Assembly: GCF_003391055.1 (NCBI RefSeq)
Contig: NZ_QUAJ01000011.1
Location: 1-64,000, forward strand
Reading direction: 5' to 3'
DNA: 64,000 nt
Source of the DNA: Psychrilyobacter piezotolerans
GTDB lineage: Bacteria > Fusobacteriota > Fusobacteriia > Fusobacteriales > Fusobacteriaceae
Of the stretch, positions 1 through 64,000 are shown one piece after another. Each line of letters begins with the position of its first letter. Position 1 is the first letter of the stretch. The translations under genes were made by a program, and so were the position numbers. The notes under the pieces were generated by a model, which made no database searches, was not told where the DNA came from, and worked only from the letters and a program-made list of their open reading frames with translations.

Positions 1-32
1 ATCCTGAGCCAGGATCAAACTCTACATTCAAA
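1..32 (-). rRNA. 16S rRNA, 5' end only (partial)
   Basis: The reverse complement of the first 23 bases is the universal start of 16S rRNA (AGAGTTTGATCCTGGCTCAG). The gene runs off the left edge of the window. The exact mature 5' end is uncertain by a few bases because it depends on processing. Confidence 0.95.
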
Positions 33-238
33 TTTATATCCTAACTTCATAAATGAAGTTTAGCTATCTATTAAAAGATAATTATTTTTATAGTGGTTCA
101 TTCCACTGTACACCTTAATCGATTGTTTGAAACAAGTTTCAAACGACAATTGAGTTTTTAATTTACACTTTCTTTCTCTATTTAATTGCTAATGTCCTGT
201 TGTCTGCTTCAAAGATATTTCTCTGATGCACAAGAAGA
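33..238 (-). other. 16S rRNA leader with processing-type hairpins
   Basis: Transcribed spacer between the rRNA promoter and the 16S 5' end. It holds two perfect inverted repeats, AACTTCAT/ATGAAGTT at 43-60 and GTTTGAAAC/GTTTCAAAC at 125-144, plus a weaker one near 94-110. Such hairpins are usual in rRNA leaders as processing or folding signals. A boxA-like ATCTTTGAAGC lies near 205-220 on the minus strand (weak call). No coding frame is evident. Confidence 0.6.
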
Positions 239-267
239 AGTATACCGCGTTTACAGCTTTTCGTCAA
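239..267 (-). promoter_or_regulatory. rRNA operon promoter
   Basis: On the minus strand the -35 TTGACG (262-267) and -10 TATACT (239-244) are separated by 17 bases. An A/T-rich UP-like stretch lies upstream (268-300). Placement and strength fit a rrn promoter driving the 16S gene that leaves the window. Confidence 0.85.
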
Positions 268-365
268 GGATTTTTTTATTTTTTTATTGCTTTTTCAAAA
301 CATTTTTTAAAACAGAACTAATAAATCAAATACTTCTCTAATTTCCCTTATTTTATTGACTTACA

Positions 366-391
366 GCCGATAAAACAAATGTGTTATCGGT
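366..391. repeat. Inverted repeat CCGATAA/TTATCGG
   Basis: A 7-bp perfect inverted repeat (367-373 and 384-390) with a 10-base spacer lies between the YdcZ gene end and the rrn promoter. It could be an operator or a weak hairpin; there is no T-run on either strand to make it a clear terminator. Confidence 0.35.
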
Positions 392-491
392 TATGAAAAA
401 CATTTGAAATTATTTAGTTTTATTTTTTTAATAATTCTGTATCTTCTAACTCTTCTTTGTCATCTTCATTAATTTTCTTTATTTATAGACC

Positions 492-947
492 TTAATTATA
501 TTGTTCGGCTTTAGATTTTTTCACTTTTCCCATGACCATATCATACATGACCCCTGTTAGTATAAGGGTACACCCTAATATTTTTTTCATTGATATATTT
601 CCAATTATAATATATTCCATTATATTCCCTGTAACTAACTGTCCTATCATTATAAATAATGTAACATAGACCGCCGTCATCCTGGGAATAGCATAGTTAC
701 ATATAGATAATATCAATATTCCCAAAATACCTCCTGCAAACATCCAAATCTGTCCATCAGAAATTTTGCTCAATCCTTCTTTAAAATTGGTTATATTAAA
801 AACAAAAAATATTCCCATGAGCAGAGTTCCTGTAAAAAAATTATAAAATATTCCATTTAGTTTTCCTACCTTACACGAAAGTATTGAGTTCATCATCATC
901 TGAAATATAATTATACCGCCTACCAAAAATGCTATTAAATAGTACAT
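492..947 (-). CDS. YdcZ/DUF606 family DMT transporter subunit (second of pair)
   Basis: A small (151 aa) integral membrane protein with four or five hydrophobic segments covering almost the whole length, a lysine-rich C-terminus and the general look of the YdcZ (DUF606) branch of the drug/metabolite transporter superfamily. Such proteins are often encoded as adjacent pairs that probably form a heterodimer, and the gene at 981-1397 is the partner, 33 bases upstream on the same strand. The substrate is unknown. Both genes are divergent from a Crp/Fnr-type regulator, which suggests inducible control. Family assignment is by sequence pattern; function is inferred from the family only. Confidence 0.8.
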   Translation of the reverse strand: MYYLIAFLVGGIIIFQMMMNSILSCKVGKLNGIFYNFFTGTLLMGIFFVFNITNFKEGLSKISDGQIWMFAGGILGILILSICNYAIPRMTAVYVTLFIMIGQLVTGNIMEYIIIGNISMKKILGCTLILTGVMYDMVMGKVKKSKAEQYN

Positions 948-980
948 CCTTCACCTCTTCCTATATTCAATCGATAATTT

Positions 981-1397
981 TTATACTACCAGATATATCC
1001 CTGCAAAAATAAATACAAATCCTATTATTTTATGTAACCCTATCTTATTTTTTTCCCGGTTAAATAATCCAAAATGATCTATCAATGCCGAAAAAAAAAC
1101 CTGGCCTGTCAACCCTAAAGCTATGGTATTGGAAATACCTATATTTTTAAATGTGGCCACATTACAGGCAACTACACTTACCCCTAAAAAGCCTGTAAAA
1201 TAAAAATAAAAAGGCAGCTCCTTAGAATATTTTATTTTTTCTCCTTTTAGCAGTATCCCTAGACAAATCACAATAAGTCCCGTAAAATGTATTAAAAAAA
1301 CAGACATATTATTACCTACAAGATTAGCCAGGCTTCCATTTATCCCCAGCATAATTGCTATGAGCATCCCTGATCCAAGTATCATAATTCCTTCCAT
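981..1397 (-). CDS. YdcZ/DUF606 family DMT transporter subunit (first of pair)
   Basis: A 138-aa membrane protein with an N-terminal small-residue-rich helix (GSGMLIAIMLGINGSLA), an internal GVSVVACNVATFKNIG stretch and a final FIFAGIYLVV helix, all typical of YdcZ/DUF606 transporters. It starts the two-gene transporter operon. The start has a strong GGGGGGAG ribosome-binding site. Its promoter (1420-1447) is preceded by a perfect 16-bp palindrome centred near -42, the classic activating position for Crp/Fnr proteins. Likely role is export or import of a small organic solute; which one cannot be told from sequence. Confidence 0.82.
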   Translation of the reverse strand: MEGIMILGSGMLIAIMLGINGSLANLVGNNMSVFLIHFTGLIVICLGILLKGEKIKYSKELPFYFYFTGFLGVSVVACNVATFKNIGISNTIALGLTGQVFFSALIDHFGLFNREKNKIGLHKIIGFVFIFAGIYLVV

Positions 1398-1419
1398 TAT
1401 TATCTCCCCCCTGTAAAGA

Positions 1420-1447
1420 AGTATAACAGTTTTTCAACAACAAGCAA
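1420..1447 (-). promoter_or_regulatory. Promoter of the YdcZ pair
   Basis: Minus strand: -10 TATACT (1420-1425) and weak -35 TTGCTT (1442-1447) with a 16-base spacer. The poor -35 suggests dependence on an activator, which fits the palindrome just upstream. Confidence 0.55.
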
Positions 1448-1463
1448 GCGGACAATTGTCCGC
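1448..1463. promoter_or_regulatory. Perfect 16-bp palindromic operator GCGGACAATTGTCCGC
   Basis: A perfect palindrome between the divergent regulator and transporter genes. Its centre (1455.5) lies about 42 bases upstream of the predicted start of the YdcZ transcript (class II activator position). It abuts the ribosome-binding site of the regulator gene (AAGGAG at 1464-1469), so the same site could also repress the regulator. Inferred ligand is the Crp/Fnr protein encoded next door. Confidence 0.65.
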
Positions 1464-1475
1464 AAGGAGATCTCT

Positions 1476-2141
1476 ATGAAAAAAATACATGATATAGAAA
1501 AATTAAAATTATACATTAAAAAAGTTAATATATCCCATATATTTAAGCCAAATGCTATAGACCATCTCGAACTTCATTTTTTTGAACAAGGGGAATCTAT
1601 ATATTTTGCTCAGGATAGATGTGAATATCTACACGTCCTAGTTTCTGGAAAAGCTAAAGTTTTTCTTTTAAATGACGAAGGCAATTTTATGCTCTTAGAT
1701 ATTTCTAAACCCTATGATTTCATTGGTGATGTTGAGTTTATCCAGGAAAAGAATATCTATCATAATGTAGAAGCTATTACAGAGTGTATCCTCATCGCTA
1801 TCCCCATAATTAAAATCCATGAGATCACAATTTCAGATGAACTTTATCGTCTTTTAAGTAAAGATATCTGTGATAAATTAATTAAAACCTCAAAAAAATT
1901 TTCCCAGGTCATACTCTATCCTATAAAAAACAGATTGGTTACGTGTCTTGTTGAAATTAGCGACAAGGATAGAATAAATAACTTTAAAACTCAAGAGATT
2001 GCTGATTATCTGGGAGTTACCGCCCGTCATATAAGAAGGGTCATAGGTGAATTATACGCAGAAAAGATAATCGAAAAACAGGGACAATCTATATACATAT
2101 CAAATAAAAAATTACTCCATAAATATATTATAAAGGATTAA
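1476..2141 (+). CDS. Crp/Fnr family transcriptional regulator (YeiL-like)
   Basis: A 221-aa protein with an N-terminal cyclic-nucleotide-binding-type beta barrel (about residues 20-120, with the V-SGKAKVFL and DFIGDVEF blocks) and a C-terminal winged helix with the recognition-helix motif TQEIADYLGVTARHIRRVIG near residues 171-190. The barrel resembles the YeiL-type group. There is no N-terminal cysteine cluster for an Fe-S centre as in Fnr. It is divergent from the YdcZ pair and shares with it the palindrome at 1448-1463. Inference: it activates the transporter genes and represses itself. The effector is unknown. Start chosen for the AAGGAG site six bases upstream. Confidence 0.88.
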   Translation: MKKIHDIEKLKLYIKKVNISHIFKPNAIDHLELHFFEQGESIYFAQDRCEYLHVLVSGKAKVFLLNDEGNFMLLDISKPYDFIGDVEFIQEKNIYHNVEAITECILIAIPIIKIHEITISDELYRLLSKDICDKLIKTSKKFSQVILYPIKNRLVTCLVEISDKDRINNFKTQEIADYLGVTARHIRRVIGELYAEKIIEKQGQSIYISNKKLLHKYIIKD

Positions 2142-2172
2142 TTTTTTATATTGATACTTTCTTACCGTAATA

Positions 2173-2211
2173 AAAAAAGGTTCTAAGAATTTTCATCTTA
2201 GAACCTTTTTT
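2173..2211. terminator. Bidirectional terminator between regulator and secY
   Basis: A perfect 16-bp stem (2173-2188 with 2196-2211) with a 7-base loop, A-run on one side and T-run on the other. It serves the convergent regulator (+) and secY (-) genes. Confidence 0.9.
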
Positions 2212-2215
2212 GTTT

Positions 2216-3496
2216 TTATATAAATCCTTTATACTCTTTCATCACTAAATGAGCATTGATTTGTTGTACAGTGTCTAATGCGACTCCTACAACGATGATT
2301 ATACCTGTTCCACCAAAGAATACAGGTAACCCTGCTGCTGTGAATATAAAGGCAGGTAATACTGCGATGGCAGCTAAAAATACAGCTCCCCCCCAAGTAA
2401 TTCTAGTTATTACTTTTTCTAAGTATTCCACAGTCTCATTTCCAGGTCTGATTCCAGGGATTGTTCCTCCACCCTGCTTTAAGTTGTCCGCAATTTTTTC
2501 CGGATCAAACATCATAGCCGTGTAGAAGAATGAGAAAAATATTACTAATGCTGCATATAAAATTAAATATACAGGATGATTTCTTCCCAGCATCCTATTT
2601 AGCAGAGCATAGTATGGCATAGTTGATGGTAATGAATTTACCAGTAACGACGGTATCATCATTATTACAGATGCAAAGATTACCGGCATTACCCCTGCTG
2701 AGTTTAATTTTACAGGCAAGAAGCTACTGTTTGCAGCATTTCCTTTACCTTGGAATCCTCTCCCTACATAGTGAATAGGAATCCTTCTCTGTGCCAATTG
2801 GAATATTACTATTCCTGCTACAGTTAATAGAGCTGATGCTCCTACAGCTATTAAAACAGGTATCAAGAATTTATTCCCCTGCATTGTTTGTATCGTTTGA
2901 ATAACTCCTGAAGGCATTCTGGCAATTACATTTAAGAAGATGATAAGTGAGATCCCGTTACCTATTCCCTTAATAGAAATTTGCTCCCCTACCCACATAA
3001 GGAATACAGTACCGGCTGTTACTGTAATTACAGTTGTCAGCACAAACATAAATCCAGGTGTCATAACAAGTCCCATAGATTGTAACCACATAGTCACACC
3101 AAAAGCTTGTATAAAACCGATTACTATTGTTAAATATCTAGTCCATTGAGTCATCTTACTTCTTCCAGATTCTCCTTCTTTTTGAATTTCATCTAATTTC
3201 GGTATAATAACTGCTAATAAACTCATTACAATTGAAGCATTGATATACGGCATAACTCCCAGTGCAAAAATAGACACCCTTTGGAAAGCTCCTCCTGAAA
3301 ACATGTTTATAAACCCTAAAACACTGTTATTATTTACCATAGAAGCTAATCTGTCCAGGTCTACTCCTGGAACTGGAATTAATGTCCCTATCCTAGCTAC
3401 TAAAAACATCAACAACGTATAAATTATTCTTTTTTTAAGTTCAGGCGTATTCATTACAGCCTCGAGCTTGGCATTAAATTGATCATATAACGACAT
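2216..3496 (-). CDS. secY: Preprotein translocase subunit SecY
   Basis: The 426-aa central channel of the Sec translocon in the inner membrane, which moves unfolded pre-proteins with SecE, SecG and SecA. It has ten hydrophobic segments, the typical amphipathic N-terminus, the plug region after TM1 (LIPVPGVDL), and conserved loops such as GYVGRGFQGKGNA-like RGFQGKGNAA and GIRPGNETVEYL. In most bacteria secY follows rplO directly. Here a terminator (3816-3840) and about 360 bases separate them, and an extended -10 promoter lies upstream. No adk, map or infA follows: secY is the last gene before a terminator. Confidence 0.98.
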   Translation of the reverse strand: MSLYDQFNAKLEAVMNTPELKKRIIYTLLMFLVARIGTLIPVPGVDLDRLASMVNNNSVLGFINMFSGGAFQRVSIFALGVMPYINASIVMSLLAVIIPKLDEIQKEGESGRSKMTQWTRYLTIVIGFIQAFGVTMWLQSMGLVMTPGFMFVLTTVITVTAGTVFLMWVGEQISIKGIGNGISLIIFLNVIARMPSGVIQTIQTMQGNKFLIPVLIAVGASALLTVAGIVIFQLAQRRIPIHYVGRGFQGKGNAANSSFLPVKLNSAGVMPVIFASVIMMIPSLLVNSLPSTMPYYALLNRMLGRNHPVYLILYAALVIFFSFFYTAMMFDPEKIADNLKQGGGTIPGIRPGNETVEYLEKVITRITWGGAVFLAAIAVLPAFIFTAAGLPVFFGGTGIIIVVGVALDTVQQINAHLVMKEYKGFI

Positions 3497-3566
3497 CTGT
3501 CCACCCCTTGTTGCACAATATAATTGTGTGTAGTATATATATTTCCCTAAAAATACGGATACTATA

Positions 3567-3575
3567 AGTATAGCA
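3567..3575 (-). promoter_or_regulatory. secY promoter (extended -10)
   Basis: Minus strand TGCTATACT (TATACT at 3567-3572 with the TGn extension). No good -35 is seen at the expected spacing. It gives a leader of about 65 bases before secY, which also contains a small CACAAT/ATTGTG inverted repeat near 3514-3528. Confidence 0.55.
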
Positions 3576-3629
3576 CATTTTTTTTCTTTTTAATATCTTC
3601 TAAATAATCTAATTATTATTAGTTACTGA

Positions 3630-3695
3630 ACTTTTGCGATGGTACACGCCTTTAAAACCAAGAAGTTTGACCGCATCCGGCGGGCAAACAAATCT
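3630..3695 (-). other. GC-rich structured stretch upstream of secY
   Basis: This part of the rplO-secY gap is much richer in G+C than its surroundings. It can form a stem GTTTG-CCGC/GCGG-CAAAC (3666-3690) with one internal mismatch and a 5-base loop. There is no T-run, so it is not a simple terminator. The minus strand is open for about 28 codons with no good start signal. I recognise no RNA family; it may be a remnant of a transferred sequence or a small RNA. Confidence 0.3.
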
Positions 3696-3812
3696 CTACT
3701 TTCTTTAAAATCAACAAAATATTAAATTTTATATAAAATTTTAAAAAAATTAAAGCATAACCTCAATATTTACAGAGCTTTAAATAGTGCGAAACATCAG
3801 TTAGTTGTATAT

Positions 3813-3840
3813 TACAAAAGGTCTGCAAAATTGCAGACCC
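3813..3840 (-). terminator. Terminator after rplO
   Basis: Minus strand stem GGTCTGCAA/TTGCAGACC (9 bp, 3820-3839) followed by TTTTG. It closes the S10-spc ribosomal operon after rplO and uncouples secY. Confidence 0.8.
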
Positions 3841-3860
3841 TTTGGTTAAGCTAATAAAAC

Positions 3861-4367
3861 TTATTTAGTCTTGTTAGCGTGCTTGTCAGTGTTTCCAGCT
3901 ACATCTTTAAAAGTCTTAACAGCGTGAACTGTAACAGTTCCACCATTAGCTTCTACAGCTGCTTGTGCTGATGCAGATACTTTGTTAACAATAACTGATA
4001 CGTTCTTGTCTAAAGTTCCGCTTCCTAATAACTTGATTCCAGATTTAACATTTTTGATTAATCCAGCTTCAACTAACATGATTGGAGAAACTTCAGTTCC
4101 TGCCTCAAATAAGTTTAAGATATCTAAATCAATGATTGCGAAATCTTTCTTGAATCTAAAGTTTGAGAATCCTCTCTTAGGAACTCTTCTGATTAAAGGC
4201 ATTTGTCCACCTTCGAATCCAGCTCTTAAGCTTGATCCAGAACCAGATCTTGATTTTTGTCCGTTGTGTCCTTTTCCAGATGTTTTACCAGTACCAGAAG
4301 ACATACCTCTTCCAACTCTTTTTCTATCTTTTCTAGGAACAGAAGGTTGTAATTCATTTAATTTCAT
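3861..4367 (-). CDS. rplO: 50S ribosomal protein L15
   Basis: L15 binds 23S rRNA and helps late assembly of the large subunit. The N-terminus (MKLNELQPS, then the [24 protein letters not shown] glycine/basic region, residues 18-45) is diagnostic, as is [18 protein letters not shown]. At 168 residues it is about 20 longer than most L15 proteins because of a lysine-rich C-terminal tail. The start overlaps the rpmD stop as TAATG, indicating translational coupling. Last gene of the ribosomal operon. Confidence 0.98.
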
Positions 4368-4549
4368 TATTTTACCTCCTCAACGTTAAGCATATATCCA
4401 ATTTGGTGTAATTTACCTTTGATATCTGCTGTATCGTTGTGTTCTACTACATCATCTATTTTTTTTAAACCTAAAGATTGTAATGTAGCAATGTGTCTTG
4501 GTTTTCTTCCAATCGGACTCTTAACAAGTCTAACTAATAATTTTGCCAT
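4367..4549 (-). CDS. rpmD: 50S ribosomal protein L30
   Basis: A 60-aa L30 with the typical [23 protein letters not shown] core that folds into the small ferredoxin-like L30 domain on the large subunit. It lies 16 bases after rpsE and its stop overlaps the rplO start. Length is normal for bacterial L30. Confidence 0.97.
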
Positions 4550-4564
4550 GTCTTTGCTACCTCC

Positions 4565-5065
4565 TTAGTTTAATATTTCCTTAACTTCTTTTCCTCTTAA
4601 TTTTGCAACTGATTCAGCTGATCTAAGAGCTTTTAATCCTTCGATAGTAGCTCTTGCAACGTTTATCTTGTTCTTAGATCCTCTGATCTTCGTTAAGATA
4701 TCTGTAACTCCAACTAATTCTAAGATTTCTCTTGCTGATGATCCAGCAATTACTCCAGTACCTTCAGATGCAGGCTTCATCCACACCTTAGTACTTAAGA
4801 ACACACCATCTTGTTGGTGAGGAATAGTAGCACCTCTTAAAGAGATAGTTACCATGTTCTTTTGAGCAGTAGCTATAGCTTTTTTGATAGCATCAGGAAC
4901 ACCGTTGGCTTTTCCTAATCCTAAACCTACTCTACCTTTTTCATCACCTATTGCTGCTAAAACTGAGAAAGATATTGATCTTCCACCTTTTGTAGTTTTA
5001 GAAACTCTAGAGATTTTTAATATTTTTTCTTTAAATTCTTTTTCTTCTCTTTTAAACTTAGACAA
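4565..5065 (-). CDS. rpsE: 30S ribosomal protein S5
   Basis: S5 (166 aa) sits at the back of the small subunit and is needed for decoding fidelity and helicase activity at the mRNA entry. The double-stranded RNA-binding S5 domain (VSKTTKGGRSISFSVLAA, then GDEKGRVGLGLGKA) and the C-terminal S5 fold (GVIAGSSAREILELVGV) are both present. Located between rplR and rpmD as in the standard spc operon. Confidence 0.98.
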   Translation of the reverse strand: MSKFKREEKEFKEKILKISRVSKTTKGGRSISFSVLAAIGDEKGRVGLGLGKANGVPDAIKKAIATAQKNMVTISLRGATIPHQQDGVFLSTKVWMKPASEGTGVIAGSSAREILELVGVTDILTKIRGSKNKINVARATIEGLKALRSAESVAKLRGKEVKEILN

Positions 5066-5083
5066 AATATATCCTCCTCTCTA

Positions 5084-5452
5084 CTAGAATTTTAATCCAG
5101 CTTCTCTAGCAGCATCAGCTAATGCAGCAACTCTACCAGTGTATACATAACCACTTCTATCGAATACTACAGTTTCTAATCCTTTTGCTACAGCTAGCTC
5201 AGCAATTTTCTTACCTACTAACTTTGCTGCTTCTATGTTTCCACCGTGCTTAACTTCAGCTTTTACATCTTTAGATATAGTTGAAGTTGCAACTAATGTT
5301 ACTCCATTTACATCGTCAATTAATTGAGCGAATATGTTATTGTTTGATCTAAAAACATTTAATCTTGGTCTTTCAACAGTACCAGAGATCTTGTTTCTAA
5401 TAGACAATTGTTTTCTTCTTCTTAAAGCTTTTCTATTAACTTTTTTAAACAA
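5084..5452 (-). CDS. rplR: 50S ribosomal protein L18
   Basis: L18 (122 aa) carries 5S rRNA into the central protuberance with L5. The basic N-terminus ([19 protein letters not shown]), the [20 protein letters not shown] block and the terminal [26 protein letters not shown] motif (given here as FDRSGY and REAGLKF) are typical. Normal length and standard position between rplF and rpsE. Confidence 0.98.
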
Positions 5453-5481
5453 CTGACTTACCTCCTTTTAGTTAAGGTAAA

Positions 5482-6018
5482 TTACGCTTTCTTACCTTCT
5501 TTTCTTCTTACAACTTCATCCGAGTACTTAACTCCTTTTCCTTTATAAGGTTCAGGCTTTCTGTTTGCTCTGATTTCTGCTGCTACTTGTCCAACTACTT
5601 CCTTTGATATTCCATCAATATGAATTGTAGTATTACCTTTTTCAACTGTAAATTGAATTCCTTCAACTTCAGGAACTAATACTGGATGAGAGAAACCTAA
5701 TGCGATTTCTAATCCTTTTCCAGCTTCTTTAGCTCTGTATCCAACACCAACTAAGTTTAATGTTTTTCTGAATCCTTCAGTTACACCAACAAGCATGTTG
5801 TTGATGTTAGCTGATGCAGTTCCGTGCATAGCTCTTTCTGTTGGAGTGTCTCCAGCTCTTTCTACAGTTAATTCATTATTTTCAATTTTAACAGTTAAAC
5901 CGTTAAAAATTTCTCTAGTTAAAGTTCCTTTAGGTCCTTTTACAGTTACTACATTTTCATTGATAGCAACCTCTACACCAGCAGGGATAACTAGGGTTTT
6001 ATTACCTATTCTTGACAT
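5482..6018 (-). CDS. rplF: 50S ribosomal protein L6
   Basis: L6 (178 aa) lies near the factor-binding site of the large subunit. Two related L6 domains are visible. The C-terminal one carries the conserved PEPYKGKGVKY signature near residues 155-165. Start MSRIGNK is the usual L6 N-terminus with an AGGAGGTGC-type ribosome-binding site. Standard order rpsH-rplF-rplR. Confidence 0.98.
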   Translation of the reverse strand: MSRIGNKTLVIPAGVEVAINENVVTVKGPKGTLTREIFNGLTVKIENNELTVERAGDTPTERAMHGTASANINNMLVGVTEGFRKTLNLVGVGYRAKEAGKGLEIALGFSHPVLVPEVEGIQFTVEKGNTTIHIDGISKEVVGQVAAEIRANRKPEPYKGKGVKYSDEVVRRKEGKKA

Positions 6019-6043
6019 TTAAAATGCACCTCCTAGTTATTTC

Positions 6044-6439
6044 TTACCAAACGTAACAAAGTACTTCTCCACCAATATTAGTCTTTCTAGCAACTCTGTC
6101 TGTTACAAGTCCGTTAGACGTTGAAACAACAGCAATTCCTAATCCAGATAATACTCTTGGCATATCTTCAGCTGAAGAGTAAACTCTTCTTCCTGGCTTA
6201 GATATTCTTTTAATTCCTTTGATTACTTTTTCTTTTCCTACATACTTTAAATATACTCTGATGTTCTTCTTGTTTCCATCAGTGATTACTTTATAGTTAG
6301 AGATATACCCTTCTTCTTTTAATACAGCAGCTAAAGCTACCTTCATTTTTGAATGTGGAATATCTACTTTGTCGTGCATTACTGAGTTAGCATTTCTAAC
6401 TCTTGTTAACATATCTGCAATTGGATCAGTTAAAAACAT
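6044..6439 (-). CDS. rpsH: 30S ribosomal protein S8
   Basis: S8 (131 aa) binds helix 21 of 16S rRNA and in many bacteria represses the spc operon by binding its own mRNA. The [15 protein letters not shown]-terminus and the C-terminal [16 protein letters not shown] and GGEVLCYVW blocks are diagnostic. No S8-binding mimic in the mRNA was identified by eye. Confidence 0.98.
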
Positions 6440-6492
6440 ATCTACAAATCCTCCTTCCTAGTTTCTTATATGATGTTACGATCGAATGGATA

Positions 6493-6780
6493 TTACCAAG
6501 ATGATTTAGTTACACCTGGTATTAATCCTGCTCCAGCTAATTGTCTAAACTTAATTCTAGAGATTCCAAATTCTCTCATATATCCTCTAGGTCTTCCGTC
6601 TATTTGACATCTATTTCTTTTTCTTACTGGAGAGGCATTCTTAGGAAGCTTGTTTAATTCTGCAACAGCTTCTACGTCTCCAGCCTTAATTCTAGCTTTT
6701 AATTCTGCTCTTTTCTCAGCAAATTTATCTACTAGTTTAGCTCTTTTAACGTCTCTTGCGATCATTGACTTTTTAGCCAT
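6493..6780 (-). CDS. rpsN: 30S ribosomal protein S14 (zinc-free long form)
   Basis: S14 (95 aa) in the head of the small subunit. This is the long form without the CxxC...CxxC zinc ribbon; only one cysteine remains in the [23 protein letters not shown] region, so it is the zinc-independent (C-) type. The C-terminus [12 protein letters not shown] is standard. Located between rplE and rpsH as expected. Confidence 0.97.
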
Positions 6781-6798
6781 GTGCTTTTCCTCCTACTC

Positions 6799-7350
6799 CT
6801 ACTTTTTAAAAGGCATACCAAATGCTTTTAGTAACGCTCTTCCTTGCTCATCAGATTTTGCTGATGAAACGATTGATATTGACATTCCGAATAACTTATC
6901 TACTTTATCGAATTCGATTTCAGGGAATACTAATTGATCTCTCATTCCAAGAGAATAGTTTCCTCTACCGTCGAATGCTTTTGCAGAAACTCCATCGAAG
7001 TCTCTTACTCTTGGTAAGATTACATTTACTAATCTATCCATGAAATCGTACATAGCTTCTCCTCTAAGAGTTACTTTTGTTCCGATTGCTTGACCTTCTC
7101 TTAATTTGAATCCAGCTTCAGACATTTTAGCTGTAATTACAACTGGCTTTTGACCAGAGATAGTTGCTAAGTCTGCTGCTGCAGCATCCATTAATTTAGA
7201 GTTTTGAGTCGCTTCTCCAACACCCATGTTTAAAACAATTTTGTTTAATTTTGGACATTCCATTATATTTGTTAATCCTAACTCTTTCATAAGAGCAGGA
7301 GCTAATTCATTTGTATACTTTGTATGACATCTAGAAACATATTTAGCCAC
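6799..7350 (-). CDS. rplE: 50S ribosomal protein L5
   Basis: L5 (183 aa) binds 5S rRNA and contacts the P-site t[40 protein letters not shown] and the C-terminal [20 protein letters not shown] blocks identify it. Normal length; 17 bases downstream of rplX. Confidence 0.98.
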
Positions 7351-7366
7351 TAGTTACCCTCCTTTC

Positions 7367-7708
7367 TTATAAAGTTTCTCCAGAAACTTTAGAGTATCTT
7401 ACTTTTTTACCATCTACTACCTTAGATCCAATTCTAGTTGGCTTTCCAGTTTTTGCATCAAAGATCATTACCTTTGAAGAAAAAATTGGTGCTTCCATAG
7501 TTACAACTCCACCTTGTGGGTTTGCTTGGCTAGGTTTTAAATGCTTAGTAACAACATTGATTCCTTCAACTAAAACTTTACCTTTTTTAGTAAATACTTT
7601 AGTGATTTTTCCAGTTTTACCTTTATCCGATCCAGAGATTACCATTACTGTATCTCCAGTTCTAACGTGCATTTTTGTAGGCACGAATTTGATTTTAGGT
7701 TTAGCCAT
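7367..7708 (-). CDS. rplX: 50S ribosomal protein L24
   Basis: L24 (113 aa) is an assembly initiator of the large subunit. It has the KOW motif [18 protein letters not shown] near residues 18-35 and the [16 protein letters not shown] segment. Standard position between rplN and rplE. Confidence 0.98.
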
Positions 7709-7725
7709 GATTTAAGCCTCCTTCC

Positions 7726-8094
7726 TTATAATACTTCAGGAGCTAAAGAAACTATTCTCATAAAGTCTTTTGCTCTTAATTCTCTAGCAACAGGTCCAAA
7801 TATTCTTGTTCCTCTTGGCTCTTTTTTGTCGTTGATTACAACTGCTGCGTTGTCATCAAATTTGATATATGATCCGTCTTGTCTTCTTATTTCCTTTTTA
7901 GTTCTAACTACTACAGCTTTGATTACGTCTCCCTTTTTAACGTTTCCGCCAGGATTCGCTTCTTTAACTGAAGCTACAACTATGTCACCGATAGTTCCGA
8001 ATCTTCTTACAGATCCACCTAAAACTCTGATTACCATTATTTTTTTAGCACCTGAGTTATCAGCAACATTAAGGACAGTTTGTTGTTGTACCAT
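7726..8094 (-). CDS. rplN: 50S ribosomal protein L14
   Basis: L14 (122 aa) lies at the subunit interface next to L19. The start is set at [18 protein letters not shown] because a GGAGGG site ends six bases before it. An in-frame ATG 18 bases further upstream would put that site inside the gene and add six residues not found in the family. Motifs [22 protein letters not shown] and FGPVARELR are typical. Confidence 0.97.
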
Positions 8095-8129
8095 GTTGTA
8101 CCCTCCTCTCAATCTCTAACTAATTAAGA

Positions 8130-8381
8130 TTACTTAGCTTTTACTATTACTTCAACTAATCTCCATCTCTTATCTTTAGATAATGGCTTAGTTTCCATGA
8201 TTCTTACTTTATCGCCAGTTTTAGCGATGTTGTTTTCGTCATGAGCCTTAAATTTGTTAGTTCTTTTCATTCTTTTTTTATATAAAGAGTGTAATTTCGT
8301 AGTTTCTTCCATAACAACGATAGTTTTATCCATCTTGTCCGAAACAACGATTCCTTCTCTAACTTTTCTTTCGTTTCTCAA
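8130..8381 (-). CDS. rpsQ: 30S ribosomal protein S17 (TTG start)
   Basis: S17 (83 aa), an OB-fold protein that binds the 5' domain of 16S rRNA. The start is read as TTG at 8379-8381 (protein [19 protein letters not shown] after fMet), preceded by GAGGAGG eight bases upstream. The upstream in-frame ATG at 8403-8405 would place the ribosome-binding site inside the gene and give a non-conserved extension. Conserved MDKTIVV and DTGDKVRI-like [22 protein letters not shown] segments are present. Confidence 0.93.
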
Positions 8382-8422
8382 GAACCCTACCTCCTCGTTG
8401 TACAATGAGTTACTTAACTTTA

Positions 8423-8611
8423 TTAAGCTGTTCTCTCATTTAAAATAGTTTTGATTCTAGCGATGTTTCTTCTAACTTCTCTTATCTTAGCAGTGTTCGC
8501 TAATTGACCTAATGAAAGTTGAAACTTTAAGTTAAATAATTCTTCTTTTAATTCTTTTGCTTTCACTACTAATTCCTCAGTAGCTATTCCTCTGATTTCT
8601 TTAGCTTCCAT
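8423..8611 (-). CDS. rpmC: 50S ribosomal protein L29
   Basis: L29 (62 aa), a helical hairpin at the tunnel exit that helps dock trigger factor and SRP. Signature [30 protein letters not shown] (residues about 25-55; first part [10 protein letters not shown]). Its start overlaps the rplP stop region (TAATG), so the two are probably translationally coupled. Confidence 0.97.
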
Positions 8612-9030
8612 TATTTCTCACCACCATCTTTTTTTACAATTTTACAAGCGATTGGTAATTTCATAGTAGCTTTTCTAAGAGCTTTAAGTGCCAACTCTTC
8701 AGATACTCCAGAAACCTCAAACATGATTCTTCCTGGTTTAACTACTGCAACGTAACCTTCTACGTTACCTTTACCTTTACCCATTCTAACTCCAGCAGGT
8801 CTTGCTGTGATAGGCTTGTCAGGGAATATTCTAATAAATACAGTTCCTTCTCTTTTGAAAGTTCTGTTCATAGCTACTCTACAAGATTCAATTTGTCTGT
8901 TAGTGATCCACTTTGGTTCAAGGGCTTGTAATCCCCAGTCTCCGAATGCTACAGTATTTCCTCTTTGAGCAGTTCCTTTCATTCTTCCTCTGAAACTTTT
9001 TCTATGTTTTGTTCTTTTAGGCATTAACAT
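8611..9030 (-). CDS. rplP: 50S ribosomal protein L16
   Basis: L16 (139 aa) positions the A-site tRNA in the peptidyl transferase centre. [30 protein letters not shown] and the [19 protein letters not shown] block with the conserved RxGxGKG region are all present. Stop overlaps the rpmC start. Confidence 0.98.
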
Positions 9031-9032
9031 AA

Positions 9033-9689
9033 TTACTTAACCCCTCCTTCCATCTTAGTTGGAAGCACTTCACCATTAAAAATCCATACCTTGATTCCTA
9101 AAGCTCCGTATGTAGTTCTAGCAGTTGCTGTTGCGTAGTCGATGTCAGCTCTTAAAGTATGTAAAGGTACTTTTCCTGCTACATTCCATTCTGCTCTAGC
9201 GATTTCTGCTCCATTAAGTCTTCCTGAAATCATTACTTTGATTCCTTTTGCTCCAGCTTTTTCAGCTCTCATGATAGCTTGGTTCATTGCTCTCTTATAA
9301 GCAACCCTCTTCTCAATTGAAGTTGCGATTCCCTCTGCTACTAAAGTTGCGTCCTTGTTGAAGTTTCTAACTTCTTGTACTTTAATGATAACTTTTTTAC
9401 CAGTCATCTTAACTAACTTTGTCTTTAATGATTCGATTTCAGAACCTTTTCTTCCAATTACAATTCCAGCTTTAGCTGTGAATATTAAAACTACAACCTG
9501 CGAAGGTGAAGTTCTTTCTATTTTAACTTTAGAAATTCCTGCATGGTAGTAAGCTTTCTTTACGAAAGATCTGATTTCCATATCTTCGTGTAAGTAATTT
9601 GCGTACTCTTTTTTTCCAGCATACCAAGCTGATTCCCAAGTTCTTGTAATTCCAAGTCTTAGTCCTCTAGGATCTACTTTTTGTCCCAC
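9033..9689 (-). CDS. rpsC: 30S ribosomal protein S3
   Basis: S3 (218 aa) lines the mRNA entry tunnel. The N-terminal KH domain carries [11 protein letters not shown] (the GXXG loop, residue about 80), followed by the S3 C-terminal domain with [18 protein letters not shown] and [14 protein letters not shown]. Normal length; two bases before rplP. Confidence 0.98.
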
Positions 9690-9706
9690 AGTCTTACCTC
9701 CCTGAT

Positions 9707-10039
9707 TTACTTCTCTGATACTGCTACAACGATGTGTGCTGTAGGTTTTCTGATTATGTCTGCCTTACCCATTGCTCTTGGCTTGATTCTCTTCAATACT
9801 GGTCCTTCGTTGATCATTATTGTAGAGACAACTAATTTTTCTTCATCCATTTCATGGTTGTTAGTTGCGTTAGCGATAGCTGATGATAAAGTTTTCTTTA
9901 TTGTTACTGCTGATTTCTTGTTTGCGAACTCAAGGATATCTAACGCTTCTAACGCTGATTTTCCTCTTATTAAGTCTGCTACTAATCTTGCTTTTCTTGG
10001 AGATAATCTCACATATCTAGTTATTGCTCTAGCTTCCAC
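9707..10039 (-). CDS. rplV: 50S ribosomal protein L22 (GTG start)
   Basis: L22 (110 aa) extends a beta hairpin into the exit tunnel, the site of some macrolide resistance changes. The start is read as GTG at 10037-10039 (then EARAITRYVRLSPRKARLV), with AGGGAGG eight bases upstream. The ATG seven codons further upstream overlaps that site. The hairpin tip GPVLKRIKPRAMGKADIIRK and HIVVAVSE end are typical. Confidence 0.95.
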   Translation of the reverse strand: MEARAITRYVRLSPRKARLVADLIRGKSALEALDILEFANKKSAVTIKKTLSSAIANATNNHEMDEEKLVVSTIMINEGPVLKRIKPRAMGKADIIRKPTAHIVVAVSEK

Positions 10040-10075
10040 TAGTATAACCTCCCTTATCATATCCTAATTGATACA

Positions 10076-10357
10076 TTATTTTTTCTTTTTCTTTTTATCT
10101 ACACCATGACCGTAATAAGTTCTAGTAGGTGAAAATTCTCCTAACTTATGTCCAACCATATACTCAGTTACGTGAACAGGTACATGCTTTTTACCGTTAT
10201 AAACTCCAAATGTTAATCCGATGAAGTTAGGAAATATAGTTGATCTTCTTGACCAAGTTTTGATTACCGCTTTCATGTTATCCGCCGCTACTGCTGCTTC
10301 AACTTTCTTCATTAAGTGATGATCACAAAAAGGTCCTTTTTTTAATGATCTTGCCAT
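10076..10357 (-). CDS. rpsS: 30S ribosomal protein S19
   Basis: S19 (93 aa), in the head of the small subunit and contacting A-site t[21 protein letters not shown] and [24 protein letters not shown]-type motifs are clear (second given as [17 protein letters not shown]). It ends in a lysine-only tail (KKKKKK). Confidence 0.98.
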
Positions 10358-10378
10358 TAGTCAGTGCCTCCTCTCAAA

Positions 10379-11212
10379 TTACTTTTTCTTCTTTCTTCTT
10401 ACGATGAACTTATCAGATGCTTTCTTTCCTCTAGTTTTCTTACCTAAAGTAGGTTTACCCCAAGGAGTAACAGGAGATTTTCTACCGATAGGTGATCTAC
10501 CTTCTCCTCCACCATGTGGATGATCACAAGGGTTCATTGCTGATCCTCTTACGTGTGGTCTTCTTCCCATGTTTCTGTTTCTACCTGCTTTACCGATTGA
10601 AACTAATTGATGTTCAGCGTTTCCGATCTCACCAATAGTTGCCATACATTCTTTATGAATTAATCTTAATTCTCCAGAAGGTAATTCGATATGACAGTAA
10701 GTTCCTTCTTTAGCAACTAATCTAGCTGAAGTTCCTGCAGATCTTACTAATTGTCCACCTTTAGCAATTTGTAATTCAATGTTATGGATTTGCGTTCCTA
10801 CTGGCATATCCTTTAACTTAAGTGCGTTTCCTGGCTTGATTTCTGCGTTAGCTCCCGCCATTACAACGTCTCCAGCTACTAATCCTTTAGGAGCTAAGAT
10901 ATATCTCTTTTCTCCATCTACATAATGTAATAAAGCGATGTTTGCTGTTCTGTTTGGATCATATTGAATAGATGCTACCTTTGCAGGTATGTCTAATTTA
11001 TTTCTTTTGAAATCAATTATTCTATACATTCTCTTATGACCTTTTTGTCTGTTTCTACCTGTTCTGTGACCGTAGTTATCTCTACCGTACGCTGAGTTTA
11101 AAGGTACAGTCAAAGATTTTTCAGGTCTAACATTTTTATCTAATTCTTCACTAACTAGGTAAGACATATGTCTCGTACCGTTAGTCATAGCTTTCATCTT
11201 TCTGATTGCCAT
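10379..11212 (-). CDS. rplB: 50S ribosomal protein L2
   Basis: L2 (277 aa) supports the peptidyl transferase centre and subunit joining. The OB-fold and SH3-like domains are followed by the conserved [22 protein letters not shown]-type loop near residues 225-245 (key His, Gly-Gly-Gly). The C-terminal tail is basic. Standard order rplW-rplB-rpsS. Confidence 0.98.
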
Positions 11213-11267
11213 TTCTATTAACCTCCATTGACCTATAAATATCTTATATTTTTAAAATTTTTTTCAA

Positions 11268-11555
11268 TTAAACTGTTTCGAAGTAAGTTATTGCATTTCC
11301 TTCAGCTAATGTTACAACAGCTTTTTTCTTAGCAGCAGTCATGTACAACTTTTGTCCATGTCTAGCTGAAACTGATTTGATGTTAGATGTAGCTACATCT
11401 GTTACCTTTACATTAAAGATAGTTTCGATAGCTTTTCTTATTTCAATTTTGTTAGCCTTCTTATTTACTTCAAAAGTGAATTTATTGAATTCTCTTCTTA
11501 AAATTTCAGATTTTTCAGTGATGATAGGCTTTTTGATGATATCGTAAGCAGTCAT
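11268..11555 (-). CDS. rplW: 50S ribosomal protein L23
   Basis: L23 (95 aa) at the tunnel exit, the docking site for trigger factor and SRP. DIIKKPIITEKSE and the FEVNKKANKIEIRKAIE segment with the FNVKVTDVAT turn are diagnostic. Start overlaps the rplD stop as TAATG. Confidence 0.97.
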   Translation of the reverse strand: MTAYDIIKKPIITEKSEILRREFNKFTFEVNKKANKIEIRKAIETIFNVKVTDVATSNIKSVSARHGQKLYMTAAKKKAVVTLAEGNAITYFETV

Positions 11556-12187
11556 TATCCTAGCACCTCCTCAAGAGTTGTTAAAGCATCCTTAGTAATG
11601 ATTACTTGGTTTTGCTTTAATAACCAGTATACACCTAATTCATTTGGTTGTAATACAACTGCATTTTCTAGGTTTCTAGCTGATAAATATAAGTTGAAGT
11701 CTTCTTTGTTTGCTAAGTCATTTACTACGAATAATTGCTTATTAGTAGCGTTTAAAGCAGTTGTTAACGCAACGATTGTCTTTGTTCTAGGTGCATCTAA
11801 TGCTGCATCTAATACTAAGATATCTCCGTTAGCTACTTTAGCTGATAAAGCTGATTTTAAAGCTAAGCTTCTTACTTTCTTATTTACTTTCTTTTCAAAT
11901 GATCTTGGTGACGGACCGAATGTAACTCCTCCACCTACCATATGAGGGGCTCTGATAGTACCTTGTCTAGCTCTACCTGTTCCCTTTTGTCTGAAAGGCT
12001 TTCTTCCTCCACCTCTCACCATTCCTCTTGTCTTAGTTGATGCAGTCCCTTGTCTTGCAGCAGCTAATTCAGCAGTTAACACTTCGTGTAAAACTGTTTT
12101 ATTAGGCTCAATAGCGAATACTGTATCTTTAACTTCTACAGTACCAGTTTGAGTACCTGTAACATCATATATATTTAAAACTGACAT
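11555..12187 (-). CDS. rplD: 50S ribosomal protein L4
   Basis: L4 (210 aa) with an extended loop lining the exit tunnel ([34 protein letters not shown]). In enterobacteria L4 represses its own operon through the S10 leader; here no comparable leader was recognised upstream of rpsJ. Confidence 0.97.
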
Positions 12188-12217
12188 TGTCGTCCTCCTC
12201 TCTTATTTCCTTCTAAA

Positions 12218-12844
12218 TTATTTTTTGATAGCTGGCTTAATTACGATGTATCCGTTCTTTGGTCCTGGAACCGCACCTTTTACTAATAATAAGTTGTTTT
12301 CAATATCAACTTTTACTAATTCTAAGTTTTGAACAGTTACTTGTGCATTACCATATCTTCCCATCATTTTCATACCTTTGAATACTTTAGAAGGGTTTGA
12401 AGATTGACCAATTGATCCTCCAAGTCTATGATTTCTTGAAACACCATGAGTTGCTCTGTTTCCGCTGAAGTTATGTCTCTTCATTACACCGGCAGTACCT
12501 TTACCTTTTGAAGTACCTGTGATGTCTACGAAGTTAGTACCTTCTAAAACGTCTACTTTTAACTCTTGTCCTAATTCATAACCTTCTACTGAGTCTACTT
12601 TAAGCTCTTTAACAAATCTTTGAGATTTAACTCCAGCTTTGTTGAAGATTCCCATAAGTGGCTTAGTAGTGTTCTTCTCTTTCTTTTCTCCGAAACCTAA
12701 TTGAATAGCTGAGTACCCTTCTTTTTCTACAGTTTTCTTTTGTAAAACATAGTTAGGACCTGCTTCGATTACTGTTACTGGAATAGCTTTTCCATCTTCG
12801 AAGATTTGAGTCATTCCGATTTTTTTTCCTAAAATTCCTGACAT
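12218..12844 (-). CDS. rplC: 50S ribosomal protein L3
   Basis: L3 (208 aa) near the peptidyl transferase centre. The start is placed at MSGILGKKIGMTQIFEDGK, the family N-terminus, nine bases after GGAGGT. The frame stays open for 39 more codons upstream, through a structured intergenic element (12901-12972), but that extension is not L3-like. Signature GTSKGKGTAGVMKRHNF and HRLGGSIGQSSNP are present. Confidence 0.97.
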   Translation of the reverse strand: MSGILGKKIGMTQIFEDGKAIPVTVIEAGPNYVLQKKTVEKEGYSAIQLGFGEKKEKNTTKPLMGIFNKAGVKSQRFVKELKVDSVEGYELGQELKVDVLEGTNFVDITGTSKGKGTAGVMKRHNFSGNRATHGVSRNHRLGGSIGQSSNPSKVFKGMKMMGRYGNAQVTVQNLELVKVDIENNLLLVKGAVPGPKNGYIVIKPAIKK

Positions 12845-12900
12845 ATTGTGTCTACCTCCATCAAATAATATATTGGTTAGCAACTTTGCCTCGTGGTTCC

Positions 12901-12972
12901 CACATTTTCTTTTTACAGAAAACAGCGTATTACTGCCAACTTGTATTATTCTGTAAAGCAATCTAAAATGTG
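12901..12972 (-). promoter_or_regulatory. Long stem-loop between rpsJ and rplC
   Basis: Two nested perfect 8-bp stems, CACATTTT/AAAATGTG (12901-12908, 12965-12972) and TTACAGAA/TTCTGTAA (12913-12920, 12949-12956), cap a 28-base apical region. It lies in the 165-base gap before rplC, in an operon whose other gaps are mostly under 60 bases. A role in RNA processing or control of rplC translation is inferred. Confidence 0.5.
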
Positions 12973-13009
12973 ATTTTTAAATTACCCAACAAAACGAAAT
13001 CATTAGTAA

Positions 13010-13318
13010 TTAAACTTGTTTGATTTCAATACCTACACCAGCTGGTAAGTTAACTGCAGTTAAAGATGAAATAGTCTTTTGAGTAGCGTCTTTAATCTCA
13101 ACCATTCTTCTGTGAACTCTCATTTCGAATTGCTCTCTAGAAGATTTGTTAACGTGAACTGATTTTAATACAGTGTGCTTTTTAATCTTTGTTGGTAAAG
13201 GCATTGGCCCAGCGATTTCCGCTCCAGATTTTTTAGCAACGTCTGCGATTTTTGCTGCTGATTGATCCAATAATTTGTGATCATAAGCGTTTAAATAGAT
13301 TCTTAACTTTGATGCCAT
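13010..13318 (-). CDS. rpsJ: 30S ribosomal protein S10 (NusE)
   Basis: S10 (102 aa), first gene of the ribosomal cluster; it is also the antitermination factor NusE. KLRIYLNAYDHKLLDQSA, GPMPLPTKI, SREQFEMRVHRRMVEI and the VNLPAGVGIEIKQ end identify it. A consensus-like promoter (13388-13415) lies 70 bases upstream. rpsL, rpsG, fusA and tuf are not adjacent. Confidence 0.98.
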   Translation of the reverse strand: MASKLRIYLNAYDHKLLDQSAAKIADVAKKSGAEIAGPMPLPTKIKKHTVLKSVHVNKSSREQFEMRVHRRMVEIKDATQKTISSLTAVNLPAGVGIEIKQV

Positions 13319-13387
13319 TTGTATATTGCACCTCCCGTCTTGTAATGTTTTATAGTTTTAAGGTCAACTATCTTTCACAACCCAAAT

Positions 13388-13415
13388 AGTATATCACACT
13401 TTCTGAAAAATGCAA
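13388..13415 (-). promoter_or_regulatory. Promoter of the S10-spc operon
   Basis: Minus strand -35 TTGCAT (13410-13415), 16-base spacer, -10 TATACT (13388-13393). Leader of about 60 bases before rpsJ. Confidence 0.75.
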
Positions 13416-13429
13416 AATGTTTTTTGTGT

Positions 13430-14140
13430 TATAAACCTTTTTTGTGACTGTGGGGATTACCAAGTTTTTTTTAGCTCTCCGCTTCTTAAATACCTAGTAA
13501 GTTTATCAAAAACGAAGAGAAAGATACAGGACAAATGTCCGGTTTAGAAGTTTTTGTTTTTAGCACCTTTATTTTAATGATACTAAATTTCAAGAAACCA
13601 CATTCAAGGCTTTTTTCCTCTACTCTGTTTCCATATATATAGTATGTTTTTGCAGGACTCTCCCTTTTTATAGTTTCCCGATTCACGAATACCAAAATTG
13701 ATTGTAGCTAAAATAAATTTTGAATGTACGTAACCTTCATACTCCACCTGTTTCCGCCTCTAGCTTTAAAGGCGGACAAAGCTAAGTTCTGGGCTTCTAT
13801 CTTCGAAGTTTATAGTCGTTGAGCTTCAACTGTAATGTTCCTACAAGAACAATCGTGACTTACTCCACTAAGACAATTATAAACCTTCTTGATCCTCTTT
13901 GGTTCTGTTTCTCAGATCAAGCTGAGAAATGAACCCGTATTAAAGAGGGACTCTTTAGAACTTCTAACTTTTGCCACCATTCTGCACCAATCATCATAAA
14001 TCAATAGAACACGAATTATATCTGACTTCATCTTTCTACCCCCTCTCCCACTTCGTGGACTCTCCCCCTCAAAGGGAGAAAGAAACAAAATTCAATGCTT
14101 TCCGATACTTTTCTCTTGAAAAAAAGTAACCAAAAGTTCA
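13430..14140. other. Gene-poor accessory stretch with mobile-element and repeat remnants
   Basis: No convincing intact gene. A 69-codon frame at 13486-13695 (minus) has no ribosome-binding site or recognisable domain and is not called. 13740-13985 looks like the decayed 3' end of an IS200/IS605-type element. 14041-14090 carries CCCTCTCC-type inverted repeats of a kind also seen between gyrB and gyrA. From 14110 a dispersed repeat begins. Confidence 0.5.
13740..13985 (-). mobile_element. Possible decayed IS200/IS605 (tnpB) 3' end
   Basis: On the minus strand the sequence has the general features of the right end of TnpB-type elements: a run reading TGTAGGAACATTACAG, then TATAAACTTCGAAGATAGAAGCC, then a short CCGCCTTTA/TAGAGGCGG hairpin near 13755-13773, and an end around GGAGTATGAAGG. 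No tnpB frame survives; all frames have stops. The resemblance is from memory of such ends, so this is a weak call. Confidence 0.35.
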
Positions 14141-14330
14141 AGACTTATTAAAAAATTTGATTCTGTAATAAAAAACCTCCTAAAAATTAGACCGTGAAGG
14201 TCTTCACCATAACTCTAAAAAATTTATTCCATAAATTTAGAGTTGTGAGAGAATCGACTGCCCACACTTTAGTTAGTCGTCGAATATTTTTAGGAGGCTT
14301 CTTTCGTATTTCATTTACGTTATTTTTTAA
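14110..14330. repeat. Dispersed repeat, copy 1 (cloverleaf-forming)
   Basis: Shares with 35405-35560 the opening AAAAAAGTAACCAAA(A)GTTCAAG and the closing TATTTCATTTAC(G/A) block, with related sequence between, including TCGAATATTTTT. The core 14176-14297 can fold into a cloverleaf: a 12-bp closing stem (CCTCCTAAAAAT/ATTTTTAGGAGG) and three internal hairpins at 14189-14203, 14211-14244 and 14255-14279. The same 12-bp end sequence resembles the terminator at 32926-32957. Confidence 0.6.
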
Positions 14331-14583
14331 TACTCATTTTCATTCTTCTCTTTTTCTTTTTTTGCTTTTCTTTTATCTTTTCAAGTATTTTTGTAATTTC
14401 ATCATTACAACCTTTACAAGGCGTTCCATAACTTTCTATATCAAAATTAGAGCGTGCAATCATCTCCGCTTTACTTTCCAAAGTCAAAGTAGTGACTGAT
14501 GAAAGCTTTTTTAACCCTTTTCTTCTTTTTCTATAATTATTTTTAGATAACTGCACAGCAATAATTCCCATTTTTTTATCCAT
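14320..14583 (-). CDS. Small hypothetical protein, lysine-rich
   Basis: An 87-aa protein I do not recognise. It is strongly basic with a terminal run of lysines (KEKQKKKKRRMKM) and a CKGC motif near residue 56 that could bind metal or be structural. It starts one base after the stop of the gene at 14585-14980, with a GGAGAT site, so the two probably form an operon. Its 3' end overlaps the edge of the repeat at 14110-14330. No export signal. It could be a fast-evolving lineage-specific protein; function is unknown. Confidence 0.5.
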   Translation of the reverse strand: MDKKMGIIAVQLSKNNYRKRRKGLKKLSSVTTLTLESKAEMIARSNFDIESYGTPCKGCNDEITKILEKIKEKQKKKKRRMKMSIKK

Positions 14584-14584
14584 A

Positions 14585-14980
14585 TTATTTATCTCCTATT
14601 TTTTTGATTTCTTCATAAACTTTTTTTATATCTCGAAAATCTCCATTTTTTCTTTGTTTCACATAGATTTCTTTAGTACACAAGTTTTTAATTTCATGAG
14701 TATACATGCCTCGAAAATTTTTTCTGTTTAATTCTTTATTCAAATATTTTTTACAAGCATAATCATAGGCATTAAAATAATTTTCAATAACACTATCTAG
14801 TAATTCTCCATCTTTAAAATTTAAAATTTCTTTATATGCATCATCAATCCTCGCCCTAATCTGTGATTCTAGCTGTAATGCAATCAATTTATTGGCTTTC
14901 CGTATATAGCATGCTGATACTCCTGCTACAAGTGCACTGATACCTGATATTATTAACGGCATCAACTTTTCCAATTCCAT
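14585..14980 (-). CDS. Hypothetical membrane-anchored protein
   Basis: About 131 aa. One hydrophobic N-terminal segment (LIISGISALVAGVSACYI, residues about 8-25) is followed by an all-helical soluble part with charged and aromatic residues (NYFNAYDYACKKYLNK). The start is taken at the second Met of MVM, seven bases after GGAGG; the upstream GTG is too close to that site. It resembles the loosely defined small membrane-anchored proteins often found in accessory regions, but I cannot name the family. A 50-bp sequence upstream (15011-15060) is repeated upstream of the gene at 15725-16579. Confidence 0.6.
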   Translation of the reverse strand: MELEKLMPLIISGISALVAGVSACYIRKANKLIALQLESQIRARIDDAYKEILNFKDGELLDSVIENYFNAYDYACKKYLNKELNRKNFRGMYTHEIKNLCTKEIYVKQRKNGDFRDIKKVYEEIKKIGDK

Positions 14981-15010
14981 AACCACACCTCCTGCATCAA
15001 ACTAACCCTA

Positions 15011-15060
15011 CTACAGTACACTTACTCCTTTCTAAGATATTTCCTTTAAAATCACTAAGC
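15011..15060 (-). repeat. Upstream repeat, copy 1
   Basis: About 43 of 50 positions match 16601-16650. Both copies sit 20-35 bases upstream of the start of an unrecognised membrane protein gene on the same strand. On the minus strand both copies also read as a short similar peptide (S-D/E-FKGN-x-LE-x-SKC), so they may be remains of a duplicated gene end. Confidence 0.6.
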
Positions 15061-15170
15061 CTCTCTCCCTTTTCCTCCCCAAAAGATTTTTTAACCCCTA
15101 CCGCTCCTATACCCATTATAATTTTTTCTGCTCTTTTTTCAACTATTCTTCCTTTAGATACATATTAATA

Positions 15171-15677
15171 TTAATTTTCCCTTCCCTCAATAATACCTTC
15201 CATATAGATAATTTGTTTATCTATATGAGAAGCTGTAACTTCATTAATAATCTCATGCATTGCATCTATATTTGAATTTGAAAAATCATTTTCAAGTATT
15301 TCCTTTATAAGCCTTGGGTTAGTCACTTGAAATTCCTTACCCATTCCTACCGTCATCAAAACTATCCCAATATCTTCTCTCACTTTATAAATATCATAGA
15401 AACTAGATCTCCCTATAAATGTTGTAGCTTTTTCAAATGTTAATTCTTCTTCTCCACTTTTAAACAGCATAGAATGAAATAAAACATCATAATATACAGT
15501 ATATATTTCACTCTTCCCAATAATAATCGCAAAATTATTAGGGCGAATTAAAATAATTTTTTCAAATTCATTTCCAAATCTCAATTTTCCATCAAATTCT
15601 CTAATACCTACAAGTTTTTCTTCACTAAAACTAATACTAAATATTATCATGAACATCATCGCTAATAATTTTTTCAT
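15171..15677 (-). CDS. Hypothetical secreted/periplasmic protein
   Basis: A 168-aa protein with a clear Sec signal peptide (KKLLAMMFMIIFSISFS, cleavage near residue 18) and no lipobox, so probably periplasmic. The mature part is mixed beta/alpha with no cysteines and no motif I know. A good AGGAGG site lies upstream. The frame continues after two stops into about 50 open codons (15165-15003), which hints that the gene was once longer or that another coding remnant follows. Neighbours are also unrecognised. Function unknown. Confidence 0.65.
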   Translation of the reverse strand: MKKLLAMMFMIIFSISFSEEKLVGIREFDGKLRFGNEFEKIILIRPNNFAIIIGKSEIYTVYYDVLFHSMLFKSGEEELTFEKATTFIGRSSFYDIYKVREDIGIVLMTVGMGKEFQVTNPRLIKEILENDFSNSNIDAMHEIINEVTASHIDKQIIYMEGIIEGREN

Positions 15678-15724
15678 AAAAACCTCCTATTTTTACAAAC
15701 TCAATGTTAATTAAAGCTTATTTT

Positions 15725-16579
15725 CTATATGTTTTCTAACTCAACCTCAATTTTTTTCAGTACTTTTTCGGATTTCTCTATTATTTTAAACCCCTTGCCA
15801 TTTAAATTAATGTCCAACAGATGATACTTCCACATTTCTCCCCATTTTTCTTCCCGCTGTGATCCGAGAAGTTTCTCCCCTATACCTTCTATTAATTTTT
15901 TCATTTCTTTCTCGATCTTATCAGAAGGTATTTCTCCTTCTTTAGATCTAACCATATCGTATATCTCTATATCTTTAACTTTTAATTTTTCATCGCCTTT
16001 AAGAGATTCAAATAAAACTTTTCTCCTCTTTTTATTTTTCAACAAATAATTATAATCTTCCAAAGTATCAACAAGCAATCTCTCCATTTTCAAAATATCT
16101 TCTCCAATATCTTTATCAAGCTCCATTATCACATTTAGATTATTGTCAATAAATTGATTTTTAAATTTACTAAACACTTTAGATTCTTCCTTATAACTAT
16201 CCCAAGAAGTTAAATATAATAAATTAAGTTGCATGTTACGTGCACAATCATTTTTTTCTGCTCCTTTAACATTCTCCTTCAATACAAACTTCAAATATTT
16301 TAAAACCCCAAGTTTTCTATTCCTTTCGTTTCTCTTCTTTTCTTTCTCTCTTTCATTTTCTTCTTCTTTTCTGTGTTTTTCCAACCTTTGTATTTGAAAC
16401 CAAACTCCTCCCAAGGTCAAAATAGCCCCTACATATCCCCCTAAAAATCCTAAGTGTTCACCATCTTTAACTATAATAAAAATAAATTTTGGTATTAACA
16501 CAAATATGAATATTCCCCAAAATAGTATATATTTACGATTCTTTTTTATCCATTTAATTTCTTTAGAAAATTGATTCAT
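15725..16579 (-). CDS. Hypothetical membrane protein with cytoplasmic helical domain
   Basis: About 284 aa. Two hydrophobic segments near the N-terminus (ILFWGIFIFVLIPKFIFII, then GFLGGYVGAILTLGGVWFQI) are followed by a long charged, probably coiled-coil region (RLEKHRKEEENEREKEKKRNE, residues about 68-88) and a helical C-terminal domain. The start is the third codon of the open frame, an ATG preceded by GGAGGGG. The layout is seen in several poorly characterised bacterial membrane proteins of accessory regions, but no catalytic motif is visible. It shares an upstream repeat with the gene at 14585-14980. Confidence 0.6.
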   Translation of the reverse strand: MNQFSKEIKWIKKNRKYILFWGIFIFVLIPKFIFIIVKDGEHLGFLGGYVGAILTLGGVWFQIQRLEKHRKEEENEREKEKKRNERNRKLGVLKYLKFVLKENVKGAEKNDCARNMQLNLLYLTSWDSYKEESKVFSKFKNQFIDNNLNVIMELDKDIGEDILKMERLLVDTLEDYNYLLKNKKRRKVLFESLKGDEKLKVKDIEIYDMVRSKEGEIPSDKIEKEMKKLIEGIGEKLLGSQREEKWGEMWKYHLLDINLNGKGFKIIEKSEKVLKKIEVELENI

Positions 16580-16600
16580 CCCCACCCCTCCAAAATATCA

Positions 16601-16650
16601 CTATAATACACTTACTATTTTCTAAGGTATTTCCTTTAAATTCACTAACC
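16601..16650 (-). repeat. Upstream repeat, copy 2
   Basis: Partner of 15011-15060 (about 86% identity over 50 bp, ungapped), in the same orientation and at a similar distance before the next start codon. Confidence 0.6.
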
Positions 16651-16754
16651 ATTCTCGCTTTGGTTTCCTTTACGAAGTTCACATTTTAAATTAAGTTTTA
16701 AGTACACTTAATTTTTATAATCGTGAAAAACACCATAAAAAGGAAGAGTTAACT

Positions 16755-16787
16755 AAAAAAGGATTAGACTCTTTAGTCTAATCCTTT
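16755..16787 (-). terminator. Terminator of recA-recX
   Basis: Minus strand stem GGATTAGACT/AGTCTAATCC with a 4-base loop followed by TTTTTT. It overlaps the last codons of recX. Confidence 0.85.
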
Positions 16788-17333
16788 CAATACATCCAGT
16801 ATATCCCCTAATTTAAAACCCCTTCTCATAAAATAGGCTACCTGCTTATCCTTCTCTTTATTTTTCACCTTATGGAGTAAATCAGAGATCATCTTCTTTT
16901 CATCTGTCTCTTCCTCACCATAGATACTGTCTATAGTGGAGGAGTCTATCCCTTTTAGATGCAGTTCATATTCTATCCTCTTTCTGCCTAAACTTTTTTT
17001 GGCACTTATATAAGATTCAGCATAACTGTAGTCATCCAAGTAACCCAATTCAGATAATTTAGAAACTACTTTCTGCAGCTGGCCTTCAACCGCGGAACTT
17101 CTCCTGTATTTCATCCTCAATTTCTGCAGAAGGTCTCTCACCGTATAATCACGTTTAGACAACAAAAAATATGACTTTGAAAGAGCTGAATCGTAGATAA
17201 TATTGTGATATTCATCTACACCGATCTCACCATCAGTTTTTATCCTATACTTAGCTTTTATATCCCTGTTTATATCTATAATTTCATCATTTTCAAGATA
17301 GATCTTATTCTTCTGAAATTTCAATATCTTCAT
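16773..17333 (-). CDS. recX: Regulatory protein RecX
   Basis: A 186-aa RecX, which binds inside the RecA filament groove and limits its activity. The three-helix repeats are visible, with the conserved [17 protein letters not shown] and [29 protein letters not shown] segments (key LDD, Y, R and G residues). The start lies inside the recA 3' end (29-base overlap), a common coupled arrangement that ties RecX levels to RecA. Length is normal. Confidence 0.95.
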
Positions 17334-18363
17334 TTGCGAACTTTTCCTCTACCGGTATTACTGGATATAAAATCAGATTCACGTCTTTTTCTATCTGACT
17401 CAAAAGATCCTTATCTTCATCTAATCTGGCTTTTACATTTTCCCTACCTTGACCCAGTCTGATATCACCATAACTAAACCACGCTCCTGATTTGGCTACA
17501 ATATCATTCTCAATACCTAGATCCAATATTTCTCCTACTCTGGAGATTCCCTTTCCATACATTATCTGAAAAGCAGCTTCCTTAAATGGAGGAGCTATCT
17601 TATTTTTAGTTACCTTTACCTTGGTCTCATTTCCCAAAATATCATCACCCTGTTTTACAGACCCCACTCTCTTCACTTCTAATCTTACAGACGAATAGAA
17701 TTTAAGTGCTCTTCCACCTGTTGTAGTTGTTTGAGGTCCGAATCCAAACCCTCCAATTTTTTCCCTTATCTGGTTGATAAAGACCATGGTAGTTTTTGAT
17801 TTATTCAGGTTAGCAGTCAATTTTCTCAATGCCTTAGACATCAATCTTGCCTGTAATCCCATCTGCTGGTCACTCATCTCACCGTCGATCTCCACCTTAG
17901 GCACCAACGCTGCTACCGAGTCAACGACTATTATATCCACAGCTCCTGACCTTACCAGCATATCTGCTATTTCTAACGCCTGTTCTCCGTAATCCGGCTG
18001 AGATATCAACAACTCCTCCACATCTACTCCCAAGGCCTTTGCATATTTAGGATCCAGAGCATGCTCTGCATCGATAAAGGCAGCTATCCCGCCTATCTTC
18101 TGCGCTTCTGCTATGGCGTGGAGAGCTATAGTAGTCTTACCTGAACTCTCAGCTCCATAGACCTCAACAACTCTCCCCCTGGGAAATCCCCCAAGTCCCA
18201 ATGCTCTATCTAAATTTATACTTCCACTGGGTATTACCTCTACATTCATATGGACATTTTCTCCCATTTTCATTATAGATCCGTCCCCGTATTCTTTCTT
18301 TATCTGCTTCATCGCAAGTTCTAATGCTTTATTTTTATCTACCGATTCTTTTTTCTTAGCCAT
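17305..18363 (-). CDS. recA: Recombinase RecA
   Basis: RecA (352 aa) catalyses homologous strand exchange and stimulates LexA-type self-cleavage. Walker [10 protein letters not shown] (near residue 70), Walker [13 protein letters not shown], the L1/L2 DNA loops ([28 protein letters not shown] region) and an acidic C-terminus ([14 protein letters not shown]) are all present. A promoter is seen at 18403-18431. No clear SOS box was recognised near it. Confidence 0.99.
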
Positions 18364-18402
18364 CCTTTCACCTCATTTAAAATTTCTTTTCTCTCTAAGA
18401 AT

Positions 18403-18431
18403 AGTTTACTATATTATCCCTTTCTTTACAA
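18403..18431 (-). promoter_or_regulatory. recA promoter
   Basis: Minus strand -35 TTGTAA (18426-18431), 17-base spacer, -10 TAAACT (18403-18408). Confidence 0.6.
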
Positions 18432-18524
18432 TTAAAGTTATATTAATTTATATATACCTTTCACCACTTAATACAGATAATCCAGGGGTTTTCATTCAAA
18501 AGTAAGACGAGAAATTAAACTTTA

Positions 18525-18552
18525 AATAAAAAAACCAGTCAGAAGACTGGTT
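18525..18552 (-). terminator. Terminator of tRNA operon
   Basis: Minus strand stem AACCAGTC/GACTGGTT with a 4-base loop followed by seven Ts, 16 bases after tRNA-Cys. Confidence 0.85.
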
Positions 18553-18567
18553 CAAAATTTTATAAAT

Positions 18568-18641
18568 TGGAGGCGACGACCAGATTCGAACTGGTGATGG
18601 AGATGTTGCAGACCTCTGCCTTACCACTTGGCGACGTCGCC
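18568..18641 (-). tRNA. tRNA-Cys (GCA), CCA encoded
   Basis: Full cloverleaf: acceptor GGCGACG/CGTCGCC, anticodon GCA in CTGCAAC, T-loop GTTCGAATC, encoded 3' CCA. Last of four tRNAs in one operon. Confidence 0.97.
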
Positions 18642-18667
18642 GTTATTTATTATTTAATCTTATAAAA

Positions 18668-18743
<76 letters not shown>

Positions 18744-18751
18744 ATCATATA

Positions 18752-18828
<77 letters not shown>

Positions 18829-18852
18829 ATAAATGATATATAAGATTTTAAA

Positions 18853-18928
18853 TGGTGCTCACAACTGGACTTGAACCAGTGACCCCCTGCTTGTAAGGCA
18901 GGTGCTCTCCCAACTGAGCTATGCGAGC
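18853..18928 (-). tRNA. tRNA-Val (TAC), CCA encoded
   Basis: Acceptor GCTCGCA/TGTGAGC, anticodon TAC in CCTTACAAG, T-loop GGTTCAAGTCC, encoded CCA. First tRNA of the operon. Confidence 0.97.
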
Positions 18929-18951
18929 ATTCGTTTTTTCAGAACTCATTT

Positions 18952-18980
18952 AGTATACTACAGGTGGTTTTTGATTGCAA
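18952..18980 (-). promoter_or_regulatory. Promoter of tRNA Val-Asp-Phe-Cys operon
   Basis: Minus strand -35 TTGCAA (18975-18980), 17-base spacer, -10 TATACT (18952-18957), 24 bases before the tRNA-Val 5' end. Confidence 0.8.
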
Positions 18981-19117
18981 GGTTTTTTTTATTTATTTTT
19001 AAAAAAATATTTTTCCCTCTATCAATACAGATAAATTCTCGAATTTTTATAAGAAAAATCTACATATTTTTCTTCATCTTTTAGGTGCTCATACCCAAAG
19101 TTTTCCCCTTGTTCACC

Positions 19118-19146
19118 TTGCCATTTGACATTTTAAATACTATACT
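19118..19146 (+). promoter_or_regulatory. Promoter of PIN-PhoH gene
   Basis: -35 TTGCCA (19118-19123), 17-base spacer, -10 TATACT (19141-19146). A TTGACA also occurs at 19125-19130 but is too close to this -10. Confidence 0.65.
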
Positions 19147-19175
19147 TGTATCAACAAAACTAGGAGGTATAGCTC

Positions 19176-20510
19176 ATGAACTCATATATAGTCGATACTA
19201 ATGTTATAATTGCCAACCCATTTTTTATGAGAGATTTCAATGATTGTGAGATAATCATTCCTATCTACGTGCTAGAAGAACTGGATAAAATTAAATCCAG
19301 GGAGGGAAACAGCGGATTTCGTGCCAGACAATTTTTTAGATTCTTTAAAGAAATTGAAAAAAACGGAAACCTTATAGAGGGAATCACAGTTGATAATAAA
19401 GTTATTTTAAAAACAGAAATTCAGGGAGACCTTTCCCTGATTCCTGCCGGTCTGGATCCACACTATGTGGACAATAAAATCTTAGCCCTTATGATGATGG
19501 AAAAATATAAGGAGAAAACTCTTCTGACCAACGATGTCAGCATGAGGGTCAAAGCTTCCTCCCTGGGGATAAAGTGCCTCATCCTGGATGCTTCCGACAA
19601 ACATAAATTAGATGATCTCTATACAGGTGTTATCACTTGCGAGGTTACCTCTGAGATGGTAAAAAAATTCTATACTGCCAAGGAGATCTCCCTGGAAGAT
19701 CTAAAAATTAAATCTATGTATCCCAACCAATTTTTTTATGGTTATACAGAATTTTCCTATAATCAGATTGTGGGTAAATTTGATGAGAAAAGAAATAAGG
19801 TCATAAGGTTAAAATATGATGATGCCAGACTATACGGGATCTCTCCCAGGGATGTCAGACAAAAATTTGCCATGGACGTTCTCCTTGATCCCAAAATCCC
19901 CTTTGTTACAATGACCTCCAGACAGGGGTGCGGTAAAACTCTTTTAGCAGTTGCAGGAGCCCTGGAGCAGGTACTGGAAGGAAACCGTTATGAAAAAATA
20001 TTGATCGGTAAAAATACAGCACCTCTGGATAAGTGGAGTTATCAGGGATACACCACTGGAGATACAGAGGAAAAATTATTGACACATTTTGCCAACTACA
20101 CCACTACCCTTGAAAATATCCAGCACCTCAGAGGAAAAAAACCTCGTAAAGGGGTGGATATCTTACAGGGTCTGATAGATCAAGATAAAGTAGAAGTCCT
20201 GGATATCTCCTCTATTCTGGGATCTAGTTTTCTCAACAAAATAGTTGTAATCGATGAATCCCAGTCATTCGATATCCATGCCATGAGATCGATGATTACA
20301 AGGATCGGAGAGGGAAGTAAGCTGATCTTGATAGGAGACATTGCCCAGCAGACAATCTCCAGATTAGATCCGGACAAATCAGGACTATACGCATCTATCG
20401 AATGGCTGAAAGAACTTCCAGAGACTGCCCACATCACATTAAATCAAGTTCATAGGAGTGAATTTGTGGATAAGGCCAGCTTGATTTTTGACCAGAAGAT
20501 TTTTGGATGA
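19176..20510 (+). CDS. PIN domain-PhoH ATPase (YlaK/PhoH2 type)
   Basis: A 444-aa fusion of an N-terminal PIN nuclease domain and a C-terminal PhoH P-loop ATPase. The PIN part (about residues 1-140) shows acidic catalytic positions in YIVDTNVIIANP and LEELDKIK and a later TNDVSMRVKA. The PhoH part has Walker A SRQGCGKTLLA (near residue 250) and Walker B KIVVIDESQSFD, with LIGDIAQQT after it. Such proteins are thought to act as RNA-unwinding ribonucleases, sometimes in toxin-antitoxin pairs, but no small antitoxin gene is adjacent here; it stands alone with its own promoter and a strong AGGAGG site. Confidence 0.92.
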   Translation: MNSYIVDTNVIIANPFFMRDFNDCEIIIPIYVLEELDKIKSREGNSGFRARQFFRFFKEIEKNGNLIEGITVDNKVILKTEIQGDLSLIPAGLDPHYVDNKILALMMMEKYKEKTLLTNDVSMRVKASSLGIKCLILDASDKHKLDDLYTGVITCEVTSEMVKKFYTAKEISLEDLKIKSMYPNQFFYGYTEFSYNQIVGKFDEKRNKVIRLKYDDARLYGISPRDVRQKFAMDVLLDPKIPFVTMTSRQGCGKTLLAVAGALEQVLEGNRYEKILIGKNTAPLDKWSYQGYTTGDTEEKLLTHFANYTTTLENIQHLRGKKPRKGVDILQGLIDQDKVEVLDISSILGSSFLNKIVVIDESQSFDIHAMRSMITRIGEGSKLILIGDIAQQTISRLDPDKSGLYASIEWLKELPETAHITLNQVHRSEFVDKASLIFDQKIFG

Positions 20511-20562
20511 TTTTTGTCACAGATTACACAGATTTTAAGAAGATGATAATGTCTAGTGTTAT

Positions 20563-20599
20563 AAAAAAAAGGAGAAATTTTAAAATTTCTCCTTTTTTT
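20563..20599. terminator. Bidirectional terminator
   Basis: Perfect palindrome GGAGAAATTTT/AAAATTTCTCC (20571-20592) flanked by A8 and T7, between the convergent PhoH and EamA genes. Confidence 0.9.
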
Positions 20600-20614
20600 A
20601 TTCCGAATATAAAT

Positions 20615-21532
20615 TTATGCAACCTGATGCTTGAATTTTTTCTGAACGTATCCCGGTAGGGTAATCCCTATTAAAATTATTAAAATTCCAACCCATTGAA
20701 TCATCGATGATCTTTCGTGCAATATCGTCGTAGAGGCCAGTATGGCTACTGGCAGCTCTACCGATGCTAGGATCGAGGTCAAACCTACTCCAACAACAGG
20801 AACCCCTATGGAAAAAAACAATGGGGGGATAATCGTTCCAAACAATGCTAATGCCACCCCGTATTTTAATAGCGGTAAAACTATTTTAACATCTCCAAGA
20901 AATGTGGGAGGAAATAAAATCACTATAAAAATAAGAGATCCTGTCAGCATTAACGCACTTCTCTCCACAGGATCCACATTTGTTGCAACCTTCCCACTGA
21001 CAAAGGTGAAGGCTGTATATGAACACGCTGCAAGGAGTCCGTATATTATACCTAAAAATGTTAAACTGCTTAATCCGCCGTCAAAAATATTGGATGAAAA
21101 TGCCGTCCCTATTAAAAGTAATGCAATTGATATAACCTGCGTCTTAGAAGGCAGTCTCTTTTCCAAAACACACTCCACTAAGTTCCCCATCCATGTAAAC
21201 TGGAAAAGCAGTAATATAGCCATGGAAGCCGGAATCTCCTGAACAGATTTATAATAAATTATACTGGTTAATCCAATTGGAATCCCTGTCAGCATCAACT
21301 TTATTGCATCGTTTCTATTAAAATTTATCCTATACTCTTTATCTGTTAATTTTTTTAAAAAGACCATGAGCCATAAAACTAAACATCCTATTCCTGCTTG
21401 AGAAAGTACAATCTGCCCCAATGTAAACCCTTCACCATAAGCTAACTTTACAAAAGTCGAAAGAACCCCATAACTTACAGCACCCAATAGAACGAAGACT
21501 ATATACTTCGTTGTTGATTCATTTTTTTTCAT
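20615..21532 (-). CDS. EamA/DMT family transporter (probable exporter)
   Basis: A 305-aa membrane protein with about ten hydrophobic segments arranged as two EamA repeats (residues about 5-140 and 155-300), the usual layout of this superfamily. The start is taken at MKKNESTTKY, eight bases after GGAG; an open frame of 17 codons upstream includes the terminator tail and is not part of the gene. The leader (21566-21654) folds as a purine-class riboswitch with an overlapping terminator and a promoter at 21682-21710. By analogy with the adenine-riboswitch-controlled exporter PbuE, this protein may export a purine or related compound. Substrate is inferred only from the leader. Confidence 0.88.
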   Translation of the reverse strand: MKKNESTTKYIVFVLLGAVSYGVLSTFVKLAYGEGFTLGQIVLSQAGIGCLVLWLMVFLKKLTDKEYRINFNRNDAIKLMLTGIPIGLTSIIYYKSVQEIPASMAILLLFQFTWMGNLVECVLEKRLPSKTQVISIALLLIGTAFSSNIFDGGLSSLTFLGIIYGLLAACSYTAFTFVSGKVATNVDPVERSALMLTGSLIFIVILFPPTFLGDVKIVLPLLKYGVALALFGTIIPPLFFSIGVPVVGVGLTSILASVELPVAILASTTILHERSSMIQWVGILIILIGITLPGYVQKKFKHQVA

Positions 21533-21565
21533 TTTTCCATCTCCTATTTTTTTAAATAATCCTAT

Positions 21566-21591
21566 AAAAAAAAGGGCACACACGTGCGCCC
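21566..21591 (-). terminator. Riboswitch expression-platform terminator
   Basis: Minus strand stem GGGCGCA-C/G-TGTGCCC (21574-21591, one G-U pair) followed by eight Ts (21566-21573). Its first two or three Gs are also the 3' strand of P1 of the aptamer, so the two structures compete. Confidence 0.8.
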
Positions 21592-21654
21592 ATAGAAAGA
21601 AGATTTTCGCTCTCCTAGTAGATACTCTTTTAGCATATTTAAAAGATTATATGG
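21590..21654 (-). promoter_or_regulatory. Purine-class riboswitch aptamer (guanine-like, C74)
   Basis: Minus strand. P1 CCATA/TATGG; J1/2 TAATC; P2 CTTTTA/TAAAAG with 7-base loop AATATGC; J2/3 AGTATCTAC; P3 AGGAGA/TCTTCT with 7-base loop GCGAAAA; J3/1 ending in C before P1. This matches the purine riboswitch layout: two 7-base loops, TATAATC and TCTAC core, and C at the ligand-pairing position 74 as in guanine types. The loop-loop pairs G37-C61 and G38-C60 of the consensus appear as G-C and C-G, a compensatory change. Deviations: A for U48 and a U-U at the base of P3. Confidence 0.8.
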
Positions 21655-21681
21655 AATTACTTATTTTTATATCCGTTAAAA

Positions 21682-21710
21682 ACAGTACCATAATTTCCAA
21701 GTTTTTTCAA
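21682..21710 (-). promoter_or_regulatory. Promoter of riboswitch-EamA transcript
   Basis: Minus strand -35 TTGAAA (21705-21710), 17-base spacer, -10 TACTGT (21682-21687). It separates this unit from nadC upstream. Confidence 0.5.
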
Positions 21711-21742
21711 TCCTTATGAAGCTCGGTCTTCTACTAAAAAAA

Positions 21743-22582
21743 TTATTTCAACTTTAAATTTTTCATACTTATATCCAGTGATCTATATGAATGTGTGAGG
21801 GCTCCTGAAGATATATAATCCACTTTTAATCCTCTAATCTCTGTTATCCTGGCTTCATCCACATTCCCGGATATCTCAACTATGGCTTTCCCATCTATTA
21901 TTTCAATGGCTTTTCCCATGGTTTCTACATTCATATTGTCCAGCATTATAATATCTGCCCCTGCTTCCACCGCTTCCCTTACCTGATCCAGGCTTTCAGT
22001 CTCCACCTCTATCTTCTTTACAAAGGGATGGTTATTTCTCACAGCCAGCACCGCTTTGGTCAGACTGCCCCCGGCAGCCATTATATGGTTGTCCTTTATC
22101 ATAGCCATATCCATCAGATTATACCTGTGATTATTTCCCCCTCCCACTTTTACTGAATATTTTTCCAAATATCTCAAATTAGGAGTTGTCTTTCTGGTAT
22201 CCATAAGTTTTATCCCTGTCCCGTCTAAGATCTTCACCATCTTATTGGTTTTAGTGGCTATCCCTGACATCCTTTGGATCAAGTTGAGAGCCACCCTCTC
22301 ACCACTCAGTATATTCTTCGCTGTTCCAGATATCTTAGCTATAATCTCTTTGGGTTTCACCACCGATCCTTCAGTGGTCATAAATTGTATCTCTACACCG
22401 CCTAGGATATCAAAGGTTCTTTTGAAGATCTCTAATCCGCAGATTACCCCCTCTTCCTTTGCTATCAAATCCACCTCACATACAGCCTCGGCATCTAAGA
22501 TAGAGTTCGTTGTTATGTCATCTATTACAGCATCTTCCAACAGCGCATCTTTTATCACCTTATCAATTAACAGAAAGTTCAT
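21743..22582 (-). CDS. nadC: Quinolinate phosphoribosyltransferase (carboxylating)
   Basis: NadC (279 aa) converts quinolinate and PRPP to nicotinate mononucleotide, the third step of de novo NAD synthesis. LNLIQRMSGIATKT, MDTRKTTPNLRYLEKYSVKVGGGNNHRYNL-type active-site region (key R, K, H residues: DTRKTTP, GGGNNHRYNL) and IMLDNMNVE are clear. The start lies 20 bases inside the nadB 3' end, so translation is coupled. Last gene of nadABC. Confidence 0.97.
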   Translation of the reverse strand: MNFLLIDKVIKDALLEDAVIDDITTNSILDAEAVCEVDLIAKEEGVICGLEIFKRTFDILGGVEIQFMTTEGSVVKPKEIIAKISGTAKNILSGERVALNLIQRMSGIATKTNKMVKILDGTGIKLMDTRKTTPNLRYLEKYSVKVGGGNNHRYNLMDMAMIKDNHIMAAGGSLTKAVLAVRNNHPFVKKIEVETESLDQVREAVEAGADIIMLDNMNVETMGKAIEIIDGKAIVEISGNVDEARITEIRGLKVDYISSGALTHSYRSLDISMKNLKLK

Positions 22583-23876
22583 CCTTTAAATCCTCCCTAA
22601 CCTTTAATATCTCATCTATAACCAGTTTTCTATTCTCTTCCTCTATTTTTTCTATATCTATGTTTCTAGGTAATTCTTGAATCACCTCTACATTATACAT
22701 TTTCAATTTTACATCTTCAATTTCTCTATTTATAGACATAGCTACCCTGTTTCCAAATACCAATCCTTCTAAAAGGGAGTTACTGGCAAGCCTGTTTCTT
22801 CCATGAAGTCCTGTAAAAGCAATCTCACCACAGGCATACAGGCCATCCAGACTGGTTTTACCGTCCATATCCACTGTGATCCCCCCCATAAAATAATGCT
22901 GGGAAGTTGTTATCGGGATCAGGTCTTTAGCCAGATCATAGCCCTTCTCCAGTAAATTTTCATATATCCCTTTAAATCTTACCTTTAAATAATCACTTTT
23001 TAATTTTGTGGCATCTAAATATACATAGGGCGATCCTATCTCTTTTTTCTTTGCTTCTATACTGGCTGCAACTACATCCCGGGGCAGGAGTTCATCTACA
23101 AATCTATTTCCTTCTAAATCCCTTAACTTTGCCCCTTCTCCCCTGAGGGATTCTGAGATTAAAAATCGTCTTTCACTCTGCGGATCATAAAATGCTGTAG
23201 GATGAAATTGGATAGCCCCTACATCGGATATCCCTACTCCGTGTTTTTTAGCCAGGGCTACCCCTATTCCCTTTAGATTTCTCATGTTGGTAGAATTTTT
23301 AAACAGTCCCCCGATGCCGCCAGTAGCCAGAACCACCTTCTCTCCCCAAAATTTCAATATGTTTTTATCTTTATCATATCCCAATACTCCGCAGGAGTTT
23401 CCATCAGAAACTATGAGATCCAGGATCTCCACTTCTGAAAATATTTCTATATTCTCTCTCTTCTTCATCTCCTCTATGAGGGTCAAAAAGATATGTTTTC
23501 CAGTTTGATCGTTGGCATACAGGATTCTTCTCTTAGAATGTGCAGCTTCCCTGGTATATAATAGGTTCCCATGATCATCTCTATTAAAGGGCACTCCCAT
23601 GGATACCAGTTTTTTTATATTTTCATCTGCTTCGTCGGCTATTAATCTCACCGTTTCTAAGTTATTTTCATTTCCCCCGGCATAGAGGGTATCTTCGATA
23701 AAAGACTCTCTGTCCTCTATATTTCTCACTGTAGTTATCCCACCCTGGGCCAGATATGTATTACAGTTCTCTAATTTACCATTGGTAATTATCGCTATCT
23801 TTAAATCACTGCTTATATTAAGTGCTGTATAGATACCCGCTATCCCGCTTCCACAGATTATCACATCATAATTCAT
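22563..23876 (-). CDS. nadB: L-aspartate oxidase
   Basis: NadB (437 aa) oxidises L-aspartate to iminoaspartate; in anaerobes it can use fumarate as electron acceptor. FAD-binding GSGIAGIYTALN at the N-terminus, the substrate/flavin motif LAQGGI, FHPTAFY, LISESLRGEGAKL and GLYACGEIAFTGLHGRNRLASNSL-type end (GEIAFTGLHG) are present. It lacks the longer C-terminal domain of the E. coli protein, so is on the short side of the family. Two bases separate it from nadA. Confidence 0.95.
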   Translation of the reverse strand: MNYDVIICGSGIAGIYTALNISSDLKIAIITNGKLENCNTYLAQGGITTVRNIEDRESFIEDTLYAGGNENNLETVRLIADEADENIKKLVSMGVPFNRDDHGNLLYTREAAHSKRRILYANDQTGKHIFLTLIEEMKKRENIEIFSEVEILDLIVSDGNSCGVLGYDKDKNILKFWGEKVVLATGGIGGLFKNSTNMRNLKGIGVALAKKHGVGISDVGAIQFHPTAFYDPQSERRFLISESLRGEGAKLRDLEGNRFVDELLPRDVVAASIEAKKKEIGSPYVYLDATKLKSDYLKVRFKGIYENLLEKGYDLAKDLIPITTSQHYFMGGITVDMDGKTSLDGLYACGEIAFTGLHGRNRLASNSLLEGLVFGNRVAMSINREIEDVKLKMYNVEVIQELPRNIDIEKIEEENRKLVIDEILKVREDLKDELSVN

Positions 23877-23878
23877 AT

Positions 23879-24781
23879 CTATCCCCCTGCATATTTATGC
23901 ATATTCAGGAGGGAAACCTTAGCTTTTTTTATGAGCTCTTCATCCATCACTATCTCGCATTTTTCATTTTCCAGGGCATCTATTATCGTCTCTATAAACA
24001 CTCTTTTCATAGGCGAACATATCATATACGGGAAATAAAAACTCTTCTCCGGGCTGTCTTTTTTCAGCTGGTGCTGGATCCCTCTTTCAGTTACCACAAT
24101 AAATTCTTTATTGGGAGAAGTTTTAGCATAGTTTAATATTCCGGCTGTACTTCCCACATAGGTAGAGATATCTCTTATCTCTTTCTGGCACTCCGGGTGA
24201 GCCAAAATTTCCACCTCTCCGTGTTCCTCTATTAATTTTTTTATATTCTCTAAAGTCACCTTATGATGTACATTACACTGACCATCAAATGGGATTATTT
24301 TTTTATCTGTCTGTTCCGCTACATATGAAGCCAAATTTTGATCCGGTACAAATATTATCTCATCAGCATCTATGTTTTCAACAATTTTTACAGCCGAAGA
24401 AGAGGTGCAGCAGGCATCTGACACTGCCTTTACCTCACTGGATGAGTTTATATAGGTTACTACTTTGGCATTTGGATGGTTTTTTTTCATCTCCAATACC
24501 AATCCAGGGGTAGCTTGATGTTCCATACAGCAAGTGGCATCTCCATGAGCCGGAAACAATACTTTCTTTTCAGGAGAAAGTATCTTAGCGCTTTCAGCCA
24601 TGAATTTCACACCGCAATATACGATTATGTCAGCGTCACTGTCTCTTCCTACTTCACTCAGATAATAAGAATCTCCTACATAGTCAGCAACATCCTGTAC
24701 ATCTGCATTTTGATAATAATGTGCAAGAATTATTGCATTTTTCTCTTTTTTTAATTTTTTTAACTTCTCCAATTGATTCAT
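23879..24781 (-). CDS. nadA: Quinolinate synthase
   Basis: NadA (300 aa) condenses iminoaspartate with DHAP to quinolinate using an oxygen-sensitive [4Fe-4S] cluster. Cluster cysteines are visible in VYCGVKFMAES, DACCTSSSA and AHPECQ; ILAHYYQNADVQDVADYVGDS is the substrate-site motif. The start is placed at MNQLEKL, four bases after GGGGGA; an in-frame ATG four codons upstream lacks a site. Promoter at 24825-24853. Confidence 0.96.
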   Translation of the reverse strand: MNQLEKLKKLKKEKNAIILAHYYQNADVQDVADYVGDSYYLSEVGRDSDADIIVYCGVKFMAESAKILSPEKKVLFPAHGDATCCMEHQATPGLVLEMKKNHPNAKVVTYINSSSEVKAVSDACCTSSSAVKIVENIDADEIIFVPDQNLASYVAEQTDKKIIPFDGQCNVHHKVTLENIKKLIEEHGEVEILAHPECQKEIRDISTYVGSTAGILNYAKTSPNKEFIVVTERGIQHQLKKDSPEKSFYFPYMICSPMKRVFIETIIDALENEKCEIVMDEELIKKAKVSLLNMHKYAGG

Positions 24782-24824
24782 AGCGTCCCCCATTTTTTTA
24801 ATTTAAAATATCTGTACAATTTAA

Positions 24825-24853
24825 ATTTTAGTACCTTTTCCCAATAATTTCAA
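24825..24853 (-). promoter_or_regulatory. nadABC promoter
   Basis: Minus strand -35 TTGAAA (24848-24853), 17-base spacer, -10 TAAAAT (24825-24830). No NadR/NiaR-type operator was recognised. Confidence 0.65.
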
Positions 24854-25030
24854 GGGGTAAAAGCGATTAAAAACATAAGTTATTTTTTTCTCAATCTCTT
24901 CTGAAGGATAAAATTAACTTTTTCTTCGGGATAAAGAGCTACAAACTATATTAGTGAAAAAATTAACTATAACGCATTTTATTTTTACAAAAAAATTCCC
25001 AGTTATTTTTATAACCGGGAATAATCTTTA

Positions 25031-25396
25031 TTATTTTTTACTTTTTAACTCCTCAATTTTCAGCCAGGAATCGCTTTCTATCATGGCTGCATTTATTGTT
25101 ATTATCTGCCCCATCTTTGTTTTAAATTCCTTAACTACCTTTTTTTCCACTCCACCTGCATCTTTAAACCTAACCTCTATAGTATGATTAACCCCCTTTA
25201 TATATTCTCTTTTTTTCTTCTTTTTCTTTATCTTAATTTCTTTTTCCCCATCCAGGATATAATAAGCATTTTTAGGAGTATATTTTTCTCCTTTATTTTC
25301 TATAAAAACTTCATGTTCCTTCCCGCTTATAAATAAAAATATTCCCAAAAGGATCATAGCCAGAATAACTCCTATTCTTGCACCAATTGTTTTCAT
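25031..25396 (-). CDS. Small membrane-anchored protein of the ABC operon (possibly DUF6672)
   Basis: A 121-aa protein with one N-terminal transmembrane helix (IGVILAMILLGIFLFISG) followed by a lysine-rich extracytoplasmic domain (KEIKIKKKKKKREYIKG near residue 52). I believe similar proteins of this length accompany DUF3798 transporter operons in fusobacteria and have been given a DUF (6672), but I cannot verify this. Its start overlaps the stop of the upstream permease gene, so it belongs to the operon and may be an accessory subunit at the membrane. Function unknown. Confidence 0.65.
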   Translation of the reverse strand: MKTIGARIGVILAMILLGIFLFISGKEHEVFIENKGEKYTPKNAYYILDGEKEIKIKKKKKKREYIKGVNHTIEVRFKDAGGVEKKVVKEFKTKMGQIITINAAMIESDSWLKIEELKSKK

Positions 25397-26499
25397 TAGT
25401 TCTCACCTCCAGAAAGCTGCATATCCATCATTTTCTTCCTTTCAGCTTTATTTTCCTGTTCCCTTCTCCACTGGTGCAGTACCAGAGTCAGGGCTATTAT
25501 TCCGTAGGAGACAAATACCCTGAAAAACTCTCCTATTTGAGCTGATCCTACCAATTCCTTTCCTGCCCTTGGTGATATCACGAACATCAGATGAAATAAT
25601 ATTATTCCCCCTAAGGCATTTGGTATACTGGCTTTTGCAGCTGTTGCCCCGCCTATGAGGATCGCTGCGATAGAGAACATCCCTATCTGCTCATGACTGT
25701 TATATGTATTCATAGTTCCTATATTTTGTAAAAATATTATCTGTCCGACAGAAGCTAATACAGTAGATATTACAATAGATAAGATCCTGGTTTTTTCCAC
25801 TGCTATTCCCGCTGATTTTGCTATCTCCATATCCTGGCCTATAGCTCTCATATCCTGGCCTAACTTAGTTTTTCTAAACCAGACTATAAAGAAACACAGA
25901 GCAGCAATTATTGATATAGTAAAAAGAGGTACTGTGAATTCTCCTACCTTTACAACCATAGACTGGTCCAGCACCTGACGGATATTCTTCAGGTCGATGG
26001 CATTTCTAATCCCGTATCCACGACTCAATATTATTTTTTTATTTGTCATGGGAATGATATTCCCCATCCCGTATAAAACTACCAGCTGGTAGACACCATT
26101 TATAAAAAATCCCATAATTATAGAAGTTATCATCTCTCTGCCCTTGGCTTTATTTAATATATACCCGCCTAATATACCCAATAAGACAGCAATTGGTAAC
26201 GAGATTAAAACGGCCAACACAATCCCTTCCATCCCCACTATCCTCCAATCGGTAATAAAGATGAGTCCCAGCTGGCCGGCCATTGCTCCTAAAACTATTC
26301 CAAAGTTCAGCCCCATTCCTGCAACTACCGGTATGATGAGAGACAGTACTAAAAACGAGTTTCTGGACAATCTGGAGATCATCTCCTGAACCAGGTATCC
26401 CCCCGACAGACCGGATATGGGAGCAGCCATGACAATCATTACTAAGATTACTATTGGCACTATGTTATTTATAAGAAATTTTTTACCTTTATTTTCCAT
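25396..26499 (-). CDS. ABC transporter permease (BPD_transp_2/nucleoside-sugar type)
   Basis: A 367-aa permease with about nine or ten hydrophobic segments and the BPD_transp_2 signature region ...GQDMRAIGQDMEIAKSAGI (EAA-like loop, residues about 212-230) and ILIGGATAAKA. It pairs with the homologous permease at 26489-27526, whose end overlaps its start by 11 bases. Together with the double-domain ATPase and the DUF3798 binding protein they form a simple-sugar/nucleoside-type importer. The substrate cannot be told from sequence. Confidence 0.92.
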   Translation of the reverse strand: MENKGKKFLINNIVPIVILVMIVMAAPISGLSGGYLVQEMISRLSRNSFLVLSLIIPVVAGMGLNFGIVLGAMAGQLGLIFITDWRIVGMEGIVLAVLISLPIAVLLGILGGYILNKAKGREMITSIIMGFFINGVYQLVVLYGMGNIIPMTNKKIILSRGYGIRNAIDLKNIRQVLDQSMVVKVGEFTVPLFTISIIAALCFFIVWFRKTKLGQDMRAIGQDMEIAKSAGIAVEKTRILSIVISTVLASVGQIIFLQNIGTMNTYNSHEQIGMFSIAAILIGGATAAKASIPNALGGIILFHLMFVISPRAGKELVGSAQIGEFFRVFVSYGIIALTLVLHQWRREQENKAERKKMMDMQLSGGEN

Positions 26500-27526
26500 T
26501 CTTTTTCCCCCCTTTCCTAGTCAAAGCATAGAGGATCATTCCATTTGAAATTATTATCCTCAGGGTTTCTGACATATCTGTTTTGACCAAGTTATTTATT
26601 ACCGAAGGTGTCATTGTAAGGATCCCCTGGAATAAAAAAGTTCCTATCATTACATTTATTACCGTTGCTTTATTTACAGAAGCGCCCCCTATAAGGATCG
26701 CTGCGATTGCCGGAAATGCCATATAGAATGGTGCTAAGTATAGCTGGATAAATCCGAAACTCTGCTGATAGACTATTATTCCTACGGCAGCTAACATAGT
26801 AGACATTATTACCGACTTAGTTCTTACCCTGTCTATATCTACCCCTGTTGCCAGAGCAAATTTCGGATTTGCTCCTACAGCCTTCATTGCCAGACCTGAC
26901 TTGGTTTTGAAGAATCCCCACATCAAAAATGCCAAAAAACCAAAAAACATTATTTCGCCAAAAGGAATCTTGTCTGCCATTGGAAAGATTCCATTGAGTG
27001 CTCCCTGCCAATATTTTTCTATACTGATAGTTGTACGGAGACCAGACCCTCCATATGCCCAGATCATATCCTGACTTTTAAAAGGCAGGATAAGCCACAT
27101 GATACACATAATTGCCACTGAGGAAAATCCCACATAGGTAGCAATCATCATCTCTCCACCCTTTACTCTGTTTAATATCTGTGAATACCCCCATCCAAAT
27201 ATAACGGCAAATGGAATTGCCATTATGATAGCTCCCCAAAATCCAAAGACTCCGGTGAGACCCATCTCTACGCTGATTACAGCTCCTATCAATCCGGCCT
27301 CTACCCCTAAAGGCAGTCCAAAGTTTAATCCTGTTCCCGAATATATCATAGGCATAAGAGATAACACCAGGATAGCATTCATTCCAAATCTTATCAGTGT
27401 ATCACTTATAGACGTTCCCAGATTTAAACCCACAAACGGAGCAGCCACATACATACTCAAAAGAAATAGCGCTATTATTACCCTGGGCCACCCCATAGTT
27501 TCAACATAACTTTTAATTTTTTCCAT
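26489..27526 (-). CDS. ABC transporter permease (BPD_transp_2 type)
   Basis: A 345-aa permease, about nine hydrophobic segments, with the cytoplasmic coupling loop GLAMKAVGANPKFALATGVD (residues about 214-233) and the ILIGGASVNKAT motif shared with its partner. The start overlaps the 3' end of the ATPase gene by 14 bases and the end overlaps the next permease, so all subunits are translationally coupled. Confidence 0.92.
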   Translation of the reverse strand: MEKIKSYVETMGWPRVIIALFLLSMYVAAPFVGLNLGTSISDTLIRFGMNAILVLSLMPMIYSGTGLNFGLPLGVEAGLIGAVISVEMGLTGVFGFWGAIIMAIPFAVIFGWGYSQILNRVKGGEMMIATYVGFSSVAIMCIMWLILPFKSQDMIWAYGGSGLRTTISIEKYWQGALNGIFPMADKIPFGEIMFFGFLAFLMWGFFKTKSGLAMKAVGANPKFALATGVDIDRVRTKSVIMSTMLAAVGIIVYQQSFGFIQLYLAPFYMAFPAIAAILIGGASVNKATVINVMIGTFLFQGILTMTPSVINNLVKTDMSETLRIIISNGMILYALTRKGGKKNGK

Positions 27527-29255
27527 CGGTTCCTCTCAACTCCTCAAGTTCTGAATCAGTTCCCTCTATCCCTATCATCAATTCTCCAATTTTAATTTTG
27601 TCTGCTTCTGGAGGCAGTATTCCAGCTGTTATTGCCGCTACCCCTTCCCTGATCTCTCGGAGTTCCTTCAGCTCTGAATCTCCTCCTATCCCTACCATCA
27701 ATTCCCCAAATTTAATTATGTCTGCTTCTGGAGGCAGTATCCCGGCTACTTTCCCCTCTGTTATTATAGCTATCCTGTCACTGATCCCCCGGAGCTCCTC
27801 AAGTTCCGAAGAAGTTATAATTATTGTAGTGCCATATTTTTCATTGTATTCCCGAAGGGTTTCCAAAACTAATTTTTTTGCTCCTACATCTATTCCCCTG
27901 GTTGGCTCTGAAACCATTAATAATTCAGGTTTCATGGTAAATGCCTTGGCCAGACACACTTTTTGCTGATTTCCCCCACTGAGTTCCCCAGCTGTCTGCT
28001 TAGAGCTCATACACCTGATCTCTAATTTCTTTATATATTCCAATGCATTTTTTTCCACATTTTTCTCATCGACCCATTCTACCAACCCGCCGAGATATCT
28101 TTTGATGAATTCATCCTTGATCTGGATTGCAGAGTAAGCTATATTATCTTCGATAGTCCCGTCCAGGAGCAGCCCTACCCCCTTTCTATCCTCTGAAACC
28201 AGGAAAATACCTTTTTCCAAGGGTAGTTTGGGCTGATTCAACTTCAATTTTTCACCTCTAAAAGTTATCTCTCCCCCGGTCGTATACAGCCCCATGACTC
28301 CATTAGCTATCCCTAATTTTCCCTGCCCTGCCATTCCGCCAATTCCTAAGATCTCACCTTTATATACTTTCAGGTCTAATTTTTTTACCGTTTCTCCAGG
28401 CATATCCACCCAAAGCTTATCCAGTTCCAGGAGAACTTCCTTGTTTTGAGCTGCTTTTTTTACCGTTTCCGATTCACTGAAGCTCCTGCCGATCATCCAT
28501 TCTGTTATCTCATGGGAGCTGGTTTTCTTCGTTTCTATCTCCTTTATCAAGACTCCATCCCGGAGCACTACCACCTTGTCACTTATCTCCATGATCTCAT
28601 TCAATCTATGGGTGATAAATACTATGGAGATCCCCTCATTGGCCAGCCGTTTCATTGTTTGCAGCAATATCTCTGCTTCCGATTCTGTAAGTACTGCTGT
28701 AGGTTCATCCAGTACCAGCAGTTTGGTGTTTTCCCTCTCTATTTCTCGGGCTATCTCTGTAAATTGTTTATGTGCCACCGGCATCTCTTTTATTATAGTT
28801 TTTGGATCCATCTTTACACCCAGATGTCCCACCGCTATCCCTGCCCTGGCTTCCATCTCCAAACTGTCCAGCTGCTTTATCCTGTCACCAAATAAGATCT
28901 CTAAAAAACTATTTTTAGTCGATTCCCTATTAAGAACTATATTTTCAGTAGCTTCAAATCCAGGTATCAGGGAAAACTCCTGGTGGACCATCCCTATCCC
29001 TGCCTCTAAAGCATCAAATGGAGATTTAAAATCTATCTCCTTCCCTTCAAACTTTATACTTCCGCCGTATCCCCCGGTTTCACGAATTACAGGCATTCCA
29101 AATATAGTTTTCATTAGAGTCGACTTTCCTGCACCATTTTCTCCTACCAGTCCTATTATCTCACCCTTGTTTATACTTATATTTATATCTTTCAATACAC
29201 AATTTTCACCAAATGATTTGGATAAATTTTCTATCTTTAAAAGTAGTTCACTCAC
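27513..29255 (-). CDS. ABC transporter ATPase, double nucleotide-binding domain, with C-terminal repeats
   Basis: A 580-aa protein with two ABC domains, like RbsA/NupA-type ATPases. Domain 1 has Walker A GENGAGKST and LVLDEPTA; domain 2 has a degenerate Walker A region (GIGGMAGQGK), the signature LSGGNQQK and SEPTRGIDVG. The C-terminus is odd: a block of about 43 residues (SELEELRG...AGILPPEAD...GELMVGIGGD, residues 483-526) is repeated at 527-567 and begins a third time at 568-580. The repeats are visible in DNA as well (27678-27809 and 27555-27677), so this is a tandem duplication at the gene end. Confidence 0.93.
   Translation of the reverse strand: MSELLLKIENLSKSFGENCVLKDINISINKGEIIGLVGENGAGKSTLMKTIFGMPVIRETGGYGGSIKFEGKEIDFKSPFDALEAGIGMVHQEFSLIPGFEATENIVLNRESTKNSFLEILFGDRIKQLDSLEMEARAGIAVGHLGVKMDPKTIIKEMPVAHKQFTEIAREIERENTKLLVLDEPTAVLTESEAEILLQTMKRLANEGISIVFITHRLNEIMEISDKVVVLRDGVLIKEIETKKTSSHEITEWMIGRSFSESETVKKAAQNKEVLLELDKLWVDMPGETVKKLDLKVYKGEILGIGGMAGQGKLGIANGVMGLYTTGGEITFRGEKLKLNQPKLPLEKGIFLVSEDRKGVGLLLDGTIEDNIAYSAIQIKDEFIKRYLGGLVEWVDEKNVEKNALEYIKKLEIRCMSSKQTAGELSGGNQQKVCLAKAFTMKPELLMVSEPTRGIDVGAKKLVLETLREYNEKYGTTIIITSSELEELRGISDRIAIITEGKVAGILPPEADIIKFGELMVGIGGDSELKELREIREGVAAITAGILPPEADKIKIGELMIGIEGTDSELEELRGTDGKN
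27555..27809 (-). repeat. Intragenic tandem duplication in ABC ATPase
   Basis: Two units, 27678-27809 (132 bp) and 27555-27677 (123 bp), plus a partial third to 27516. The frame is kept; the second unit has lost nine bases. Shared DNA includes TCTGCTTCTGGAGGCAGTAT on the plus strand in both. Confidence 0.85.
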
Positions 29256-29330
29256 TTTTATCCCCCTGTTTTGCTGATTTAATGATAAAAAAGGGGCTTT
29301 CGCCCCTCCACCTTACCTTTTTTAGGTTCT

Positions 29331-30506
29331 TTAGTTGATTTCAAAATATTGTTCAGGAACTTTAAGAGCTGTCATATGAAGATATCCTTTTCCAAATACA
29401 TATGTATCCTGATACACTAAGAAAAAGTTCTCTCTCTCTATACCTTCAACATCTACATATTCACTTCCGTTCCAACCTGCTCCAGGACTTTGCATTCCTA
29501 AAGATGCCATAACCTGATCAAAGTCATCTACCTCTGATCTTCCATCTATTACATCTATTACATGGGTTCCTAAAGCCACTGCTGCTGCAAAGTTATATGA
29601 GTATGCCCATGTTCCCATTCTTCCAGATCCACCAGCTTTAACAACTGACTTTTCCACTTTATTTAATATTTTAGGCCAATTTCCCTTTTCGCTCTTATCA
29701 AATTTAACCCCTAAAGCTCCAGGATATCCCATTGTTGGAGAAGGCAGATCAGCTTCTACGAAGTACCCTCCATCTTCCGCTATCCTCTTCAATAAAGGTT
29801 CAGTCTGTGCATCATTTGTTGCGAAAAATGCAGTATCCTTACCGTATTTTTCTAACCATGAAGGTACTTTTTCCAGGATAAACTGTTGAGCTCCTGCTAC
29901 ACCGACGTCACTTACAGGATCCGGGGCAGTCATAGTTATGAATTCCATTCCTAAGTCTGATGCCGCCTGCTTCATGATATCTCTTCTTCTAGATAAAAGT
30001 TCATAACTCATATGTCTAGGAAACGATATATGCATAAATTTCTTTGCTCCCATCTCTTGAGCTGCTTTTACAATTAAGTAACCTCTAGCCACATTATCAG
30101 GATTTAATACTAAGTCTGCTACGTCTGCAATCATCTCCGGATCTTCATGGGGACTGTTTGCAACTAATATAATATCAGGATTTTTTTCCCTTACCCTCCT
30201 GAAGGCTTCAACCGTTCCAGGAACAGCTTCTGTTATCACTATTGCTTTCATCTTGGGATCATCTGCTAAACTTACGATTTGAGAAATTGTAGTTTCCATC
30301 TCCTGCATAAAGTTGTCCGGGTAAGTTATATGGATTACTTTCCCGCCTTTCTCAGCCGCTCCAAACTTCTTTATTAATTCCTGGGCTCCTCTAAGACCAT
30401 CTTCCGACTGAGATACCGTCCCAGATACTACACCAATATGGTAGTCTGCCGAAAACGCAAACGCCGACATTATAAACATTGCAACTAACAAAAATAATTT
30501 TTTCAT
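29331..30506 (-). CDS. DUF3798 periplasmic substrate-binding protein
   Basis: A 391-aa secreted protein with a Sec signal peptide (KKLFLLVAMFIMSAFAFSA, cleavage near residue 20) and no lipobox. The mature part resembles periplasmic-binding-protein folds and matches my knowledge of DUF3798 proteins (start YHIGVVSGTVSQSEDGLRGAQ, later FATNDAQTEPLLKR). First gene of the importer operon behind a near-consensus promoter (30600-30628). In this position it is almost certainly the binding subunit for the ABC permeases. The ligand is unknown. Confidence 0.85.
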   Translation of the reverse strand: MKKLFLLVAMFIMSAFAFSADYHIGVVSGTVSQSEDGLRGAQELIKKFGAAEKGGKVIHITYPDNFMQEMETTISQIVSLADDPKMKAIVITEAVPGTVEAFRRVREKNPDIILVANSPHEDPEMIADVADLVLNPDNVARGYLIVKAAQEMGAKKFMHISFPRHMSYELLSRRRDIMKQAASDLGMEFITMTAPDPVSDVGVAGAQQFILEKVPSWLEKYGKDTAFFATNDAQTEPLLKRIAEDGGYFVEADLPSPTMGYPGALGVKFDKSEKGNWPKILNKVEKSVVKAGGSGRMGTWAYSYNFAAAVALGTHVIDVIDGRSEVDDFDQVMASLGMQSPGAGWNGSEYVDVEGIERENFFLVYQDTYVFGKGYLHMTALKVPEQYFEIN

Positions 30507-30599
30507 CCTTTCATCTCCTTAAAATAAAGTTATATATAAATACCATTTGGCTGGCACTATATTTCGTTAAAGAAGTACACTTTCAAACTATTAGTATTG

Positions 30600-30628
30600 A
30601 GTTTACTCTAATATGAACAACCTGTCAA
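30600..30628 (-). promoter_or_regulatory. Promoter of the DUF3798/ABC operon
   Basis: Minus strand consensus -35 TTGACA (30623-30628), 17-base spacer, -10 TAAACT (30600-30605). Leader of about 90 bases. Confidence 0.8.
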
Positions 30629-30658
30629 TAGTTTCGGACATTTTATTTTAAAAAACTT

Positions 30659-30689
30659 AAAAAGACGCTAAAGTTTTTAGCGTCTTTTT
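30659..30689. terminator. Terminator after the FMN oxidase gene
   Basis: Stem GACGCTAAA/TTTAGCGTC (30664-30684), 3-base loop, A5 and T5 flanks on either side. Confidence 0.88.
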
Positions 30690-30710
30690 AAGTTTTTATT
30701 GTTTTTTTAA

Positions 30711-31730
30711 TTAATCCCTGTATATCATACTTTTATCTATCTCTTCTAAACTTCCGGCACCTGTCAGTATCATACCTTGGTACAGCTGATTCTTCAGAGT
30801 TTCCAAAGTTAATTTAACTCCTTCCCTTCTGCCTCCTACACTTCCCCAAATAATAGGTCTCCCCACCAATACACAGTGAGCTCCAAGGGCTAAGAATTTA
30901 ACTATATCCATCCCTTCCCTTACTCCGCCATCAGCTATTACTACCATCTTTTCTCCTACAGCTGCAGCTATTTCAGACAGAGTCTCTACAGAACTTATAG
31001 TCCCGTTTAAAACACGGCCGCCGTGGTTCGATACTATGATCCCAGCCACTCCTGCTTCCATGGCTATCCTAGCTTCTTCTACACTGAGAATTCCCTTTAA
31101 TATAAATGGTAATTTTGTTGAATCCACCAATTCCTTTAATTCTTCCACTGATTTTGGTCCTACAGGCTGTCCCATAGTACTCATAACCAATAATCCGGCC
31201 CCATCTACATCTACTCCTACTGCAAGTGCCCCTGCTTCCTCTGCCATCCTTATTCTTTTTATAATCTCAGAATTTTCACGGGGTTTGATGATAGCCACAC
31301 CCTTACCGTCCACTTTTTTTATAGCTTCTATCCCCCATCTATAAAAATCCGGATTTCCTCCATCACCTATCATGGCGATAGTCCCGCATTCTATACTTCC
31401 ATTTACGATATCATCTATATAGTCTTCCTCTGCTATTGCTCCTCCGGCATTATAGTTTAACCCAGTTATAGGTGCTGCCATTACCGGACTGGAAAGTACC
31501 TTCCCTAAAAAATTAAATTTAACATCCGGATCCTTGGCATCATGTAGTGTTTTCATCATAATTCTGATTTCGTTTAATTTATCATAGTTTCTCTGCATAG
31601 TTGACCCGTTTCCTGCTCCCCCCATTCCCGGTACCATCCCCCTGCACCATACACCATTACATTCACGACATATAGCACATACACCTTTCATCTTTTCCCG
31701 GGCACTATTTTTTACCTCTTTTAAGTTCAT
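30711..31730 (-). CDS. FMN-dependent 2-hydroxyacid oxidase/dehydrogenase with N-terminal Cys cluster
   Basis: A 339-aa TIM-barrel flavoprotein of the lactate oxidase/IMP-dehydrogenase-like family. Substrate and FMN motifs: MAAPITGLNYN, FILKGILSVEEA (catalytic Lys), IIVSNHGGRVLNG (catalytic His and Arg) and VIADGGVREGMDIVKFLALGAHCVLVGRP. The N-terminus carries CAICRECNGVWCRG (residues about 18-31), a four-cysteine pattern absent from aerobic lactate oxidases and suited to an Fe-S or metal site. In an anaerobe it more likely passes electrons to a carrier than to oxygen. Single gene, with palindromic candidate operators upstream. Confidence 0.85.
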   Translation of the reverse strand: MNLKEVKNSAREKMKGVCAICRECNGVWCRGMVPGMGGAGNGSTMQRNYDKLNEIRIMMKTLHDAKDPDVKFNFLGKVLSSPVMAAPITGLNYNAGGAIAEEDYIDDIVNGSIECGTIAMIGDGGNPDFYRWGIEAIKKVDGKGVAIIKPRENSEIIKRIRMAEEAGALAVGVDVDGAGLLVMSTMGQPVGPKSVEELKELVDSTKLPFILKGILSVEEARIAMEAGVAGIIVSNHGGRVLNGTISSVETLSEIAAAVGEKMVVIADGGVREGMDIVKFLALGAHCVLVGRPIIWGSVGGRREGVKLTLETLKNQLYQGMILTGAGSLEEIDKSMIYRD

Positions 31731-31845
31731 ATTTTACCTCCATATTTTAATTATTTTTTATCTATATTAATTTTTTTATCTATAATATTACATGTTAAAA
31801 AGACCTTAAATTTCTCTATTTTTGTCTCCTAAATCTTACCATAAA

Positions 31846-31896
31846 ATTATAAAAGTTATAACTTTATAAGTTATTTTTCTAGTTAAAAAAATAACT
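31846..31896. promoter_or_regulatory. Candidate operator cluster and promoter of the FMN oxidase
   Basis: Minus strand -10 TATAAT (31846-31851) followed upstream by the perfect 12-bp palindrome AAGTTATAACTT (31853-31864) and a 10-bp inverted repeat AGTTATTTTT/AAAAATAACT (31869-31896). The motif AGTTAT occurs several times in both orientations, as expected for a repressor site over the promoter spacer. The regulator is unknown. Confidence 0.45.
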
Positions 31897-32019
31897 AATT
31901 TTATTGTATCTTTTTTGATTCAAAGATGCTAAAATTTATAGATTTATAGAGAATTATTCTTAAATCAATAAAATTTAAAGTTTAATCAGCTTTATTACAT
32001 CGGGGGGAGGTAAAATCAA

Positions 32020-32886
32020 ATGAAAAGACATTTAAAGGGGTTATTTTTTGATTATTTTGTTATTAATTTAGGGTTGATCTTATCAGCCATTGGGATAGGT
32101 ATTTTTTTGGTCCCTGGAAAATTAGTCAGCAGCGGGGTTCCAGGGATTGCCACTATACTATTTTATGGGATGGGGATTCCCATTGGTCTTACTATTCTGG
32201 TCTTTAATATTCCTATATTTATCCTAGGTGTTAAAGTATTCGGAAAGGAATACGGATTCAAAACTTTTTTCGGAATTGTGGGGTTAGCCTTTTATACCCA
32301 AACATTTCAAACATTATTAAATAATACCTCTGTAGTGGACTATGCCAAGGGCGGAAATTTACTCTTGGCTCCTATCTTTGGTGGGCTGTTTTTAGGTGCA
32401 GGAATGGGTTTAATTTTTAAATTTGGCGGGAGTATGGGAGGAGCCGATATCCTGGGACAGGTTATCAGTAAATATTCCAAACTGCCTGTTGCCCATGCTA
32501 TATTGATGCTGGATATGCTCGTAATGGGAAGCGGAATAGTAGTCTTCGGAATAGAGAAGGGACTCTATGCTATCCTGTCTGCATTTACCTGTAATCTGAT
32601 CTTAAACAAGATATTTGAAGGGGTAAGTAATAGTAAGATGGTATATATCACCAGTTCAAAATATCAGGAGATCCAGGAACTCCTGACTAATGATATCCAG
32701 ACTCATACCACTACTATTATGACTAAGAGCCGTATCCAGGATTCTGAAAGAAAGATGATCATGGTTATCTTAAAGAATAAACAGCTCCGTGATCTACAGG
32801 TGTTTATAAATAGAATTGATCCAAAGGCTTTCATTGTTATCTCTGAAGTATATGAAGTTTTCGGTGATCCGGAAGATGATGATTAA
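32020..32886 (+). CDS. YitT family membrane protein (DUF161/DUF2179)
   Basis: A 288-aa protein with five or six N-terminal transmembrane helices (GLILSAIGIGIFLVPGKLVSSGVPG start, GGSMGGADILGQ motif near residue 145) and a C-terminal soluble DUF2179 domain (residues about 205-285, with KMIMVILKNKQLRDLQVFINRIDP). This is the standard YitT layout; members are thought to be transporters or membrane sensors, without a settled substrate. Strong GGGGGAGG site seven bases upstream; an extended -10 (TGCTAAAAT, 31927-31935) may be the promoter. Confidence 0.9.
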   Translation: MKRHLKGLFFDYFVINLGLILSAIGIGIFLVPGKLVSSGVPGIATILFYGMGIPIGLTILVFNIPIFILGVKVFGKEYGFKTFFGIVGLAFYTQTFQTLLNNTSVVDYAKGGNLLLAPIFGGLFLGAGMGLIFKFGGSMGGADILGQVISKYSKLPVAHAILMLDMLVMGSGIVVFGIEKGLYAILSAFTCNLILNKIFEGVSNSKMVYITSSKYQEIQELLTNDIQTHTTTIMTKSRIQDSERKMIMVILKNKQLRDLQVFINRIDPKAFIVISEVYEVFGDPEDDD

Positions 32887-32925
32887 AAGCAGCGTGACGT
32901 TTCACCCAAATTTCTAAATTATTAG

Positions 32926-32957
32926 AAAAAAAACCTCCTAAAAATTAGGAGGTTTTT
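32926..32957. terminator. Bidirectional terminator between yitT-like gene and pheT
   Basis: CCTCCTAA/TTAGGAGG with flanking A7 and T7 and a 3-base loop, between convergent genes. Confidence 0.9.
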
Positions 32958-32965
32958 TTATTGGT

Positions 32966-35347
32966 CTATTGTCTGATCTCACCCTGATACTTTTTCTTGA
33001 TAAGTCCTAAGATCTTATCGATTGCTGCAGTTACTTCGTTCTCTTCCAAAGTTCCTGTTGTTTTTCTAAGAACTATATTGATAGCTATAGATTTTTTATC
33101 TGCCTCTACTTTATCACCGGTATAGATATCAAATAAATTTACACCTTCAATGATATTTGAAGATTTTTTAATATCTCCAAGCATATCTCCAACTAATTTA
33201 TCCCTGTCCATTAAGATAGCTAAATCTCTATTTACTGCCGGATATTTTACTATCTTTTCATATTTTATCTTAGTTTTTCCATATTTTACTACCTTAGCTA
33301 ATTCTAACTCTGCCAGATATACTCTTTCCCTTGAGATAGACATAGCTTCAGCTACATCTGGATGGATCTCTCCAAAAGTCCCGATGTACTCTCTTCCTAC
33401 GAAGATGTCTACTGCTCTACCTGGATGGTAACTTTTATTTTCAGTTCTTCTCAACTGATATTTAGTCATTCCCATAGCTGTCAGGTAGCTTTCCACATAT
33501 CCCTTTAAGTCATAAAAATCATAGGCTTCAGGTTTTGCATCCCATAGATTTCTTTCCTCTCTGCCGGCTAAAGCAATTCCTACTTTTACAACTTCATCTG
33601 CTAAAGTTTCTGCCTTAGTAAATGTTCTAGATACTTCAAATATCTTCAGGTCATTAATATTTCTATTGAAATTATCCCTGATATTAGTAAGTAATCCGTA
33701 CATCAAAGTAGGTCTCAGTGTTACCATATCTTCATTGATAGGATTTTTGATATCTATAGTCTCTGCTTCTACCTTTAATTTTTCCAAAATTCCCCTTGGG
33801 ATAAAGCTGTAGTTTATAACTTCCTGTAAACCCATATCTCTCAGATGTTTTTTAGAAGTATCGGTAGTTTGAAATTCTTCATCTACTACACCAGCTTTGA
33901 TATTCTCCACCGGCATTTTATCTTCAATGTTTTCGAATCCGTACATTCTGATGATCTCTTCATATAAGTCTGCTGATCTAGTGATATCGTTTCTATATGA
34001 TGGCGGGATTACAGAAATTTTGTTTTCTCCCCTGTTTTTTATCTGCATATTCAAACTATTCAAAATCTTTCCTACTGTATCTAACTCTATTTCCTTACCT
34101 ACAAATTTATTTAATCTGTTGATATCCATCGAAACTTCCCTAGGAGTATAAGGATCTGTATATACATCTGCATATTCTCCTACAACTTCACAATTAGTTA
34201 TAGACTGAATCAGAGATGATGCTCTTTCCAACACAACTAAGGTATTATCTCTGTCTATTCCCCTTTCAAATCTATATGAAGAATCAGAAGATAATCCCAA
34301 TGTTTTAGCTGTTTTTCTTATATTTTCAGGGGTGAAATATGCTACCTCCAATAATATCTCGGTAGTGTTTTCATCTACCTCTGTGTTTTTACCACCCATG
34401 ATTCCAGCTATTGCTACAGCCTTTGCCTCATCAGCAATAACTAATTCAGAGTTATTTAATTCTCTCTCTTCACCATCTAAAGTAGTGATTTTTTCACCTT
34501 TTTCAGCTTCTCTTACAGTAATCTTCGACCCCTCTAATTTAGAATGGTCAAAAGCATGCATAGGTTGGTTATATTCAAACATAATGTAGTTAGTTATATC
34601 CACAATGTTATTTATCGGCCTGAGTCCGATAGCTTTCAATCTTCTCTTTAACCATTCTGGCGACTCTTCCACCTTTACATTTTTTAATATTCTTGAACTA
34701 TATCTAGTACATCTTTTATCATCATCGATATCCACAACAATTCCAGATGGTCCTGTTAAAGTTCTGATATCAGATGCAGGATATTTTACCTTTCTCTCAT
34801 AATAAGCTGCTACTTCCCTGGCAATACCTATATGAGATAAACAATCCGGTCTGTTAGGAGTGATTTCTAATTCAAAAATTACGTCATCTAATCCTAAGTG
34901 TGTTCTTATATCTTCACCGATAGGTGCATCCTCAGACAGGATAACAATTCCGTCTCCATCTGTACCCATTCCTAATTCTACCTCTGAACAAAGCATTCCG
35001 CAAGACTCTACTCCCCTTACTTTAGCTTTTTTGATCTTAAAGTTTCCAGGTAAAACAGCACCTATTTTTGCTACTATTACCTTGTCTCCCAATTTGTGAT
35101 TAGGAGCTCCACAGATTATTTGTAACGGAGTTTCCTCCCCTACATTTACCTTTAACAGTGATAATTTATCTGCATCAGGATGCTGACCATATTCTACAAT
35201 ATGCCCTACCACTACGTTATCTAGATGTTGTCCCTGCTCTTCTATTGCCTCGACCTCTTGTCCGATCATAGTCAGGGCATTTTCAAGCTCTTTAACATCT
35301 TCATTTATCTCTACATATTCCTTTAACCATTCTAAAGATATTAACAT
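32966..35347 (-). CDS. pheT: Phenylalanine-tRNA ligase beta subunit
   Basis: PheT (793 aa) is the larger subunit of the alpha2-beta2 enzyme. It has the N-terminal tRNA-binding OB fold (VVVGHIVEYGQHPDADKLSLLKV, residues about 46-68), the B3/B4 editing domain, B5 and the C-terminal anticodon-binding FDX-ACB domain (VKYPAVNRDLAILMDRDK). The start is at MLISLEWLKEYVEI, five bases after GGAGG; an upstream in-frame ATG (13 codons) lacks a site. Unusually it is separated from pheS by 295 bases that contain a dispersed repeat. Confidence 0.98.
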   Translation of the reverse strand: MLISLEWLKEYVEINEDVKELENALTMIGQEVEAIEEQGQHLDNVVVGHIVEYGQHPDADKLSLLKVNVGEETPLQIICGAPNHKLGDKVIVAKIGAVLPGNFKIKKAKVRGVESCGMLCSEVELGMGTDGDGIVILSEDAPIGEDIRTHLGLDDVIFELEITPNRPDCLSHIGIAREVAAYYERKVKYPASDIRTLTGPSGIVVDIDDDKRCTRYSSRILKNVKVEESPEWLKRRLKAIGLRPINNIVDITNYIMFEYNQPMHAFDHSKLEGSKITVREAEKGEKITTLDGEERELNNSELVIADEAKAVAIAGIMGGKNTEVDENTTEILLEVAYFTPENIRKTAKTLGLSSDSSYRFERGIDRDNTLVVLERASSLIQSITNCEVVGEYADVYTDPYTPREVSMDINRLNKFVGKEIELDTVGKILNSLNMQIKNRGENKISVIPPSYRNDITRSADLYEEIIRMYGFENIEDKMPVENIKAGVVDEEFQTTDTSKKHLRDMGLQEVINYSFIPRGILEKLKVEAETIDIKNPINEDMVTLRPTLMYGLLTNIRDNFNRNINDLKIFEVSRTFTKAETLADEVVKVGIALAGREERNLWDAKPEAYDFYDLKGYVESYLTAMGMTKYQLRRTENKSYHPGRAVDIFVGREYIGTFGEIHPDVAEAMSISRERVYLAELELAKVVKYGKTKIKYEKIVKYPAVNRDLAILMDRDKLVGDMLGDIKKSSNIIEGVNLFDIYTGDKVEADKKSIAINIVLRKTTGTLEENEVTAAIDKILGLIKKKYQGEIRQ

Positions 35348-35404
35348 TTTTTCCTCCAAATTCTTTTTGTTACTTTCCCGATCCACGAGTACTTAATTTA
35401 TTTC

Positions 35405-35560
35405 TATTTAGAAAAAAGTAACCAAAGTTCAAGTCTGTAAAAAATATTTATTATATAATCAAAGAAATTTAAAAAAATCGAAACTCACTTTACTTAAACA
35501 ATCGAATATTTTTCAAAATTTCTTTTTTCTATTTCATTTACAATATTTTTTTAATGACAT
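35405..35560. repeat. Dispersed repeat, copy 2 (between pheS and pheT)
   Basis: Related to 14110-14330: GAAAAAAGTAACCAAAGTTCAAG at the left, AATCGA...CACTTTACTTA...TCGAATATTTTT in the middle, and TATTTCATTTACAATATTTTTTT at the right. It forms a 10-bp stem AAAGAAATTT/AAATTTCTTT but the cloverleaf core of copy 1 is reduced. It interrupts the usual pheST pair without touching either gene. Confidence 0.6.
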
Positions 35561-35642
35561 TTTTTTAATATTATTTTAATAACTATCTGTAATTTTATTC
35601 ATCTTCTCCCTACGAGGTAGAAGATATATAGATGAGGGTCTC

Positions 35643-36662
35643 CTAAAAGTTAAACTGCTTTAAGAATCTCAGGTCATTGTCATAAAATGCTCTTAAGTCA
35701 TCTATTCCGTGTCTTAACATAGCAATTCTTTCTATACCCATTCCAAATGCAAATCCGCTTATCTTATCTGCATCATAATCTACACTTTTCAGTACTTCAG
35801 GATCTACCATTCCGCATCCCATTATTTCCAGCCAACCTGTATTTTTACAAAGTCTGCATCCTTTTCCTTTACAGATTACACACTCTACATCCATCTCTGC
35901 TGATGGTTCTGTAAATGGGAAAAAATGAGGTCTAAACCTTACATTAGTTTCTCCAAATACCTTGTTTACAAATTCTGTTAAAATTGCTTTTAAGTTAGCA
36001 AATGATATATTTTCTCCTACCATCAATCCTTCCATTTGGTGGAACATCGGCGTATGAGATACATCGTAATCAGATCTATATACCTTTCCTGGACACACCA
36101 TTCTAAACGGTGCTGTTTTATTCTGCATATATCTAATTTGTACTGGTGATGTATGCGTTCTAAGTACCGTATTATCATCGATATAGAAAGTATCCTGCAG
36201 ATCTCTCGATGGATGAGTTTCCGGTATATTTAATGCATCAAAGTTGTTAAATGTAGTCTCTAATTCTGGTCCTGCTGCTACATCAAATCCCATCTCTATA
36301 AATATATTTTTTAAGAAATCCATAGTTTCTGTTATAGGATGCAGTCTTCCAGTTCCTGTTTCTCTTCCTGGTAAACTAATATCTATAGTTTCGTTGTTCA
36401 TCCTAATCGTTTTTTCTGTGTCCTTTAGCTCAGTCATCTTAGTTTCAATTTCATTTGTAATAAAATCCCTAACTTCATTAGCTAATTGCCCAATAACAGG
36501 TCTTTCTTCCTTAGATAAATTTCTCATACCTTTCATGATGTCTGTTAATTTACCTTTTTTCCCCAAGATCTCTATTTTTAGATCTTCTAGTTCTTTTACA
36601 CTAGTTGTAGAAGTTAAGCTGATAGCCACCTCATCCTTTAGAGCGTTTATTATCCCTTTCAT
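35643..36662 (-). CDS. pheS: Phenylalanine-tRNA ligase alpha subunit
   Basis: PheS (339 aa) is the catalytic subunit, a class II synthetase. An N-terminal coiled coil is followed by motif 2 (FRMVCPGKVYRSDYDVSHTPMFHQMEG, key R and H residues) and motif 3 (GFAFGMGIERIAML). RFRPHFFPFTEPSAEMD is the phenylalanine-site region. No T-box leader was found upstream; the 136-base gap holds an inverted repeat TTATCAAA/TTTGATAA (36763-36780). Confidence 0.98.
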   Translation of the reverse strand: MKGIINALKDEVAISLTSTTSVKELEDLKIEILGKKGKLTDIMKGMRNLSKEERPVIGQLANEVRDFITNEIETKMTELKDTEKTIRMNNETIDISLPGRETGTGRLHPITETMDFLKNIFIEMGFDVAAGPELETTFNNFDALNIPETHPSRDLQDTFYIDDNTVLRTHTSPVQIRYMQNKTAPFRMVCPGKVYRSDYDVSHTPMFHQMEGLMVGENISFANLKAILTEFVNKVFGETNVRFRPHFFPFTEPSAEMDVECVICKGKGCRLCKNTGWLEIMGCGMVDPEVLKSVDYDADKISGFAFGMGIERIAMLRHGIDDLRAFYDNDLRFLKQFNF

Positions 36663-36800
36663 CTTGCCTCCTAAAAACTTCTCGCAATATTCTATATTTA
36701 TAAAATAATAGTATATTGGTGATGCCCTTTACGGGTACTTATATCATTAATCTCATAGTATTTTATCAAATTTTTGATAATTATCATACTTTTTTTTGCT

Positions 36801-37256
36801 TTACAGCTTCCTGTGCTCTATATTAATTTTATCATTATTTATCTCCAATATCCCGTACAGCCCGTCTTTTACTGCTCCCGGATTAAATAAAATCATTCCC
36901 TCTTCCTCTAAATAAGGAATATGTGTATGACCAAAGATACACAGGTCTGTTCCTCTGTCATTTGCCTCCATCCTCAGATAATCATAACTTGTCTTAACTC
37001 CGTATAGGTGACCGTGAGTTAAAAAAATCTTTTTATCCGAGAGTTCAAATTCTAAATTATCCTCTGTATTGTTATCCATATAGTCGCAGTTTCCTCTGAC
37101 TATATAATACTCTGAATCTTCATATATATATGATAATTCTTCCACATCTTTGCTGTAGTCTCCAGCTGAGATCACCACATCTGGAACTTCTTTTTCCCAT
37201 ATTTTCATCAAATTGTCCAGCCTCGAGTGACTATCCGATACTATTAACACTTTCAT
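36801..37256 (-). CDS. Metallophosphoesterase, YfcE/MJ0936 family
   Basis: A 151-aa single-domain calcineurin-like phosphodiesterase. Metal ligands are seen in VSDSHSR (D8, H10), SAGDYSKD, RGNCDYMD, THGHLYG and the FGHTHIPY end motif. Enzymes of this group hydrolyse phosphodiesters in vitro; the natural substrate is usually unknown. Likely cytoplasmic, single gene. Confidence 0.92.
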   Translation of the reverse strand: MKVLIVSDSHSRLDNLMKIWEKEVPDVVISAGDYSKDVEELSYIYEDSEYYIVRGNCDYMDNNTEDNLEFELSDKKIFLTHGHLYGVKTSYDYLRMEANDRGTDLCIFGHTHIPYLEEEGMILFNPGAVKDGLYGILEINNDKINIEHRKL

Positions 37257-37354
37257 AACGACTCCTTTCTCACTCTTCCTTTTGACATTGTAAATTTCTT
37301 ATAGCTAGAAAAAATTTTCGTACTCGTCAATCGAGGAAAGAGTCTAGATTAATT

Positions 37355-37382
37355 TAGGAGGAGAACACCAGTTCTCCTCCTA
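37355..37382. terminator. Strong hairpin after the UspA-like gene
   Basis: Perfect stem TAGGAGGAGAAC/GTTCTCCTCCTA with a 4-base loop. It lies between the UspA-like gene and the phosphoesterase. T-runs are poor on the minus strand, so termination there may be incomplete. Confidence 0.55.
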
Positions 37383-37407
37383 AAAACTTTTTTGCTCTTA
37401 TAAAGTA

Positions 37408-38184
37408 TTATCCTATATAGATAGGAATCTCTATATTTTCCAATAATTTTAAACCTGTATTTCCTGTGAGTTTCTCCAACAGGAAGGAATGTTTAAGGTC
37501 TCCCATAATTAAAATATCAAATTCTTCACTCTTTTCAGAAATTATATCTATAGGTTTCCCCTCTAATTCCAAAGAATTCAATGTTTTTCCTGCTATCTCC
37601 ATATATTTTGAAAATTCATCATCGGTTTCATCCTCTAAATTTACAGCTACAGAGGTAAAATCATCTAATTTGTGAAACATATTTAAGAAAGCAAAAATCG
37701 ATTTATTTACCCTTTCACTCTTATCGTTGGCAATCATCACTTTTTCTATCTTTAAATTATTTTTTTCAGAGATCAATAGAACAGGTTTATAATGATGTCT
37801 GAGGATATCTTTTTGATTCGCTGTAATGGTCTTTGATTTCTCCACTATTACCAGATCAAACCCCAGCATTTTTTCCTGTACAATCTCCTGGGTAATCCCC
37901 TCTTCTATCAACAGATGCTCCACTGGAAAATAATTTTTAAATACTTTCTTTAGTTCTTCCACCTGAATATTTTCTGATTTCTCCCACTCTCTAATCAGGA
38001 AATTAGCTGAATTATCCACAACCAATCCCTCTACTGTAGGAGGGAGCACCTCATACTTTCTTATATCTCTAATGTATAGCCCGTATACTTCTGTTCCGTA
38101 TTTTTCTTTTAAATACTGTCCTGTTTTAAGTAAGTTATTTTTGTCCAGTTCATTCCCGAATAAAATTAAAATTCTATTTAACAT
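37408..38184 (-). CDS. UspA-like universal stress domain protein
   Basis: A 258-aa cytoplasmic protein that looks like one or two diverged Usp (Rossmann-like) domains: RILILFGNELDKNNLLKTGQYL at the start, FDLVIVEKS near the middle and FDILIMGDLKHSFLLEKLTGNTGLKLLENIEIPIYIG-type end (key GDLKHS, L.GNTGLKLLE), which corresponds to the Usp ATP-binding G-x2-G-x9-G(S/T) region in degenerate form. Start at MLNRILIL, five bases after AGGGGGG. Role probably stress-related but unproven. Confidence 0.65.
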   Translation of the reverse strand: MLNRILILFGNELDKNNLLKTGQYLKEKYGTEVYGLYIRDIRKYEVLPPTVEGLVVDNSANFLIREWEKSENIQVEELKKVFKNYFPVEHLLIEEGITQEIVQEKMLGFDLVIVEKSKTITANQKDILRHHYKPVLLISEKNNLKIEKVMIANDKSERVNKSIFAFLNMFHKLDDFTSVAVNLEDETDDEFSKYMEIAGKTLNSLELEGKPIDIISEKSEEFDILIMGDLKHSFLLEKLTGNTGLKLLENIEIPIYIG

Positions 38185-38286
38185 AAGTACCCCCCTATTT
38201 GAATAATTAATAATAAACAATTATTAATTATTTCTAATTGCTTAGTACTTATGTTTTTCTACAAAACTATATATCTTCCTTTTTTC

Positions 38287-41103
38287 TTATTTTTTTTCTT
38301 CTGTTATCTCTAAAAGTTCCTCTTCAATAAGTTCTTCCAGATTTCTTTTTACCTTTATAGTCGAAACTACATGTTCCGAATCCTCTACTCTCATGATTTT
38401 TACACCTTGAGTTGCTCTTCCAATTAAAGATATATCCTCCACCGGAGTTCTGATTACTACCCCATTTGAAGTGATAGCCAATAATTCTTCATCATCAGTT
38501 ACAGATTTGACATCTACAACCTTTCCGTTTCTGGCACTTACCCTGATATTGATTACACCTTTTCCACCTCTGGATTGGCTGGTGTAACCGCTTATTCTCG
38601 TTCTTTTTCCATATCCATTTTCAGTTATAGTCAGGATCTTAGCATCTTCACGTTCAACTATTACTCCTGATACTACCTCATCTTCTGGACGCAGAGTGAT
38701 TCCTTTTACACCTGTGGCGGATCTTCCCATAGATCTTACATTATCCTGCGGGAACTTTATAGAATACCCCAGTCTTGTAGCTACGAATACCTGACTTTCT
38801 TTGGTATCTACTAACCCAACGAAGATCAGATCGTCATCATCTTTTAAGTTGATGGCACGTAAACCAGATTTATTGATATTTTTAAACTGGCTCAGGTTGG
38901 TTTTCTTTACTATACCATTTCTAGTCAGGAAGAATACTTCATGTTCTTCAGAAAAATCTCTAACTTTTATTATAGATCTTACCTTCTCATCTTCTCCTAA
39001 ATTAATCATATTTTCAATTAATTTACCTCTGGCCTGTTTAGAAAATTCTGGGATTTCATATACTTTTAAGCTGTATACCTTTCCGCTGTCTGTATAGATC
39101 ATCATGGTATCAAGATTAGAAGCAGCATACATGTTTTCTACGAAGTCACCCTCTACGGTATTTTGGCTGCTTACACCCTTTCCGCCTCTTTTCTGTGCTT
39201 TATACTTATCCTGGCTTATTCTCTTTACATAACCTTTGTTAGTCAGAGTTACGATTACCTTCTCATCTGCAATTAAGTCCTCTATATTGATATCTAATCT
39301 AGATTCTTCTATTTGAGTTCTTCTTTCATCTGAATAGTTTTCTTTGATCTCTTCTAATTCCTCTGTTATTATCTCATATACCTTATTTTCATTGTTTAAA
39401 ATAAAGTTTAATTCTTTGATTATTTCAATCAGAGCATTGTATTCATTTTCTATTTTATCTCTCTCTAATCCGGTTAATCTTTGTAATTTCATATCCAGGA
39501 TCGATCTTGTCTGGGCTTCACTAAATGAATACCCTTCCATAAGAGTGTCCTTAGCTGTATTAGCATCTTTTGATCCCCTGATTATTTTGATTATCTCTCC
39601 GATATTATCCAGAGCAATCCTGAATCCTTCTAAGATATGAGATCTTTTTTCAGCCTTTTCCAATTCAAACTTAGTTCTTCTTGTTATTACATCAAATCTA
39701 TGGTTGATATAGTGATCTAATATCTCTTTCAAGTTCAATACTTTTGGTACATTATCAACTAAAGCCAGCATGATGATTCCAAAGGTATTTTGTAATTCAG
39801 TATATTTATATAGTTTATTTAGGATTAATTCAGGTTCTTCTCCCCTCTTCGTTTCTATGACTACTCTTATACCGTTTCTATCAGATTCATCTCTAAGGTC
39901 GGTTATTCCTGTAACCTTTTTTTCCTTCACAAGGTTAGCGATCTTTTCTATCATCCTGGCCTTATTTACCTGGAATGGCACTTCATTGATTATTATAGAA
40001 CTTTTCCCATTCTTATGCTCTTCAATCTTTACCTTACCTCTTACTCTTACCCTACCTCTTCCAGTAGTATAAGCATCGTAGATCCCTTTTTTCCCGTCGA
40101 TTATTCCACCGGTCGGGAAGTCAGGTCCACTTATATATTCAATCAGATCTCTTGAAGTTATCCTAGCTGCTCCTCCTAAGATCTCTGAAATCACCTCTTT
40201 TACCTCTCTAAAAGTTGATAAAGATAACTCTCCATCTACAACTATTGATTCTTCACCTTCATTTGCTTCTCTTTCTTTTTGAAGTTTAAGGTTTAGTGCT
40301 TCGTTTTCTTCTATTGATTTTTCTACAACAGCCTTTATCTTTTCAACGGTATTCAATAATTTGTTTTCATCCGATACTTCAGCTTTTGAGATCATCTTTT
40401 CAATTCTTTCAAAAGCAATCTCTGCATCGATCTTTTCTGAAGAATTAGTGATTAATCCCTTTATCTTCTCAAATCCTTCTACTATCCCGTCTTTTTTACC
40501 CTTTATCTCCAGCCTGTTATTTATAACAGCCAGGATTCCATCTACTAATTCTCCTAAGTTATGAGGAGGTATGTTTGTCGCCATTCCAACTGCGATACCA
40601 GTTGCTCCATTTAATAACAGGTTAGGTAGTTTTGCAGGTAATACAATGGGTTCATCCAATGAATCATCAAAGTTTTTTCTATAATCTATGGTATTTTTGT
40701 CTAAATCTACCAATAATTCTCTGGTAATTTTAGCCATTCTTGCTTCTGTATATCTCATGGCTGCCGCCGAATCTCCATCTATCGATCCAAAGTTTCCATG
40801 CCCGTCTATCAGCTCATATCTATAGTTAAAATCCTGAGCCATTCTAACCATGGTATTATAAACAGCCGAATCTCCATGGGGATGATACTTACCCAGTACT
40901 TCTCCGACAATTCTAGCCGATTTTTTATGTGGTTTATCACTGGTCATTCCCAGTTCATTCATGGCAAAAAGAATTCTTCTATGAACCGGCTTTAATCCGT
41001 CTTTTACATCCGGTAATGCTCTACTTACGATTACACTCATAGAGTAGTCCAAATATGATTCTTTCATCTCTTGTTCTATATATCTAGTTATTATATTTGA
41101 CAT
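38287..41103 (-). CDS. gyrA: DNA gyrase subunit A, with large internal insertion
   Basis: GyrA (938 aa) cleaves and rejoins DNA. Catalytic Tyr118 lies in [11 protein letters not shown]. The quinolone-region HPHGDSAVY keeps Ser79 (the E. coli Ser83 position), predicting a susceptible-type sequence. The C-terminal six-bladed wrapping domain has the GyrA box (QKRGGKGV) and later QSRGGKGV. The protein is about 100 residues longer than usual because of a charged, helical insertion at about residues 200-318 (40150-40506), between [11 protein letters not shown] and [14 protein letters not shown]. Downstream partner of gyrB, 153 bases apart. Confidence 0.98.
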
Positions 41104-41256
41104 CTAATCCTCCTAAATCACTTTCTACCCTCACCGGTCCTATCGGACACCCTCTCCCTTGACATTGGGAGAGGGAAGGTTATTTATAAGAGATAGAATT
41201 CAAAGAATTCTATCTCTTGCTATTTTTTATTTTTAAATTAAATACTCTATTTCAAC
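41104..41256. repeat. gyrB-gyrA spacer with three hairpins
   Basis: Contains CCCTCTCCC/GGGAGAGGG (41149-41174 region, 9 bp, 8-base loop) and AGAGATAGAATTC/GAATTCTATCTCT (13 bp, about 41189-41217). The former is similar in type to a stretch at 14041-14075. Neither has a T-run on the minus strand, so gyrB to gyrA read-through is expected. Confidence 0.55.
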
Positions 41257-43164
41257 CTATATATCCAAGTTCTTTACGAATTCGGCTCCTTCTTCGATAA
41301 ATTTCTTTCTAGGTTCTACCTTGTCACCCATTAATTTATCGAATAACTTATCAGCTTCTACAGCGTCATCTATACTTACCTGCAATAGTGTTCTTGTATC
41401 TGGATCCATTGTCGTTTCCCATAATTGTTCTGGATTCATCTCTCCCAATCCCTTATATCTTTGAAGGGTAAATCTTCTATTTTCTATATTAAGCAGATCT
41501 GTTGCATCCTTCATCTGTTTGTCTGTATAAGCATACTGTACCGATCTTCCTGCTGTTATCTTAAATAACGGAGGCTGGGCGATATATATGTTTCCATTTG
41601 TTATTAAATCATGCATATATCTAAATAAGAATGTTAGAATTAAAGTTCTTATATGAGCTCCATCTACATCGGCATCGGTCATGATTATGATCTTATGATA
41701 TCTTAATTTATCAAGATTCATTTCATCGTTCATTCCGGCACCAAATGCTGTTATCATAGCTCTTACCTCTGTATTTTCAAGGGCTCTATGTAATCCAGCT
41801 TTTTCTACATTTAATATTTTTCCACGGAGCGGTAAGATAGCCTGGGTATGTCTGTCTCTTCCCTGCTTTGCTGATCCCCCTGCTGAGTCTCCCTCTACTA
41901 TATAAACTTCAGATTCCTCAGGTTTTTTAGATGAACAGTCTGCAAGTTTTCCAGGTAATGATCCAACTTCTAAAGCTGATTTTCTCATTACTAATTCCCT
42001 TGCTTTTTTAGCTGCTTCCCTTGCTTTTTTAGACATCAAAATCTTCTCGATTACATTTCTTGCATCTGCAGGAGTATCTTCTAAATGCATTTTTAGATAC
42101 TTACCTACAATTCCAGAAACTATACTGGTAACTTCCGAACTTCCTAATTTAGTCTTAGTCTGTCCTTCAAATTGCGGGTCTGGTACCTTTAGAGATATAA
42201 TCGCCGTCATACCCTCTCTGATATCACTACCTTGGAAGTTCCCATCTCTTTCTTTTACAAGTCCCATAGTTTTAGCTACATCATTTACTACACGAGTAAG
42301 AGCTGTTCTAAATCCACTTACATGGGTCCCCCCTTCATGGGTATTTATATTATTAACAAATGAAAATATGCTTTCCCTTTGTTTTATTGTGTAGGTCATA
42401 GCAATCTCTACGATTACCCCTTCGGCCTCTCCATTCATGTAGATAGGCTCTTTAATTAATTTTTCATTCCCATCTTCTAATTCAGCCAGGAAATCGATTA
42501 TACCACCATCAAATTTTAATGTTTCTTCTACTTTTTCTTCTTTTCTGGAATCGGTAAGTACTATCTCTAAGCCTTTATTTAAATATGCCAGTTCTTTTAA
42601 TCTGTTTTTTAAAGTTTCAAAACTATAGATTAAAGTTTCAAAGATCTCATCATCAGCTTTAAAAACTATCCTGGTACCTGTTTCCTTAGTTTTACCTATT
42701 GTTTTTACATCAAACATAGGTTTTCCTCTTTCCAGTCTTTGATGGAAAATTTCTCCTTCCCTCTTTACGTAGACTTCCATCCATTCAGAGAGGGCATTTA
42801 CCACTGAGATTCCCACTCCGTGAAGTCCCCCTGATACCTTATAGTTATCGTTTTCAAACTTACCACCAGCATGCAGAACTGTCAATACTATCTCCAGTGC
42901 TGATTTTCCATGTTTAGGATGCATTCCTGTGGGAATTCCCCTTCCATTATCAATTACCTCAATTACATTGTCTTCCAGTACATTTATGGTTATCTTGTCA
43001 CAGTGGCCTGCCAAGGCTTCATCTACTGAGTTATCTACTACTTCCCATACAAGATGGTGTAATCCCCTTTCAGATGTAGAACCAATATACATTCCCGGTC
43101 TTTTTCTAACGGCTTCCAGTCCTTCTAAAACCGTTATATCTTCCGCTTTATAATTATTACTCAT
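41257..43164 (-). CDS. gyrB: DNA gyrase subunit B
   Basis: GyrB (635 aa), the ATPase subunit. GHKL ATPase domain with EVVDNSVDEALAGHC, VIDNGRGIPTGMHPKHGKSALE and GGLHGVGISVVNALS; TOPRIM with YIVEGDSAGGSAKQGRDR and MTDADVDGAHI; C-terminal RYKGLGEMNPEQLWETTMDP-type motif (RYKGLGEM). Normal length. Twenty bases downstream of the DUF721 gene. Confidence 0.99.
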   Translation of the reverse strand: MSNNYKAEDITVLEGLEAVRKRPGMYIGSTSERGLHHLVWEVVDNSVDEALAGHCDKITINVLEDNVIEVIDNGRGIPTGMHPKHGKSALEIVLTVLHAGGKFENDNYKVSGGLHGVGISVVNALSEWMEVYVKREGEIFHQRLERGKPMFDVKTIGKTKETGTRIVFKADDEIFETLIYSFETLKNRLKELAYLNKGLEIVLTDSRKEEKVEETLKFDGGIIDFLAELEDGNEKLIKEPIYMNGEAEGVIVEIAMTYTIKQRESIFSFVNNINTHEGGTHVSGFRTALTRVVNDVAKTMGLVKERDGNFQGSDIREGMTAIISLKVPDPQFEGQTKTKLGSSEVTSIVSGIVGKYLKMHLEDTPADARNVIEKILMSKKAREAAKKARELVMRKSALEVGSLPGKLADCSSKKPEESEVYIVEGDSAGGSAKQGRDRHTQAILPLRGKILNVEKAGLHRALENTEVRAMITAFGAGMNDEMNLDKLRYHKIIIMTDADVDGAHIRTLILTFLFRYMHDLITNGNIYIAQPPLFKITAGRSVQYAYTDKQMKDATDLLNIENRRFTLQRYKGLGEMNPEQLWETTMDPDTRTLLQVSIDDAVEADKLFDKLMGDKVEPRKKFIEEGAEFVKNLDI

Positions 43165-43184
43165 CTAACTTACCCTCCTAAATC

Positions 43185-44024
43185 TTATTTCTTTAACAGT
43201 TGTATAAATTCCTCTGCTCTTCTCTCTATATATTCATCCTCTAACCCACCTAAATCTATTGTAAAATATAGTTTAGACAGCTCAAAAGCCAGATTATCCT
43301 TCCCGTCCCTCAGGTAGATATCTATATTTTTTTTTATCTTGGATAGTTTTTTTAATTTTATCCTGTTATATTCCTTTTCTGTCAGGGTTTCTATCTCCCT
43401 TACAGCCTGGGAGTATTTCAGCATCTTCCTGTTTTTAAATGCTCTCATGAGAGTTTCTTCTAATTTTAAAACCTCTTTATTCATACATATGGCACACATC
43501 GGCTCGGTTGAACTATAATAGATCCCACACTTACACTGCCTATATCCATGAAGTTTCAGATATTTTTTTCGTTTATATGATTTTTCCAAAACAACCCTTG
43601 TCTGCTTCTTTATGAGATCATTCTCAATCCCCACAAGCTCCTCTTCCATCTGTAAATATTCTTCATGGGTTAAAGTCAAACTGTCCAGGTCTATGGAATC
43701 ATCTCTTTCTTTTTTCTTTAAAAAATAATCTTTAGTATCTTTTTTTCCAATTTTAAAGATTATCTCGCTTACATAATCTCCACCTAAAAACTCATTGGTT
43801 TTCTTTATGATAGATTGTTTTTGAAAATTCATCTGCTGAATCCAGATAGAATTTTCTACCCCTACAAAAAGCTTTCCCTGTTTCAAGAAAATAACAAAAC
43901 TTTTTTTTGAGAGTTCCCCCACTATCTTATCCCATTCTGATTTTAAAATACCTTCCTTCAGGAGCCGGCTCTTAGTTATAGCTGTTCCCATGAGATCACT
44001 GACATCTACCAGATTTTTAACCAT
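43185..44024 (-). CDS. DUF721 (DciA-like) protein with zinc-ribbon-like segment
   Basis: A 279-aa protein. The N-terminal 100 residues look like DUF721: EWDKIVGELSKKS, LFVGVENSIWIQQMNFQKQSII. DUF721 includes DciA, the replicative-helicase loader operator. A middle segment CKCGIYYSSTEPMCAIC (residues about 164-180) is a likely zinc-binding knuckle, followed by a helical, basic C-terminus. It sits between recF and gyrB, overlapping recF by eight bases, a standard place for DUF721 genes near replication genes. Role in replication is inferred from family and context. Confidence 0.82.
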   Translation of the reverse strand: MVKNLVDVSDLMGTAITKSRLLKEGILKSEWDKIVGELSKKSFVIFLKQGKLFVGVENSIWIQQMNFQKQSIIKKTNEFLGGDYVSEIIFKIGKKDTKDYFLKKKERDDSIDLDSLTLTHEEYLQMEEELVGIENDLIKKQTRVVLEKSYKRKKYLKLHGYRQCKCGIYYSSTEPMCAICMNKEVLKLEETLMRAFKNRKMLKYSQAVREIETLTEKEYNRIKLKKLSKIKKNIDIYLRDGKDNLAFELSKLYFTIDLGGLEDEYIERRAEEFIQLLKK

Positions 44025-45099
44025 CTATTCCACCTCTGTGTATATGAAATCTTTTAGCCTCTATCTCTAAGTCCGAGGTAGAACTAATAAATAACTGGAT
44101 CTCCCTCTTTTGAAAATATTTCAATATATTTCCCTTTCTTATGGAGTCAAAATAAGATGATATATCATCTATTATAAAGATAGGTGTTTCTTTTTTTTCC
44201 TTTATTATCATGTCTATTTCAGATATTTTCAGGGCAAATACTATGGATTTCTTCTCCCCTTGGGAGGAATAGGATTTAGCTTCCTTATTATCCAGCAAAA
44301 AGATGAAATCATCTCTCTGGGGACCAATGAGGGAGTACCCATATCGCAGTTCACGATCCCTTACCTCTTCATAACTTTTCCTAATCTTCCCCCCTATCTC
44401 CTCTAAAGTAGGAGATTTCAGTTCTCCTAAAAAGGATTTATACCCCAGGGTCAGCTCTTTTTCCCCATCAAACAGCTTTCGATAGTTTAAGGACAGCAAT
44501 CTCGAAACATTTTTTATATAATCAATCCTTTTTTTCACTACTAATGATGCATATTTTATAAACTCCAAGTTATAGATCTCAAACATTGGATCTTTAGTAT
44601 TTCTATCCTTTAGATATTTGTTTCTGAATTTTAACAGCTTGGATACCGACTTTAAGTAAAGATAGTACTCTGGATCTGCCTGAGCTATCTCATAGTCAAA
44701 GAACGATCTCCTCACACTGGGTGACCCAATAATAAGCTCTATATCTTCTGGTATAAAAGATATAATATTTAATTTTCCCAAAAATTCATCATACTTAATA
44801 GGTTTCCTGTTGTAGGAATATCTTTTCTTCTTTTCATCTACCTTTACCGATATGGATTTCAGTGCTATCCTATCCTCGTAATTTACAAAAGCTCCCATTT
44901 TATGGCGACCGTATTTTATCATTTCCTTATTTTTACTGGTTCGAAAACTCTTCCCCGTAACCGTAAAATAAATAGCCTCCAATATACTGGTTTTTCCCTG
45001 GCCGTTTTTACCTAAAAATAAGTTAAATCTGCGATCAAATTCCAAATGTTCATCATCTAAGTTTCTAAAATTGATCATATTCATATCTAGGATTTGCAT
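44017..45099 (-). CDS. recF: DNA replication and repair protein RecF
   Basis: RecF (360 aa), an SMC-like ABC ATPase that loads RecA at gaps with RecO and RecR. Walker A FLGKNGQGKTSILEAI (residues about 28-43), signature SSQGEKKSIVFALK and Walker B TPIFIIDDISSYFD are clear. It follows the S4 protein by 11 bases and overlaps the DUF721 gene. Length normal. Confidence 0.97.
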   Translation of the reverse strand: MQILDMNMINFRNLDDEHLEFDRRFNLFLGKNGQGKTSILEAIYFTVTGKSFRTSKNKEMIKYGRHKMGAFVNYEDRIALKSISVKVDEKKKRYSYNRKPIKYDEFLGKLNIISFIPEDIELIIGSPSVRRSFFDYEIAQADPEYYLYLKSVSKLLKFRNKYLKDRNTKDPMFEIYNLEFIKYASLVVKKRIDYIKNVSRLLSLNYRKLFDGEKELTLGYKSFLGELKSPTLEEIGGKIRKSYEEVRDRELRYGYSLIGPQRDDFIFLLDNKEAKSYSSQGEKKSIVFALKISEIDMIIKEKKETPIFIIDDISSYFDSIRKGNILKYFQKREIQLFISSTSDLEIEAKRFHIHRGGIDG

Positions 45100-45110
45100 C
45101 TGGGCACCTC

Positions 45111-45320
45111 TTACGCTATTACTTCTATCTTTTTACCTTCAAATTCTACGATATCTCCTACACGGATCTTCTTTCCTCTTCTAGTTTCTATCTCACCATT
45201 TACTTTAACCATCTCTTCAGTAATTACGTGTTTCGCATCCGATCCGCTTCCTACTACGTTAGCCCACTTCAACAATTGATCTAATTTAATATATTCCGTT
45301 GTGATTTGTATCTTTTCCAT
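45111..45320 (-). CDS. S4 domain RNA-binding protein (YaaA/RlbA type)
   Basis: A 69-aa protein that is almost entirely an S4 RNA-binding domain (YIKLDQLLKWANVVGSGSDAKHVI...VKVNGEIETRRGKKIRVGD). In Bacillota and others this gene lies between dnaN and recF. It keeps its recF neighbour here but dnaA and dnaN are not upstream. First gene of the S4-recF-dciA-like-gyrB-gyrA operon with promoter at 45448-45476. GGAGG seven bases before the ATG. Confidence 0.93.
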   Translation of the reverse strand: MEKIQITTEYIKLDQLLKWANVVGSGSDAKHVITEEMVKVNGEIETRRGKKIRVGDIVEFEGKKIEVIA

Positions 45321-45447
45321 GTTTTTACCTCCAAGTTAATTGAATATCGTCTAAACCAACTTAATCTCTATCCCTTTGAATTTTTTCCAAAGTAAGGATT
45401 AATTTTAATAAAATTCAGATCTCCTATTCAATATAATTACACATTAT

Positions 45448-45476
45448 ATTTTATCATATTTACCCTTTATTATCAA
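45448..45476 (-). promoter_or_regulatory. Promoter of the S4-recF-gyrBA operon
   Basis: Minus strand -35 TTGATA (45471-45476), 17-base spacer, -10 TAAAAT (45448-45453). No DnaA boxes of the TTATCCACA type were found in this 286-base gap. Confidence 0.65.
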
Positions 45477-45566
45477 TTAAAACGGGTTCTTGACAATCAA
45501 TCTTAATCCCGCCATTAAAAAGTTTTTAAACCATCCTTATTTGACAGATTAGAGGGTCTCAGAAAT

Positions 45567-45598
45567 AAAAAAATAGAACTCGAAAGTTCTATTTTTTT
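45567..45598 (-). terminator. Terminator after DUF3857 genes
   Basis: Minus strand AAAAAAATAGAACT-TTCG-AGTTCTATTTTTTT, a 14-bp stem with a UUCG tetraloop and a T-run. Confidence 0.9.
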
Positions 45599-45606
45599 AA
45601 GTCTTA

Positions 45607-47544
45607 CTATTTTTTTATAAAAACTTTATCTCTCATGGGATTTTTTATGTCCAATACAAAGTCTTTAAACTCTCTATACTCCTCTTTTTTTACTATTCCA
45701 ACAGGGATATAGATCTCTCTGGTTATATCTATAATATTTTTATCCTGTTTTGAGATAAATTTATATTTTGCAGTTCTGTCTCCTATCTTAAATTCCTTTA
45801 TAATATTCAGCCCATTGATAAATTTAGAAGTCTTTAGGATATTTTTTTTCTGACCGAGATCTATCCTAAAGGTTTCCTTGGTGGATATTTCATCGTATAT
45901 TTGGTAATCATGATCTCTCTTATCCAAAGATAAACTTAAGTTGATTTCCACAGAGGGTATTGTAAAGTATAAATATTTATCCTGGTCTATCACAAAATTA
46001 TCCGCCTTTAAACCATATGACATTTTCATAGGTTCTTTATAGTCCAGAAAATCACTGAATTTGGTTTCTCCTACTATCGTAGTCGATGAACTGCCAAAAT
46101 CTTGATCTATAAGATTTTTCCTCTGAGCAGGAAGCATTTCTCCATAATACCTTATAAAATAATCTCTTATCCCCTTAAATTCAAGGTTTACATCTATCTT
46201 TGCATCGCCATCTTCTAACTTATAGAGATAGTTTTTATTCTCCTTATAATCTATTTTTGGTTCATAAACCTGGGGCAGATAGTTATTTTTTTTAGAGATA
46301 TAATTTGTTTTTTCATCAAATGCATCCAGATAGTTCCCTCTACTATTTAATCGAACTATTCTCCCCTCAACATATGTTCCAACAGTATATATAGAATTAT
46401 TCATAGGATATTTTATCTGATAAGGAGAACTTTTATCGTATGAGTCTAATATGATCACAGGATAGACATCATTGATATTTTGTGCCCTAACTAAGCCTAC
46501 AAACAATGCATTCAAATCGATTTTAGAACCGTATTTTTGATAGATAATCCGGTCTAAATTTAACGGTTTAAAATCCGACTGGGATAAATATATTTTTTGG
46601 GCAGTAAAATTATTTATCACATATGAATATATTTTAGCTACTTTGTCTATTTTTTCTTCGGTATCTCCTACTATTTTATTGGAAAGCTCCCTGACCTCAG
46701 GGGTGATCTCGATATTGTCCATAGATTGTATTTTTTCTTTACCGAGATCTGACCAGTCTTTATAAAAAGAATATACAACTTTATTTATATCCAACAAGAG
46801 ATTTACAGGCATCTCCTCCTCCCTCTTTAAAACTTTTGCATTCTTCGAACTAAAGGTAAGGATATTTCTGTCACCTAAAACTTTTTTATCCTCAACTATA
46901 TTATCCCCTGCAACCTCATACTTTAACTCCATAGATTTTGGATAATCTATTGTTCTAGTTTTATTCACAGAGGGGATTTTAGTGTCAAAAGGTTCATTCC
47001 CACCCAGCGGATAAGTATACTTAGTTTTAATAGTATAGTCTGTTACAATATATGTCCCTGGTTCTACTTGAGGGAAATTAATTATCCTATTTTTATTGTG
47101 AACATATGTAGGCGAGTATATCGCCAGTTCATCATCTTGTTCGATGCTTTGGTTTTTAGGTATTGAAATCTTTTTATAATCTTTTGTCACTGTATACATT
47201 TCTCCCAAGATCAATTTTTCATTGGTCGGGTCATAATTTATAACTATATCTGAATTTTTTTTCTTTCCTTCATAGTTGATTATCTGAGTAATATAAAAAT
47301 AATGGACTTCGCTGCTTCCATCCTCGTGGACAGTTGTTTTTTTATTGTTTACCAAATCAACTGCTCCTAATTCATTATACTCCTCAGGAAGTTTATTGTT
47401 ATTTTTAATAATCTCTATAACTTCACTAAATTTATATCCTATCTTATCTGAATTTTCACCGTTTTCCAACTTAGATTTCGTACACCCTATAAAAATAAGG
47501 GCAGTCAAAGTTAAACATAGAAATAATTTTATTTTATTTTTCAT
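45607..47544 (-). CDS. DUF3857 lipoprotein with degenerate transglutaminase domain
   Basis: A 645-aa lipoprotein: signal LTLTALIFIGC with Cys21 as the lipid site, then a DUF3857-type N-terminal domain and a transglutaminase-like domain. It is a diverged paralogue of the gene just upstream (47534-49486) and overlaps its end. Where that protein has GGVCRDKA, this one reads YGSKIDLN, with Lys341 in place of the catalytic Cys, and the NHM histidine region is not conserved. So it is probably not an active transglutaminase and may be a binding or scaffold partner of its neighbour on the cell surface. Confidence 0.82.
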   Translation of the reverse strand: MKNKIKLFLCLTLTALIFIGCTKSKLENGENSDKIGYKFSEVIEIIKNNNKLPEEYNELGAVDLVNNKKTTVHEDGSSEVHYFYITQIINYEGKKKNSDIVINYDPTNEKLILGEMYTVTKDYKKISIPKNQSIEQDDELAIYSPTYVHNKNRIINFPQVEPGTYIVTDYTIKTKYTYPLGGNEPFDTKIPSVNKTRTIDYPKSMELKYEVAGDNIVEDKKVLGDRNILTFSSKNAKVLKREEEMPVNLLLDINKVVYSFYKDWSDLGKEKIQSMDNIEITPEVRELSNKIVGDTEEKIDKVAKIYSYVINNFTAQKIYLSQSDFKPLNLDRIIYQKYGSKIDLNALFVGLVRAQNINDVYPVIILDSYDKSSPYQIKYPMNNSIYTVGTYVEGRIVRLNSRGNYLDAFDEKTNYISKKNNYLPQVYEPKIDYKENKNYLYKLEDGDAKIDVNLEFKGIRDYFIRYYGEMLPAQRKNLIDQDFGSSSTTIVGETKFSDFLDYKEPMKMSYGLKADNFVIDQDKYLYFTIPSVEINLSLSLDKRDHDYQIYDEISTKETFRIDLGQKKNILKTSKFINGLNIIKEFKIGDRTAKYKFISKQDKNIIDITREIYIPVGIVKKEEYREFKDFVLDIKNPMRDKVFIKK

Positions 47545-49486
47545 CTATTTTCACCTCTTTTATCAAGAATAAATTGTTATTATTTGAAAGTTCCCCTATC
47601 TCTTTTTTTATGTCCTGATATTTTTCTTTGGGAAAATGAATCTTTGAATTTTCCAGATAATAAGTGGTATCCAATGTATTGTTTTTTACTTTGGAAGTAA
47701 ACACAGTTTTAAACCCGGCATAGTTAATGGTCTTAGGTTTTGGTATGGAGATATTTGAAATACTTTCCGGAAATTCCAAACGATAGTTCACGGTGAAACT
47801 TGTGGGTGAATTTAATTTAAAATCATATTTCCTGTCGGCTAACGAAAATGGGTATGAAATTGATCCCTCATACATAAAATGGATACTGGGATCGGCACCA
47901 CTAAAAGGGATGAATATATAGTCATTGATCTTTTTTCCGTATTCAGGTATCTCAATATCAGCTTTTATAGTATATTTAGAATCCATATTTTTAGGATCTG
48001 AAGTTATAATATTTGTCGTTATTATGCCGGGATTAACCCTGTTGATCAGCCTGGTTATCAATTTATCCAAATCATATTTATTCATCCTCATAGATGCCGA
48101 TCTAAAATCACCATCAGCTATCCCTGAAAATATAAATTCAATAGTTCCTACAGCATTATAGTCACTGTCCAGCTTTAGATCTATAGCTGCACTGGAGTTA
48201 TTCTCTATAGCCGGCGACACGGGAGTACTCCTCAGTCTATCTCCATCTCTACTAGATATCAGATAGGAATTATCCTCCTCATATTTAGGTAAAAAATCCT
48301 TAGTGGTTTCGTTTGTCGGATCCAGGATATGCAATGGTTCACCGCTTTCATCATAGGCCATCGTTATCATATGATTAAACAAGTCGATCGGAACCTCAGG
48401 GCTAATACGTGATCCCGAGCTTATAAGAACCGTATCTGACTTAATTCCAGCTTCATTCAGCATAGCACTCAAAAGGGTCGCTTTATCTCTGCATACTCCC
48501 CCTCTGGTTTTAAATGTATAAGATATATCATGGGGCTCCAGACCAGGTCTGTTCTTTTCGCCGTCTACACCCAGATACCTTATGTTTCTGGCCACCCAGT
48601 AGAAGATATTCTCTATTTTTTCATCCCTTGTTTTAGCATCTTTGGTCAGTTCACGAACTTTCTCTCTGATATCATCATCCATGGTAAGGTGAGGTGTCAC
48701 CAGTTCATAGGACCATTTGGATATATACTCCCAATTTGGTATGGTTGTATACTCAATATGATTTAAAGAAAATGAAGCATCATCCATATTGGGCTCCGGA
48801 GTCACCAGCGGATTATCCCTTATGTTCCATTCATATATCTGTTTATCCCCGGCTACAGTTCTTTTTTGATCATACTTAAACCCCTTCTTATTCAACTCAT
48901 GGACATACAATTTTATGTCCTTAGGAAATGTAAGTTTTTCATAGTTATTTATAAATTTGTTAGAATTTTCCAGGGTAATTCCCCCTGAAAAATGCCCTTC
49001 TATCCTTGCTTTTTTTATAGTTTCAACAGCTTTGGTATATATTATATCTCCTATCTCCAGATTTGGTAAATTCCCGGATAAAGTTTTTGCTTGAGTTGTA
49101 TATATGTTCTTTTTTTGAGAAGCTCCATTTATTTTTTCTTCCAATATTTTTTTCGGATCTAATTTGATTACCTTTCCATCTGCTTTAATCAGCTCTATTG
49201 CAGCTATATCTAAACTGCTGTAATTGGCATCATAATCAAAGTAAAGAGAGTTATCTTTTTTAGAAGTGGTATTCAAGACTTTTTTATAAATTTCGGTCGT
49301 TATAGTCCCTCCTCCCAACTCATCCCTTTCTGTCAGTGAGTTAACTATATAAACCTCATTATATTCAGCATAGTCCTCAGCTGCTATAGGTGATAAGATT
49401 TTAATAGCTTCATTTTTCGGGATATAAGCAGAAAAACTTATCGATGAAAACCATATTGACAATAAAATTACAAGTTTCTTGATCAT
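47534..49486 (-). CDS. DUF3857/transglutaminase-like protein, secreted
   Basis: A 650-aa exported protein with a Sec signal peptide (KKLVILLSIWFSSISFSA). An N-terminal DUF3857 domain is followed by a transglutaminase-like cysteine protease/amidase core with an apparently intact triad: Cys332 in RGGVCRDKA, His372 in LFNHMITMAYD and Asp389 in HILDPTNE. A beta-rich C-terminal domain follows. It has no lipobox, unlike its downstream partner. Role probably in envelope protein or peptide modification; exact substrate unknown. Promoter at 49554-49582. Confidence 0.88.
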   Translation of the reverse strand: MIKKLVILLSIWFSSISFSAYIPKNEAIKILSPIAAEDYAEYNEVYIVNSLTERDELGGGTITTEIYKKVLNTTSKKDNSLYFDYDANYSSLDIAAIELIKADGKVIKLDPKKILEEKINGASQKKNIYTTQAKTLSGNLPNLEIGDIIYTKAVETIKKARIEGHFSGGITLENSNKFINNYEKLTFPKDIKLYVHELNKKGFKYDQKRTVAGDKQIYEWNIRDNPLVTPEPNMDDASFSLNHIEYTTIPNWEYISKWSYELVTPHLTMDDDIREKVRELTKDAKTRDEKIENIFYWVARNIRYLGVDGEKNRPGLEPHDISYTFKTRGGVCRDKATLLSAMLNEAGIKSDTVLISSGSRISPEVPIDLFNHMITMAYDESGEPLHILDPTNETTKDFLPKYEEDNSYLISSRDGDRLRSTPVSPAIENNSSAAIDLKLDSDYNAVGTIEFIFSGIADGDFRSASMRMNKYDLDKLITRLINRVNPGIITTNIITSDPKNMDSKYTIKADIEIPEYGKKINDYIFIPFSGADPSIHFMYEGSISYPFSLADRKYDFKLNSPTSFTVNYRLEFPESISNISIPKPKTINYAGFKTVFTSKVKNNTLDTTYYLENSKIHFPKEKYQDIKKEIGELSNNNNLFLIKEVKIDEK

Positions 49487-49553
49487 TTCTATTCCTCCAT
49501 TTTAATATTTTTTTACTTCTAATTTAAGTAAAATTTAGTTCTGCCACCCTACA

Positions 49554-49582
49554 ATAATAGTTCTTAATTTTGATAAAGTCAA
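49554..49582 (-). promoter_or_regulatory. Promoter of the DUF3857 gene pair
   Basis: Minus strand -35 TTGACT (49577-49582), 17-base spacer, -10 TATTAT (49554-49559). Confidence 0.7.
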
Positions 49583-49618
49583 TTTTTTTGATATTTAAAT
49601 ACTATTTTTTATAACAAC

Positions 49619-49647
49619 AAAAAATAGAACCCGAAGATTCTATTTTT
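49619..49647 (-). terminator. Terminator after the methyltransferase selenoprotein gene
   Basis: Minus strand AAAATAGAATC-TTCG-GGTTCTATTTT with a UUCG tetraloop and following TTTTTTG. Confidence 0.88.
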
Positions 49648-49681
49648 ATCCGAATATTTTTGTCTATCCATACATATCTAA

Positions 49682-50434
49682 TTAAATATCCTTCTTCCCG
49701 CGAACTAAAATTCCCTTGGTTTTAGATGAACTGTTATAGCTTTTTTCCTCCATCACTTCTACCTTGGTAAAGCCGGCGTCTTCCAACATCTTCAGAAAAA
49801 CCTTTTCCGATACAGCTCCTCCCTCTCATTGAAACCAGCTGTCGACCCTGTCTCTGTGATCTTTAATTTTTCCACCTGTAAATAATTGATCCACTACCAT
49901 TAGTTTTCCCTTTGGTTTTAACACTCTATACAGCTCTTTAAACAGAAATTCTTTATTTGGAACCAGGTTAAAAACACTGTTAGAGATTATTGTATCAAAG
50001 GTGGCATCAGGAAATATCAAATTATCATCCTTGGATAATACCAGACTGGTATTTTTCAGATTTAATTTATCTATATTTTTCTTTGCTCTCCCTAACATCT
50101 CAGGAATAAGATCCAGCCCGACCACCCTGCCTTGATCTCCTACTAATTTAGAGGCAAAAATCAGATCGATTCCCGCTCCGCATCCAAAATCCAGGATGAT
50201 TTCTCCATCTTTTATCTCTCCTAATAAAAATGGATTTCCTGTTCCACAGTAGGCATCAGCTACCATTTCAGGGAGCTGTTCCATTATATTTCTGTCATAT
50301 TTTAAAAACTCCAGTGCTTTACGCCCTGTAGTATACCTGAATTGTCCCGCAGGATTAATAGCAACCTTGGAGTACTTTTTTTCTATATCCTTCTGTATCC
50401 TGACCCTATCATCTATTGAAAAAAAATCTTTCAT
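49682..50434 (-). CDS. ArsM-like SAM methyltransferase, probable selenoprotein (in-frame TGA = Sec203)
   Basis: The frame has a TGA at 49826-49828 but continues in register for 47 more codons to a TAA at 49682-49684, giving a 250-aa product. Before the TGA: YCGTGNPFLLGEI and SAM motif I ILDFGCGAGID (residues 80-90), GLDLIPEMLGRAKKN, then YRVLKPKGKLMVVDQ. After it: EGGAVSEKVFLKMLEDAGF, the usual C-terminal part of ArsM/UbiE-like enzymes. The TGA (WFQ-U-EGGA) falls where arsenite methyltransferases have a conserved As(III)-binding Cys (W-x-x-C-x-x-GA). A hairpin with a GGU loop starts 15 bases after the TGA. The best reading is Sec; an ordinary stop or sequencing error are alternatives. Substrate could be arsenite or another metalloid. 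Single gene with its own promoter. Confidence 0.82.
49792..49810 (-). promoter_or_regulatory. SECIS-like hairpin
   Basis: Minus strand TCGGAAAA-GGT-TTTTCTGA: an 8-bp stem (one G-U) with apical GGU. The loop begins 24 bases after the TGA, within the roughly 16-37 base range reported for bacterial SECIS elements, and it has the G at the loop start that SelB recognises. Confidence 0.65.
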
Positions 50435-50470
50435 CTTTTCCCTCCAACTAAATATTTATTCTCTCATTAA

Positions 50471-50499
50471 AGTATAGTATTAATTTTTCCATCTATCAA
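50471..50499 (-). promoter_or_regulatory. Promoter of the methyltransferase gene
   Basis: Minus strand -35 TTGATA (50494-50499), 17-base spacer, -10 TATACT (50471-50476). Confidence 0.7.
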
Positions 50500-50512
50500 T
50501 ATCTAAATATCT

Positions 50513-50545
50513 AAAAAAAACTGCAGAGAATTCCCTGCAGTTTTT
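50513..50545 (-). terminator. Terminator after the M18 aminopeptidase gene
   Basis: Stem AAAAACTGCAG/CTGCAGTTTTT with an 8-base loop, followed by a T-run on the minus strand. Confidence 0.85.
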
Positions 50546-50563
50546 CTTATTTTAACTTTATCC

Positions 50564-51955
50564 TTAGAAGTTATAGAACACCTTATAAGCTCTATAAATT
50601 TCATATACATCATATTTTGAAGCTAACTCCATCGGTGAATGCATAGATAATAGTGCAGCTCCTGCATCAATAGTTCTAATACCATAGTGAGCCAGGAACA
50701 TAGCTACAGTTCCTCCTCCACCTTCGTCTACCTTTCCAAGCATTCCAGTCTGCCATTTGATATTTGCCTCATCAAATATAGATCTGAGTTCCGCTACATA
50801 TTCTGCATCTGCGTCAGATGATCCGCCTTTTCCGCCAGACCCGGTATACTTAGTAAGAACTATTCCATATCCTAATTTACTTGCATTTTGCTCATCATGA
50901 ACAGATTTAAACAATGGATTAAGACCCGCATTTACGTCGGATGACAGTGCATGGGAGTTCCACAATACTTTTCTTAACAGATGATCATTGAACTTGTCTC
51001 CTAAAATTTTATAGATGATGTCACCCATAAAATAATCTAAATATCTGGATTGTAATCCTGTAGACCCCATAGACCCTACCTCTTCCTTATCTGCTAAATA
51101 GCAGATAGAAGTTCTTCTGGGAGTTCCCTCTAGATCAAACATAGAAATCATTGAAGTATATCCGCAGATTCTGTCGTCATGACCATATGCCCCTACTATA
51201 GCTCTATCCATACCGATGTCTCTGGCTTTCTCTGCCGGCACCAGCTGTAATTCAGCCGAGATAAAGTCCTCTTCCACTATCCCGTAATCATCGTTTAATT
51301 TCTTTAAGATAGTATACTTAAAGTGTTCCTTCATCTCACCATCTTTCATCGTTGTAGGAGTAGATCCTACTAAGATATTCATTTCCTCACCTTTCAACAC
51401 TTCATTGGCTTTTCTTTCCCTTTGTACATGTCTATCTAAATGAGGCAGCAGGTCAGGGATTACAAATACAGGATCGGTCGGATCTTCACCGATAACTATG
51501 TCTATTAATTTACCATCTTTTAAAGCCACTACACCGTGTAGTGATAATGCTCTGGATGCCCATTGATATTTCTTTATCCCGCCATAGTAGTGAGTTTTTA
51601 AAAGTGCAAAATCACCGTCTTCATAGAGTGGGCTTTGTTTTAAGTCCAATCTAGGAGAATCTACATGGGATACTACAAAATTAGCTCCCTTTAATATGTC
51701 ATCAGTTCCAATAACTGCTAAAATAAGGTTCTTCCCTCTGTTATTGTAGAAAACCTTGTCTCCTGCTTTTAACGTTTCCACAGATTCTGCATCTACGAAA
51801 CCATTAGCTTCGGCCATCTTTTGAGAATAAGTAATCACTTCTCTCTCTGTCTTGGCTGTATCTAAAAATTCTTTATACCCTTCCGAAAAATCCATTACAT
51901 TTTTTTTAACAGATTCCTCAATATCTTTCCATCCATTTTCTTTTTTGTAAAACAT
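50564..51955 (-). CDS. M18 family aminopeptidase
   Basis: About 463 aa, a dinuclear-zinc aminopeptidase of family M18 (aspartyl aminopeptidase-like; cytoplasmic, usually a dodecamer). Metal-site regions: VVSHVDSPRLDLK (His-x-Asp), YLADKEEVGSMGSTG (Glu-Glu), LSSDVNAGLNP (Asp) and the final SMHSPMELASKYDVYE (His). The start is the second of two ATGs because GGGGAGG is five bases before it. It follows the peptide-use theme of this half of the window. Confidence 0.93.
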   Translation of the reverse strand: MFYKKENGWKDIEESVKKNVMDFSEGYKEFLDTAKTEREVITYSQKMAEANGFVDAESVETLKAGDKVFYNNRGKNLILAVIGTDDILKGANFVVSHVDSPRLDLKQSPLYEDGDFALLKTHYYGGIKKYQWASRALSLHGVVALKDGKLIDIVIGEDPTDPVFVIPDLLPHLDRHVQRERKANEVLKGEEMNILVGSTPTTMKDGEMKEHFKYTILKKLNDDYGIVEEDFISAELQLVPAEKARDIGMDRAIVGAYGHDDRICGYTSMISMFDLEGTPRRTSICYLADKEEVGSMGSTGLQSRYLDYFMGDIIYKILGDKFNDHLLRKVLWNSHALSSDVNAGLNPLFKSVHDEQNASKLGYGIVLTKYTGSGGKGGSSDADAEYVAELRSIFDEANIKWQTGMLGKVDEGGGGTVAMFLAHYGIRTIDAGAALLSMHSPMELASKYDVYEIYRAYKVFYNF

Positions 51956-52103
51956 CATTTCCTCCCCTTTTTAAAACCCTCAATAAAATGAGTTCATCAT
52001 ATAATTGCTTTTAACTGTTTTCTATCAACGTTATACTAAAATACAGCTAAAACACACTTAATAGTACCACATTTTTAAGCTTTTTTATCGATAAAGTTAA
52101 GTT

Positions 52104-53870
52104 TTATTTTTCATAATTTTCCGTCAACTCTAAAAATAATTCTATATCTTCTTTCACCTGATCCAAGGAGCTTCTCCAAAATGAAATATCGGTTACATCT
52201 ATATCCGCTAATCTGGCTACATCCTCTACACTTTTTTTCCCTGTTTCTTTCAATAAATTGTCGTATTTCGGTAAAAACTCCTCTTTATTTAAAAGGTATT
52301 GTGAATACAGGCCACGTCCAAATAAAGCTCCAAAGGCATATGGAAAATTATAAAAACTGAGGCTTGGAATATAATAATGACCTTTATTTATCCACATATA
52401 AGGATGCAAAGTATCTTCATCTAAACCATCACCATAAGATTCTTTCTGTGCCTCTATCATAATTTCCTTTAATTCTTCCGGGCTTAAGATACTGTCCTTT
52501 CTTTTATCAAATACTGTTTCCTCAAATATATACCTGCTCAATATATCCACCGCTACCTGGGTTATATCCTGCAGAGAACTCTCTAAAAGAAATGTTTTTT
52601 CTTCATTAGCAGCATCTATAAGTGCATTTTTCATCACTATAGTTTCACACAAAATTGATGCTGTCTCTGCCACAGGCATAGTGTACCTGGTGTTTAGTAT
52701 ACTTTCATCGAAGATACAATCACCGTGATAAGCATGTCCCAATTCATGAGCCAGAGTCAATACCCCGGAAAACGAACCTGTAAAATTATGCATTATCCTA
52801 CTTTGCTTTATGGGCTGGATATTAGAGCAAAAAGCTCCTCCCCTTTTTCCTTTTTTAGGAGAATAATCAATCCAGTTCTCATTGAATGCTCTCTCTGCTA
52901 CTTCCCTTAATTTTGGAGAAAATGAGCCAAAATTTTTCAATACATAATCCTGTGCCTCTTCAATGGTAAATACTTTATCTGCACTGCCAATTGGAGCAAA
53001 TAAATCATAAAAAGGCAGCCCGTTCTCATGCCCTAACATCTCAGCTTTTCTTCTTAAATATTTTCTGAAATATGGCAGATATTCTCTGATCCCGTTTAAT
53101 AAGGCATCCAAAGTTTCTTTAGACATCCTGGAGTCTGCCAATGTTTTTGAAATAGGGGAATCATATCCTCTTGCCTCATTTATGGTATTTACCTGTCCTT
53201 TTATAGAGTTCAAAGAATAAGCTATTGTTTTTTCTATTTTTTCATAAGCTTTTATCTCTGCTTCAAATGCTGTTTTTCTGACATTTGGATCTTTGTCATG
53301 AGCCAGATTTCTTACTTCCGGTAAAGTTATCACTTTTTTTTCACCATTTAATTCTATCTCTACATCTAAGGTAGAGGTTAATAGTCCATGAAGATCACTC
53401 CAAGCTGTTGCTCCGGTTTGATCTAATTTTGATAACAAAAGTTCTGTCTGTTCATCTAAAGTATATTGATCCTTCTCCTTTATTTCCTTCAGGAAAAAAT
53501 AATGTTCCTTATAGAATTCATTTTCTTCTGCTAATTTTTCTATATCTAACCCGGTAATCCATTTATTAGCCAAGGTCACCGCTTCTGTTATTTCAGAATA
53601 TTTGTTAGATAAAGTGTTTAAATATTTTATTGCATCTTTATTTGTGGCGTCTGTTGCTTTGGACAGGGAACAAAATGCTCCTAAAGTTCCATTTACGACA
53701 AAATACTCTATCAATGTCTTTAAATAATTTTCCAGGTTCCCGCCATTTGGATCAAATTGCCCTTTAAAATCATTTAACCTTTCTATAACCTCATCCATTT
53801 TTTCTAAATCAGCTTTAAATTTTTCCGATTCAAATGACGGATATAACTTATCCAGATTCCAATTATTCAT
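52104..53870 (-). CDS. pepF: Oligoendopeptidase F (family M3B)
   Basis: PepF (588 aa), a cytoplasmic zinc endopeptidase that cuts oligopeptides of about 7-17 residues. The zinc motif HELGHAYHG (about residue 378) and the downstream glutamate in MPVAETASILCETIV are intact, with the M3 N-terminal lobe before them. It lies just after the opp operon terminator, so it may be expressed partly by read-through from the peptide transporter genes. Confidence 0.97.
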   Translation of the reverse strand: MNNWNLDKLYPSFESEKFKADLEKMDEVIERLNDFKGQFDPNGGNLENYLKTLIEYFVVNGTLGAFCSLSKATDATNKDAIKYLNTLSNKYSEITEAVTLANKWITGLDIEKLAEENEFYKEHYFFLKEIKEKDQYTLDEQTELLLSKLDQTGATAWSDLHGLLTSTLDVEIELNGEKKVITLPEVRNLAHDKDPNVRKTAFEAEIKAYEKIEKTIAYSLNSIKGQVNTINEARGYDSPISKTLADSRMSKETLDALLNGIREYLPYFRKYLRRKAEMLGHENGLPFYDLFAPIGSADKVFTIEEAQDYVLKNFGSFSPKLREVAERAFNENWIDYSPKKGKRGGAFCSNIQPIKQSRIMHNFTGSFSGVLTLAHELGHAYHGDCIFDESILNTRYTMPVAETASILCETIVMKNALIDAANEEKTFLLESSLQDITQVAVDILSRYIFEETVFDKRKDSILSPEELKEIMIEAQKESYGDGLDEDTLHPYMWINKGHYYIPSLSFYNFPYAFGALFGRGLYSQYLLNKEEFLPKYDNLLKETGKKSVEDVARLADIDVTDISFWRSSLDQVKEDIELFLELTENYEK

Positions 53871-53884
53871 AATTCCTCCCTAAT

Positions 53885-53926
53885 AAAAGGAGCTTATCCA
53901 CCCTAAGATGAATAAACTCCTTTTTT
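53885..53926 (-). terminator. Terminator/attenuator between the opp operon and pepF
   Basis: Minus strand AAAAGGAG-TTAT...ATAA-CTCCTTTT with a large loop, then TTTTATTA. It ends only a few bases before the pepF ribosome-binding site (GGGAGG). Confidence 0.6.
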
Positions 53927-53937
53927 ACACCCAGCCT

Positions 53938-54168
53938 TTAAAATTTAAATATAAATTTTATAAGCAGATAAAATAATAAACAGGCTATCAAGACTACCGG
54001 TACGATAGTTGTCAGTGCTGCAATTATAAGTGCTTTAGCATCGTTCTTTTCAAATTTCGTTTCATCTATCAATTTTTTTAATTCCTCATCTTCTCGTCTG
54101 AGTTTTTCTTTTTTAGAAATAAGATCTTCCATACTCCCTTTTTCTTTATCTTTAAACAAGTTCCGCAC
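53938..54168 (-). CDS. Small tail-anchored membrane protein
   Basis: A 76-aa (or 64 aa from the internal Met13) protein: a charged coiled-coil half (LISKKEKLRREDEELKKLID) and one C-terminal transmembrane helix (ALIIAALTTIVPVVLIACLLFYLLIKF, about residues 46-72). The start overlaps the oppF stop by 17 bases, so it is translated with the opp operon. I recognise no family; it may be a regulator or stabiliser of the transporter. Function unknown. Confidence 0.65.
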   Translation of the reverse strand: MRNLFKDKEKGSMEDLISKKEKLRREDEELKKLIDETKFEKNDAKALIIAALTTIVPVVLIACLLFYLLIKFIFKF

Positions 54169-55147
54169 CCTTATAGTGACAGGCTACAAAATGACCTTCC
54201 GATACCTCTTCCCATTTGGGAACTTCTGCCTTACAGACATCCTTAGCTATTGGGCATCTTGTATGAAACTTACATCCAGCTGGAGGTGTTACATTTGATG
54301 GAATATCTCCTTCTAATACAATTCTCTTTCTATTTTTTATTATATCCAGATCTGTTTCCGGGATGGAAGATAATAATGCTTTGGTATATGGATGTTGAGG
54401 ACTTGCATATAGATTTTTTTTAGGAGCTAATTCCACCATGTTCCCCAAATACATTACCCCTATCCTGTCAGAAATATGTTTCACCACTGACAGATCATGA
54501 GATATAAACAGGTATGACATTCCAAATTCATTTTTTAAGTCATTCAATAAGTTTATTACCTGTGATTGAATAGATACATCAAGTGCAGATACAGCTTCAT
54601 CACAGACGATAAATTTAGGTTTTAGTGCCAGAGATCTGGCTATCCCGATCCTTTGCCTCTGCCCCCCGCTGAACTCATGAGGAAATCTATAGATCATATA
54701 GTCATCCAGTCCGCAGGTTTTCATTATTTTTTTTACATATGTTTCAAGTTCCTTGGACCCGGCCTTATATATCTTGTGCTCTACCAGAGCTTCTCCGATT
54801 ATATTTCCCACTGTCATCCTGGGATTTAATGATGAATACGGGTCCTGGAATATTATCTGCATCTCACGTCTTAGAGGAACCATCTGTTTAACAGACAGAT
54901 CCGTTATATCTTTACCGTCATAGATTATTTGTCCCGCTGTCGGGTCATATAACTTAAGGAGACTTCTTCCAAAGGTGGATTTTCCGCAGCCTGATTCTCC
55001 TACTATTCCTATGGTTTCCCCTTCGTATAACACCATGTCTATCCCGTCGTTTGCCTTAACAAATAATTTTTCACCATTTTTTCTTTTCCCGGTAGGAAAA
55101 TATTGTTTAAGCCCTTTAGTTTCTAATATTATTTTTCTATTTTCCAT
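54152..55147 (-). CDS. oppF: Oligopeptide/dipeptide ABC transporter ATPase (OppF type)
   Basis: A 331-aa ATPase: Walker A GESGCGKSTFG (residues about 47-57), Q-loop, signature FSGGQRQRIGIARSLAL, Walker B IVCDEAVSALDVS and the OppF-type C-terminal zinc-like segment CKFHTRCPIAKDVC that in this family often binds an Fe-S cluster or metal. Works with OppD as a heterodimer. Overlaps oppD by 11 bases. Confidence 0.95.
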   Translation of the reverse strand: MENRKIILETKGLKQYFPTGKRKNGEKLFVKANDGIDMVLYEGETIGIVGESGCGKSTFGRSLLKLYDPTAGQIIYDGKDITDLSVKQMVPLRREMQIIFQDPYSSLNPRMTVGNIIGEALVEHKIYKAGSKELETYVKKIMKTCGLDDYMIYRFPHEFSGGQRQRIGIARSLALKPKFIVCDEAVSALDVSIQSQVINLLNDLKNEFGMSYLFISHDLSVVKHISDRIGVMYLGNMVELAPKKNLYASPQHPYTKALLSSIPETDLDIIKNRKRIVLEGDIPSNVTPPAGCKFHTRCPIAKDVCKAEVPKWEEVSEGHFVACHYKGAELV

Positions 55148-56138
55148 CTCTCTGCTCCTTATTTGGATAGAAACATCTGATCAGATGATTAGGTTCTACC
55201 TCTACAAGATTTGGTTTTTCATCGATACATTTTTGGGTAGCAAACTTGCAACGGGGTGCAAACCTGCAGCCTATTGGAAGGTTAAGTGGATGGGGCACAC
55301 TTCCATCTATCTGGTCCAGGTATTCCACTTCCTCATTTAATTTGGGAATGGAATTGAGTAACCCTTCCTTATACGGGTGGGAAAACTTTGAAATTTTTGA
55401 GAATAATACCTCTACCGGAGCTTTTTCTACCGCTTCTCCTGTATACATTACCACTACATCATCAGCCAGTTCCGCTATGGCTCCTAAGTCATGAGTTATA
55501 AATAATATAGCTGTATTATGCTTTTTCTTCAGGTCATTCATAAGGTTAAATATCTGTGCCTGAATAGTTACATCCAGGGCAGTTGTAGGTTCGTCAGCTA
55601 TAAGGAGTTTGGGTTCACAGGCTAGTGCCATGGCTATCATTACCCTTTGTCTCATCCCCCCTGATAACTGGTGGGGATAGTTATGTACCACACCTTCAGG
55701 TTCAGGTATTTTTACCTCCCTCAGGAGTTCTACCGATCTTTCCCAGGCTTCTTTTTTATCCATACCCTGGTGGAGGATCAACGGTTCTCCCAATTGTTCC
55801 CCTATCTTTAATACAGGGTTCAGACTTGTCATAGGTTCCTGGAATATCATAGATATCTCATTTCCCCTGATAGCCCTCATCTCATCCTCTGTATAGTCCA
55901 ACAATTCCTGCCCGTCAAACATTATACTTCCATCTACAATATCACCCGGATCATCTATAAGTCTCAGGATACTAAATGAAGTTATGGATTTTCCCGATCC
56001 TGATTCTCCTACAACTCCCAAAGTTCTACCCCTTTGAATCTCCATATCTACGCCGTTTACGGCTTTTATAGTTCCCTTGTTGGTAAAGAAATAAGTATGC
56101 AGATTTCTTATTTCAAGTAAATTTTCATTAGTTTTCAT
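55137..56138 (-). CDS. oppD: Oligopeptide/dipeptide ABC transporter ATPase (OppD type)
   Basis: A 333-aa ATPase partner of OppF: Walker [12 protein letters not shown], signature [15 protein letters not shown], Walker [16 protein letters not shown]-terminal [14 protein letters not shown] cysteine cluster typical of Opp/Dpp ATPases. One base after oppC. Confidence 0.95.
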
Positions 56139-57143
56139 CTACATCGCCGCCCTTGCTAATTTTCTTCTTTTTTGTCTTTCTTTCTCTCTTTTTCTCTTCT
56201 CTTTAAGTCTTATTCTCTGTTCCTTGGTAACATATTGGGATTTTGGATCCACAGCATCTCTCAGCCCTTCACCTATTACATTGATACTCATGATCAAAAT
56301 AAATAATGCCAATCCCGGGAAGATCCAGGTCCACCAGTAATTTGTCATTACAATAGCATTCTTAGCAGACAGACTGATAAGTCTTCCCCATGTAGGGATA
56401 GGTTCTGTAACCGACAGCCCTAAATATGACAGGGAAGATTCAGTAAGGATTGCTCCTGCAAATGTCAGAGTTCCGCTTACGATTACATATGTCAGTACGT
56501 TGGGGATCAAATGCTTGGTTATTTGATTGAAACTGCTGATTCCCAATGCCCTTGTAGCTACTATAAATTCCTGTTCTCTCAGGGATAAGATCTGTCCCCT
56601 TACCATCCTTGCTAACCCGGTCCATCTTAAGAATCCCAGAATGAAGATTATCAGATATAACCTAAGCTGGGCATCTAAATCCATAAATATAGCTGATATA
56701 GTCATTGCAATAGCTAAAAATGGAAATGATGATACAATCTCTGTTCCCCTCATGATCAGCGTATCCACCTTTCCGCCAAAGAAACCTGCTGTAGCTCCTA
56801 TAGATACACCTAATACTATGGATAATACCGTAGATAAAAGTCCTACCTGGATGGAGATCCATCCCCCTGCTAATACCCTCAAAAACAGGTCTCTTCCCTG
56901 GGCATCTGTTCCAAACAGATGCTGCATACTGGGTTTCATATATTTCTGGGATATATCTACATGGGCCAGATCATAGTTAGTCAGGTGAACGTAAACCTGG
57001 GCTCCTACTATGACCAACAGCAGTAATCCAAATGAAATAAACCCTGCCATAGCCAGTTTATTATGTTTAAATTTTTCTATTATCTGCCTTGTAGGAGAAA
57101 TAATTTTTTCATGCTCTTTATTTAATTTATCGTTATTGCTCAT
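56139..57143 (-). CDS. oppC: Oligopeptide ABC transporter permease (OppC type)
   Basis: A 334-aa inner-membrane permease with about six transmembrane segments, an extended first periplasmic loop (HLFGTDAQGRDLFLR near residue 70) and the EAA coupling loop (IVATRALGISSFNQITKHLIPN). The C-terminus is very basic (KRKREKERQKRRKLARAAM). Pairs with OppB, overlapping it by one base. Confidence 0.94.
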   Translation of the reverse strand: MSNNDKLNKEHEKIISPTRQIIEKFKHNKLAMAGFISFGLLLLVIVGAQVYVHLTNYDLAHVDISQKYMKPSMQHLFGTDAQGRDLFLRVLAGGWISIQVGLLSTVLSIVLGVSIGATAGFFGGKVDTLIMRGTEIVSSFPFLAIAMTISAIFMDLDAQLRLYLIIFILGFLRWTGLARMVRGQILSLREQEFIVATRALGISSFNQITKHLIPNVLTYVIVSGTLTFAGAILTESSLSYLGLSVTEPIPTWGRLISLSAKNAIVMTNYWWTWIFPGLALFILIMSINVIGEGLRDAVDPKSQYVTKEQRIRLKEKRKREKERQKRRKLARAAM

Positions 57144-58174
57144 TATTTTATCCTCCTTGCTTTTATTCTAGGGTCTACCAGTGCATAACCTACATCAACA
57201 AACAGGTTGGCAAAAAGTGTCAGCACTGCAAAGAATAACAATACAGTGGATAGAACTCCCCTGTCTTTAAATTGATACGCCTGGTTCATCAAAAGTCCCA
57301 TTCCGGGCCATGCAAATATCTTCTCTACGATGATAGACCCGCCAAATAATGCAGGTATCCAGAATCCAATAATTGTAATTACAGGAATCAATGCATTTTT
57401 AAATGCATGTCTGTAGATAACTACTTTTTCTGCTAACCCCTTTGCTCTGGAAGTTCTGATATAATCAGCTTTCAGAACTTCTATCATGGCATTTCTGATA
57501 TACCTGATGAGACTCGCAAGAGATGACAGTACTATTACTGAAACCGGCAGGATATAATATACATATTCAGGTCTTACACCCCTGGGGTCTACCATCCCTG
57601 AAAATGGCAGGATTCGGAGTACTGCAGAAAATAGTAGTACCAATAACAGTGCCATAAAGAATGAAGGCAGGGAAATTCCTATCATAGATACCACAGTTAC
57701 TATCTTATCGTACCTGGTATTTTTCCTTACTGCTGATTTAATTCCGATAGGGATAGCAATTAAAAAGGCTATAATAAAGCCTACAATATTAACTTTGAAT
57801 GAATTCATAATATAACTTCCGATGAATTCATTGATGGGTTTATTAAGTGCTACCGAATAACCAAAGTTAGCAGTCAGTACATCTTTCCACCATAAAAAAT
57901 ACCTCACTATAACCGGTTTATCGTATCCCAATACTTTTCTCATGGTTTCTATATATGCTATCCTTTGTTCCTCTGTCATATTGGCTGTTGTCTCTGGATT
58001 GATCATGGCGAGGATAGGGTCTCCCGGCATAAGCTGTATCAATGTGAATATAACTATTGAAATTATAATTACAACCGGCAATAAGTGTAACAATCTGTTT
58101 CCTATGTATTTTATATAAGGAAATACTGTATCAAATAGAGTTCTCAGTTTTCCTTGCTGTTTTTCATCTTCCAC
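57143..58174 (-). CDS. oppB: Oligopeptide ABC transporter permease (OppB type, GTG start)
   Basis: A 343-aa permease with about six transmembrane helices (first VVIIISIVIFTLIQLMPGDP, the GDP motif being typical of OppB/DppB) and the coupling loop DYIRTSRAKGLAEKVVIYRHAFKNALIP. The start is read as GTG at 58172-58174, five bases after GGAGG; an upstream in-frame TTG overlaps that site. Confidence 0.93.
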   Translation of the reverse strand: MEDEKQQGKLRTLFDTVFPYIKYIGNRLLHLLPVVIIISIVIFTLIQLMPGDPILAMINPETTANMTEEQRIAYIETMRKVLGYDKPVIVRYFLWWKDVLTANFGYSVALNKPINEFIGSYIMNSFKVNIVGFIIAFLIAIPIGIKSAVRKNTRYDKIVTVVSMIGISLPSFFMALLLVLLFSAVLRILPFSGMVDPRGVRPEYVYYILPVSVIVLSSLASLIRYIRNAMIEVLKADYIRTSRAKGLAEKVVIYRHAFKNALIPVITIIGFWIPALFGGSIIVEKIFAWPGMGLLMNQAYQFKDRGVLSTVLLFFAVLTLFANLFVDVGYALVDPRIKARRIK

Positions 58175-58187
58175 ATTTACCTCCAAT

Positions 58188-58217
58188 AAATAAGCAGAGA
58201 CTATGCTCTGCTTATTT
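58188..58217 (-). terminator. Intra-operon hairpin between oppA and oppB
   Basis: Stem AAATAAGCAGAG/CTCTGCTTATTT (12 bp, 6-base loop) directly after oppA. With no clean T-run it is probably a partial terminator or mRNA-stabilising hairpin that raises oppA expression above the permease genes, as in other opp operons. Confidence 0.6.
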
Positions 58218-58228
58218 TATTCTATTTA

Positions 58229-60031
58229 TTATTTTTTGAAATTTGCTTTTATTATTGCATAAGGCCATGTCCATAGAGCGTTTGTCTCAAAGTTTTCCAC
58301 CTTATTTGTGTAAACATCGTAGTAGTTATTTGAGTATAGTGGTAATTGCGGCAGATCTTCATTAACTTCTACAATCCATTTTCTCCAGTTAGCTTTGTAG
58401 CTGGCAGTTCCTTCATCGGTTGACGGGTTAGAGAATCTGATCTCATCAAGTAATTTTTCATCCCCAACATATCTTGTACTGTTACTTGATGATCCTTTTC
58501 CAAATGGTAAGATTTTCGTACTAGACCAGTTAGCATATGGATCATACTCAATACTGTAAGAAGTTCCACCTGTAAACATATGGTATTTTCTTTCACTTAA
58601 AGCAGAGTTCCCATATAAGTTGTTGGCCATGATAGACCAGTCCATAGAATCTACATTGATCTTCATTCCAAATTTATCCTGAACTTCTTTAGTCAGAGTA
58701 AGGTTGATTGCATCTGTCCATGCTGATGTGATAGCCAGGTTAAGAGCAAGCTCCTTCCCTTCCCATAGATAATTTCCATCTGCATCCTTGGTTAATTTTG
58801 CATATAATCCATCTGTTTTAGCTGCAGCCTGATCCAATAACTTATGAGCTTCCTTTAAGTTAGCCTCTTCATCCCAGTTACCATCTGCATCTAAAATATC
58901 ATAACTTGTCAATGATTTTTCAAATTTCCCCTCTGTTCCGAACTGCTCACCATCTTCATACATCATCCACATATTTCTAGAGTATGGTGCATTGGATGAA
59001 ATCCCGTATTTTCCCAAGAAAATATTTCTAAATTTAATTCTGTCAAACTCATAGGCGAAAGCTTTTCTTACTTCCGGCAGCTGTGCCGGTCCAAAATCAT
59101 TATGGAATGTGATCTGTCCTCCCCCATGACGGAAATAGTTATTAGTTGACAATGTTGCTGTCTCTGCTAATACTGCATCTACATTTTCCTCTTTCCCGAT
59201 ATTTGCAAGCCCGTCGATCTCACCGGTAACTAACTGAGTTATCTTAGTTTCCTCCGGTATATTTTGAACGATAAGGGTATCTATGCTGGGCTTATCTCCC
59301 TCAAAGTTACCCTGGTAGTTTTCGTTTATAGATAATTTTACATATTGTGACTCCACATATTCATCGATCTTATATGCTCCATATCCAACTGGTGTAGACA
59401 TATTAGCCTTTACCCACTGCTGGGGAGTAACCCCATCTTTTTCTGCTCCAGCAAGAATCATTGTTGAATCCAAAATAGACTGATCTTCAGAAAACACAGA
59501 AGAACCTATTGTATACATTGTACGTTTTAAATAAAATACTACAGTATTATTAGCTTCATCCAATTCTACCCTGTCAACATATTCAGATACACTGCTTGTT
59601 CCACCTGTAGCTGCTAAAGCCTCTTTATCCATATAAAAGTCATATGTAAACTTTACATCCTTAGCTGTCAATGGATCTCCATTTGAAAACTTCATCCCAT
59701 CTTTAATCTTAAATGTCCATATATCCTCACTCTCTTTGGATGGATCGGATTTTGACAATACTTTGCTCTCTACAAACGAAGTAAGAGCTAATTCCCCCTT
59801 GTCTGTTTGTGATAAAAGCCCTCCACCCCAAACTAATCTTCTGATATTTGCATCATATGCCGAATTTGTCCACCCATAATAGAAGTCACCGTTAAAGTTA
59901 GCCGATCCCATTACAAAGGTTGTTGGTTTATCTGCCCCCCCTGCTGTTCCTGTTGTTTCCTTCTCCGATCCTCCACAGCCTGTAAATAATAAAGCTGCTA
60001 ACACTCCCAGTATTAATAATTTTTTCTTCAT
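58229..60031 (-). CDS. oppA: Oligopeptide-binding lipoprotein (OppA family)
   Basis: A 600-aa SBP_bac_5 solute-binding protein, first gene of the opp operon. Lipoprotein signal LAALLFTGCGGSEKE (Cys19 as lipid anchor); the family block TFKIKDGMKFSNGDPLTAKDVKFTYDF lies near residues 103-130. As the receptor for a five-subunit importer it delivers extracellular peptides to OppBCDF; PepF and the M18 enzyme would then hydrolyse them. A 569-base AT-rich region lies upstream. Confidence 0.95.
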   Translation of the reverse strand: MKKKLLILGVLAALLFTGCGGSEKETTGTAGGADKPTTFVMGSANFNGDFYYGWTNSAYDANIRRLVWGGGLLSQTDKGELALTSFVESKVLSKSDPSKESEDIWTFKIKDGMKFSNGDPLTAKDVKFTYDFYMDKEALAATGGTSSVSEYVDRVELDEANNTVVFYLKRTMYTIGSSVFSEDQSILDSTMILAGAEKDGVTPQQWVKANMSTPVGYGAYKIDEYVESQYVKLSINENYQGNFEGDKPSIDTLIVQNIPEETKITQLVTGEIDGLANIGKEENVDAVLAETATLSTNNYFRHGGGQITFHNDFGPAQLPEVRKAFAYEFDRIKFRNIFLGKYGISSNAPYSRNMWMMYEDGEQFGTEGKFEKSLTSYDILDADGNWDEEANLKEAHKLLDQAAAKTDGLYAKLTKDADGNYLWEGKELALNLAITSAWTDAINLTLTKEVQDKFGMKINVDSMDWSIMANNLYGNSALSERKYHMFTGGTSYSIEYDPYANWSSTKILPFGKGSSSNSTRYVGDEKLLDEIRFSNPSTDEGTASYKANWRKWIVEVNEDLPQLPLYSNNYYDVYTNKVENFETNALWTWPYAIIKANFKK

Positions 60032-60543
60032 TCTTTCCTCCCTGGTTTTATTTTTTCAATATAAACATTATATATACTAATGTAATACTATAATTTCCTT
60101 GATTTTAAAAATTTTAATTCGAAATTTCGTTAATTTTTGTTAAAGTTTAAGTTTTTTTTAATTCAAGTTATGAAAATTCAGTGCAACTATGCTTTTAATA
60201 TGGTATAAAAAAATTAGAATATTCTTAAAAAAATATGAACCTTTCTAATGAAAAGTCTTTATATTTTAGTATTGTATGTTTTTTAAACATCGATAAAACT
60301 ATAAACTATTTATAATTTTTATGAATATTTTTTATCCTATAGTATAGACAATCCTTCTTTACACAAACGGACTATAATAACAATACCGTTATACTAAAAA
60401 GACAATAATTGTAACAATATTATACTAAAAAAATAATAATAACAAAAATATCTAAATGATATTGTATTAATATAATATACATATAACTTTCCTTATTGTA
60501 TTTTGAAATTTCACAAAATTTGTACAAGTCCAGAATATTCGAG
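60032..60543. other. AT-rich intergenic region upstream of oppA
   Basis: No gene seen. It has -10-like TATAAT sequences on the minus strand near 60065-60095 and two near-repeats (60381-60400 and 60415-60430; TTTTTAGTATAA on the minus strand) that look like tandem promoter or regulator sites. The length and complexity suggest regulated expression of the opp operon. Confidence 0.4.
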
Positions 60544-60575
60544 TAAAAAAAATAGGAAAATCCGAAGATTTTCCT
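60544..60575 (-). terminator. ridA terminator
   Basis: Minus strand AGGAAAATC-TTCG-GATTTTCCT followed by TATTTTTTTT; UUCG tetraloop. Confidence 0.9.
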
Positions 60576-60600
60576 AAAATTTTATCAATTATTATTTCAA

Positions 60601-60981
60601 TTATTTTACTGCTATTACTTCGATCTCAACTTTAACATCTTTTGGTAATCTAGCTACTTCTACACAAGCTCTAGCAGGCTTTGTATCTGTAAAGTATTGT
60701 GCATAGATCTCATTGATCTTTCCAAAGTCATTCATATCTTTGATGAAAACTCCAGCCTTTACAACATCGGCTAAAGAATATCCAGCTTCAGTAAGGATAG
60801 CCTTTACGTTTTCTAATGATTGTTTAGTCTGCTCCTGTACATCTTCAGATACTAATTCCATTGTAGTTGGTACGAATGGGATTTGTCCCGAAACATATAA
60901 TGTTCCGTTTACTTCTACCGCTTGTGAATATGGCCCTAATGCAGCTGGTGCATTTTCTGTATGAATGTATTTTTTTGACAT
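60601..60981 (-). CDS. ridA: RidA family reactive intermediate deaminase
   Basis: A 126-aa RidA/YjgF protein, a trimeric enzyme that hydrolyses reactive enamines and imines such as 2-aminoacrylate from serine and threonine dehydratases. [27 protein letters not shown] at the N-terminus, and the conserved arginine and glutamate in [26 protein letters not shown] (key [12 protein letters not shown]). Suits an amino-acid fermenter. Consensus promoter upstream. Confidence 0.97.
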
Positions 60982-61024
60982 GATTTTACCTCCATTTTTT
61001 TTATTTATAATTATTGCTATTTAA

Positions 61025-61052
61025 ATTATACAAGGTTTAAATTTTATGTCAA
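61025..61052 (-). promoter_or_regulatory. ridA promoter
   Basis: Minus strand consensus -35 TTGACA (61047-61052), 16-base spacer, consensus -10 TATAAT (61025-61030). Confidence 0.85.
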
Positions 61053-61212
61053 CAAAAATAAAAAAATAATTTTTGTCCAATTTTTCAGTACAAATATCTG
61101 TATTTTTCAGCTTCCCTTTGCAAATACAAGGCTATATATATGTGTACCGTATGTTATCAAAACACTATATCCTGTTTTAATTCTAAAAAGATCAAAAAAA
61201 AGCTTTTTTTGG

Positions 61213-61242
61213 TTGACTTTTTCATCGTTTTTAAAGTATAAT
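61213..61242 (+). promoter_or_regulatory. Promoter of the P-loop ATPase-vor genes
   Basis: -35 TTGACT (61213-61218), 18-base spacer, -10 TATAAT (61237-61242). The rest of the 302-base gap holds the ridA promoter and an A8GCT7 palindrome near 61194-61210. Confidence 0.75.
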
Positions 61243-61283
61243 CAATTATATGTACTAAAAATATAGTAACTTAGGAGTTTAAA

Positions 61284-61958
61284 ATGCTAAAAGATAATAG
61301 AATCAGAATTATTTGTGGTCACTACGGAAGTGGTAAAACCGAATTTGCAATCAACTATTCTTTAGCTCTTAAGGAATCTCAAGACAAAGTTGCCATTGCT
61401 GATATGGATGTAGTTAACCCGTATTTTAGAAGCAGGGAAAAAGCTGAAATTTTAAGAGAACAAGGAATTAAAGTCATATATAGTTCTCTCGACGGAACAG
61501 CTCTGGATATTCCTGCTGTCAGCGGGGAAGTCGGAACATTAATCGTAGGTAATGAATGGAACTTAATTTTAGATGTTGGAGGAGATAATGTAGGAGCCAG
61601 GGCTTTGGCACGTCACTCCAAGGATATCAGGCCTGATGATTATGACATGTTCTTCGTTATCAATACTTACAGACCTGAAACACAGAATGCAGCAGATATT
61701 ATATCTCACCTGCAGGCTATCGAGGAAACTACCGGAATGAAAGTTACCGGATTAGTAAATAATACTCATATGATGAGAAACACTACATTGGAAGATGTTT
61801 TATTTGGTCAAAAAATTTCTGAGGAAGTTTCGAAAAAATTGAATCTTCCAATTAAATATATATCATGTATCGAAGAAGTAGCAGAACAGCTGCCTCAAAA
61901 ATTAAAAGATATCTGTATCACCACCTCTCTAATAATGAGAGAAAATTGGATGAGCTAA
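61284..61958 (+). CDS. P-loop ATPase (ParA/CooC-like) next to vor operon
   Basis: A 224-aa nucleotide-binding protein. Walker A CGHYGSGKTEFAINYS (residues about 11-26) and an unusual switch/Walker B-like ADMDVVNPYFRSREK (residues about 39-53), then LILDVGGDNVGARAL. This resembles ParA/MinD-superfamily proteins but lacks the deviant KGG signature. I have no firm function. It stands 120 bases before vorD in the same direction, behind a good promoter, so a role in cofactor handling or assembly of the oxidoreductase is possible but only inferred. Confidence 0.75.
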   Translation: MLKDNRIRIICGHYGSGKTEFAINYSLALKESQDKVAIADMDVVNPYFRSREKAEILREQGIKVIYSSLDGTALDIPAVSGEVGTLIVGNEWNLILDVGGDNVGARALARHSKDIRPDDYDMFFVINTYRPETQNAADIISHLQAIEETTGMKVTGLVNNTHMMRNTTLEDVLFGQKISEEVSKKLNLPIKYISCIEEVAEQLPQKLKDICITTSLIMRENWMS

Positions 61959-62079
61959 AAAGCTACTTATAACTTATAACCGATAAGTTTAATATAAGGA
62001 TAAATGTTAAAATGAGTTAAACATAAGGGTAGTGTTTTGTGGCTGCCCCATGAAAATACAAATTAGTAGGAGGTTTAGA

Positions 62080-62301
62080 ATGGCTAAAGGAATGGTTACT
62101 TTTAATTCAGATCGTTGCAAAGGTTGTGAACTATGTGTGTCTGTCTGTCCGGTTAAGATAATTGAATTAGATAGAAGCACTACAAACTCAAAGGGGTATA
62201 ACCCGGCTCACGTAAGTGAAGCAAATAAGGATAAATGTATCGGTTGTGCTCAATGTGGTCTTATGTGTCCAGATTCTGTTATCACAGTTGAAAGAAATTA
62301 A
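62080..62301 (+). CDS. vorD: 2-oxoacid:ferredoxin oxidoreductase delta subunit (2x[4Fe-4S] ferredoxin)
   Basis: A 73-aa ferredoxin-like subunit with two CxxCxxCxxxCP clusters: CKGCELCVSVCPVKI and CIGCAQCGLMCPDSV. It passes electrons from the TPP subunit to free ferredoxin. The start is at MAKGMVTFNSDRC, seven bases after AGGAGG; an open frame 16 codons upstream is not conserved. First gene of vorD-vorB-vorA. Confidence 0.92.
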   Translation: MAKGMVTFNSDRCKGCELCVSVCPVKIIELDRSTTNSKGYNPAHVSEANKDKCIGCAQCGLMCPDSVITVERN

Positions 62302-62319
62302 TAAAGGGGGACTAAAATA

Positions 62320-63381
62320 ATGTCTAAAGTACTTATGAAAGGTAACGAAGCCGTTGGTGCAGCAGCTATTAAAGCTGGATGTAAATATTTCTTCGGTTAT
62401 CCTATCACGCCACAAAATGAAATTCCAGAATATATGTCTAAAAAACTTCCTGAAGTTGGAGGAGAATTTGTTCAAGCTGAATCTGAAGTAGCTGCTATAA
62501 ACATGGTTTACGGTGCTGCTGGATGTGGAGCAAGAGTAATGACTTCGTCTTCTTCGCCCGGTATGGCACTTAAGCAAGAGGGAATCTCTTACTTAGTTGG
62601 AGCAGAATTACCAGCTGTTCTAGTAAATATGATGAGAGGGGGTCCTGGTTTAGGAGGGATTCAACCTGCTCAATCTGACTATTTCATGTCAGTTAAAGGT
62701 GGAGGTAATGGAGACTACTTCATGCCGGTATATGCTCCTGCATCTATTCAAGAAACAGTTGATCTGATTCAAGAAGCTTTCGACGTAGCTGATCAATACA
62801 GAACTCCAGTTATGGTAATAGCTGATGGTATGATCGGTCAAATGATGGAGCCTGTAGAATTTAAAGATGTTACTCATAGAAAATTAGAGGAAAAAACTTG
62901 GGCAACTGACGGAACTAAAGAAGAGAGAAAACCTAATGTTATCAATTCTTTATTCTTAGATGCTCAAGACTTAGAAGATCATATTCTTAAATTAGAAGAA
63001 AAATATAACTTAATGGCAGAAAACGAATGCAGATGGGAAGAATATAAGTTAGAAGGTGCTGAAATAGTAATCGCTGCTTATGGAACTACTGCTAGAATCG
63101 TAAAAAATGCTATCGATATTTTAGAAAAAGATGGAATCAAGGTAGGATTAATCAGACCAATTACATTATGGCCATTCCCTGATAAGGCATTTGATCACAT
63201 TGATTCTACTACAAAAACTGTATTAACAGTTGAGATGAGTAGAGGACAAATGATCGAAGATGTTAGATTAGCTTTAAATGGTAAATTACCTACTGCATTC
63301 TACGGAAGAACTGGGGGAGTTATCCCAACTCCTGCTGGCGTTGTAGAAGCAGTTAAGAAACTTGTTGGAGGTGCTAAATAA
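62320..63381 (+). CDS. vorB: 2-oxoacid:ferredoxin oxidoreductase alpha subunit (VorB)
   Basis: A 353-aa alpha subunit of the branched-chain 2-oxoacid (2-oxoisovalerate) type. KVLMKGNEAVGAAAIKAGC, FFGYPITPQNEIPEYM, SSSSPGMALKQEGISYL and RGGPGLGGIQPAQSDYF are characteristic of VorB and KorA-type proteins; VorB is the best match from memory. It oxidises 2-oxoacids from valine, leucine and isoleucine to acyl-CoA with reduced ferredoxin. Its stop overlaps the next start (TAATG). Confidence 0.88.
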   Translation: MSKVLMKGNEAVGAAAIKAGCKYFFGYPITPQNEIPEYMSKKLPEVGGEFVQAESEVAAINMVYGAAGCGARVMTSSSSPGMALKQEGISYLVGAELPAVLVNMMRGGPGLGGIQPAQSDYFMSVKGGGNGDYFMPVYAPASIQETVDLIQEAFDVADQYRTPVMVIADGMIGQMMEPVEFKDVTHRKLEEKTWATDGTKEERKPNVINSLFLDAQDLEDHILKLEEKYNLMAENECRWEEYKLEGAEIVIAAYGTTARIVKNAIDILEKDGIKVGLIRPITLWPFPDKAFDHIDSTTKTVLTVEMSRGQMIEDVRLALNGKLPTAFYGRTGGVIPTPAGVVEAVKKLVGGAK

Positions 63382-64000
63382 TGGCAGTTGTTTTTAAAGA
63401 AACAAAGGGACTTACAGATGCTAAAACTCACTATTGTCCTGGATGTACCCACGGAATTGTTCATAGATTAGTTGGAGAAGTTTTAGAAGAATTAGGAGTA
63501 TTAGGAGAAGCTATCGGTGTTGCACCAGTTGGATGTTCTGTACTTGCATATAAATATTTTAATTGTGATGTCCATCAAGCTGCCCATGGAAGAGCTCCAG
63601 CTGTAGCTACTGGTATCAGAAGAGTTCATCCTGATAAAGTAGTATTTACTTATCAAGGAGATGGAGATTTAGCTTCTATCGGTGCTGCTGAGATCGTTCA
63701 TGCTGCTGCTAGAGGAGAAAAATTCACAACTATATTCATCAACAATGCTATCTATGGAATGACTGGTGGGCAAATGGCTCCTACTACTTTAGTAGGTCAA
63801 AAAGCTACTACAGCTCCATTAGGTAGAGATCCTAAAAAAGTTGGAATGCCTATGAGAGTCTCTGAGATGTTAGCTACTTTAGACGGTGCTAAATTCGTAG
63901 AAAGATGTACTGTTCATAATCCAGCTGGCGTTAGAAAGACTAAAACTGCCATCAAAAAAGCTTTTGAAATGCAAATGCGTGGAGAAGGTTTTGGAATCGT
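63381..64000 (+). CDS. vorA: 2-oxoacid:ferredoxin oxidoreductase beta subunit (TPP-binding), partial
   Basis: The first 206 codons of the TPP-binding subunit; the gene runs off the right edge. THYCPGCTHGIVHRL and the TPP/Mg motif YQGDGDLASIGAAEIVHAAARGE (GDGD...N) followed by INNAIYGMTGGQMAPTT are diagnostic. Coupled to vorB by a TAATG overlap. A gamma subunit (vorC) would be expected just beyond the window. Confidence 0.9.
   Translation, partial: MAVVFKETKGLTDAKTHYCPGCTHGIVHRLVGEVLEELGVLGEAIGVAPVGCSVLAYKYFNCDVHQAAHGRAPAVATGIRRVHPDKVVFTYQGDGDLASIGAAEIVHAAARGEKFTTIFINNAIYGMTGGQMAPTTLVGQKATTAPLGRDPKKVGMPMRVSEMLATLDGAKFVERCTVHNPAGVRKTKTAIKKAFEMQMRGEGFGI

Follow-up and report, generated by a model that had tools for sequence, protein, structure and literature searches.

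In the window analysed here (the whole stretch of 64,000 nucleotides of contig NZ_QUAJ01000011.1 of Psychrilyobacter piezotolerans), a gene resembling those of arsenite methyltransferases (ArsM) is crossed by an in-frame TGA codon. The locus raises two questions, namely whether this TGA ends the protein or is read as selenocysteine (Sec), and which substrate the resulting enzyme would methylate.

The reading frame and its in-frame TGA

The gene is located on the minus strand (49682–50434). Its frame opens with an ATG at 50434, runs through 202 sense codons to the TGA (codon 203, 49826–49828) and continues for a further 47 codons (49685–49825; EGGAVSEKVFLKMLEDAGF...RGKKDI) to a TAA at 49684–49682, just as the first-pass annotation had described it. 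With the TGA counted as one residue, the predicted product has 250 residues, Sec at position 203 and the full extent of a class I SAM methyltransferase, the whole C-terminal segment included. The class I SAM-binding domain was confirmed by the Pfam model Methyltransf_31 (83.6 bits, match from residue 74), and SAM-binding motif I (LDFGCGA, residues 81–87) lies at 50174–50194 of the minus strand. In the window, five ORFs of 150 aa or more end at a TGA. The in-frame continuation comprises 47 codons here and 0–15 codons in the other four, all of which are devoid of a SECIS-like hairpin after the TGA; by this comparison, the arrangement exceeds what chance would give.

The same TGA codon was found in four Fusobacteriaceae genomes, belonging to the organism of the window, a congener, Ilyobacter polytropus and a member of another genus. 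The congener protein is 80% identical to the window protein, and its gene has the same aminopeptidase neighbour and the same downstream gene. The gene from the third genus has a second TGA, and its product, a double selenoprotein, is a full-length ArsM/DUF2284 fusion (723.8 bits; cut-off 575). An assembly or sequencing error converting TGC or TGT to TGA is practically excluded, because the TGA is shared by the congener, whose genome is independent, and recurs in the two remaining genomes, including the complete I. polytropus plasmid record.

Among 38 further homologues, Cys occupies this position in 36 and TGA in two, one from G084, a genome of the same order but a different family, and one from Paraclostridium bifermentans. 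Together with the four family genomes they form an alignment of 42 sequences, in which column 203 contains Cys 36 times, TGA six times and nothing else. The exchange of Cys and Sec, which the first-pass annotation had proposed to look for, is therefore present among the homologues. In the public record of the P. bifermentans plasmid CP124691, one arsM CDS is annotated straight through the TGA. The matches at loci L078–L109, which come from 789 sampled genomes of the class and phylum of the window genome, are all Cys forms. Scanning genome contigs with a single protein gave a distant match only, and the viral and phage collections yielded distant methyltransferases only, or nothing. In genome G058, a long match containing nine TAA codons was taken as a spurious extension.

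If the TGA were a true stop, the enzyme would consist of 202 residues and the downstream frame would be a remnant. Standard annotation agrees with such a reading, as the RefSeq CDS of the I. polytropus homologue (WP_013388987.1) ends at the TGA, but we consider it very improbable. The 47-codon tail is conserved in four genomes and, since 19 of its 31 differences from the congener fall at third codon positions, it is by this measure under purifying selection. Moreover, the TGA is conserved as well, none of the other homologues truly ends at this position but each continues past it with Cys or TGA, and the machinery for Sec insertion is encoded in the genome. An in-frame TGA and a conserved coding tail, which mark a bacterial selenoprotein gene, occur together at this locus. 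The gene model has been corrected accordingly; standard annotation would cut the window protein at residue 202, as was anticipated and as is the case for the I. polytropus homologue.

The I. polytropus homologue (L067, 2635–3705) is located on plasmid pILYOP01. An IS3 element lies directly upstream of it, the first residues of the protein are replaced, and the protein ends within the linker that leads into DUF2284 in the fused relative. This homologue is probably a decaying copy, deprived of its N-terminus and of any DUF2284 half.

The downstream hairpin and the selenocysteine machinery

The second element claimed for the locus was a hairpin 15 nt after the TGA. It was found at 49810–49792 of the minus strand, where UCGGAAAA-GGU-UUUUCUGA may form a putative bacterial SECIS with an 8-bp stem, one pair of which is G-U, and a GGU loop. 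The folding energy of the hairpin is −4.6 kcal/mol, and the single-sequence fold of the region is not better than those of shuffled sequences (z about −0.4). A rival pairing of 9 bp has a small advantage in stability, an equally stable downstream hairpin follows 1.6% of the 2,217 TGA trinucleotides in the whole window, and an Rfam search at gathering thresholds reported nothing at this place. Since the single-sequence fold is weak by itself, the evidence for the hairpin rests on its conservation. It is kept, with an identical 15-nt spacing, in all four genomes that carry this type of gene, and all 32 pair cells are intact across them, with one two-sided change (U-A/C-G) and one A-U/G-U change; with four sequences only, the pair counts do not beat shuffles. 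Codons 204–217 were identical at 7 of 10 positions, compared with 20 of 97 in the remainder of the gene (p=0.002), when only positions with an amino acid common to all four genomes were counted. Such an unusual invariance of the codons points to selection acting on the RNA. A hairpin placed just downstream of the TGA, with a G in its apical loop, is thus recognizable as a SECIS candidate through conservation, without support from folding energy.

The genome was also searched for selA, selB, selC and selD; the absence of selB or selC would have spoken against the selenoprotein. All of them are present and above their cut-offs. A tRNA-Sec with the anticodon UCA is encoded, and selD, selA and selB are adjacent on one contig (C5), with SelA, SelB and SelD all over cut-off. 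The selD gene (G000:C5:24018-24929, L066), placed directly before selA and selB, carries an in-frame TGA of its own, which is common to the congeners and the same-family genome G053. In the genomes of the genus of I. polytropus that were searched (G041, G042), selD has no TGA and lies away from selA-selB.

The Sec machinery, the conserved TGA, the Cys/TGA exchange and the conserved hairpin lend strong support to the selenoprotein proposed at first reading, and UGA-203 is very probably read as Sec. In the mechanism that the sequences strongly suggest, SelB and Sec-tRNA would read the UGA at codon 203 as Sec, and the hairpin just downstream would, as a SECIS, guide this SelB-dependent insertion.

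The active site and the possible substrates

The alignment with the CmArsM structures (PDB 4fr0, 4fs8, 4fsd; 4kw7), homologous over residues 30–228, places Sec203 on Cys224, so that the selenolate would occupy the place of this As(III) ligand. The claim that the TGA replaces a conserved, arsenite-binding cysteine is borne out in this respect. Residues 72, 174 and 224 are described as integral to the binding of arsenite, and at least three of Cys44, Cys72, Cys174 and Cys224 are expected in an ArsM (PMC5552862). In the window protein only the last of these is kept, as Sec203, while G37, T65 and S153 occupy the places of C44, C72 and C174 (numbering counted by hand from the alignment), which leaves it short of three. 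The sole ArsM cysteine position that is retained thus carries Sec, and on this alignment the canonical three-thiolate site is absent. Instead, the YCGTGNP motif of the clade has an invariant Cys63 (50246–50248, minus strand), which precedes the position of CmArsM Cys72 (Thr65 here) by two residues. A homologue on a Chelatococcus plasmid (L074, 80–895) is of the Cys form and also lacks the equivalents of Cys72 and Cys174; the reduced cysteine set is therefore not confined to selenoproteins.

The protein could still methylate arsenite in the manner of canonical ArsM, with Sec in place of Cys224. The overall homology to the ArsM structures and the position of the Sec favour this explanation, as do the two acr3 genes present elsewhere in the genome and the selenoprotein ArsM of P. 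bifermentans, which keeps the Cys72 and Cys174 equivalents and is encoded in an arsR-metallophosphoesterase-acr3-arsM cluster. However, the equivalents of Cys44, Cys72 and Cys174 are lost in the clade, the arsenite methyltransferase model PRK11873 (cut-off 263 bits) scores this protein at 173.8 bits and the P. bifermentans protein at 323 bits, and no ars gene adjoins the gene within the window. The ArsM identity assumed in the first-pass annotation is therefore upheld for the Sec203 position, but not for the three other cysteines, the model cut-off or an ars operon, and we regard a canonical ArsM function as a tentative possibility, with a probability clearly short of even.

The gene is flanked by what we take to be, from their sequences, a peptidase-like gene on one side and transglutaminase-like genes on the other. 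The latter are two large neighbouring genes (45607–49486) downstream of the selenoprotein gene, with the appearance of DUF3857/transglutaminase-type secreted proteins; in the congener, too, the homologue is followed by the first of the two. Elsewhere in the window, a purine riboswitch aptamer was detected at 21573–21674 of the minus strand (56.6 bits).

Alternatively, with about an even chance, the enzyme may be a SAM methyltransferase for another substrate, such as a small thiol or selenol or another metalloid, in which Sec203 would act as ligand, nucleophile or redox switch. The loss of three ArsM cysteines together with the invariant Cys63, peculiar to the clade, agrees with this possibility, and the fusion relatives bear additional redox or metal-binding domains that contain Sec (DUF2284, AhpD, UXPK). 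Against it stands the retention of exactly the Cys224 position. In a more specific form, to which we give somewhat less than even credence, the clade defined by the motifs YCGTGNP, SNSV[FI]NL and WFQUEGGA would be a selenium-dependent methyltransferase for a non-arsenite substrate, with a Cys63/Sec203 pair replacing the three-cysteine As(III) site and the window protein as its minimal stand-alone form.

The explanation that we consider highly likely as a whole is that of a stand-alone SAM methyltransferase of the Sec clade, produced by hairpin-guided, SelB-dependent read-through. Sec203, perhaps with Cys63, would most likely hold a soft substrate, be it As(III), a related metalloid or a thiol compound, which would then be methylated from SAM. 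Arsenite itself is a possible substrate.

Comparison with known selenoprotein methyltransferases

Selenoprotein methyltransferases of this kind have been described before, and the idea has precedents. A marine metagenome survey of 2008 already included an arsenite methyltransferase as a bacterial selenoprotein (PMC2398784), and in 2016 the family, with 41 proteins, was among the top 20 selenoprotein families (PMC5029168). A 2026 review enters arsenite methyltransferase, with the motif UxxG, as an experimentally verified selenoprotein family, gives WP_011987699.1 as an example and also lists three fusion families (PMC13188914).

The three fusion families, as defined in NCBIfam, share the domain of the window protein as their N-terminal part. 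The whole window protein corresponds to positions 1–248 of NF041536 (ArsM_DUF2284_UU; 355 bits, cut-off 575), including the first Sec in the UEGGA motif, and the same N-terminal methyltransferase domain was matched by NF041537 (ArsM_AhpD_UU, 314 bits) and NF047649 (MTase_UXPK_star, 241 bits), both below their cut-offs. None of these cut-offs was reached because the second domain is missing: unlike NF041536, a full member of which is encoded in G053, the window protein has no C-terminal DUF2284 domain with a second Sec, and unlike the other two families it has no AhpD or UXPK domain. A DUF2284 remnant was sought downstream of the gene in the window and in the congener and was not found, nor was a DUF2284 gene found anywhere in the genome. 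By domain content, the window protein belongs, as a stand-alone form with no second domain fused to it, to an already known clade of selenoprotein methyltransferases.

The selenoprotein arsenite methyltransferases (PRK11873/NF008823, UxxG), represented by the P. bifermentans protein, are likewise single-domain proteins with Sec at the Cys224 equivalent; the window protein differs from them in its score (174 against 263 bits) and in having no Cys72 and Cys174 equivalents. With CmArsM it shares homology and the Cys224 position, now Sec203, and it departs from it at the other three cysteines. These missing cysteines are a warning against naming the whole clade arsenite methyltransferase. The gene represents a small, single-domain version of the methyltransferase that the named families fuse to further Sec domains, and is a convenient form in which to search for its substrate.
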